64,000 nucleotides of DNA from Liolophura sinensis (taxonomy: Eukaryota > Mollusca > Polyplacophora > Chitonida > Chitonidae), in contig NC_088300.1 in the NCBI RefSeq assembly GCF_032854445.1, forward strand, positions 59,060,984-59,124,983, written 5' to 3'. The number at the start of each line of letters is the position of its first letter. The first letter of the stretch is position 1. The translations under genes and the position numbers were made by a program. The notes under the pieces were generated by a model. That model did no database searches, was not told the DNA's origin, and worked only from the letters and a program-made list of their open reading frames with translations. This document shows positions 1 to 64,000 of this stretch, piece by piece.

Positions 1-316
1 GGTCAATCCTGGATCGGGTAACACCTAAGACCTTAAATGAGCAAGTTGTAGCTTCCTCGCTTGGAGTTCAGAATTAAGGGGATAGTGTAACGTCTTGTTG
101 ACCCGTATTAGTATAATGGCTCGGGCGGTGCGGCTTACTTGCCTTCGGTCTCAGTGAAGCGTCTCAGTGAAGCAGCACTAGATAAAAGAGCGGAGGAAAT
201 CCCTCCTGCAACAAGGAGGCGCATAACACGTACATGCACTCTAAGGACTCCTTCGTCGCCGTGTGATTGAAAAATTTTTAAGTACGACGTTAAACCCCAA
301 GCATTCACTCACCCAA
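1..316 (+). mobile_element. SINE family A, 5'-truncated by the window edge
   Basis: Matches the copies at 15.5, 35.5 and 60.6 kb: CACCTAAGAC, the GAAGTTGTAGCTTCCTCGCTTGG segment, AGTATAATGGCTCGGGCGG, AAAGAGCGGAGGAAATCC, then the 3' signature GTACGACGTTAAACCCCAAG followed by a CACTCACTC-type tail. The tRNA-like head lies outside the window. Confidence 0.85.
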
Positions 317-410
317 GACTGCATGCATGGGGCACCTTAGGCCTATATATAATATGATAAATAGTCCATATCTCTGATATCAGTTGAAGAGAAAGTAACT
401 ATATCAATGT

Positions 411-860
411 GTGCGAGGCTATCCGAGTCAGTCAACCAGAGTGTTCCCATTCAGTCAGTTTGAGCGCATCAATCAAAACCAGCACATCAGCAATCAGCAT
501 GGTGGAATGACACCTGTTTTTTCTTTCCTGCTAACTCTTCACAACCAGTATGAATATAACGTAATATTACTTCCGCATGTGCGTTTGACGCCCTCTTGAT
601 TCAGACAACACAACGTCTTCAACATATGTATAGTAGTGATTAAGCCGCACAAATGCCTTCGGGAAGCTCTTCAGGTTAACTTAATTATTTCGTTAGTTTA
701 AAGGTTATAAATGAGAACATGTAGCGAGGGGTAAGATAGTGAATAGCGGTGATAGAGTCGCGTGCTTCCTTTGAGAGACATTTCCACTTAACTATATGGA
801 GAGAATGGAGAGGATAATAATAATAATCCACGTAATATAACACATGTAATGTTTTATACA
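411..860. other. No gene seen
   Basis: AT-rich sequence. The 62-codon open frame at 411-599 has no recognisable family or splice context. An (ATA/AAT)-rich spot lies near 815-830. Confidence 0.5.
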
Positions 861-1227
861 GTACACTGTAATTTTACAGCGAAAAGTGCTGGCGATTTTT
901 TGAGCAGTTCTTTTCACTGTAGATTTATAAGATGTGATGTTTAATATTTACACCCAAAATAGTAGTATATTTCCACATATACCATTGTAAATAATCAGTT
1001 ATCTCCATTGCAAATATAACTAAATCTACATATCTACCAAGAAAACAAGTCTACATTTACAGCAAAGTGCACTGTAAATGGTCAAACCGCTACAGTTTTA
1101 CAGACAATGCTGTAAATACAACATCAACTAAAAATGCATAAAAAATGGTGTAAAATATTTACATGACTTACTGTAACAATATACAGTGCTTCAGGCTGTA
1201 AATTTGCATTCATTTCTTACAGTGTAC
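861..1227. mobile_element. MITE with GTACACTGTAA terminal inverted repeats
   Basis: Left end GTACACTGTAA at 861 is mirrored by TTACAGTGTAC ending at 1227. The interior repeats short TTTACAG/CTGTAAA words in both orientations, so the element can fold on itself. It has no coding capacity. The transposase family cannot be assigned. Confidence 0.65.
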
Positions 1228-2261
1228 ATTACCATATATACATATAACATAGTTATAACCTAAGTGCGGCTTAATCTATATACCGTTACAAAAGGTAACG
1301 ATTAATCTAGGTTGGCGGGTGCGCGTTCAATCCCAGACTATGAATTTAATTGTAGATTCCACAACTCTAATGAACGCTTACTGAAAATAAGAGGTCAACG
1401 GCGTTTATGTTGTCTTAATACGCTCTATGAAGATAACTTGTCTTCAATCAATATATATGGCGTTCAGTTAAGTCACAATCGAAAGAGTTAGTAACAAACT
1501 TATCAATTAAAGCTTGGGGGTTTGCTCCGCGCAATCTGATGTGTTCCATTCTTAAAACTGACTAAGACCGTGTAAGTGATTAGGCTATAGTGTAAAAGCG
1601 TCAAAGTACAAAATAAATCAATCAATAAATAAATATTTGGCAGTGTTCCAAAATGATTTTGATTATACTAGATAAAGATGCTGTTGTTAATTAAATTTTC
1701 AGTCTAGATGGAGTAAGATGTGCAACCTGGCTTGTGCACGTGCATTCACTTACCTGTACATATACACACGCAGTCAATGCCGCCAGAAATAAAATATCAA
1801 AGCCCATCCTCGGCCTGTCTTACGAAAATCCGTCTGTTTCCACCTATTGTTCGTTTGTTCCTGATGAAATACTTTTCTTTCTGCCGAACTATAAGGTTTT
1901 GTCGTTTTGTGCGATCAATTCAGTGGCTTAGCTCCTGGCCAATCAAATTCTGAGGATATATGCAGAGCTGTGTGAGAGAGCGGAACAAGTGTCTTCTGGA
2001 CTTTGTGAAGACTACTTCTGCTGACTACCCTACAACCTCAGCATAAATCGTGCATAACGACTCTACGTACATATATGCCGAGAAAAAAAAAGTGGAGGAT
2101 TAACTTGCAAATTTTTAATCGTATTATTTTTCTAGACATGAATCACCTATTTGCAGACCAAGAACTTGTTTTTGTTATTTTTAGGTTTTTGTAGTTGGTG
2201 AAAATGTGAGAAGGAGAAGCATTTTTTATCGTGTTACCTGTACATGTATATATATCAATAT
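1228..2261. other. Intergenic, no gene recognised
   Basis: The overlapping open frames at 1720-1953 lack family motifs and splice signals and look like chance. AT-rich microsatellite-like runs occur near 1615-1635 and 2245-2275. Confidence 0.5.
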
Positions 2262-2405
2262 ATTTATTTATTTATTTGATTGGTGAATTACGCCGTACTC
2301 AAAAATATTTTCACTTATAATTGAGGCGGCCAGCATTATGGTGGGAGAAAACAGGACAGAGCCCGGGGGAAACCCACTACCATCTGCACGTTAATGACAG
2401 ACCTT
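2262..2405 (-). mobile_element. SINE family B, partial
   Basis: Reverse copy of the family B 3' half: a TTTATTTATTTA tail, then GATTGGTGAATTACGCCGTACTC, TTTCACTTATA and GCGGCCAGCATTATGGTGGG. The tRNA-like head is missing. Confidence 0.8.
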
Positions 2406-5300
2406 CTCAGTCATATCAATATACATTAATGTTCTATATACATGTAGTATAAAATGTTGTACGTGTTTGCATACGCCATTACAAACCATGTACATAGGCT
2501 TATACAAGAAATCTGTGGACCACAAATACAACAAAACATTTATTAATGTCTTTTATGTCCAAATATAAGATCTTGTTTGTATCAAAGGACAATTTACCAA
2601 TGAAAAATGAAAGATGCCAAAATTACTCCACTTGAATACTAGATATATATCTGTGATGTCCAGAAAACTCTTGCGTGCATGGTTCGGACAGAAACAGTAA
2701 ATTATGATTCTAAAACAATAGAACCGGCAAACTAGTTTATGAATGTTTCGTCGGCCTATTAATTGTTTTAATGCTATAAATAATGAACGGTTTCAATTAG
2801 TGGCGGCGCATGGTTAACCAGGGAGTGTCAGTATAGTCTCTATCGATGGGTATCAGCCGACATACTAGGGGTGAGGTGTTAGTTGCCCGTGGGTAAGAAG
2901 GGTGTCACCAATTACTGTTGATATTGTTATCTCTTGTGACACCCCAGGCTGTTGGGATCATGCCGGCCAAAGTGAGTTTTCTATACTCAGAGTTCATAGG
3001 GATGGGGGCTGTATATCACAATATAACTTTGAAGGTTATTCTCTCAACTAACACCTATACAATTGCCTAACGAATAAAGCTTACAGTTATGTGTAAACGG
3101 AGGCTTCATTGTAAAGAAACAATTTGGATGATCTGCCAGATACTGACATTAAAAGTAATTCCTTTATTCCATGCAATGCATACATACAATATGATATGTC
3201 ATCTGCATGAAGAGACCCATGTCATTTCGAATTCATTAACCTTGGAAGTACATATAAATCTATATACGACACTTCTGGTCCTGGGATTACGAAGTCACCT
3301 TAAACTCAAGCCAAAATTTCAATCATTAAATTTGGTATGTCCCATTCCGCTATTTTAGTTGAAATGTGTAATACACACTAAAATGTGTAATGTTATTTCT
3401 TCTTACATAAGAAATAACAATTTTAAAGCGTATTGAAGTTTTGACTTAAGTCCATGATAGCTTCCAGATCCCGGAGTCAAGGTTTTACTATAACTGTTTA
3501 TGTGTTCATGTAAATGCTTAAATGGTAGCAATTTACGCGCCCCCTAGCACCACGGCTTAAGTAGAATTAGATAAAGAAAAATCATGTGCAGTGCCTCAGA
3601 AAATAAAAAAGGCATGCATGAATTCACGTTCCGCAATGGCAACACGTTTTATATGTACGGTATAAAATTTTTCCACAGTTCTCTTGAATAATTTATCATA
3701 ACAAAATGCCAATATCATTACATCATTATTTCGTGATTAAAGTAGAGAGTTTTTGGTTATACCGTTTTAGGAATTTTAGTAAGTTGACTTCAGTTGATCT
3801 TTGTGACCTTGAATGAATGAGTGAAATGGTTTAACGCAAAGGTACTTCGTAAACGATCACTGTATCAACCATTGGGCCTAAATATTGTCACGGCTTTAAA
3901 CTTTCGCGATCAATTAACCAATTGTAGGCCTATGCAATGTATGCCGATATGAACTTAAAGACTGGACGCAACTGTCCGATTAAGTCGCGTCTTAAGTTCT
4001 CTTGTACGTCTAGCTTTAGACACCCGCAAGCCAATTAAGTAGGCCTAAGGTACGTCATGTCTACCTAGTATTTACTAATAAGTTAAACCGGGGCTTCGTC
4101 TTACACGCGAAGATTTGAAAGAAGGAAGAAGTCAGCCGTATCCTGAAGGAAACACGTTCATTGGCGATGGGAAGTAGGCCTATGCATTTCATGAATACAT
4201 ACATTAATTATATCACTCCCAACACTACCGCAGATCTTTGACTGTTACAATACGAACCCTACAATTTCCTAACAGAAGTTACACCAAGCAAAAGGGGCAT
4301 ACATTTGTAGATGTAGACCTAGTGCACGGGTACGTAAAGTTCGTCCGAAAAACGAAGACATTGTATTGTCGTGATCAGTCCTCAGAGTGTCACTGTCCAG
4401 ATGACGGCAATATAAAATGCCAAGATACTGAGTCACATCAAGCACCTTATCTTCAAAATAATATACGGACTGGTTCCGTATATGGGGGTCCCATCATCTG
4501 AAATGAAGAGGTGGAAACAGAATAACTCTCAAAAAGGCCTTTAATGGATACCATCACCATGTGCCATGTGTACCAACGTGTTGCCCTTGTAACTCTTCTG
4601 CGTGGGAGTTAACAATGTGCCGCGTTTGAAAGTGAAACTGCAGGTACTTCAACTTGGTTGGTTTTATCAGTTCAAGATTTATAGGTTTTCGCTCATTTCA
4701 AGACCGATTTGCTCATCGCATAATTTACTGTAATCAGTATTGAGGGTTTTGGTGAGTTTTTGTGGAATATTTATTATTATTTGGCATACGACTTACTTCC
4801 GGATTGATGTCATACATAGTGTTGTTGTTGTTGTTGTTAAATCTGTTGTGTTAAATTTGTGAGAAAAGAAACAGGTGACTGGCATATCTGTGTAGCTATG
4901 GTTGAAACGAAGCATGCCGGCTGACAAGTAACCAGAACCTTCAGAAAATTTGAATACCATCTGTTTGGCTGTGTGTGTGGATAGGCGGCGTACTTGCACT
5001 ACTTGGCCTAAGGTACGGTAGAGGGTACCGGTAGTGTTCATTTTTAATTTTATCATCGAAACCCTTAACGTTTGAGCTGATTGTAAGAGACGAAAAATAT
5101 AGTGTCAAAATTTATTAAATCGAAAAATTTGTGCAGTTCAGTAAGCCGTTATCAGTGTCGGTGTAATTTTAATGAATGAAATTGAAGAGACACTAAAATA
5201 TTTACTGATGCATGCACTTTATATCAGACTTGCTATGCATCGAATTCACTGTGAACTGTTAATACTGGAATGCTAAAGATCCCTGCAAATCCTTAAGTGT
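2406..5300. other. Intergenic, no gene recognised
   Basis: Mostly AT-rich unique sequence. Open frames at 3089-3358, 4238-4501 and 4793-5056 show no recognisable domain. The 4238-4501 frame has a Cys/His-containing stretch (CRDQSSECHCPDDGNIKC) but no splice or neighbour support. A short (GTT)n run lies near 4818-4840. Confidence 0.45.
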
Positions 5301-5852
5301 AACCCATCCTTTTCTTATACTGGCCTAGCATCACTGGAATCTTGATGCTAACAGTGTCAATTTCGTATTCAAAGAAGGTCCAGGCCGATTTTCTCTGTTA
5401 TGGAATAAGTCTTGCCTTAATAAAAGAAACCAACCTAAAGACCTGCTTTCCACACCCACAGCATGGCCACCATATGTGCCTACTCGTTTTAGAATAAATT
5501 TATTATACCCATGAAGGCCTCCGTGGCACACATGCCTAGGCAGCTACCGCTGTCTTCCCACTGCTCCACATGAAGCGGGACATGCATGTCGCTGCTCAAG
5601 ATGGCAACTTCGCCGAGGTGTGTGTGCCATGGAAGCCTTCATGGCTATAATAAATCTGTTTTGAAACGAGTAAGGACATATGGTGGAGATGTGATGGGTG
5701 TGGAAAGTAGGTCTTTAGGTTGGTGTCTTATATTTGGGCAAGACGTATTCAGTAACAGAGAAATTCGGGCTGAGTCTTTGTTGAGTACAAAATTAACGCT
5801 CTTAGTATCAAGACTCCAACGATGCTAGGCCAATATAAGAAAAGGGGTTGGA
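5301..5852. repeat. Long inverted repeat with gap-free arms
   Basis: The left arm (about 5301-5536) is the reverse complement of the right arm (about 5611-5852), separated by about 75 bases. By eye the arms are roughly 80 percent identical with no obvious indel over about 215 bases. Landmarks are GGCCTAGCATC at 5322 and GATGCTAGGCC at 5820. Read outward, each arm gives a similar open frame containing LHGYNK, LKRV, TYGG and GVESRSLGW. It could be a foldback element or an inverted duplication of a coding fragment. RNA from it would form a long hairpin. Confidence 0.75.
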
Positions 5853-6040
5853 GCCTTTCGAGACTGACCCATCTTTAGATGTACGGGTTAGGTCAATTAT
5901 GAACCCACCACATAAATGTTACAATCCTAAAATAAAGAGGTAAGACAGTACCATGATGGATTTAATGTTTATTCATTTATTTTGTTATAACTTCCGGTAA
6001 TTTGATAAATCTTTGTTTGGTTCAGACAGTATGCAAGATC

Positions 6041-7681
6041 ATGGATATCAGGGACAGAAAAAGAATTCAGCGAAACTATGATTATCTCATCGAAGACATG
6101 TCAGATGTGTTGGACAATGTCATCGACTATTGTTACTCTAAAGAAATTCTGAGCGAAAGTTTGAAGACATCTGTGATGACAAGTGTTAGGAAAGAGGACA
6201 AGTGCAGGAAGTTTATTGATATGTTTTTGAAGAAGAGGATCTTGTGTAAGGAAGAGACAGCATTTCAGGTTCTTTGTGATGCGTTAGACAGATGTGACTC
6301 ATCCCATATAAAGAATACTTTGCTAGAGACAGATGTGAAGGATGTCACAGGTTAGTTTGTGTGAAATATATTATGTAATTGTTGTTAGATATATAAATAT
6401 TTTAAGTCTTTGGGATTTTTGAAAATTGTGATTTATGAGGTCAGCAGTTGAAAACACAATAAATAATACATGTATGATTAAATTATGGATTTACGTTAAT
6501 GGATTTGAGGTACATTATCAGTACTGGACATGTTTACACAATGTAGTATTGTTCAGCTACTCTGAATGACTGGCCAGGTACATCAATCAGACACAGTTCA
6601 AGTATTAACTTTGTCGTGTCAAAAATATGTAACCAAGCCAGTGGTCATAGATGACTATTGACTATTGTTAAGTATTGGAGGAGGCTAGTTTTGTAGGAGA
6701 AAATACAAACACATGCCAGATTTGGAGATGAGTTTTGTATTGTCATCAGCTGAGAAATAAATCATAACTGGAGCAGGGTCTTAGCCCACTGTTAAGTGTT
6801 TCAGTATAGTTGTGACATGCAATAACCTGAGAAAATCTTACATTAGAGCTATGGAGCTATGGAACTTTAAATTGTGTGAACAAATAAACCCTGAACCAGC
6901 TTACTGCAAATATCTCAACTGTGAAAATACCAAGAGTTGAAGTGCAAGACACCAAGCATATCGTTCATATATGGATAGTACATTCCTTTAGGCATGCTGG
7001 TAAAGCATATGTTATGAATAATGGGCCAGTTTTTCATGTGGTACAGGATGATACAGAATGACATCTGAATGTGTATTTATTTTGTAGAAGACGAGGAAGT
7101 AGAAGATGGCAGTTATCAGTATACCAGTCCTCAGGGAGGAGGTGAGTTTAAAAGTTTACAGTTAACTAGGCTGAAATCTGGTAAATTTTGTGAGTGCAGA
7201 AAATTAAGACATGACATCATTCATTGAGATCTGTAAGCCTTCATGGGGCATTCTGTGATATTAAAATGTTGGTCATGTGTTTTAGGTTTGTCAAACACAG
7301 AGCACCCAAATGTTTTTTTTTTGTTTTGTTTTGTTTTTAGGTGTTGGGGGTTGGGGGGTGGGTGGGTGGGGAGATGTTTATTTTGGTTCCTCTAGTTGTC
7401 ACGTTTTCATTTTCATACTGTAACATACATACATTGCATACATTTTGAATATTTAATGATTGTTGGCTTTCATGCAGTAACTGTTTGAAATAGTCTGATT
7501 TCGGTGTCATTTTATATCATTAGCATCAGATTTATTTAGACTGAATATATGTGCTTTTCTTGCAGAAAGTGGGGATGCTGGTAGACAAAATACTGTGATT
7601 AACATCACAAACAGTAAAGGTTTCCATATAGGAAACCAGAAGGTCATCAATTTTTACTATCCCTCCAAACCAAAGCCATGA
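6041..7681 (+). CDS. CARD plus RHIM-like motif adaptor protein (159 aa, 3 coding exons)
   Basis: Exons: 6041-6350, 7088-7141, 7566-7681 (stop TGA 7679-7681); phases 1 and 1 join cleanly and every junction is GT-AG. ATG 6041 lies 15 bases after a likely acceptor (TTCAG ending 6025), so an untranslated exon probably lies upstream. Residues 1-96 have the spacing of a CARD helical bundle: RRNYDYLIED-like first helix, an EIL...SLKTSVM block, then KCRKFIDMFLKK and AFQVLCDAL near the end. Residues 104-131 are an acidic, low-complexity linker. Residues 132-151 read VINITNSKGFHIGNQKVINF, which fits the RHIM pattern N-S-x-G-(hydrophobic)-(Q/H)-I-G, core F141-H142-I143-G144. CARDs and RHIMs are both homotypic assembly modules in innate immunity and cell death, so an adaptor role is inferred. 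There is no enzyme domain, TM segment or signal peptide. AATAAA at 8257 is a candidate poly(A) signal. No named orthologue is recognised. Confidence 0.8.
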
Positions 7682-7872
7682 AACCATGCAGAAAGCAGGT
7701 GAAAAAATTGTTTGTTTTTTTGCTCAAATTTAATGCGTTTTTTCACCAGGTGTATATTTAATTGTCACAAAAGAGAGAAGTATACATAGTGTTTGAACTG
7801 GCCTGTGATGTTGTACATGTACATTATTTCAACCCCTGAAACAGTAAGTAAGAGTTACTTAGCCACAGCTGT

Positions 7873-7912
7873 GTTAAGTACGATGGTAAACCCCAAGCGC
7901 TCACACACTTAA
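7873..7912 (+). mobile_element. SINE family A tail fragment
   Basis: Only the 3' signature remains: GTACGATGGTAAACCCCAAG with a CGCTCACACAC tail. It is in the 3' flank of the CARD gene. Confidence 0.5.
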
Positions 7913-8256
7913 ACACAGTTTACTCATGTATTCGTTGCCAAAAGGGGGCAAGCCACCTAAGCAACTGCATGCAATATTCCAGGTGATATGTTAAGCTCTG
8001 ACTGTGGCTCATGTTCAGGGAAATCTCCATCATGGTGAGCATATTTCTGATGATATTACATGGGTCATCCTAAAATACCGTTGACCCCACGGCCTTCACT
8101 GAGACAGAGGCCCTAACATATAACATGGTCTTTTTATCATACAAAGTAGATTGTAACTAGTCTCCTGGAAAGATGTCAGCAGCACACAGAAGTTTAAATG
8201 GCACAATTTTGCATTTGATTGGTGGATTTAAGTATAAAAACATCATATTTAAACAG

Positions 8257-8262
8257 AATAAA
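8257..8262 (+). terminator. Candidate poly(A) signal of the CARD gene
   Basis: AATAAA 575 bases after the stop codon at 7681. The hexamer is seen; use is inferred and other AATAAA copies exist downstream. Confidence 0.3.
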
Positions 8263-8771
8263 CATCGGCAAAATTAAGGATGTTTTTATTCTACTAGTTT
8301 TGGGGATTTCTTTCTTATTGATGCTTCATCATATTGAGTGGAAACTTTTCAATGGCTTCACCATGACAAGTTACAAATTTAGGTCTGTTTTATTTTAGCA
8401 AAATGAAGGTTCATTTTGTGTACTGTTGTGGAATTAAACAAGTTTGTGATTCTGGCGGTCTCATTGAACAAGTAAGGGTGATGAATTATTTCAACAGTGC
8501 TTGTTATATTTATGAATGTATGATATCAGTTTTCTACTTGCAGGGACAGTTGATAGTGGACATTGGAGGTCATTGAAAATATGTTCTTTAAATTGTGATG
8601 CTGAAACACCATGAAGAAAAATTTAGATGAGTTGTGATGTGGGGTAAACTTTGGCAGTTTACCACTGGCCATTGACAGTATATGTATGTGTAAATAAAAA
8701 GTAACCCTGATGGAAACAATAGCTTGCAGGGTGGAGCATTAAACTGGAGCATGCAACATCAGGCTGATGTT

Positions 8772-9460
8772 TGTAACATGAGACAGGACAGTGTAACATG
8801 AGACAGGACAGTGTAACATAAGACAGGACAATGTAACATGAGACATGACAATGTAACAGGAGACAGGAAGGTGTAACAGGAGACATGACAATGTACCATG
8901 AGACATGACAGTGTACCATGAGACATGACAGTCGAACATGAGACATGACAGTGTAACATGAGACAAGACAGTGTAACATGATACAGGACAATGTAACATG
9001 AGACTGGACAGTGTAACATGAGACAGGATAATGTAACATGAGACATGGCAATGTAACATGAGACATGACAAAGTAACACGAGACAGGACAGTGTAACATG
9101 AGACAGGACAGTGTAGCATGAGGCATGACAATGTAACATGAGACACGACAGTGTAATGTGAGACACAACGGTGTAACTTGAGACAAGACAGTGTAACTTG
9201 AGACAGGACAGTGTAACTTGAGACAGGACAGTGTAACATAAGACACGACAGTGTAGCATGAGAAAGGACAGTGTAACATGAGATAGGGCAGTGAAGCATA
9301 GAACAGAAAAGTGTCCATGGAACAGGAAAGGGTGATGTGACCGAGGACAGTGTAACATGAAACCAAAAAGTGTAACTTTAACTTCATGTAGGAGAGTGTA
9401 ACATGAGAGAGGAGAGTGTGAAATGAGAATAAGGAGAGTGTAACATAAGATTAAGTATAA
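8772..9460. repeat. 20-bp minisatellite
   Basis: Unit GTGTAACATGAGACAGGACA, about 26 near-regular copies to about 9300, then degenerate copies to about 9460. Variants are mainly CAGGACA/CATGACA and AACATG/AACTTG. Twenty is not a multiple of three and the unit lacks stops in any minus-strand frame, so three overlapping minus-strand open frames of 186-245 codons arise. They are repeat artefacts, not genes. Confidence 0.95.
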
Positions 9461-9621
9461 CATTTGACAGGAGGGTTGAACACAAGACTGTAACATGATA
9501 TGGGGTTGTGTAATATCTGATTGTGACTACTCACTCGCAGATGTAAGACTGAAGTGTTTCTGCTTGAAGCAAATCCGACATCAACACTATGGCCACCAAA
9601 GAAAACATCTATGGTGTGATC

Positions 9622-9832
9622 TGGCATTGATTCCACAAAGCCATTTCTGACCTCAATCACCATTTAAAAGGTCATAATATAAACGTTACTTTTTTTAACA
9701 GGATATTGAAATTTGGACAGATTTAATAATTTGTCTACAGATACGGTTATTATTTTTTTCAGAATTCTACCCCAAAAATAACTTAAAATTGTGTTTTAAA
9801 TTTTGGCAATGGCTTTGTGGAATTGAACCCTG
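9622..9832. mobile_element. MITE family E
   Basis: GATTCCACAAAGCCATTTCTGA at the left is mirrored by GGCAATGGCTTTGTGGAATT at the right, an inverted repeat of about 20 bases. The interior is AT-rich and contains ACCCCAAAAATAACTT, shared with the copy at 57.6 kb. No coding capacity. Confidence 0.75.
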
Positions 9833-10751
9833 ATGCTATTCATGATGGTGATTGCATCTAGTTAAATTTTTTACGAATATTTTGTCATAATAGGGCTTGG
9901 AAACATTTATGGCTTGTCTTATGTAAACTGCAGATATCTTTTTCCTCATACTTCATATTTTTGTTGAGCAATATGATAATGATATGTAATGGGCTCTTAA
10001 TGAAAATAAAGTAAAGAAAAATATGCCAGATACTAAGTAAATGCTAAAAGCAGTAAGTACTAATCGTATATTTTGGCAATAAAAATATGGTTTTAATGAT
10101 GGCATCCCCTTTTAAAAGGACGCGCTTAAAAAGTTTTTTTATTGAGCTTTTTAAAATTTTTTGCTTGATGTTAATGTACATGTATTTTAAATCCCTGACT
10201 CAAGACAATTAAAGGTTTCTTTGGTTTTACTTCATCAGTAAACCTGTCATATAAAAGAATTCCTGATCGTGTATGGCTGAGCACACCCATCACAGAATTA
10301 AATCAATAGTTCAATCCCAGTTTCATCTGGGCTGCCTGCAGCTTCATGTCGGGTAGTAGATGATGTGAAGTGATTTCCTCTGGGCTCTGGTTTCCCTGAC
10401 TCACAATGCTGTCATATATAATAAGTGAAAAACAAAATGGCGCTAAGCATTAATTGCATAAATGAGGAATGCATTTAAATTTACATTTTTATGATGTCAC
10501 ATGTTCTCATGGATCTTAGGAAATTAATGATACATGTATTACTAATAAATATCTGTTTATTTGTTACTCAAGTTATTTGAAAAGAAATAGGCTTGTTTAT
10601 TACTAATTAGTAGCAACTATTTTGTTGATATTTTTCTTAGTTGTAAAAAAAAGAATATATAACAGATATGAATGAATGTTAAATGATCTAATTTCAATAC
10701 AGTTTTAAATTCTGCACTGCTGTCTCTGTTGTTTGTGAACATTGGTGATTT
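9833..10751. other. Intergenic, with a degenerate SINE B-like patch
   Basis: AT-rich. Around 10268-10450 an old family B copy can be followed: TTCAATCCCAGTTTCATCTGG, CTCTGGGCTCTGGTTTCCCT, AATGCTGTCATATATAATAAGTG. No gene is seen. Confidence 0.4.
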
Positions 10752-11076
10752 AAAGAGGAGTGTGTATTGTTATACTTCAGAGTATTTTCTTGAGGTTTTG
10801 TTCTTGTGGTGTGTGGAAGAACACACCATATAGTAAATATTTGTTGTGAATGAAGCCCTCATCACCCCTGTCTGCCAAAATGGTTTTGCGCTTAGGCAAC
10901 CGGAATTGGGTGTGAATTGCTTAACCCCTGGCACGGGGAAGGGAGATCAGTGACGACGAGTTGGTGTACCGGGTAACGGGCATGTACAATCAGGGTACAA
11001 TCAGTAAAGTGTTAAGTTCCTCTCATGGCATCTTCTGTTGTTTGTCCATCTATCGCCAGCTCCCCAATAGCACGAT
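10752..11076. repeat. Dispersed repeat family D, copy 1
   Basis: Direct copy of 14763-15067. Shared landmarks: CTTGTGGTGTGTGGAA, GTGAATGAAGCCC, AAAATGGTTTTGC, GGAAGGGAGATC, TGTGACGACGA-type segment, CATGGCATCTTCTGTTGTTT, TCCCCAATAGCAC. No reading frame is shared through both copies. Element class unknown. Confidence 0.8.
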
Positions 11077-11578
11077 GTGGTCGAGAACCTAAAGTTATAT
11101 TCACCTTGGTGATTTCTGCACGGGCGGTGACGCTTTCGTTGGAAATCAGTGAGGTTTTTTTTTTTATTTGTAACATCAACAACAACGTGAACTTTGATGA
11201 ATTGTTTCAATATGAACTCGTTACTAGATTCTTTCGATGATAGCATCCTTGCTGGTGATCCGATGGGGAATTGCTTGTCTACCCCAGCACCAGGTCCATT
11301 GGCAGCTCGACCAGCAGTCACCCAACCCGAATAAACACCCCACATCTGCCTCAGGGTTGCACCATGTTGGATCGGGAGAGTGGTGATGAGCGCTAGGAGG
11401 CCTAGGGCAGAGAAGAGGAAAAACAAGTACTGCTGAGCCGGAAGTTGCCACCAAAGTCCTGCAGATACAGTCCAAGAGATTCTACTTAGATGTCAAGCAG
11501 AGGGATGTTCAGTGTTTTTGTCAAAAAGCTGAAAGCATCAATTTCAACCCTGATTTAAATGCCTGAAATGAGCATTAA
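11077..11578. other. Intergenic, GC-richer patch without a recognised gene
   Basis: 11225-11475 is more GC-rich and open on the minus strand, but no domain, start context or splice partner is recognised. Confidence 0.4.
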
Positions 11579-11850
11579 AGGAGAAGAAAATTTAAATATC
11601 AATCAAATACCATTGAAAAGAGTATGCCTTTCCTCGCAATTGCATGCCATAAAAAAATTCTAATATGTACCTCAAGTACGAAGTGCAGTTCGTACATTTC
11701 CGGTAGAACTCTTCTTAGAAGGTAGCGAACAGTTTAGTTCGTTTTTCGCTTGGCGATCGGGAAACCGGAATGTTGGACGTAGGTTACGAGTTTACACGAA
11801 CAAGCCGGCAGTTATAACGACTCTCATTGGCTAAGAAGTTTTCTTCTCCT
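11579..11850. mobile_element. TTAA-flanked MITE (piggyBac-like)
   Basis: TTAA at 11575-11578 and 11851-11854 flank termini AGGAGAAGAAAA and TTTTCTTCTCCT, exact inverted repeats. A TTAA duplication is the hallmark of piggyBac-type transposition. The 272-base interior has no coding capacity, so it is non-autonomous. Confidence 0.8.
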
Positions 11851-11854
11851 TTAA

Positions 11855-12887
11855 AGTCATTACTAATCAGTGTGACATTGACCCAGTTATAAAACAAATC
11901 TTGAAAATATGATAATAGCCTGTTTGTCAAATGTAATTGTATATAAATGCGAACAAAAATTGTAATGAAATTACCCCAGAATGTCTGATCTAAAATCCAG
12001 TGGTTGGAACTCTTTAAAGAGTGAGGAACACACATACACACACAAAACAGAAGTGATGTAACAGCAGCTGATAAATATTTATAGCTGACGAGTATGAATA
12101 GGGTAACAAATGTCAGGAGGGTCCACAGGAATTTGGTCCAACACATCCAATCCAACTGGAAATGGAAGACAGAATTTACGTCTATAAGTAACTGTTGCAA
12201 ATGAGTAAACATTTTGTAAACGAATGGATACACGTGCAGTCTATATTGTGACGTGACATTTTTCCTTTTTAGTGAAGGAAAGAATTGCAGCAATATTTTG
12301 AAGACCAAATTGCATGACTTGCATAAAGACGTAACATCAAATAAACTTCATGGTGATGGCGATAGTTTCCATTTAGGTCATTAGATTTACTAATTAACGG
12401 TACTAAAAGTATGAGTTTTTCTGCATTAATGAAGCAGACTTTCCCTTGCTTCCTACCAGGCATTTAAGTATGATGGATGTAAGAGAACTTAAAAGCACTT
12501 AACATGTACCATGTAAATTGCAATTACAAACAGTGAAAAGAAAAAAAGTAACAGTCTGCACCGTGAATGTTAATAAATTAGTGTGTTATGTAATTACAGT
12601 ACAAAACAAAGAGCATGTGGTGAGGAAAAGAAGTGTGGCATGTTTTAGATTGCTAAGAAAAATAAACACGTGTAGACCTATGTGGGAACAAGGTGAAGTT
12701 TGGTATTCAAGTGGAACTAAAATATATTAGTATAATGGTAACTACTTACATGTTTACCTTTAGTACATCTAGCTCATTCTTGTATCAGCCTTTCTCCAAG
12801 CAATCTACTGCAGTGTCGACCCTCGTTCTGTACTGCCATCACCATTCCAGAAAGATGTTTGGCCGGATTTCGTGATATGGTCTCTGA
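11855..12887. other. Intergenic, no gene recognised
   Basis: Open frames at 11784-12308 (-), 12269-12463 (-) and 12518-12730 (+) have no recognised motifs and AT-rich chance composition. Confidence 0.45.
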
Positions 12888-13082
12888 GTTTGTGGACAAA
12901 TCCCAGAGCTCGAGGGAAGGAGGCCAGTAGAGACCTTGACCTTGAATGTGCTTGGTGATGTCCGTGTTCGTGAGCTTGTCATAAAACTAACACGAACCGA
13001 AGGGGACAGAGAAACGTTGGCCCCCATACTGAGTGACTTGTACAGATTTGGGGTGAGCCGGCTTAAAAATCGGTACATGTGA
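12888..13082 (+). other. Unassigned open frame, possible terminal exon or relic
   Basis: A 64-codon plus-strand frame from the stop at 12885-12887 to TGA 13080-13082, with no ATG at the start but an AG just before 12888. It has protein-like composition, with alternating charged and hydrophobic residues (VETLTLNVLGDVRVRELVIK region; ILSDLYRFGVSRLKNRYM at the end). GC is higher than the flanks. It might be a last exon, a retrogene fragment or a transposon piece. No family is recognised and no upstream exon was found. Confidence 0.25.
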
Positions 13083-13300
13083 AAGCTGTAGGAGTTCGAT
13101 GCAAAGCGAGGAAAGCTATAACCTTCTAGCCTCCAGAGCTAATTCCATAGACCTTGGTAATGTTTTATCATTGTCATAACTGGTGCTCAGTATATACAAG
13201 TTAATAGATTGGTAAATTACGTTTATCACTGTTCAGGTTTTCCATAGCATGATGTTACATTTCTGCATTTCTAACGCCATGGTCTTTGGAGTAATTTGAC

Positions 13301-13302
13301 CA

Positions 13303-13333
<31 letters not shown>

Positions 13334-13563
13334 TTGGTGTTTTATGCCGTACTCAAGAATATTTCACTTATAGGACGGTTGCCAGTATTATGGTGGGAGG
13401 AAACCGGGCACAGCCTGGGGAAAACCAACGACTATCCGTAGGTTGCTGGCAGACCTTCCCACGTAAGGCCGGAGAGGAAGCCAGCATGGGCGACCGCATT
13501 GGTGAGAGGCTCCTGGGTCATCACGCTGCGCTAGCGCGCTAACCAACTGAGCCACGGAGGCCC
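13301..13563 (-). mobile_element. SINE family B, full length
   Basis: From the tRNA-like head GGCCTCCGTGGCTCAGTTGG (minus strand, at 13563) through the GTCGTATAAGTGAAATATTCTTG-type core to an (AAATA)n tail at 13301. Box A TGGCTCAGTTGG is clear; the box B region is altered. AATTTGAC flanks both sides (13293-13300 and 13564-13571), a likely target-site duplication. Confidence 0.92.
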
Positions 13564-13620
13564 AATTTGACAATATGTCTCATTCATGGAAATTTTGTTT
13601 ATTGTCTTACCTATATTATG

Positions 13621-13733
13621 TCCCCCCCGGGCTGTGCCCGTCTTCCACACACCATAATGCTGGCCGCCGTCGTATAAGTGAAATATTCTTGAGTACGGCG
13701 TAAAACACCAATCAAATAAATAAAATAAATATA
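13621..13733 (+). mobile_element. SINE family B, 3' half
   Basis: CCGGGCTGTGCCC, CACCATAATGCTGGCCGCCG, GAAATATTCTTGAGTACGGC, GTAAAACACCAATCAAATAA and an AATAAA tail. The head is missing. It is in opposite orientation to the neighbour at 13301-13563. Confidence 0.9.
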
Positions 13734-13739
13734 TTATGT

Positions 13740-14762
13740 CCGACACTGATTTATAACTTTGTTGACCTTAAGATGGTGACCAGGCGATTGCTACGCGAGA
13801 TCTCTCTCCTGGGGCCATTTTGTAATTCGTTCAATTTCCCATTTACTAAACTGATTGTATACTTATGTTGTAATTTTGCCATTGTAGCGTGTATTTGATT
13901 TTCGAATCCATCGGGGACACTTTGATGTGATTCACCTTCGGGTTGATACATCAATTGATAATCAATTTGTGCAACATCCTAAATATAGAGTGCGATACCA
14001 CAGGTATTTTACACTTTTATGTGGACCAGTTGTTCATTCTTAGGATGGTTGGGTTTAGTCCTCGTGGCGACCTCTGGTGCTATGTAACATATTATCCTAT
14101 TCGCTTTGTCAACTTTCACACACCTTTCCTGAGCCTCCCCATTTATGAACTATTTTTAATAGAATGGTCACATAATGTCTCAACTTGTCAGTTTTCATTG
14201 GATCTTGCAGCTATATGTATATCATGTCACAAAGGAAGCTGTTTGTAATGTATTCTCAACGTTTGTATTACATTGCCATAGTCCAGCCAGGTCTCGTGTT
14301 CATTCTTGTTCCTGTAGGGTATTAGAGGGTTACCTGCTCACTGTCAAATAGCTAACAGTAGTCAATATAGATACTTCAATGAATATTAACTGATGGACCA
14401 GTGTTGTTGAAAATGAGTGGAATTTGATATAACAATATGTCTTGCTCCATAAGCCTGATTTTTCCCATACTGTCTTAACCTCTGGAGAGAGTACTTGTTT
14501 TTTCAGTGACATTATACAGCCATTATCCTTTCTGTATCACAGTGCTACGTCCCTTTAACATGTTTGCACATATGATTTTGACACGTGTGCTGTTTGTCTA
14601 CATTATGGGTCATCATATTATTAATGTATTTGATCATACTATACTGCACTTTAATTCTTTCTCATTGTAGTTCTGGTATTTAGATTTCGCCCTTTAACCA
14701 ACAGTTTAAAATCTTTTCTTATTTGAAAAAGAAAAAATGTTTCTTTGGCGGGGGGGGGGGGG
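13740..14762. other. Intergenic, no gene recognised
   Basis: The open frame 13943-14248 (+) has no recognised domain. A long G run (about 14750-14765) borders the repeat that follows. Confidence 0.45.
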
Positions 14763-15067
14763 GGGTGTTATACTCCTGAGTATTTTCTGGATGAATTACT
14801 TTTCTTCTTGTGGTGTGTGGAAAACCACGCTATATACTGAATGTTTTTTTGTGAATGAAGCCCCATCCCTCTGTTTGGTAAAATGGTTTTGCCCTTAGGC
14901 AGTCGGCAATTGGGGGTGAATTGCATATCCCCTGATACGAGGAAGGGAGATCTGTGACGACGACTTGGTGTAACGTACATGTACAATTAGGGCCGAGTAA
15001 AGTTTTAAGTTCATTTCATGGCATCTTCTGTTGTTTCGCCACCTAGCGCTAGCTTCCCAATAGCACA
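14763..15067. repeat. Dispersed repeat family D, copy 2
   Basis: Collinear with 10752-11076, in the same orientation, with small indels. It ends at the same TCCCAATAGCAC landmark. The preceding poly-G run may mark the element boundary. Confidence 0.8.
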
Positions 15068-15545
15068 ACAGTGCTGTGGCTTTGATCATGATGAATTTGG
15101 GAAATTTCTCGATGGAACAACTCTCCCGAAGCTTTCACTAAGGTTTTAATATTTATATTTTATTTTCGTGTTTTCTTATGGAAAGTATTAGTATTAATAT
15201 TTAACCGGCTTTCGATGGCCGTGAATCCTATATGACGCATGATAATCTACGTCATCACTTAGCTGACAGTATATAAATTGTTAGTGCTGGTTGACTTCAT
15301 CGCTTGGTACTCAGCATAAGGTCATGGTTCTCGTTGGCTATGTGTCAGCACACTAGACTTGGTTAAGTGTAGTGCCAGTTGCTTTCGGCAGCTCTGACTA
15401 TTTTGCCATTTGAACTTTTATCTCATAAAAGCAACAAAGATTACATTTTTGGTGTAGAAAATGAGTGAAGTGGATACATCAATGATCAATAGCATTATAA
15501 TGGATAACAGTGTTCATCTAGGTATATGTGTTCTATAGTTCGTCG
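15068..15545. other. Intergenic, no gene recognised
   Basis: AT-rich unique sequence. No open frame with a recognisable family. Confidence 0.45.
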
Positions 15546-15866
15546 GACCGGCCCGGATAGCACAGTTGGTAGAGCGTCTGGTTCGGGACCGGTAGATCCA
15601 GGATTAATCCTTGATTGAGTCACACCTAAGACTTTAAAAGAGGAAGTTGTCACTTCCTCGCTTGGCGTTCAGTATGAAGGGGATAGTGCAACGACTGGTT
15701 GACCCGTATCAGTATAATGGCTCGGGCGGGGCGACTTACTTGCCTTCGACTTCGGTAAGTCGTCTCAGTGAAGCAGCACTAAATAAAAGAGCGGTGGAAA
15801 TCCGTCCTGCTACATTACACGTACAAGCACCCTAAGGATTCCTTCGTCGTCGTACAAGTAATAGTT
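15546..15866 (+). mobile_element. SINE family A with tRNA-like head
   Basis: Starts GGCCCGGATAGCACAGTTGG (box A-like) and GGTTCGGGACC (box B-like), then the family body. It ends after TCCTTCGTCGTCGTAC and lacks the usual GACGTTAAACCCC tail, so it is 3'-truncated. Chance open frames inside it are not genes. Confidence 0.88.
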
Positions 15867-17016
15867 CGTGGATATTACGAAGAGAATGCAGTTCCTGGAT
15901 TTGTTAATACGCAGTTATATGTAGGCCGGTATATGTCTCCCTTTATTATAGTACAAAAAAAAATTACGCCTGTGTTAAAATTCTGATAAAATCGTGTATG
16001 ATGCTGTATTCCCCAAGGAATTCCGGCAAGAGTACACACCAACATTTAGAAGAATTCCCTAAGACGAAATGTTTGTTGGGAATACTCCGTATCAGGGTCA
16101 TCAGAGAACAGGAATAAACGGGATCAAGGCAAAACGGGCACTTCGCAGTATGGAGGATGTCCCGTAAAATATTTTTGTGGTGATGTAATTAACATCAAAC
16201 TGGATAGCGAACATCAGATTGGAAAGCGTTGCCATCAGACCAGTGCATGAATGTAACTACAGCTGGAAAATTTCGAATATCATATTCTTTATCAAGTCAA
16301 ATAACATTTGACAGGAGACGATATGATCTGTGCAATATCCGAATATATAAGAAGTTTACTGCTATACCGCTATGTGACGTCTGGAATGAACGAAGGCCTA
16401 CCTGTTTTACTAAATAAACAAGCGGAAGTGTACAAATATTATGTTTCAAGCCAGCAGCTGATTGTACATACATTCAACTGACGAGTATCCAAAAGTTGCT
16501 CCGTGAATTGAGCAGAGGAAAGATTAACCCATAATTACACCTAATGATGGCATAATTAAATGCTGAAATATTGAGAGTAAAATGATTCCCGTTTTCGGAT
16601 TAACACTACATGTACTTTAAGCGAATATTCTTAAGAGAAGTGTTGGATTTAGTCAACCTGGCGGTAAGTCCAAAAAGGGAAGACGTACAACAAAATGTAG
16701 CTGTAGCGAATGGTCCATATTCTTATCTGTCTTTCTTCTGGATGTCTCTATAGAAGTATGGTTTCTCCATGTCAAAACTTTTATGTCCTTCATACTGTCA
16801 TAAAGCATGTTGGGTTTAGGTGTCGAAACAGTCTGTAAACTCCAATTGTCAACCTTCGTGGACGTTCCAATTCAACAATAGCATGATCAATATCCAAAAT
16901 ATTGTTCAACACAGATCACCAAAGAGCTCAGGCCGTACCCTGGTAGATGGGGTACTTGGCTGGATGGCAAGGCACATAGAAAACTGAGATTGGGTGTTAC
17001 TCCTTGGTCTGGCCTC
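15867..17016. other. 3' flank of SIAE, no other gene seen
   Basis: Unique sequence downstream of the SIAE stop. No clear AATAAA was found on the minus strand close to the stop, so the transcript end is unresolved. Confidence 0.4.
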
Positions 17017-20000
17017 TCACAATTGATCATCACAGTCGACCTTCTCAAAAGGCACGGGCACCATGAAGGGTGGACCTGGTAGACCGGACATCCTACCATA
17101 CACTGCGCATGCCTTAAACTGACAAGGACTCTCGCGCCAGGCGTACCTGACTCTTGTAACTGGAATCTTCCCACAGCCAGTAATGTCAAGCGTGAACTCC
17201 GATCCCCGGTGGCCTTCGATTGCTGCTGGGAGCCAGGAAGAATCAAGATCACTACAGGTTCTGTCCGAGACGGGACGGGGCGAGCAGCACACCTTGGAAA
17301 GAAGCAGCATAAGTCACTGTAGCCGACAGCCACAGGAAACACCAACATAGGGACATTTGCGTACCTTACAAAACCTCGCTGGTTAAGAGCTAGTTGTCTA
17401 ACGCTTTAACCGTTTTAGCCAGTTATAGCCATGACTGACCAGGACCAACATGTTATAAATGATTTAAATAAGCCCACGTTTTCTGTAATAAGTACCCTTT
17501 TTCATAAAAACATGCAAACTCCTGCCACTCATTTGACTAAGTTATCCTAATACGTGTGAGTGTTCTCACCTCGAAGCCAGTGGTCTGACGGATATCAAGT
17601 GGCTCGCCCGTGTATATGACACTCAGGAGTAAGTCCCCAGTCACACCAATCCTCTGTGGAAGCGGTCCCTGGTATAAGACGTCACGCTGATCATAGGCCA
17701 TGGCCAGGCCCGAACGACTCAGCCTCCAACCGATGTCTTTCTTGTAGCGTGGATGCAACCTACGATGGAAATAACATCGATCGCAGCGAGGTCAGCTCAT
17801 GAAAACTACATACACTCAAAAAAGCAATCTGCTTATATTAACAGAAAGTCTGTTGTCTGCATGAGTAATGCTAGAATGTATTCTGTTATTATAATATAAT
17901 ACTGTGCAACATTCAACGTAATACTATGTTAGTCTGATAGAATTTTTATGTTGAATTAACAGAATATGTGTGTGATCTGTGTGATACATTCTAGCATCAC
18001 TCAGACAACATATTTTCTGTTAAAATTAACAGATTAATTTCTTGAGTGTACGTCTATGCCTAGTAAGGAAAGGTGGTGTCAACCTGCATTGAAAAAAAGA
18101 AAAACTCCCACCTGATCTATTTTTGTTGTTTTTTGGGGGGAGGGGGGTGGGGGCAGAGTGCTTAGAAAAATAAAAACTCCGACTGCCAAAGTGGAAAAAT
18201 TTGTAAAAAAAGGACAGTTAAAAAAAAAAAGAAACCCGCGATGTCCCTTTCACGACTCCGTGGTAAGGTGCACCCAAGAATATTTTTCTTTTTACCATGC
18301 CCTGCATGATCTGTGGATAGGTTTGTTTATGTAAACGGGGCAAATTATAGAAAAAAGCCATATCTCTCCAAGCACGTGGACGAGTTCGATGGTCAAATCA
18401 TAAACATGTATGTAAAATGTATGGGCCTGTAGAAGTTGCATCAACTTACGACCCATGAGGACTGTCGAAGTCAGGTAAATCCATGGCCACGGCCATAAAT
18501 ACGGCTTCCATGGCTGGATTGGGGACGTAACCATATCCATGGGTCTGCTGCCACCTGATGCCAGGAAAATGAGAGATCACATGGCTTGGTCTATCTGGTG
18601 CCAGCTGCCGACAAAACAATCGGAGTGGATGGAACAAGCATAATTTACGTCTTATCATTAATATATCCGAAAGTTAGTATAGATCTAGTTGACATTAAGC
18701 ATTGAGATCATCAATTGATGCCATTAGCTACACGTGGTGTATATTTTATACACATTATATATATTTTATATAGCTTTATATGTGGGTAGGTCAGAAATCT
18801 TGGACATTACGCCATCTGTATAAAGGCGAGTATGTTTATTAATTATATTTATTACTCGGTATCTAAAGCGCAAAACGGCAAGAAACTAAATTAAGTGACC
18901 AGAAGTAAAGTGCACACTTTTCTTCCCCTACTACAAAAGGAAAAATGCGCTTGGACTAACAGAGATGCACATGGAACAGGTGTTTATGTACATTTTGAAA
19001 TTTAATTATCTATATAATGTAAGATGTAACATGAGTAATACTTGTATACCTGAACAAACCCGAACGGAAACTCTGGGGACGTTTTCCCATGAGAGCGGCT
19101 GAATCCTCTTCTCCAGCCCTGGATCATTGCACGGAAACCACACTGGTAAAACTCTGCTCTGGTGTTGGATTCCCCTATGTAAATATTCAGCAAACCAGGA
19201 TGCGAGTGACATACTTATCATCAGATTTACTCATTTATTTATCTGATTTGTGTTTTTCGCCGTGCCGAAGACTATTTCATTTATATAACGGCGGCCAGCA
19301 TTATGATGGGTGGAAACCGGGCAGAAATTAGAATATAAAGATCGACCCGTGTAGTTTGTCTCTTCAGCCATGGATTAGTGAAACATTATTTTAGGTAACG
19401 GATTTTAGGTACCGGACATTCTTGGACGCTCTGTCAGAATTTAAAAAAGAAAAAAGAAAAACCCACTGCAACGTCAGTCCCAAAAATCCAGTACTCAACG
19501 TCAAGGCACATGGATTGGAACTTCTTCGTCAAGTCCGTATTTGCACTGATGTAGACTGTTCCCAATATAGAGATCCTGTGCAAACTCAACATCTCAACAT
19601 CTGTAATGAATTTCCTCTGGCTGTCTTCAAGAGTGGGTTTTGTCTTACCTTGATACCAAATGACGCCGTAAATGGTCATGTTGAGTAAGGGATGAATCAT
19701 AGCGTTCCAGAGAACCGTATGAGCGCCAGGTACGAACCACTTCTTTTCTGTTTCTAGGCTAGAAACCCCTGTCTTCCTGGCAAAATCGATGGACAGGTGT
19801 GAAAACAGATTTGGGGCTTCTGTTCTCGTGCAGGAGGTCTAGTCTTGGCTCCTGCGACAAAATGACTCGACAAAAAAAGGGAAACTTCTACATGGTTTCT
19901 ACGAAGGTATATGTATCGTTACGCTATAGTCCTGTTGCTTTGGGTATAAATTTAATTAATATTAATGAACAAGCCTTCGTTGACTGGACGAGATGTGTTG

Positions 20001-23000
20001 CGTGCACTACAACATCTCACACATCAAACGGCACTCACAAATTTGCTATAATGGAGCTGCAAAGCACAATATGGTGTTTACAATAAATAACAGGCTCAAT
20101 ACTACTTTTCAAGTGTAACTTAGCTCAGAATGTACACTGGCTCCATAATCCCTTTCAAGACAAATGCCCGAAACAGAGCTTAACTGTAACTGCACGAGGT
20201 GTATGTTACAATACGCTCTATTTCATTATATGGTCGACCAGTGTAAACTGATGTAAATCACTGAGTTCAAGGGCAAGCGGAGTTTACAAAAAAATCTTAC
20301 GGATCGTTGTATTGATGGAGTCGTAATCCACAGCTGGTAAGCGCATCTGGGGGCGACCAGGTCTCAATGGCTGTACCATCCCACGCCGCTAATACCAATC
20401 CCAGGGGACGGTGTATGCTGTCACGAATATTCATAGCGTAGAAAAGGCACACAGCAGAGAAGGACCGCAAAGATTCTGAAAAAAAGACATTTTGTTCAAC
20501 TAACTGGACCATGCAAACAGGACAAATCTGGACTGATCATCTTTACACATGGGAAGGTTTTTACTGTCCATATGACAGATATTTTTTTTCATCTGCTGGG
20601 CGATATATTTCCTCTTAGTTCTTAGGACGACAAGGCGACATTCTGACGAAACTCCAACGATATTCAGTCGAGAAGCTCGTGTAAATCTCTCATCTGCATC
20701 TGAATCTCGATTTGGCGACTAAATCGTTCATTTCTCGACCAAATCTCGCGCTTTGAAGAGATGCCTGATTCTCGACTTAATGTCGTTAGAATCTTGCAGT
20801 ATCATCGAAATAACTGATCTGAGTTTCCAAGCTTAACTTGCAACTCAACATGGGAAGAGCGACTTTTGGGCGACAATACGAGGAATGGCACGTTGTGGAA
20901 CCAAATCTCGATTCAATCTAGACTAAATCTCGCGTTATACAAAAACCTCCACCAAATCTCGCGCTGCCTCGCGAATATCGCTTCCTTATAAGATTACGAC
21001 TGAATGTCGTTGTAGTCTCGTTGGAATCTCGTTACAATGTCGCGTTGTCGTCTTATCTTGACCTAATGTCGACTAAATCTCACAATGTCGTTAAAATATC
21101 GTTGTTACTGGTTTAGGGTAAGTATGTCAAAGAGAGCATGGCCACATCTGGCTTCCATAGCTGAAGCTGTGTAAACATCCTTGCTTATGGCGTCAACATG
21201 CTGCTTTCAAGAACAGATATCCTCAAAGATGCGAACATTTGATTTGGATTCCATGCGTAGAATATCGAGTGTCTTCTCAACGCCATTGAAAAAATAATGA
21301 TTGTTATTCTCTTACCTGCTAACAGCTTAATTTACTACTTATATCATTATTTTTTCACATATTCCTTTGAAAATGGTGTATATTAGGATGTTTTGGAAAT
21401 GAGCCTTGCGATTATCGACTTGAAGCGTCCTTTCTTGGTCAATGAGCGATCGAATGCTGGAAATGACGCTTAGATTTGAAGTTTCAAAAACACACATCAA
21501 GGCCTTGTATTAGAAACGCGTCATACACGTGTAAGTGGTTAGCGTGTTAGCACAGCACAATAGTCCTTACAAATGCGGTCGCTATAAGTTCAGGTCCAAC
21601 TTATTTTGACTTCCTCTCCGTCGTACGTGGGGAGGTCTACCAGCTGCTGTCGTATAAGTGAAATATTCTTAATTACGACGTAAAACCACAATCAAATATA
21701 TAAATAAAATATGAGAGCAATACGTTCTACTCACCCTTGGTTGGCTTCGTCCACGGAGTACTGACTTCATGAAGATCGTATAATGCTGAGAAAGACTGTA
21801 CTTTGCTGGCCATGAATACCCTGATTTTGTCGTACTTTAGTGCCGCTTGTATTTCTAGGGTAGAGTTGTTAATCTGTTTAGATTAGTTTACTAAGTTGTA
21901 GGTATAAGGTGGAAATAAAATTATCAGCACATAAAGACGTCAAAGATGGTTCCTCCAAATCTGCACGTTGTGTGGTATGAACAGAGCTAGAGGAGGTCTC
22001 GTGTAGAAGCAGATCTAAAGCGACATAATGATTTATATATTTCATTGAGTTCCTGCTGTATACTCAAGAATATTTTACTTAAAAATAGGTTTATGTTCAG
22101 GTTTATGGTCAGGTTTATGTTTGGCGGAATATCCATATTGTAAATACCGGTACAGTGTAAAGGGAAGTTATTTATTTATTTATTCGATTGGAGTTTTACG
22201 TTGCATAATACTCAAGAATATTTCACTTATACAACGGCGACCAGCATTATGATGGGAGAAAAGCCCGGGGGAAACCCATCCACAGGTTACTGACAGACCT
22301 TCCCACGTACGGCCGGAGAGGAAGCCAACATGAACTGGACTTGAACTCACAGCGATCGTATTGGCGAGAGGCTTCTGCGACATTGTACTGCGCTAGCATG
22401 CACGTTAACCACTAAACTACAGATTCCCCGCCCCTACTATACTATACTATACTATACTATACTATACTATACAAGGCTGGATGGAGAACACCCTTGATGA
22501 CATTCCACATCATAAGTAATTAACCAGTTAACACACAAAGAATGCAGCTGTTCTAAGCCTTGCTACTAAGGCTTATTGTTAAGGGGTGTTAGTAATCAAA
22601 CATTGTCCAAAAGTTGCCGACTATATATGATCATAAACAAGATGCCACAAAGCCTGTTTTGACCTATGTCAAACTATCAACTGTGATATAAACGCTTTAG
22701 TTTAGGCAATGTTTGTTTAAAATGACATTTTTCAAGGGTTGTGTTAATACAAATGTATCCAAATTTGAACCTCTGGGGCCATTTTAACTGGGTGTGTCCA
22801 AGCTGTAAATCATGAAACGTCAAAAATCACTATGTGGAAACAATCAATTATACTCATGTGCCTAAACAAATCACTGCATTAACAGTCACATTTTTGAATA
22901 TCTGTCACTCACCTGTTCCATCCTGAACACCATGTTACTCTGACCAGAGCAGACCCAGACGTCCCCGAAAAGGATATCATGGAGGGACAGTGTGCCCGAA

Positions 23001-24100
23001 CTACTGACTATCGTGATATTGTGGGGACCCGGGTTCTCCACCATTGGTAGCGTGAAACGCCATACACCAGCTAGGTGACCGGGGCCTGGGACCACCGTAC
23101 TCGACAGGTGGGTTATGTCTGGGATAGTGAGAGAGACAACGTCCCCTAAGCGAGGAGAGTAGCCCCATATGACAGCCTGGTATGGGCTTCTTTGCAACAC
23201 CATATGATCGCCATAGTAGCTGGCTAGAGAAAATCCGGGCGGTCCGACTGGAATACGATTTGAATGAATGAATGACTATATGGCTTAACGTCACTTTTGT
23301 AAGACTACAGCCTTATAACAACAGACCGCAAATGACTTTCGATGAGATAATGGTAACGCCCTAAGAATACCATTTGAACCGTGAACGATAGATGTACCTG
23401 CATGTGGGCTTAATGCCATCAACTGAGAATTTTCCTGGGAGATTCTATGTATTAACATATTTATAATTAGGACAATTTGTTTCGAATTACAAGACAAATT
23501 TCGCTTGACTAGATCTGCAGTATTGATTACATACTGGTACATGTAAATTTCTTTCTAAGAATCCTCAAAGATTCTGTTTAAGGCCGGGATTGAAGCCACA
23601 CCTCAAATATATATCTGGGGGGCCTCCGTGGCTCAGTTGGTTAGCGCGCTAGCGCAGCACAATGACCCAGGAGTCTCTCACCAATGCGGTCGCTGTGAGT
23701 TCAAGTCCAGCTCATGCTGGTTTCCTCTCCGGCCGTACGTGGGAAGGTCTGCCAGCAACCAGCGGATGGCCGTGGGTTTCCCCCGGGCTCTGCCCGCTTT
23801 CCACCCACCATAATGCTGGTCGCCGTCGTATAAGCGAAATATTCTTGAGTACGGCGTAAAACACCAATCAAATAAATAAATAAATAAATAAATCAAATAT
23901 ATATCTCAGAGATTTGATCGCGTCCCGCCCACTCTTGTATATACATGTATATTCTATGAGGTGTATAATTCTCACAATTTATAATGCGGATTGACCTGGA
24001 TAAACCTACCTGTGTTTGATACCCGAATTAGGCCGAGGACACTGATTAGCACAGTAACGCTTGTACACAGGTGGGCGTCTCTGTGCATCCAAGCCTGCAT
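17017..24100 (-). CDS. SIAE: Sialate O-acetylesterase (537 aa, 9 exons)
   Basis: Removes 9-O-acetyl groups from sialic acids; the family acts in lysosome, secretory pathway or cytosol. Coding exons in transcript order: 24100-24010, 23247-22913, 21873-21735, 20475-20301, 19776-19649, 19174-19050, 18604-18450, 17759-17570, 17292-17017. Phases match at all eight junctions and the total is 1614 nt including TGA; human SIAE is 523 aa. The start is the first ATG after an in-frame TAG; residues 13-27 are hydrophobic, giving a signal peptide. Exon 2 has MVLQRSP, GDVWVCSGQSNM (Ser134 predicted nucleophile) typical of the SGNH-type esterase. Exon 5 has VLWNAMIHPLLNMT and GVIWYQG. Exons 7-8 give GYGYVPNP, AVAMDLPD and DSPHGSLHP, the expected Asp/His region (D378, H385 likely). 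Exon 9 ends with RYAWRESPCQFKACAVY and GPPF. The catalytic parts seen are intact, so it is probably functional. Introns carry SINEs and MITEs. Head-to-head neighbour is CSTPP1. Confidence 0.95.
17811..18050. mobile_element. MITE in SIAE intron 7
   Basis: Terminal inverted repeat TACACTCAA / TTGAGTGTA. Long imperfect complementarity continues inward, with AACAGAAA, TTGTCTG and ATGCTAGAATGTAT in both arms. About 240 bases, hairpin-forming, no coding capacity. Confidence 0.75.
19218..19325 (-). mobile_element. SINE family B, partial
   Basis: TTTATTTATCTGATTTGTGTTT, CGCCGTGCC, GGCGGCCAGCATTATGATGG and GAAACCGGGCAGA: the 3' half in reverse, in SIAE intron 5. Confidence 0.8.
20625..21055. mobile_element. 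Foldback element rich in AATCTCG/AATGTCG words
   Basis: In SIAE intron 3. The left arm from 20625 (GACGACAAGGCGACATTCTG and the following ACTCCAACGA) is the inverse of the right arm at about 20995-21053 (TCGTTGGAATCTCGTTACAA, TGTCGCGTTGTCGTC). Between and beyond them the words AATCTCG and AATGTCG recur about every 10-25 bases, many with CpG. No coding capacity. Confidence 0.7.
21531..21711 (+). mobile_element. SINE family B with internal deletion
   Basis: The head (GTGGTTAGCGTGTTAGCACAG) joins after TCCGTCGTACGTGGGGAGGT directly to CTGTCGTATAAGTGAAATAT; the central Pro/Gly-like CCCGGG block is missing. Confidence 0.8.
22169..22433 (-). mobile_element. SINE family B
   Basis: TTATTTATTTATTTATTCGA tail, ATACTCAAGAATATTTCACT, ACGGCCGGAGAGGAAGCC and a degenerate tRNA-like head to about 22430. 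In SIAE intron 2. Confidence 0.85.
22434..22471. repeat. (ACTAT)n microsatellite
   Basis: About seven perfect tandem copies of ACTAT next to the head end of the adjacent SINE. Confidence 0.95.
23617..23892 (+). mobile_element. SINE family B, full length with target-site duplication
   Basis: Head GGCCTCCGTGGCTCAGTTGG, box B-like GAGTTCAAGTCC, core GTATAAGCGAAATATTCTTG, tail (AAAT)n. TCAAATATATATCT occurs at 23603-23616 and again at 23893-23906, a 14-base duplication. It is in the intron between SIAE exons 1 and 2. Confidence 0.95.
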
Positions 24101-24802
24101 GGTCGACTTTACAGCATAAATGATAGAACTTTTGCTCGTCTACACTCTGTGAACCCCTTGATTCCTGCGACCCGGTACCAGTACACTGCAATCGTGGCAA
24201 CTAGACAAGCTATACATGAACGTAGGCGGCTTACCATAAATCTGTATTGCGAATTACAATAAGTATAAAATACAAATAACGGTGTGTCACATGTCACGTG
24301 ACATGTTTTTTTTTATGATTAAGAGAACTTTGGATTGAGCTTTAGCAACAAACTATATCTTTGTACTGCTTTGATTTCTAGCACAGAAACAATATTTGCT
24401 CTGAGAGGTGAAATTAGTGTGTTGTTTCATGAGGTGGATCTAGGCCAGTGGAGCTAGACACGTACCTAAATCCAGAGTTCGTGTCCCTTGCACTCAAGCC
24501 AGCGGGCTAGTAACTGTTTTCACTGGTTTCACAGTTAACTGTTTCAGTGTGGTAAATAATAGCAAACAGATGTAAGTAGGCAAAATACATTAGCCTCCGT
24601 TATCATGCAACGTTGTTTTTTTTTTGTTGTTGTTGTTTTGTTAACCGCTTGGTTTTGGAAGGTTTCAATATAGGTCTAGCTGTAGACATATAGAACTAAT
24701 GGGATTTAATATGATTCTATTCTAAATGAACAATACATTAGCAGAGAAACTGACCTCCATGTATCTATATAATCTGAAAACTCATGTCTTTCTCACAACA
24801 AT

Positions 24803-24875
24803 TGTAAAGTACGACGTAAAACCGCAAGCATACATACATACATAGGCCTACATACATACATAGGGCTTACATACA
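24803..24875 (+). mobile_element. SINE family A tail fragment with (CATA)n
   Basis: AAGTACGACGTAAAACCGCAAG followed by repeated CATACATA instead of CACTCACTC. Confidence 0.55.
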
Positions 24876-25042
24876 TGTCTTTCTCTACGTATTTCGCCAC
24901 ATTATGGCTGAAATATTGCCGATGTGGCGTTAAGCCATAATCATTCATTCGTCCAATCATTCATTTTCTACGTATACGGCCCACGTTTGCATAAACATAT
25001 AAAACTAAAATTAATATGTCAGAGCAGGCTTATATGGCTAAC

Positions 25043-25102
25043 GTCAATCACACTGTATTTTAAGGACTTGATGTCAATCACACTGTATTTTAAGGACTTG
25101 AT
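25043..25102. repeat. 30-bp perfect tandem duplication
   Basis: Unit begins GTCAATCACACTGTATTTTA and ends AGGACTTGAT. Two identical copies, 25043-25072 and 25073-25102, so the event is recent. Confidence 0.95.
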
Positions 25103-25865
25103 GGATGATATAGGGCTAGAGTATATAGCTTGCCAGTGAAAGAGCAGATACCTGTATCATGCAAATTTAATTCTTCATGATATTATCGGCCAACACATCA
25201 AGCATTTATCTTTAAAAAATGAATAACCATAATGAAAAATGCCCATTCAAAACTATCCCAAGAACGCTTTTTTCTTTCTCTATTTTCTTCAATTTTTTTT
25301 ATTTTTTTTTTTATTTTATTTTTTATTTCTCATACCGTTATAAGATTCCCAGGTGAATTGAGTAAGGATATTTTGTGTGTAGTAAAATAGGTTACACGAA
25401 TTTAAAGTTTACAAGAATTGCATCCATAGGTAAATGTATCAGAAGAAAAATTGGATGTGACGGCATTAAGACAATAAATTTGCGACACCCGGTTCGAGCA
25501 TGTAACCTACATAAGAGCTCCCTTGGGACAAGGGAAATAACCACTGTCTGCATATGCGTGTGTGTGTTGCTAGCCAGTGTAAACAAAATGGCGTGGAGCT
25601 GCCGAGAATAGTTCAGCCTTTTTAACACCAAATCTTTTCCTTTATACTGTATGTATAAGAGACATGTTATTTTTCCAATGACTACGCGTTGATAAATCCA
25701 GCTTCATGCAACCACGCTTAACTAGTCTGGGCCAGGCATTGACAGCGACGGAGTTGGTAGTAGTAACGGAATCTGAGCACTTACTGATTTCACTTTGCAT
25801 CGTGTTGTGTGTGTTACGTGGTGAGAACGCCGTACCATATCCGGATTAAAGAATGCCAAGCAGAC

Positions 25866-28800
25866 ATGGATACTGATGGTAGTAGTATGGACAGGTACGC
25901 GCTGACCGCTGAGAGATATCTGGGTACGTTTTTCGGTGTACAGGCGTATTCATTTGACTTCGAACCTGAATGTAATGACATACACTCGCAGCCATATTGG
26001 ATCTCTAAAGGAAATTCATGCGCCATGGTCTCGCAAATGGCAGGCCGTTTTGATATTTATTCTCTGATTATACAGATGTGCAAAACAATTGTACATATCT
26101 CCAATTCTTTTGTAGATTATACTCGCATGGAAGCTAACTTTAACTATGAGCACAGACACTGGACTGTGAAATTCTTTTGTTAGAGATCCAACATGGATAC
26201 TACAGGCCCTTATGCTATTTAGCTATACATGTAATCATGAGAAAAAGAAAGAAGAAACCTTCTTAATTTGTATATCGTTGTATTCCAACTACTGTTTCAA
26301 ACTTAATTTTCATGCGCATCAGCAATGGAAAACATATCCTTATATAAATTCACTGTGATGCGGGAAAGCAGAATTTGTCAAACCATGTCTTTGGTTTTAA
26401 CTTAATAAGGTCAGATTTGGTGATAAACTTTGGTAAATAGCAGTAATTAATATCAGTGTGGCATATAACTTGTAGAAAAGTATCTTCATGCTAACATATG
26501 TTATTAAAATACTACCACTTAATGTTCCTGCTCTTTTCATTCCAGCTGAACATAATATTCTGGTTTATCTGGAAGATAGTGTTGCGCAACTTTTAGAGCA
26601 CAGAGAGGAAAACCCTAAGGTCAATGCCCAAAAGTACCTCACAGAATAGTAAGTCACCAATTCCAATATTTCTTCGATTTATTTATTTGATTGGTGTTTT
26701 ACGCCGCCCTCAGGAATATTTCACGTATAGGATGGCAGCTAGCATTATGGTTGGAGGAAACCGGGCACAGCCCTGGGGAATCCCTCGACCATCCGCAGGT
26801 TGCTGTCAGACCTTCCTGCATATGGCTGGAGAGGCAGCCAGCATGAGCTGGACTTGAACCCACAGTGACCACAGTGAACGGCTCCAGCGTCATTACCCTG
26901 CGCTAGCGCGTTAAACAACTGAGCCACAGAGGCCCTCCAATTCCCATAAAGATAACATATAAGTTCATTGGCATTTTCTCTGCAGTATATATTTAGACGG
27001 CTAAGTACAATAAGTATGGCATTCAGATACTCTGTTATGTTTTGACTATATGTATACAGAATCTTAAATCTGTCCAGTCTTTAGCGTAATTCCCGTACCA
27101 ACACACTGTAGGCCCCTGTCAGAGCAAAGCTTATAAATTTACCATCCACCTGCTTTGTTCCTGCTTTGAAAGAAATTTAGCATAAATCTGATTAGCTGTT
27201 ACATCTTGTGTTTATCCATTAGAACTCATCAATTCTAACTCATTAGAACTCAGGTAGTTGAGTTCTTGTCATCACCTGGTTTGTCTACACATGTACATAG
27301 ACCTCTGTCTCCTCTGTATTGAATTAAGCCTTCCGTAGCATATCATGTATATTTAGTTAGATATTGTATCAATGTAACTTTATGGGCCCCTTGTTTTTAG
27401 TTTTTCAGCTCTACGAGATGGAAACCACACAATGTTCAGAGAGTATTCCTTTGTCAGGGCCACATCTCACAACAGAGCCTCCTTTGTGCACCTTTTCTGG
27501 AGCAGTTTTAAACAGATAGGAGAGCGTGGAGGTGAGCTGCCATTTGATATTTGGTAGTCCATCAGATAATCTAGTAACGGAACTGTTAAGTAGTTTGAAA
27601 TAAACCAACAACACTAAGATAACAAGATAATCTGGTAACGGAACTGTTAAGTAGTTGAAAATAAGCCAACAACACTCAGCAGGTTAAATTGGTGGTGTAT
27701 GTGAATTTTAATTGGTGTAATGGTTAGATTAACACTGGGGACCTGGAAAACATCCAGGGGCAAGTCATGTCATAGAGAGCCAACCAGAGTTCACTGATGT
27801 TAGGTGTATGTTGTGGTATTTTACTGTTCCGTTTCAGGTCTGTCCCACTGGACATAGGGTAGTACAAGGCAGACCAAGGTTTTGTACAGAACTGCACACT
27901 TGGGGGAAATCTACCAATGGTCTCATTAGAAACAGGATGTCTGAACTATGTACACACATCCAGGGGCCAGTGAAGACAATATGGTGTGCATATCTGTAGG
28001 CACACGTGGGAAAGTTTGTCAGTAACTTGTCAAAGGTTTGTGGTTTAGCCTGGTCACTCCAGTTTTCCTCCACCCATAAAAAAAATCCATGCCATCAAAT
28101 AAGTGAAAAATTCTTGAGTATGGCATTAAGTATGATGAAGGTATAACATTGGCTGACGGTAGGAGAATGATACGGTAAGTAGGCTAACATGGCTAGTGCC
28201 TGACCCTTTGCCCTCATTATGTTCAAATGCAGTACATACAATACAAACCACACTACGGCTTCAAAGTGACATGTAATTAGACCACCATGAATACAAAAGT
28301 TCAAGTAACACATTTTTAGTCTTTCATTATCACTTTTATCTGTCAAGGTAAGAGTTAATGGTCTTTGGATGTCGTGATGAGCCAACCCTAATTATCAACA
28401 CTTTCATTGCCTAGAAATGAATGAATGAATAAATGAATGGTTTATTGTCATACTTGACAGTTTTTCAGTGATATTACGACGTGGAATCATAACGTGTGTG
28501 TACATATACTGTGTCTTCTTGTGGCAGGGTGACTCAATGCTACCAAAGTCCGGCCGCCACTGAAGCATCATGCCGAAGACACCAGACATGACACCCCACC
28601 CAGTCACATTATACTGACTTTTTGCCAACTGGTTCTGTTTCCTTGTTCTAACCACTCAGTGCTGAGCGCCAAGCAAGGCAGCATCAAGTACCATTTTTAA
28701 TGTCTATGGTATGACCGGAACCAGGTTTGATCCCGGGTCTCTCGACTTCTAGGTGGACGCTAAAACCATTAGGCTGTCCACTGCTGAGACTAGTGACACA

Positions 28801-31800
28801 CTACTTGAATGCCCTTGTAACCGACTGTACTGGTGCTTGTTATTTTATTGGAGTCATACATTGGTATAAAGTGTTGGTTATGACACTGTAGGAATATGTT
28901 ATTCATGCAGACTGTTATTAGGAAACCTTTGCTTTGATCATGTTGATAAAGATCTTTTTTGCCTTGAACTGTCATCACTGAGTTGACACACCATAGAGGT
29001 CATGGGTTCAAAGCTAACTGCCAGCAGTTTGTTTCTTATCCGAAAAGAGGTGACCTTCTAGGTTTTAATTTAGCAAATTAAGGACTTTCATTAGTGCTGT
29101 CTTTTCTGTGTATCTGAAATATTTTGGTGTTTTCCAGAAAGTGAAAAGATACACAAAGATATCACACCAATGTTTTGTTGCTTTTCTTATCTTTGTTTCA
29201 GACTTGCTGAGCATCAAGGAGTACCATTCCCTGGTACAGTTGCTTTGTCCTGATTTTCCCTTTGATGTTCTTCAGAAAACTGCCAGGTACATCAAGTTGA
29301 CGAGTTGACAGCAGAGGAAAACCCAGCCCCTGACAATAATTAACCATATCGACGAGATAAAGTTTATTAATCTTGCCTCGGACTATAACACCAGTTTTCC
29401 TTGCACTCTGATGCAAAGTGATGGGTTAAAATGATCACTGGGGAGTTTGTATTTTCCGTGGCTGAGGTGATTAGCGTGCTAGCATGGCGCAGTGACCCAT
29501 GAGTCTCTCACCAGAGCAGTCACTGTTCAAGTCCGGCTCATATTGGCTTCCTCTCCAGGAAGGTGGGAAGATCTATTAGCAAGCTGTGGGTGGTCGTGAG
29601 TTTTCTCCAGGCTCTGCCTGGTTCCCTCCCACCATAATGCTAACTGCCGTCGTATGCGTGAAATATTCTTGAGTATGCCGTAAAACACCAGTCAAATAAA
29701 TAAAGAAATAAATACTGTCAGTATTTTAATTTGAAACCTTCCAAATAATCTTACACTTCAGCACTAAAAAGCAGTGTTTGGCTTTTATCATTTCCTCATC
29801 ATTCTACTGTACTGGTCATCACAGTCACACATACATATTTTTCATTTACAATTTTATGCATAGATGGACATAATTCTTTCACATAAAGTATCATCTACAT
29901 GTATTTGTATGTATTACTTATGTGACTAGCTAAGCTCCCTAATATCAGGAAGATCATTTTGATGTTTGCTGACTTTTGCAGAATAGTTCTCATGGATGAT
30001 GCCCTGGACTGTTTGATTGGATTTTCTGACTTCTTATATGCCTTCCAAGCACAGTTTTACTATGAAGGTTTGCATATTTCCATGTCCAGTGCACACATAA
30101 CTTTGTAAGTCTGTAAAGTCTGTAGTAGTGAAAGTGCTATCATTATTTTAAGTTTAGCATCTTTCAGGTGACATGTTTTACTTGATTTTATTGATTGATT
30201 TATGATTGATTTATTCACCTTGTAGGGCCACTCTGAGTTTTCTGTGAAGTATCATTTTAAGGCATTTATGTGCTTATGAAAGTCCATTTTTACGGGTCAA
30301 ACTGTAGGTGAAATACTAATAATTCATACGTCTTTGTGACAAAATAACTGTTCATCTTTGGCAACATTGAGTCATCTTCTTGTAAACGGAAAACATAAAT
30401 GTTGAAAAACATCAAGTTTTGCAAAACATTTGAATGCCCGGAACTGTAGAATATGTTATTAATTTATATGAATATCTCTTAATTTTACCCAGATTAAACT
30501 CTAAATTAATGCAAGTGTGGCAGGTCTCCCATTTGTTTTTTTCTAGGGTAACTCTCATGTGTATCCAAGTTTGTTCCGTTCTTTTGTCAGAATTTTTAAA
30601 CAAAGCAACAGAGATCTACAAGTCATTACAGCAGTCACAGAGCAGCCCGCGAGAGACGGTGGTTGTGCCATCCTCAACTGATGACCAGCCCAATGTGAAG
30701 AGGAAGAGTCCGCCTCAGAGCCAGGACAGCGTAGATAGCAGCCTGTTCTTTAGGATGCTCTACCAGACCTGTGACAGGGCAGAATTCAGGTGCGTGTAAG
30801 GACAGCATAGATAGCAGCCTGTTCTTCAGGATGCTCTACCAGACCTGTGACAGGGCAGAATTTAGGTACATGTCAGGACAGCATGGATAGCAGCCTTTTC
30901 TTTAGGATGCTCTACCAGACTTGTGATGGGGCAGAATTCAGGTACCTGTCAGGACAGCATAGATAGCAGCCTGTTCTTTAGGATGCTCTACCAGATCTGT
31001 AACAGAGCAGAATTCAGGTACGTGTTAGGACAGCATAGATAGCAGCCTGTTCTTTAGGATGCTCTACCAGACTTGTGATGGGGCAGAATTCAGGTACCTG
31101 TCAGAACAGCATAGATAGCAGCCTTTTCTTTAGGATGCTCTACCAGATCTGTGACAGGGCGGAATTCAAGTACGTGTTGGGACAGCATAGATAGCAGCCT
31201 GTTCTTCAGGATGCTCTACCAGACCTGTGACATTCGGGTACGTGTTAGGACAGCATAGATATCAGCCTGTTCTTTAGGATGCTCTACCAGACCTGTGGCA
31301 GGGCAGAATTCAGGTACATGTCAGGACAGCATAGATAGCAGCCTGTTCTTCTGTGACAGGGCAAAATTGTAAATCAGTTTTTCATGAGTTGGTGTTAGAC
31401 CGTGTGCACAGCCGCACATCCAGATTACTGAGCAAGTAAAAAAAGCTAAAAGCCTTTCAAAAATGTATCCTGACGACAAAGCTCTTTTTAGTGATGTATT
31501 ACTTTTTATGTTGATGCCACATGGGCAGTGTTTTAGACATGCGGTGACTACTGTGTCAGTGGGTGATGTGGGCTTGATGGCACATGGGCAGTGTTTTAGA
31601 CATGCAGTGACTATTGTGTCAGTGAGTGATGGGGGCTTGATGTCACATGAGCAGTGTTTTAAACATGCAGTGACTACTGTGTCAGTGGGTGATGGGGCTT
31701 GGGGCCACATGAGCAGTGTTTTAGACAAGCAGTGACTACAGCGTCAGTGAGTGATGGGTGCTTGATGCCACATGGGCAGTGTTTTAGACTTGCAGTGACT

Positions 31801-34800
31801 ACAGCGTCAGTGAGTGATGGGGCTGGAGGCCACATGGGCAGTGTTTTAGACATGCGGTGACTACGGCATCAGTGAGTGATGGGGGGCTTGATGTCACATG
31901 GGCAGTGTTTTAGACATGTAGTAACTACTGTTTCAGTGAGTGATGGGTGCTTGATGGCACATGGGCAGTGTTTTAGACATACAGTAACTACTGTGTCAGT
32001 GAATGCTGGGAGGCTTGATGCCACATGGGCAGTGTTTTAGACATGTAGTAACCACAGGGCCAGTGAGTGATGGGTGCTTGATGGCACATGGGCAGTCTTT
32101 TAGACATGCAGTAACTACTGTGTCAGTGAATGATGGGGGGCTTGATGCCACATGGGCAGTGTTTTAGACATGTAGTAACTACAGGGTCAGTGAATGCTGG
32201 GAGGCTTGATGCCACATGGGCAGTGTTTTAGACATGTAGTAACTACAGCGTCAGTGAGTGATGGGGCTTGATGGCACACGGGCAATGTTTTAGACATGCA
32301 TTGACTACTGTATCAGTGAGTGATGTGGGCATGATGGCACATGGGCAGTGTTTTAGACATGCAGTGACTACTGTATCAGTGAGTGATGTGGGCTTGATGG
32401 CACATGGGCAATGTTTTAGACATGCATTGACTAGTGTGTCAGTGAGTGATGGGGGCTTGATACCACATGGGCAGTGTTTTAGACCTGCAGTGACTACTGT
32501 GTCAGTGAGTGATGGGGGCTTGATGGCACATGGGCATTGTTTTAGACATGCAGTGACTACTGTGTCAATGAGTGATGTGGGCTTGATGGCACATGGCAGT
32601 GTTTTAGACCTGCAGTGACTACTGTGTCAGTGAGTGATGGGGGCTTGTTGCCACATGGGCAATGTTTTAGACATGCATTGACTAGTGTGTCAGTGAGTGA
32701 TGGGGGCTTGATACCACATGGGCAGTGTTTTAGACCTGCAGTGACTACTGTGTCAGTGAGTGATGGGGGCTTGTTGCCACATGGGCAGTGTTTTAGACAA
32801 GCATTGACTAATGTGTCAGTGAGTGATGGGGGCTTGATGGCACATGGGCATTGTTTTAGACATGCAGTGACTACTGTGTCAGTGAGTGATGGGGCTTGAT
32901 GGCACATGGGCAGTGTTTTAGACCTGCAGTGACTACTGTGTCAGTGAGTGATGGGGGCTTGTTGCCACATGGGCAGTGTTTTAGACATGCGGTGACCACA
33001 GGGTCAGTGAGTGATGGGTGCTTGATGTCACATGGGCAGTCTTTTAGACATGCAGTGACTACTGTGTCAGTGAATGATTGGGGGCTTGATGTCACATGGG
33101 TAGTGTTTTAGACATGTAGTAACTACAGGGTCAGTGAGTGATGGGTGTTTGATGGCACATGGGCAGTCTTTAGACATGCAGTAACTACTGTGTCAGTTGG
33201 TGATGTGGGCTTGATGCCACATGGGCAGTGTTTTAGACATGCAGTGACTACTGTGTCAGTGAGTGATGGGGGCTTGATGCCACATGGGCAGTGTTTTAGA
33301 TATGCAGTCATAATAGAAGTCAGTTAAACACTGTTTACTATGTCACTTTGTCCAATCTCCTCATTACTATTTACAGTGTCCCCTCAGTGGATGTTCTGAA
33401 GGAACTGTTGGACATGCCCCAAGTCACCTATTATAGTTTCCTTATGTTTGTAGCTAAGAGCCAGAGAATCAATGAAGCCATTGGTAAGCCTACAAATATT
33501 CTCACTTAATCGTCATTCAAGAAGAAAAAAATCAAAAACGATGGTACCTGTACCATTATTATTATGCATAGTTTTATGATCATTAATACAGCCATGTATA
33601 TAATGACATATATCACAGAGTAAAGACATAAAGCATCTTATAAATCAGTCATGTGGTTTGAAAAGGAATTAATGACTTCAATATTTCTCGCTGGTGAAAG
33701 TCATGTCAATTGTGTAAATGTCTAATTTTTCCACAGGGCGCTTACCAAAGAAAGATGAACTATTTGAGGGGCTTAATCGGGAAAGCTCTACGTAAGTACA
33801 ATAATGTACAATAAGTCTTCATTGGAAATATTTTCCTTGTTGTTATCAAGTTGTAAATCTGAACAGAAAATGATTCTCGTGAAAAGGTGTCATCAGCTGT
33901 ATCGAATGTCTTGAGAAGAACTACATGCGAGAATGCTAAATTTTTTAACCAAAAATATGGCAGTATAATTTAGCATGTGTTTAAGTGAAAGTCATAAGTT
34001 ACTTAACTTTGCAATGTAGTTTCTCATTTTTTTGCTGTATTTGGTAAGTTTTCTCAAGCGATGAGTTATGAGAACAATTTTCAGTAGTAATAAGACAGTT
34101 TCTTTAATGTGATAGCAGGCAGTCTAAAACCAAGTCTTTGCCAAGGTGAAGCTGTGAGAGCTTCGCACATCCCTGGTAGGTCTCCTACAAGTACCATATG
34201 TATAAGCCTGATTGCTTCATGTAGATGCTAGACTAGTTTTCACTCTGGAGCTTTTTTAGTACTAACCCCTTACCGAAATACAATTCGTCTGCCAGCAACT
34301 TGAGGATGTTTGTGCGTTTTCGCATGGCTCTGCTCGGTTTCCATCCACCATAATGCTGGTCCCCGTTGTATAAGTGAAATATTCTTAAGTGCAGCATAAA
34401 ACAGCATTCAAATAAATAAATAAATGAAATGCAGTTCATGAAAAGGTAGTTCATTCTGGACATCAGAAACACTTAATCGAATGAAAGCTGTTATAATTGC
34501 ATGGACATTCATGCTTTTTTATTTCATTTGAGCCTCACAAGATGGACCTTTTTAAGAGATGCTTTTAAAGTGTCATTTAAAGAGAATAGGATTTGTTTGT
34601 ACTCGAGCAGTCCAGTCAAACTTATGTTATGGAGGTGCTTTTACAAAGATTTGGACACCTTTTGTAATGGTTTAGTGCTGTGGGCATTGCTGTAGGCATT
34701 AATGTTTCAGTGGTAATTTGTCCGTAAGTTCACAGTGCAGGTACAATCCTTACAACATCATTCATCCTCTGTGTATTGAATTTTTTTGATTGGTGTTTTA

Positions 34801-36925
34801 TGCCTTACTCTAGAATATTTCACTTATACGACAGCTGCCAGCATTATGGTCGAAGGAAACAAGGCAGAGCTCAGCCCTTCATCATATGTCTGAAGTCATA
34901 TTTGATACGCAATGTTCCAAATTATGAATGTTGTGTATTTTATGGTTGTTCACGGTTTAGAGTGATTAGCCGAGTTTAAGGGGTAAGAACAAAGATGAAG
35001 AACAGAACAAATAATTAAACAAAACCAAATCTGACTTAACTTGAAGTCAAAATCTAATACCTCTTTACAATGCTTTAGTTTTTTTAATTGGAAATTGGAA
35101 ATTGGACACATTTGTCTTAAGATAGTATTGATGAAGTGAACTAGATTTTAATTTCTAAAATCAAAAAATAGACGTTAGGATGGTATGTCATATTTTTGAC
35201 TTAAAGGGATACAGAATTGCTGCTGATTGGCTGACAATGGAAATAGGGTTTCCTGGGTTAAATCACACAGCCTTGGTCACACTTGAATTAATGGACCATA
35301 CCTAAACTTCAGCTTGGGCAAGGCATAGCCTGGACTTCCCTATCCCTCACACCAGCCAATCAGAATGAATTCTGTATCCCTTTAAGTCAGATATGGCTTT
35401 CTGGAATCAGCCCCAGAATACATACAGGTGATTATTGTTAAAATGTGTGTGACAATTGAGATTTGTGTGGATGTAGTGAAGTGAGGGTATAATCAGTGAG
35501 GTCACGGTATAGCCCAGTTAGTGATGTCAAGGTGTTGAGTTCATTGAATATCGTCCGCTTCGGGAGTGGTAGATCCAGGATCAGTCCTGGGTTGAGTCAC
35601 ACTTAAGACTTTAAAAGAGGAAGTTGTAACTTCCTCGCTTGGCGTTCAGCATGAAGGGGATAGTGCAACGACTGGTTGACCCGTATCAGTATAATGGCTC
35701 GGGCGGGGCTGCTTACTTGCCTTCGGTAAGTTGTCTCATTGAAGCAGCACTAGATAAAAGAGCGGTGGAAATCCGTCCTGCGACAAGGAGGCACATTACA
35801 TACACCCTAAGGATTCCTTCGTCGTCATATGACTAAAAAATTGTTGAGTACGACGTTAAACCCCAAGCACTCACTCACTCACTCATTGAATATCTATTTG
35901 CCATATTTTTGTTGTCCACTATTACTCACCATCGGCTTGTAGCATCTACCGGAGATATGAACCATGTACTGTAGCTGATTAGCAAAACTCCTGTAGTATA
36001 TATTACACATGTAGAATACATGTAGTTCAGCCTAGTCATGTCTAGTGTAGAAAAGCACCATAACATTTGCAGCACGTATGTAGTGTAAATAAGCATGGAC
36101 AAGCATGAACAGCAACCGAGCACAGCTTCTGGTTTTCTTGTCTGATGGCATATTGTTTATATATGTAAATGAAATATCAAATTATGATATCGGTTAAATT
36201 ATCTTAACACACTACTACCAGTTCTAATGATTTGTGCATTGGTATTCATGGTTGCTCATTTTGCTTGATTCTGAGTATTCTTTTTGACCTGAGAAAGTTT
36301 TTTCTTTTTTAACCTCCAATTCTCACAAAATAGCAGTCTAATAATACTGATTAAAATGTAGTTGTCATTGTTTCCTCTTGTAATTATATCTGTATATGTA
36401 AACAGAAGCAGTGGGTCATTAAAATTTGGGTTGATATATTTAGAATTAACAAAGAATCGTTAATCTATTCACACTTCTGTGGAATGGCCTGCAGATTTTA
36501 AGTCCGAGATCCGTGAATAACCACACCACTAAGTACATGTATCTCATCATATGGCCTATCTAAATCAAAAGGAAGTTCAATTTGATCTACATGTACATTT
36601 TGACTTAATCCTGATCTTTCCAGCTAAGGGTTTATTTTAAACCCATATTGTTATAGCAGAGCAAGGATTAATGTTTTCTGTTTTCAGTTCCAGTATTCAT
36701 CTGAACTCTTCCAAAGGGAACCTTGTGGAGCCTTCTGCTGACACTACTGAGCCGCAGCAGCAGAAGAGACCTAATGGCAGTGTCATTAAAACAGGGAAGG
36801 GTGTGATTTCTACACTACATAGACTCAGGTCTGCAGGCCGTAGGGAGATTACCATTCACAGCCCAGGTAGGAGCAGTTGTTCAGAGAGAACATCTGATGA
36901 CAGTGATGGATCTACTACAGACTGA
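25866..36925 (+). CDS. CSTPP1: Centriolar satellite-associated tubulin polyglutamylase complex regulator 1 (353 aa, 9 exons)
   Basis: Orthologue of human C11orf49/CSTPP1, which binds the tubulin polyglutamylase complex, helps place it at centriolar satellites and thereby affects polyglutamylated microtubules and cilia. Exons: 25866-25923, 26546-26648, 27401-27531, 29202-29286, 29982-30067, 30591-30789, 33377-33483, 33737-33791, 36688-36925; every phase matches; 1062 nt with stop; human protein is 331 aa. Diagnostic segments: VYLEDSVAQLLEHREE (exon 2); YSFVRATSHNRASFVHLFW (exon 3); LLSIKEYHSLVQLLCPDFP (exon 4); RIVLMDDALDCLIGFSDFLY (exons 4-5); the PSVDVLKELL and SFLMFVAKSQRINEAIG region (exon 7). 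The N-terminal part has a cAMP-kinase regulatory dimerisation-like look known for this family. The tail is Ser/Thr-rich and acidic, ending in DDSDGSTTD. The first in-frame ATG was chosen; a second Met is 7 codons on. Candidate AATAAA at 37052 and 37335. Intron 6 is filled by tandem arrays. Confidence 0.95.
26665..26936 (-). mobile_element. SINE family B in CSTPP1 intron 2
   Basis: TTTATTTATTTGATTGGTGTT, CGCCGCCCTCAGGAATATTT, GGCTGGAGAGGCAGCC, and head GGCCTCTGTGGCTCAGTTG on the minus strand. CCAATTCC lies on both sides, a likely short target duplication. Confidence 0.88.
27563..27679. repeat. ~60-bp tandem duplication
   Basis: AGATAATCTAGTAACGGAAC and AGATAATCTGGTAACGGAAC begin two near-identical copies ending CCAACAACACT. 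In CSTPP1 intron 3, about 30 bases after the exon 3 donor. Confidence 0.9.
28000..28133 (+). mobile_element. SINE family B, degenerate
   Basis: CACACGTGGGAAAGTTTGTCA, TTTTCCTCCACCCATA and AAATTCTTGAGTATGGCATTAA follow the family B order but are much diverged. Confidence 0.5.
28411..28790 (-). mobile_element. SINE family C, tRNA-derived
   Basis: On the minus strand it begins near 28790 with ACAGCCTAATGGTTTTAGCG (box A-like) and has GGGATCAAACC (box B-like) with CACCTAGAAGTCGAGAG between, the typical tRNA-like order. The body has CGGCCGGACTTTGGTAGC and the 3' end is (ATTC)n near 28411-28440. It differs from families A and B. In CSTPP1 intron 3. Confidence 0.65.
29450..29715 (+). mobile_element. 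SINE family B in CSTPP1 intron 4
   Basis: CCGTGGCTGAGGTGATTAGCG head, GTTCAAGTCCGGCTCATATT, CACCATAATGCTAACTGCCG, GAAATATTCTTGAGTATGCC, AATAAATAAAG tail. Confidence 0.88.
30722..31372. repeat. 76-bp tandem array made from the end of CSTPP1 exon 6
   Basis: The unit covers the last ~68 coding bases of exon 6 (GACAGC...GATGCTCTACCAGACCTGTG...GAATTCAG) plus the donor GT and about 6 intronic bases. The first copy is the exon itself. About eight more follow, the last truncated, and one (about 31185-31250) has a small deletion. Most copies keep an AG|GTACNTGT donor-like site. The 76-base period shifts frame, so reading past the first donor meets a TAG within about 15 bases. Confidence 0.92.
31511..33306. 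repeat. 63-bp minisatellite filling CSTPP1 intron 6
   Basis: Unit landmarks: CACATGGGCAGTGTTTTAGA, CATGCAGTGACTACTGTGTC, AGTGAGTGATGGGGGCTTGA. About 28 copies. The period is a multiple of three and the unit is stop-free in several frames, so long open frames arise on both strands. The codons show no sign of selection and the array lies inside an intron, so it is treated as non-coding. Blocks of two or three units recur, suggesting higher-order duplication. Confidence 0.95.
34288..34430 (+). mobile_element. SINE family B, 3' part
   Basis: TCTGCCAGCAACTTG, CACCATAATGCTGGTCCCCG, GTGAAATATTCTTAAGTGCA, AATAAATAAATAAATG. In CSTPP1 intron 8. Confidence 0.8.
34783..34876 (-). mobile_element. SINE family B, 3' fragment
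   Basis: TTGATTGGTGTTTTATGCC, CTCTAGAATATTTCACTTAT, GCTGCCAGCATTATGGTCG. Reverse orientation. Confidence 0.78.
35025..35414. mobile_element. MITE family E, split by a nested TTAA MITE
   Basis: The left part shares GGACACATTTGTCTTAAGATA-type sequence with the 57.6 kb copy; the right part ends GATATGGCTTTCTGGAATCA. The two parts are separated by the element at 35205-35381. Confidence 0.7.
35205..35381. mobile_element. TTAA-flanked MITE nested in MITE family E
   Basis: TTAA at 35201-35204 and 35382-35385 flank AGGGATACAGAATT and AATTCTGTATCCCT. Inner complementarity includes TGATTGGCTG / CAGCCAATCA. 177 bases, no coding capacity. A relic of the same family lies at 58866-58955. Confidence 0.88.
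35545..35886 (+). mobile_element. SINE family A in CSTPP1 intron 8
   Basis: 5'-truncated inside the tRNA-like head (starts near CCGCTTCGGGAGTGGTAGATCC), then the full body and the tail GTACGACGTTAAACCCCAAG with CACTCACTCACTCACTC. Confidence 0.88.
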
Positions 36926-39685
36926 AGTTCACCCTGCCCTTGCTCACTGGGAGGATGAGATCTCCTACAGTCTAAGAAAACAATCCTCCCCTCTTTCACT
37001 AGGAGGATGGAATCTCATACAGCGTTCACTCACTATGAGGATAGGATCAACAATAAACTGAGGGAACTCACGGAGTACAGTATCTAGCGTACTGGAGGTT
37101 CCATCTTTCATTTACTCGGAGTAGGATTGTTGGCACAAATCGAAATAATGGCCTTCCACTGGAGATTACTGTTGATTTAATACGAAATCACACTTCTCAT
37201 CGTGAATTTCCATCAGAATAATAGGACTGACATGTGAACACAAGTCTGTCCGATAACCAGCAACTTTCGCTCTTATGCATGACTTTGCCTTACATGCCAG
37301 AAATTACTGCAATAACAAATCTTAACAAAGGCTTAATAAATTTACAAATGTCGTGAGTAAAACATTTGTACAAGGCCAGAAAACAGCTACGTGTAAGAAC
37401 AAGAAAACTTTTACAATGGGTTATTGTTTTTTATTTACATTTTTCATGATTTTGAGGCAATAATGTACATGCAGCTTGTATAATCTTACATTTCAAGGCT
37501 TGTTAATATTTTCTTCTGACTTGTACACACAAGTACAAGATGTACAATGTATTAAAATTTTACATGACATGTACATGTCTCTACATGTAGCTCATAAAAG
37601 ATCAAAAAGGGAGTAAAATAATTGTCTATCCTGAAGCAAAAACAGAAAAAATTGCCACATGGAAACAATTCTGCATAATTTGATCTGATGCAGTATGTGT
37701 ACTGATTAAAAACTTATTACTGAATGTTATTACTGTCTTTATGGTTCTATAATGTTGAAAGAGGAACAAATGTATTTTTTATCCAAATCAAGTCAATCAT
37801 GATCAGTTTTGGACTGGAAAGCATACGGATTACCCATGATTCTCTCATTCATTCTGCTTAAAGTCACCCATGCATTACAGCTGCCCTAATCTCAAGTACA
37901 TGTATTACTTTGTAAAATAATGATTTCACACTTCCCTCATTAAGTAATGATGTCACAGTCACCTAGACATGTTTGACTGATTTACAGCCTTGAACCAGAG
38001 GTAACAAAGACTGTTTTAATCTCCTGTCAGTTATTAGCCAGCTGAAGTTGTAAGAAGGTACTTTTACATACATGTATATTACAAGAACCACAATCTGTCT
38101 AAGACAAAATGAGCCAGCTGGGAATAGTATTTTGTGTTAACTGGTGCTAAAATAAGAGTTATTTTAGTACCATATGTTGAGAATTATTTACTAATGTCTA
38201 GCAAGCTTCAGGCATTTGGGTACATATACAGTGTAATAATGGCAGGAACTGTTCTTTGTTAGCAGTGGATTCACTCGCATCCAAGTGCTTACACAGTACA
38301 GTCACCAACAGAAGCGATACATGAAGTGCTAAATACTGCAGTTTTACTTTCCAGAAATAGAAAAATTGACTGGCTTGTCCTGTACACTTGATAAAGAGTT
38401 GGATATACAAAGTACATGTATATTTCAAAATTGCTCCTCTTAAACTGAGTTTTCAGAAAATTAGGAAAATGGACATCTGTATGGGTTTAGCATGTGCAAC
38501 AGAATGTACAAGCATATGTACATAGAGCATTCACATTGGCATACAACATATCTATATACATTTTGGATGCACCGTGCCATGTTTTAACGGTCTATTGCAA
38601 ATCTCTCTGATCGGAGTAGACTGTGGAAGTTGGAATCAGCAGTTCAATGTGTAAACATTGAACTGTAGAACACTGCTGAAATTCACACTGTATGATCTAT
38701 GGTACTGATCTGGCAGTTCGTTAGGCCTTTCAAACACAAGCATTTTCTACACAGCTGCGAAATGTTGCTAACATTATTGAATTGTTGAAATCTCATAATT
38801 TTTACTTGACCCTCAAACCTGAATTCTGACTTTCACTTTTGAAAAATGAGGTCAGTCTGCTGCTTTTGTCTGTTTTCACTGGAAATCTTGTCCACACCAG
38901 AATTCTATTTACACTGGAAGTCTTATTTCATCTATCATCACAGATAATCAGTCAATTAATAGCAATTCACTGTACATATGCCATCCATCTGAGAGCACCA
39001 CACCCGGAACATCAACTCTTCAGGCAATTCACTGACTTGCTCCGGAATCGTCTGCAAAAAATGTCAATACCATAACTCCCTCCATTTAACCACAGGAAGA
39101 AAGGGTTTGTCACTAAAATGTCTTGCCTTCTGGAATTGCAGTGTAATAAGATATTCAAGTACATGTCCACAACAGTTACTAAGGTTACAAGCATCTATGA
39201 CCATTACTGAAGAAGTACAGACAAAAAAAAAGGTACAGGAACACATGTATAAGTGTGGACACAAAAAAAGCCAAAAAAAACCCCAGTTAATCAAGCTCTT
39301 AACATCCAAAACATGCAAGCAGAATTTGATAAAGCTTAGAACTCACAAAAAATTATGTTGAGGCAAATCTATCTTCTCTCGTCTTGCTGTTAGCCTGTTT
39401 TCATCAAAGTCAGTCAGTGTCTTTGTTCTTCAAAAAACAACATACGTGATGTCAACAGTGGACCTTATTGTCAGTTCTGATCATTAAAACATATTGCAGA
39501 TTTAAGTTTATAATACTTGTACGTTCTCACGACATTCTTAGACAGTTTGGGTCAGTTTTGTAAATTGCTGCACAAAAATGAACTATTCAGTGGTTTAGAA
39601 TGCTACGTTACACAGCAGAGATTCAAATAAACATGCTAAAGCTAGGTTACACATTATGCCATTAATTACGTGCAAGTCGAACTGT
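36926..39685. other. Convergent interval between CSTPP1 and KIF18 3' ends
   Basis: Both 3' UTRs must end here. AATAAA at 37052-37057 and 37335-37340 are plus-strand candidates for CSTPP1. The first ~150 bases repeat GGAGGATG/TCACTAGGAGGATGG-type words. No third gene is seen; short open frames such as 38839-39075 have no recognised family. Confidence 0.45.
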
Positions 39686-52332
<12,647 letters not shown>

Positions 52333-53954
52333 GACTTCTGTGAAAGATAAAAAAGAAAAACACCCCAAATTATCCATGGTTCAATTATCCTTTGTTTCTT
52401 TAATTTGCAACAATGTAATACATGTTATTTACAAAGCAATGCCTGGCTTACAAGCAGGTTATACCAGTATACATTATCAGATTTATCAGGTCCATAAAGG
52501 TGACAAGAATGGCATATCCTATTCTTTTTACCAGGTGAAGTATACAAGGGCAACCAAATACTGCATCTGCAACTAAATCAACATGGGTCTGTACACATAA
52601 AATTATAATATTATTGGCCTGATTGACCAACACTTGAAATATAAAATTTGAACTGTTTCTGAACAGATTGAAGCCCTGAAAATATGTCAAAATCCACATC
52701 ATGCAAAAATAGCATGAAAATACCCTATGGAACAGAACTAACATCACAGTTCAAAAATATTTACAATAAATAATACTACTTAACTCCAACAAAGTCCTGA
52801 AAAAAAATATCTGACAGTTTCCGTAAAATTTTCCTCAATGATGTGATAATATTCCTTATGTGACAAGGAATCAGGAAGACATGATGCCGAGCAAGGCATT
52901 TATGCTAGAATGACATCATGTGGGTTTGAAAGTAAAACGTTATTTGTCGCTATACGTCAGTGATGAGTGACGCCAACTCTTCTTGCATGACCTCACATCA
53001 GGCAAACTTGGAAATAACATAAAACTTTTGTTTCTGAATTATCCTCCCAAACTAACAACAGTGGTTTTAATACAAAGCAACTTTTTAGAATTTATTAATG
53101 TAATTCGGATTAGCTCCATCTCGTTGTCATTTTACCCTGCTCTTAAAACATACAGGTCTTGACACTGAAGTAGCTCTTTATGGTTTAATTCTCTTTAAAT
53201 ATTGTGTATGCACATAACTTAAATTCAAAACTACCTACTGTCTTGTCATGTGTCTACGGCTTTGAATGCATTAATTTGCAATGAAACGACACTTCAGACG
53301 AGTCAGTAAGGCAGCAGATCAACAACACTAGTTGTTACTTGTTGTTAAATGATTAAATTATCCTACAATGCACCACGTAATAGTTATTTTAATACGGGTA
53401 GGTGATGTGGATGGGTCTCAGTGAGTCACACAGGTTTTGCAGTTTAAAGATTACTTTTCCATATCTTGCGCAAGTAGCTATGTTTTCTTAAAAACTGTGC
53501 TATAATTCTCAGGTTACTACACTCATATTGCTCTTGAAACTGATGTGTAGGTATATAGAATAGATATACAGAGTTATTACAGCACTGTAGGTACAGCCAA
53601 GACCTTAAGTAATTGTACTGCTTTCATCATAATCCAGTGTGACTCAGATAAAATGTGCTACAAACAAAGTGATGGTCATTTTGTTTATTTTTTATTTGAT
53701 CATTGTAACGTTATACTATCATGCTTAATAATAAAATAGTTAATACGCTGTAAGATATTGTTTTGAAGGTTTTCAAACAAATGACATCGTTCCAACTACA
53801 AGGCGTCATAATTTTGATTTAATAACCGACAAGGTTTTTAATGAATGTTTAAGACTTTATGCCACTTCGACAGTTTACAATTTACAATCCAGGCAAGGTT
53901 TTGAATCGCCAATGCTAACCTAAAATCGTTGACTGTTATTCAAATGCTTCATTC
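52333..53954. other. 5' flank of KIF18, with unlocated 5' UTR exon
   Basis: On the minus strand a pyrimidine-rich acceptor (CTTTTTTATCTTTCACAG) ends 6 bases before the KIF18 ATG, so at least one non-coding exon lies upstream. It cannot be placed. No other gene is recognised. Confidence 0.5.
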
Positions 53955-54052
53955 ACCCGGGTTCTGTCCAATTTCCTCCTACTGGCCGCCGTTGTACAAT
54001 AGAAGTATTGTGGAGTACGACGTAAAACATATATCCAATAAATAACATAAAT
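53955..54052 (+). mobile_element. SINE family B, 3' fragment
   Basis: CACCCGGGTTCTGTCCAATTT, CTGGCCGCCGTTGTACAATA, GGAGTACGACGTAAAACAT, AATAAATAACAT. Confidence 0.7.
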
Positions 54053-55569
54053 CATATAGGCCTACTTTACTTTTACTGCACACAACAACAACGGGTTAAC
54101 ATTTGTATTTTGTCAGGCTCATAGAAACAAAATCATAGTAGCCGGGTTGGTGACATAAAACATTTGCAAATAGATAGAAACAACCACCTGTCTTGTCATA
54201 AACCTTCAACTTTGAAACACGAGGAAGATACCTGTAAATCATTATTTAGTTATCCATTTGTCCGTCAGTTCGCAATTTAAAATAGCCACCAGGTTGTCGC
54301 CGGTGTTCATTGGTTGATCTGTCGACATGATGGACCTCTAGCGGAAATGGCGTGCCCAATTTAAGGGACATAACTGTGCAAATTACCACTAGACGTTAGG
54401 CTTATCCCCCTTCCCCTCCTCCGATAGACTTGAACCAGAGCCTATTGTTAGCTGATAAGCCCTGCTTCAACTCCCCCTGACGGTAACCTAACCCGTTTCT
54501 TCCGGAGATAACCACTCCACTGATAAAGCTACATCAGCAGTTTGTGTTTTGCCATCTCTATATACTTCGTCAAAAGCAGTCATGTCATGTAAGGCCCAGT
54601 TAAAAAGAAACTGCAGAGAAACTTTTTAAAGACTGAATCAAGGGGTAGGGTAATACATCCTCGATCTTATATAACGGTCACTGATCTTTTCGGCCGGGGA
54701 GCATAGACTTATGCAGCATAATATTTTTACACACATCGCACATACATCTGCACAAATGACAAGAAATTAGTTCATACGTTCTAACTTCTGAAAACGTGTT
54801 GATCCACCAAAAAGCTCAGCATAATGCAAAAGCGTAGGTACTCTGGTAAAAAAAAAAAACCCTGAGAAATCGCATATTTGACGTTTCAATATTTTGACTT
54901 TTTTTTGTTGTTGTCATTTTCATGGTACGTTATACGCAAAAAGTCAAACTTGCGTTTTAACATCTGATCTCTCCGGAAAGGTAGGCCTATAAATTAATTT
55001 CATCTCGCAGTTTATCTTTCCTGACACTTCACCTCGCCGGGTTACAGAATTTAATACACAGTATATTCTCAATATCTTATACAATCTGATCATGTTTTTC
55101 TCAGTATGTTACACATTCTGATGATATCTACTTTACTATATACTTATATAGGTCCATAGATCTGCATGAAGGAAATGCAAGGCATAAGTCGAATGTGTAC
55201 GGTCGCCTGTTTTAATTTTGAAACATAGTTTGTCTGACGGTTGAAACTAATCCCGCGATAATTTTAATAACTAGCTGTTTTTGCAGACCAGAGAGGGTCC
55301 TTCACAAGGTCAAATCGTTCAATCTCTTTAATTATTGCATATTTGTGTGTGTTTTCTTAATATGTATATAATTAGTGCGACGTTTGTGAATACACCAAAA
55401 AAACGCGACTATTTCAAGTCAACAGTTTTTAATTTCTTTGGTTCAAGTACGGCGTTGATACAGACTATATACTTGGATCGCAAATACAAATGTGTCTCCT
55501 TAAACGGCTATAACCGTCCCACTTTGTCCCAAATGCAAGCATTACTTCGCTGGCTCATTCGCCTCAATA
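54053..55569. other. Intergenic, no gene recognised
   Basis: Slightly more CpG around 54280-54500, which could be the KIF18 promoter zone (inference only). No recognised coding frame; 55335-55595 (+) has no family match and overlaps the start of a foldback element. Confidence 0.4.
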
Positions 55570-56710
55570 CGATGAGTACCATTCGAAATTTTTAACATTT
55601 TGTAATGATTTACTGTGGTTCAAGGTTTTTCTAATGAAAGCTTATATTATTCAGGACAAAGAATTCAAAGGATATGGAACACAAAGTAGTTTTCCAGAAT
55701 TGATAAATTCAGCTGTAAACTTCGAAAAATAGTGAAAAACGTTTTCTTCGCGGTGTAAACCTTTTTTCCACGGTGAAAACGTTTTCTCCGCGATATAAAG
55801 TTTTTCTCCGCGATGTAAACGTTTTCTCTGCAGTGAAAAGATTTTCTCCGCGGTGTACACGTTTTCTCCGCGCCATGTGTAAACGTTTTCTCCACGTGTA
55901 AACGTTTTCACCCAGGAGAAAAAGTTTTCTCCGCGGCGTAAACCCAAGTATTAGACTCCTGAAAGCGTAGGGAAGCTGTACCTTATTAGCACTTCCGTTT
56001 CTCGGGAAGGCGAATGTAATTCTGTGTATTTTAGTGTGTAAAGTCTTTTTTCGCTGCCAGCCTGTCATTTTTGGTGAACAGGTGGATGCTTGGTATCAAA
56101 GTGAGGGAAACTGTCTAAGCTTTTGGCAGGTAGGAGTTTTAATGATGAAAGTTTGAAATTGTGGGTCAGAGGACAGAAGGGGACACGTGGTGATGAGGCT
56201 GCGAGTCCAGATTTTGATGGTCAACCTATGTCAAGATTTTTATGGCTTCTTTTCACAGGCTGGGCGAGGTATGCACCAAAGCTTATTGGCCACGGAATGT
56301 TTGGGACCGAGCTACAGCGCTAAACGCTAACATTGTCGTTTGGAAAATTAATGGGAGTCTGTGGCCGCATGATAATTAGATCAAAGATGGCCAATATCTC
56401 AGAGCGGGGCTCTGAGAAGTGTCACGTGGGTTTCCAGCGCGAAGAAAAGGTTTACACCGCGGAGAAAACGTTTCCACTGCGAAAAAAAAAACCGTTTACA
56501 CCGCTAAGAAAATTTTTATACCACGGAGAAAACCTGTTTTTACCTTTTAGTTGAATTTATCAATTTTGTGTAAAATATTTTATTTCTGCGTTGATTTTCT
56601 TTCGCATATACTTGAAATTCTTTGTTCATAATGATAAGTTTCTTTGGAAAGTCCTCTGAATCAGAAAATGCCAGAACTTTCGAATGGCACTAATGGGTCA
56701 CCGTGCTCTT
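55570..56710. mobile_element. Foldback element with subterminal 20-bp repeats
   Basis: The outer arms (about 55585-55730 and 56540-56700) are imperfect inverses: CCATTCGAAA / TTTCGAATGG, GACAAAGAATTC / GAAATTCTTTGTTC, GAATTGATAAATTC / GAATTTATCAATTT. Inside each arm lie tandem units around AAACGTTTTCTCCGCGGTGT: about ten at 55735-55945 and four in reverse at 56435-56535. About 490 bases of other sequence lie between. No transposase. The Arg/Lys-rich minus-strand frames at 55651-56068 are artefacts of the units. Confidence 0.75.
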
Positions 56711-57302
56711 CACTTAACATATAACAATTGGACGGATGCAAAAATATTTTACTGGCTTCTTCCAATGTTTCTTCGCCAGAATCGCTATAGTAATTTGCAA
56801 ACTATGAAGAACATAGAGATTCACTTGTGAAACCAACAAAGATTTTATATGAATAAATCATAGCTATAGTGTCCATCGGCGTATCTAACTCGAGTATCGA
56901 ACTTTCATTTGAGTGGACTAATGTCTGCTAAGCAACAGACTGGTGCCGTTATAGGGTTCTTTGACAAATTTGTGGTGTTCCGCTATTCTCAGTATTAGGG
57001 CATAAATATAGGCCTATGCAGCCATGTATAGATCGCATGAACCGTTAACCTTTGTTTCAAACGTCACACATTAGCAACACCACCAAACCATGCGTTGGTA
57101 TAAGCAAAGTCTATCAACAATTTTATAGGCTCTGGTATAAAGATCTGACAAGTATACTATGGTCACGTAAAATCTTCTACAATCTCGCGTTACTGAGCAT
57201 CTATATAACCACTGGAAGGACATGTCAAGAAGTTTCAAGTACAACAAAAGCTGTACAACACTGCTGGCAAGTCCATTCTGTAAAGAACAGGGCAAATAAA
57301 GT

Positions 57303-57556
57303 GGTGGCCTCTGTAGTCAGTTGGTTAGCATGTCAGCGCGGCGCAGTGACCCAAAAGCCTCCAATCAATGCGGTTGCTGTGAGCTTAAGTCCAGCTCAGG
57401 CTGATTTCCTCTCCGGCCGAAGCTGGGAAGGTCTTCCATCAACCTGTGGGCGGTCGTGGGTTTCCCTCGGTTTTCTCTCACCATAATGCTGACCGGCGTT
57501 ATATAAGTGAAATATTCTTGAGTACGGCGTAAAACACCAATCGAATAAATAAATAC
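57303..57556 (+). mobile_element. SINE family B, near full length
   Basis: GGCCTCTGTAGTCAGTTGG head, GTGAGCTTAAGTCCAGCTCA, TTTCCTCTCCGGCCGAAGC, ATAAGTGAAATATTCTTGAG, TACGGCGTAAAACACCAATC, AATAAATA tail. Confidence 0.9.
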
Positions 57557-57617
57557 ATGTTTCTGTTTCTGAACTTTACATGAATGCGCGATCTTCACAA
57601 TATGAACGTTCGCTTTC

Positions 57618-57844
57618 CCGGAACTGATTCCACAAAACCGTTTCTAAGTCAAAATTTAAATTCTCTATACGATGCTTGGTTTTGAGCACTGGAAGTTGAA
57701 ACTTGGACTTGTTTGTCTTAAGATAACTCTGATGAGGTGGAAAGAATTGTAATGTGTTGACCCCAAAAATAAGTTTTAAGATTGTATTTCAGATTTTGAA
57801 TTAAGTCAGAAATGGCTTAATTAATGGCTTGTGGGATCGGCCCC
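57618..57844. mobile_element. MITE family E
   Basis: GGAACTGATTCCACAAAACCG at the left against GGCTTGTGGGATCGGCCCC at the right, with TAAGTCAAAATTTAAA / TTTTGAATTAAGTCAGAA inner inverted repeats. It shares GACTTGTTTGTCTTAAGATA with the copy in CSTPP1 intron 8. Confidence 0.75.
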
Positions 57845-58144
57845 AGATATACCTTTGGCTGCGTTGGCCGACTATTCTCTTCCACGAACGCATTCATGAC
57901 GTAAATCGCTCATCCAATCTCAGTATAAGCCACCCGTCCAACGATCGAGTTTACGTCCAGGAGATGCATACAGCGACAATTAAAAACTCGGTGAGCCTAG
58001 ATCATTATACCGATGGCATGAATTTGTAATTAAATACTTATATAAGTGGGTCTTTTGTGAATTGTATATTAAATATTCATCCTTTCTTTGTGCCGGAAAC
58101 TTACAACAAAGCCTATAAGAAAGGAATAGAACAAAATAGCCAAT

Positions 58145-58375
58145 ATTTATTTATTTGATTGTTGTTTAACGCCTTGTTAAAAACAATTTCACTTTTACGA
58201 TGGAGGTTGAGTTTATACGTCACTGACGAGTTGGCACGTCACTGACGAACTTTCCCACGTGTAAAGTACAAACTTGCACACCAACGAGCTTGTTGTCACC
58301 AAAATCATACAAATAGTGAGCGCATCCATGGATTCAAAACATAAATCTTAACCATTCGGTCTAGACCCGCGCCCG
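58145..58375 (-). mobile_element. Degenerate SINE family B
   Basis: ATTTATTTATTTGATTGTTG, TTAACGCC, AATTTCACTTTTACGATGGA and CCAACGAGCTTG follow family B in reverse. It contains a local duplication of CGTCACTGACGA. Confidence 0.55.
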
Positions 58376-60608
58376 CTTGGATTATATATAGAAAGACTGT
58401 GAATGAAATATATCCGCATTCGCTGAACATTTCGCTGAAGGAAACTGCCTGGAATGTCCAGATTGTACATCTTGTTTTGGCTTGAATCTGAATAAAAGGC
58501 GACAATACGGACAGCTTTCAATTACACCATAGTTTAATACCGTTACACTCGAATAGCAATATATCCTTGTAGCGTTCTGCGTTGTGTGTGTCGATCAACA
58601 CCAAAAGTTAATACTACAAAAAACAGTCATATTTCATCAAACACCTTCGCCATACTTTTCTTACATTTTTTTTGCAAAATTCATAGATGAGCCTCTTGAA
58701 GGGTATTATGAACATGGCTTGTCAGCGCCTATGGATGTCTTACTTCTGGACCGCTCTTTGTCCAAGAGCTAGCGGAGATTTAATTGACATGAGAGCCATA
58801 AATGCTTTCACTGTTTGGTGGGGCGTAGAGGTAGCCTAAGCCTAATTTTAGGTACAGCAGATTTATTCAAGGGTGACCAAGGCTGGATTGTTTATCCAGA
58901 AAACCCTATCTCCATTGTCAGGCGGTCAATGTCCATTCTGTATCCCTTTAAGACAAGGGAAAAGTCATTTTGCACTGAATGACCTTTGATTCTGCTTTAG
59001 TTGAGAAGGAACCCACAGATCTTAAAACTGGTGGAAAATGCAGAGTTTCATCTCTTCATCAACAATTACCAACAAAAGACCAATTTATATGTGGAAAAGT
59101 CACTTAAAATGAGGTTTAGGGTCAATATCCACCTAATAACGAAGACATGGTGTTATCGAGTGCTATTAGCAGAATAAACGGATTAGTGAAAAAGGTGATA
59201 AAATAATAATACGCAGATTTCGAGATACGACGTTACATTACGACAACGGAGTCGCGCTTTATGATGATAGGGTATAGGGTAGCGTGGGGCTAAACTGCCA
59301 ATTTTAACTTGGCGTGGCATACAGAATATAGAGAACTAATTAAAAAGGATTGAAACGTTCTCCTGAATTATCTTCTTCGGTTAGTTGGGTTCTCAATATT
59401 GCAAAAATAACGAAGTTTCTGCGGGGTAGTTTGAGCTAAAAAGGATCACTGCCATGTTAATACCTTGCCGTAAGCGACAACATAAGTTTGCGTCGGTACG
59501 TCATGAACTCTGTTGTCGTGTGCATGACGTAACTTTAAAACTGATAAAATTGGTGCAAAATGTAGAGGTATGACGTGCAAACGCATTGTATGATGGGACA
59601 TCCGAGCCGAGCGACATGGCATGGCAGTAAACGGACATCTGTGTTATCCTCTGTGTTATCGTTATGTGCTACGTGAACACATGGTAACTCGACATGGTGT
59701 CAGAAGTGCTGAATGTGATGCAGATTTCACTTAACTGGATTTGAAAATTAAGGGAAAACGTACCTGTTAGTAAATAGTCACCAAACAATCAAGGATAATA
59801 ACTCTGTCGGTAATGCCATACACATTACTCTCGACAAGAGTACTCTCCCCTTCACTTCCAGCGCTTCACTTCACGCCAGAGCTTCGCCATTTAGTTCAGT
59901 GTTAATAAAAGTTACAACAGCGACAACAAGCAGGTAGAATTTATCCACGAAATGGTTTTTCCGTTTGCATATGTTTGTAAAAATAGGTCGTCGAAGAATC
60001 CTGAATTTTCTTTCAGACCATTTAGATCAGCACAAGAAGGAAGGATTTTGTATCCACCGAAACCAGCTCTATTTGCTCTCGCCATATTAGACCTACCGCT
60101 GAAGGTGCGACAGCTGAATTTCATGCAGCTGAAATACAGCTAAATTTCCACAACAGCACCTGCACACAGTACTTGTAACGCCGACCTCCACATTCTACCT
60201 GTGTTTATATTGTACACGACTATATTCGGAATGCCGGCAATAACATGTGCCGGTAGTTGCTATCGCATATAAATAAATATGAATTGAGAATCCGTCGTGG
60301 GATAGAATATTTGTTGTAAAGTGGACAGAGGGAAAGAATAGTAAATAAATATTAAATCTTAAGACAAGTAAATGAACTGTATAGTGTAACACAGCGTAAG
60401 GCTATAGCTAACCAGTCGGTATTGCCAGTGTGGTTGTCATAACCTGGACAAAAAATCGAATTCAGCGTCTGAAAACTCGGTATATGAAGTCTGGCCAGAG
60501 ATGCCAATGTCATAAATCGGAACTTTAACGGCGTCCACTATGGATTCAAATTGATACGGCAATATATTTGCTTCTGTGTAGCTAGAATCGGATTGTCGTG
60601 GGTGTTCC
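58376..60608. other. Intergenic; MITE relic and possible LTR remnant
   Basis: A partial TTAA-MITE copy lies at 58866-58955 (ending ATTCTGTATCCCTTTAAG). A possible retrotransposon primer-binding motif lies at 59695. The two antisense open frames at 59912-60143 mirror each other and have no recognised family. Confidence 0.4.
59695..59708 (+). other. Possible LTR-retrotransposon primer-binding motif
   Basis: TGGTGTCAGAAGTG follows a CA dinucleotide (GACA at 59691-59694), the layout expected after a 5' LTR in many Gypsy-type elements. No second LTR or gag/pol frame is seen, so at best a truncated relic. Confidence 0.25.
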
Positions 60609-60974
60609 GACCGGCCCGGATAGCACAGTTGGTAGAGCGCCCGCTTCGGGACCGCTAGATCCAGGATCAATCCTTGATCGAGTCACACCTAAGACTTTAA
60701 AAGAGGAAGTTGTAACTTCCTCGCTTGGCGTTCAGCATGAAGGGGATAGTGCAACGACTGGTTGACCCCTATCAGTATAATGGCTCGGGCGGGGCGGCTT
60801 GCTTGCCTTCGGTAAGTCGTCTCAGTGAAGCAGCACTAAATAAAAGAGCGGTGGAAATCCGTCCTGCAACAAGGAGGCACATTACACGTACATGCACCCT
60901 AATGATTCCTTCGTCGTCATATGACTGAAAAATTGTTGAGAACGACGTTAAACCCCAAGCACTCAAGCACTCAC
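60609..60974 (+). mobile_element. SINE family A, full length, inserted into a SINE B
   Basis: From GACCGGCCCGGATAGCACAG to a CACTCAAGCACTCAC tail, 366 bases. TCGTGGGTGTTCC occurs at 60596-60608 and 60975-60987, an exact 13-base target-site duplication. The sequence after it is the 3' half of a family B SINE. This copy gives the best full-length reference for family A here. Confidence 0.95.
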
Positions 60975-61096
60975 TCGTGGGTGTTCCCCGGGCCAGGTTT
61001 CCTCCCACCGTCATATAATGTGAAATATTCTCGAGGACGGGGTAAAACCACCAATCAAATAAATAAATAAATAAATAAACAAACAAACAAATAAAT
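60975..61096 (+). mobile_element. SINE family B, 3' half (target of the SINE A insertion)
   Basis: GTGGGTGTTCCCCGGGCCAG, TTTCCTCCCACCGTCATATA, GAAATATTCTCGAGGACGGG, AAACCACCAATCAAATAAAT, then a long AAATA/AAACA tail. Confidence 0.88.
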
Positions 61097-62412
61097 ACAT
61101 CGATAACATGGACATCGATACGAATTCCCAGCTTATTTAGACCAGTTGGGTTTAGGTTGGCCATCTGGGACGTCACTAGCTGAGCTGTACAGAGCGACCG
61201 GCTTGAGATCGGCAGGGGCAGTAAATCGATTGTTTTTGGTAGATTAAAGTCATTGTTGCGTTTCTCAGAAGCTCTCCTGGTAACACACTGTTAAAACAGG
61301 TTATACATTTTATAATTAGGACCAGTGACTAAATCTTGACAGTAATCCTTTTACAGGCTGCTCTTTGAGATGTGTGAGAGAATCTATATTAAAATGATGT
61401 AACTACTATGTTTGTGTGTTTTTTTTAAGATAGTTGACAATCAAATAAACATCTTGAAAACACTCAGTTATTTTAATGAGATGACTATGCATTCCGTCTT
61501 GGAATACATCATTCATTCCACCAGAGTTACATTGTAGGTCTCCGGTAGTATATCATTGGTGCGGCCAATCTCCTGAACGAAAGCGCACGAACTGTACAGT
61601 GATAGATAAGTATGTTTATGCTAATTGTCTTATGGCCCCTGCTTAAGTGAGATTTGATATCTGACCACGTGAATGATGTTGCCAAGGTAATCTGCCACCT
61701 CTCAGCCAGAATGTTGTTACATCATGGGATGTGTATACCCTTTCAAAATTTTTCCAAGAATTTGAATGAAACTCATTTTTCCCGTCTACTTGGACGGGCT
61801 ACATATTAAAACCATTTAGTAATAACTATTTAATCATTCGAACAACAACAGACTGTTATTGCCCACTTCTAATTCGAGATTTCACAATTGATTTTAATTG
61901 GAAAAGGGGAAGTAAAGCGCTAAAGAAGACAAGGACTGACAGTTTACGATGACATCATCAACCACATGGTCAAAGAGCGAATCTGACTTAAAAAGTAACG
62001 CTAAAACATAACAAAAATGTGTCTATCTATCTTTCAAAATACGGTACTGTGAATCTCCAGGAAGTCAATGATATGCCTTTAGGATACAATCCTGTTTTCT
62101 CATTGTGTGTGATCTCCAATCGTTTTTGACCAAAAAGTGACAAATTATCAGTGATACCGCATTTTTTCCTGATCGATATTTTCTTCAGTTCCCGACGTAA
62201 AAGACTTTTTCACGGTGTACATTTGAATTCATGCACCTAAATACGAGATTGAACATACCAGTTCCATCACATTAAAGACCTGCAATGTATGACTCTGTTT
62301 CAAGATGGAAAAATTGAGAGCAGTAGCTTAATAGGGCATTTTCAAGATGTTTAATAAAACTATCGCTTTTAAACTTATATGTCCCCCATCCCCCAGAGTG
62401 TAATGACCTTTG
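61097..62412. other. Intergenic, no gene recognised
   Basis: Unique AT-rich sequence. No recognisable coding or element structure. Confidence 0.4.
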
Positions 62413-62815
62413 ACCCAGCCTTAAGTGACCTTTCCACCATATACGCTGGTCTTAAGGTGATAATTCTTGGTGAAGAAACGTAACTCTACATATTCCACCA
62501 TTTCTGTCCGTTGTATGTCAATTGAAGCAGAATCAAAAGGCATTTGGTGAAAATTGACTGTGACTTTTCCAAAGCTGGCCTTTTTGACCACATAAGCTGA
62601 TCTTGTGCACCACATAAGTTAAGGTCTTTGTCATTCGGTGCGCGCTGACCTTCGGCCTTGTCTTATTTGACCTTTCCACCACATAATTTTATCTGAAGTA
62701 GGTGATTCTTGCTATTTAGACCAGGCTCATCATTTTATATCTTGTTTTAATGTTGCCTTTGTCTTAAGTGGGCTTTCACTACAAAATTTTGTCTTTAGTT
62801 GCAGATTCATCATTA
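62413..62815. repeat. Degenerate repeat of a ~60-bp block
   Basis: Three related blocks start near 62413, 62656 and 62756. Each has a CTTAAGTGACCTTTCCACCA-like segment, then TTTTATCTGAAGT-like and GATTCTTGC/GATTCATCA segments. Spacing is irregular. They may be old tandem duplications. Confidence 0.45.
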
Positions 62816-64000
62816 GCAGGACTTTCCTTAAAATAAATTGTCCAGGTGAAATAAATCTGAATTTGGTGGTAACTAGAAAGAGGCCTACTGCCCAAACCGC
62901 CGACTGGATTCACTTATAAAACAAGGGTTTCTGTAACCAAGTATGATACCTCAACTACACCAAACTGTCACAGCTTTTATAGCTTTCATATCGATTAAAT
63001 TTCAGCTAGCTCTTGGACTATCTGGTTCTCACGACTGGTCTGGACCGGACATAAATGCATGTAGCATTAGCTTTAATTCCGTTGTCATGTATGTACTGTG
63101 TGTGGCTACTGGTGTTTCCATATCGAAGAATAAGCCACTAGTCACACTTCTGAATAAATCAATCGTTATTATGATTTGGCCATATCAATAGCTGAGTGAT
63201 GGAATTTCACGGAATCACTTCCAGTCCAGGAAGGCTATTTAGGAACGTTATTTACGTCATGTTAAACAAATCTGTGTCATGATACAGACAGTTGTAATCA
63301 ATGTGCATTTGAGATACATAATTTGATTAACGACAATTTAATATACTGCCTTCGTTTACGATTTGGATTCTGATTAAACCTGCAGCTCTATGTGGAACAT
63401 TCCTGACGTCTTTCCGGCATCACTGAAAACTGTTGGCTGCTTCCCTGTACATGACTTCTATGCTTTCTTAGTTCTTTTGGTGGTTTAGCCTTGCGTTTAC
63501 TGAAGTGGAACGTGAGTTATAGATTTACTTTTCAATGAGATTCAAGGGCGTATTTCCTTCGGTCGAATTGGCAGGTGATTTCTGAAGTGGATTGTTCGGG
63601 CAGTCAAGGCATGCACAAGGACAATGTACATGTACATACCATGGCATTGTCAAGATGCATGATGCATGTATGCTCGTCTCGTAGCAATCCATGCACGTCC
63701 ACAGTTCCGCATTTTAACGCCAGGCCAGGCTGTGGGAACTGCCCAGATGAATAACATTCTTAACCATATAATGTCTTAAGTACCCAAGCACTACTAACGG
63801 CTTTGAAATTAGAACCCCGCACACCAGGGCTACTGTTGCTATACCGCTGTCAACATGATCAGTCCAAACTTTGCGGTCGTGAGCGTGTTGAGGCAAATCT
63901 TATTTGTTTATTTTTTCTCTAACTGTCTCTTTCAACATTACTTATATGTAATGTCACCACGGTGTCTCTTTATAGCATGGTTTCTAGTTCCATGCCCGCA
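62816..64000. other. Intergenic, no gene recognised
   Basis: Open frames 62943-63191 (+) and 63714-63896 (-) have no recognisable family. ATGTACATGTACAT palindrome-like words occur near 63625-63640. Confidence 0.4.

Follow-up and report, generated by a model that had tools for sequence, protein, structure and literature searches.

Most of what has been described of RHIM signalling comes from vertebrates, insects and fungi. We asked whether a short gene in a chiton genome encodes a protein that joins a CARD to a RHIM-like motif, and what such a protein could do. The gene lies in a stretch of 64,000 nucleotides (the window; C6:59060984-59124983) of the Liolophura sinensis genome, whose assembly comprises 609,464,459 bases in 632 contigs. 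The assembly was published as Liolophura japonica, a name that has since been corrected to L. sinensis (PMC11068029, PMC12441733).

A three-exon gene model with phase-matched borders

As the original prediction had proposed, three phase-matched exons of the window can be joined into a predicted product of 159 aa (Table 1), and on paper this gene is confirmed as real. Both introns have GT-AG borders (donors GTTAGT and GTGAGT; acceptors TTTTGTAG and TTCTTGCAG) and both are phase 1, so that exon 2 is symmetric and a direct joining of exon 1 to exon 3 is also possible. The start codon stands in the context ATCATGG with a reading frame that stays open 5' of it, and in exon 3 an in-frame stop follows soon 3' of the RHIM-like motif. 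No family match was obtained for the 54 nt of exon 2 in a Pfam scan of the 159-aa protein. About 200 bp upstream of the start codon, the window also contains an inverted repeat (5308-5845), with 234-nt arms that are 82% complementary and 70 nt apart.

Table 1. Predicted features of the CARD and RHIM-like gene (window positions)
Feature	Positions	Strand	Content and basis
Exon 1	6041..6350	+	Initiator ATG; CARD (residues 7-87 by Pfam, at 6059-6301)
Exon 2	7088..7141	+	Acidic linker, 18 codons, symmetric phase 1-1; splice consensus
Exon 3	7566..7681	+	C-terminal tail with RHIM-like motif; stop TGA 7679-7681
RHIM-like motif ITNSKGFHIGNQKVINF	7604..7654	+	Tetrad FHIG at 7622-7633; BLOSUM scoring, RHIM alignment, regexes

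The N-terminal part is a CARD

The CARD-like bundle that had been suggested for the N-terminus was borne out by domain and structure searches. Pfam matched CARD (PF00619) with 33.3 bits (E 5.1e-8; cut-off 23.9), and exon 1 was among the 20 CARD matches listed genome-wide. When exon 1 was aligned with 20 other CARDs of the same genome (19 loci plus L007) and submitted to AlphaFold, the resulting model had a pLDDT of 87.8 and a pTM of 0.78; its helices (3-11/13-20, then five more) fit a six-helix death fold with a kinked first helix. The top PDB match of this model was the APAF-1 CARD 1cy5 (TM 0.80, 19% identity, Foldseek E 5e-3), and Foldseek returned nothing from the PDB at E 0.001 or better. 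By protein search, the closest sequence relatives of exon 1 in the genome were three CARDs on C10 (32-35% identical, E 0.1-1), followed by two weaker matches on C7, all with E 0.109 or worse. Sequence searches of the PDB gave no relevant match for the full-length protein or for its tail.

At the 19 further CARD loci (6 kb each) the RHIM-like regexes described below had no match, and a caspase signature regex matched at two of the 19 (L024, L025), both of which lack a QAC-x-G site. L007 was considered as a second gene with CARD and RHIM, and was rejected on finding a repeat-rich frame after its CARD and no RHIM. Together with L027 and L029 it belongs to a set of related CARD genes on C10 and C11, and the frame after the L007 CARD contains tandem DDRKLFESILDERLE-type repeats. 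A separate locus, L014 (C1:33317965-33318725), has a CARD exon with a Death-domain match about 300 bp further on, in a CRADD-like layout.

The tail is RHIM-like, with His in place of the core Gln

Aligned with the PDB RHIMs of RIPK1 and RIPK3 (the two proteins that this comparison covered), the tail shares the frame I-x-N-[SC]-x-G-hydrophobic-[QH]-[IV]-G. The flank before the tetrad reads ITNSKG and agrees with the I-x-N-[SC]-x-G of RHIMs, whereas the tetrad FHIG deviates from V/I-Q-V/I-G in having Phe for V/I and, as originally noticed, His for Gln. Two RHIM-like regexes, one stricter than the other and both devised with the motif already known, matched once each, at the window motif, when the window and 19 other CARD loci were translated in six frames (355,958 residues in total); the same regexes gave four matches (∼5e-7 per residue) and one match, respectively, in 7.68 million simulated residues. 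In addition, ITNSKGFHIGNQKVINF had a mean BLOSUM score of 27.0 against three RHIMs (two of RIPK1, one of RIPK3), and no other 17-mer of the window scored as high. Over the 170,981 positions scored in all, two other 17-mers exceeded it, one of which was in L002, a locus that had been chosen by RHIM search. Judged by sequence, the likeness of the tail to RHIMs exceeds chance.

Support from shuffling was weak when exon 3 was locally aligned with individual RHIMs, with shuffles reaching the score in 12 of 5000 cases for RIPK1 of 8ib0, 137 of 5000 for human RIPK1 and 339 of 5000 for RIPK3. Moreover, the Pfam RHIM family (PF12721; cut-off 20 bits) did not match the native tail at E<=10, and a control RIPK1 peptide scored 25.7 bits. 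Changing His to Gln in silico raised the window peptide to 14.3 bits (E 0.032), still under the cut-off, and the failure of the native tail can thus be attributed in part to the His at its core. The motif is RHIM-like, and Pfam does not class it as a RHIM. Genome-wide, the Pfam RHIM search gave four sub-threshold matches, none of them in a convincing gene and with exon 3 not among the matches listed. A protein search of the genome found no paralogue of exon 3, which is a single-copy exon by this measure, and one scan for viral relatives gave four pattern matches, none of which was confirmed.

Motif patterns in the genome and their look-alikes

The motif was also sought by pattern across the whole genome. 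The broad pattern N-x-x-G-x-[HQ]-x-G had 154 matches against 85 in the control, with the first 100 of the 154 listed. There was no excess of the canonical Q-core with I/V/M (13 against 12 in the control), and none of the six of these 13 that were inspected (L050, L062-L066) was convincing. The H-V-G pattern matched 20 times against 10 in the control, with one of the 20 inspected (L048) and found unconvincing, and a looser pattern matched 45 times against 23, with 18 places inspected and none convincing; one of these places resembles a HIRAN domain.

The pattern N-[S/T/C/R/W]-x-G-x-H-I-G stood out with 65 matches against 10 in the reversed control. However, 43 of the 65 represent one repeat, in which N-T-x-G-L-H-I-G lies in a 22-aa frame in all five copies inspected, and they were set aside as non-coding. 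This interspersed repeat (L056-L060 and ∼38 further places) is a trap for RHIM pattern searches. The other 22 matches comprised two with a stop in the motif, the window itself, two exons with the tetrad VHIG, five members of what we call the NCK family, and 12 remaining places, of which 11 were inspected without finding a recognisable gene, a tandem copy at C8:33195748 being left out.

The NCK family consists of short dispersed frames typified by INNCKG[FL]HIGHTVVRNTIEIRGSRWIIIMG (L032, L033, L034, L038, L061, L067-L074, L079). It had 17 matches listed on C1, C2, C4, C5, C7, C8, C12 and C602, 16 of them with E < 0.02; three of the 17 contain internal stops, and some copies are degraded. In a comparison of 12 of the 16 copies, which omits L073 and L074 (without anchor) and two further copies, mean pS was 0.235 and mean pN 0.116, and the His and the last Gly of the tetrad were each conserved in 11 of the 12 and the Gly preceding the tetrad in nine. 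A fusion of an NCK frame with a Death domain was considered and rejected: one NCK copy has a Death-domain exon ∼9.6 kb upstream, with no splice link found between the two. Elsewhere, L051 (C7:55018700-55028500) has a Death-domain frame followed by frames that by eye look like SH2 (WHGKI, NLIEYYSRHSL), which Pfam did not confirm on two pieces.

RHIM-like exons at SAMD9-type loci on C8

Among the closest relatives that we found of the window's NITNSKGFHIGNQ are RHIM-like exons of phase 1-1 at four loci in C8:50.513-50.561 Mb (L052, L075, L076, L080). Two have the tetrad VHIG and two FQIG (motifs NISNCEGVHIGDQ in two copies, NISNCENFQIGDR and NIFNCENFQIGDR; the FQIG form is NI[SF]NCENFQIGDR); the core residue thus alternates between His and Gln. 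The VHIG exons form an inverted pair and came from the H-I-G pattern search; a protein search with the VHIG exon gave two more copies close by, as well as a degraded match on C13. It was through these VHIG paralogues, and not through a pattern derived from the window motif, that the FQIG pair came to light. In four comparisons between VHIG and FQIG exons, pS was 0.45-0.55 and pN 0.21-0.25, which indicates that the exon was constrained during the His/Gln exchange.

Exon 3 aligned with each VHIG exon at a score of 48 and with two NCK members at 45 and 51 (0 of 5000 shuffles in every case), scores that are inflated because both sets were picked by a pattern from the window motif, which makes their agreement in N..G.HIG one of construction. 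In the stretch NI[TS]N..G.HIG[ND]Q that is common to exon 3 and the VHIG exons, NI[TS] before the tetrad and [ND]Q after it lie outside the search pattern. The FQIG exons scored lower, at 33 and 36, values that 30 and 18 of 5000 shuffles reached, respectively.

All four C8 exons have GT-AG borders, and the exon that follows was judged by eye to be of matching phase 1 in the three cases for which downstream DNA was available. SAMD9-type sequence follows the RHIM-like exon at all three loci examined downstream (C8:50514 excluded). The FQIG copy at C8:50553 has an intact frame of 1,560 aa downstream that matches SAMD9 in the PDB (E 9e-16) and has Pfam matches to SLFN_AlbA_2 and then nSTAND_NTPase5, both below the cut-offs. 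The bodies of both VHIG loci match this frame with 50-94% identity over pieces. Each of them is split over three frames, with one stop in the pieces of the plus-strand copy and 12 in those of the minus-strand copy, and since they are broken in this way the VHIG copies may be pseudogenes or carriers of assembly errors. One piece of the plus-strand copy reached 20.5 bits for nSTAND_NTPase5, short of the Pfam cut-off, and a PDB search with two pieces of its body gave no SAMD9 match. SAMD9-family members are large AlbA/STAND proteins, and the four C8 loci have a RHIM-like exon similar to the window motif; the 159-aa protein has neither AlbA_2 nor a STAND NTPase (Pfam scan). No CARD or Death domain was found at the C8 SAMD9-type locus among the matches listed genome-wide.

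The N-termini of SAMD9-family proteins are reported to vary, and many non-vertebrate members have a CARD, Death, Pyrin or FIIND domain there (PMC5445408). SAM is also among the N-termini described in the available part of that report, and RHIM is not. Among the papers listed by literature searches, a SAMD9-RHIM fusion was not the subject of any title or abstract opening.

Comparison with known proteins

RIPK1, RIPK3, ZBP1 and TRIF have kinase, DD, TIR or Z-alpha domains where the chiton protein has its CARD. These proteins, like spiralian RIPK1, also have Gln at the core, and the Pfam RHIM family detects the RIPK1 peptide but not the chiton tail. Insect IMD is closer in architecture, as a small adaptor with a domain of the death-fold superfamily and a short amyloid motif (the cRHIM, also present in PGRP-LC). 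Compared by description, IMD has a C-terminal Death domain instead of a CARD and a different order of parts; in the chiton protein the Pfam scan detected a CARD at the N-terminus but no Death domain, which places it outside the IMD type. ASC (PYD-CARD) is likewise a small adaptor with two interfaces and a CARD output, but its second interface is a PYD fold where the chiton protein has a candidate amyloid motif.

The pairing had originally been put forward as undescribed, and this part of the proposal falls away, given that an ORF of bivalve iridovirus 1, BiIV1_006R, has been reported to combine CARD and RHIM and to be similar to bivalve sequences (PMC12452177, 2025). The likeness to the chiton gene is that CARD and RHIM are reported in one protein and that its sequence relatives are molluscan. 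Compared by description only, BiIV1_006R differs in being a viral ORF, whereas the chiton gene belongs to the host, is predicted to be spliced and has His at the core of its motif; its CARD is above the Pfam cut-off and its tail only RHIM-like. The authors of that report state that CARD and RHIM can both help inhibit host cell death.

Other spiralian RHIMs have been described in RIPK1 homologues of zebra mussel, Lingula and further species (PMC12119088). In that report, RHIM mutation reduced or abolished NF-kB activation by RIPK1 C-termini from lizard, lamprey and zebra mussel, and human RIPK3 with TQIG or VQSG did not activate NF-kB, with all tested variants retaining ZBP1-dependent death. 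According to the available parts of two further reports, RHIM-bearing PGRPs and IMD were not found in molluscs or brachiopods (PMC9835746), and among RIP kinases RHIM and CARD were found in vertebrates only (PMC9573974).

A possible adaptor and its alternatives

Our tentatively favoured reading is that the 159-aa protein acts as a small innate-immune adaptor with two interfaces, comparable to ASC, with a RHIM-type input and a CARD output. An upstream sensor with a RHIM would oligomerise, and its motif would template that of the adaptor, whose C-terminal His-core motif may seed a cross-beta assembly of RHIM type or add on to an existing one. The N-terminal domain, a CARD by family and predicted fold, would then join CARD assemblies, possibly as a filament with a CARD-bearing partner, and the clustered CARDs would bring in an effector with a CARD, for example an initiator caspase or a protein of the APAF-1/CRADD type. 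The CARD, the motif, the exon borders and the related exons are observed in the sequence, and from there we infer the splicing, expression, amyloid formation, partner and output of the protein. Within this genome, the best candidate for the sensor would be the SAMD9-type STAND NTPase group at C8:50.51-50.56 Mb, because the N-termini of the SAMD9 family vary (PMC5445408) and a RHIM-like exon precedes the body here; that these proteins are the actual upstream partner is doubtful.

The idea of an adaptor that joins CARD and amyloid signalling is plausible and is backed by the RHIM-like exons at SAMD9-type genes, and the reported effects of RHIM mutation on NF-kB activation by RIPK1 speak for it (PMC12119088). 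Against it we count that Pfam does not recognise the motif as a RHIM and scores it below the cut-off even with Gln, that the intact SAMD9-type copy has FQIG and the VHIG bodies are frame-broken, and that the genome shows neither an excess of Q-core motifs nor a Pfam RHIM above cut-off. The reported inactivity of TQIG and VQSG for NF-kB (PMC12119088) and the restriction of RHIM and CARD to vertebrates among RIP kinases (PMC9573974) weigh in the same direction.

Alternatively, the protein could be an adaptor or regulator that uses its CARD only and has a short disordered tail, which would resemble a RHIM by chance, being beta-prone and rich in Asn and Gly. The His core and absent Pfam RHIM match of the tail, the weak shuffle support against individual RHIMs and the single-copy state of exon 3 all suit this explanation, which we consider possible but doubtful, in view of the low regex rate in simulated residues relative to the single real match and of the closely similar motif in exons preceding SAMD9-type bodies. 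CARD-only and viral RHIM proteins act as decoys or brakes in other systems. By analogy, and improbably in our estimate, the chiton protein could be a decoy or brake whose His core binds SAMD9-like RHIM assemblies and caps them or excludes CARD. Its small size and altered core residue would agree with such a role, as would the tuning of RIPK3 output by core changes (PMC12119088) and the inhibitory potential of both domains in the bivalve iridovirus protein (PMC12452177), but a host gene need not behave like a viral one.

The pairing might also be an artefact of the gene model, if exon 3 belonged to another transcript or further exons existed. The exons were predicted from DNA alone, with a 54-nt exon 2 that matches no family and an open frame upstream of the ATG; such an error is nevertheless distinctly improbable in the light of two GT-AG introns, phase 1 throughout, the in-frame stop just after the motif and the report of the same pairing in bivalves (PMC12452177).

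Returning to the adaptor reading, it can be extended to a mollusc amyloid-to-CARD relay, a scheme that we regard as unlikely in its entirety. In this relay, SAMD9-type STAND NTPases in which a RHIM-like motif replaces the N-terminal death-fold domain would signal via small CARD-RHIM adaptors, the His/Gln-switchable core would set the partners, and bivalve iridoviruses would have captured the adaptor as a block. Since RHIMs of spiralians have been reported in RIPK1 homologues (PMC12119088) and the CARD and RHIM pairing itself is known from bivalves and their iridovirus (PMC12452177), the new leads are the His-core variant of the motif and the possible SAMD9-type immune partner. A chiton protein with CARD and RHIM-like motif, from a genome that has related exons at SAMD9-type genes, would connect amyloid signalling with an antiviral STAND family, and the motif would show in a natural setting if His can replace the core Gln.

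Other features of the window

Minisatellites were found at window positions 8772-9360, 30722-31350, 31511-33308 and 55737-55943, with units of 20, 76, 63 (also 314) and 20 bases, respectively. On the minus strand, exons of a kinesin motor lie at positions 51610-52380 (Pfam E 1e-15 and 4e-9).
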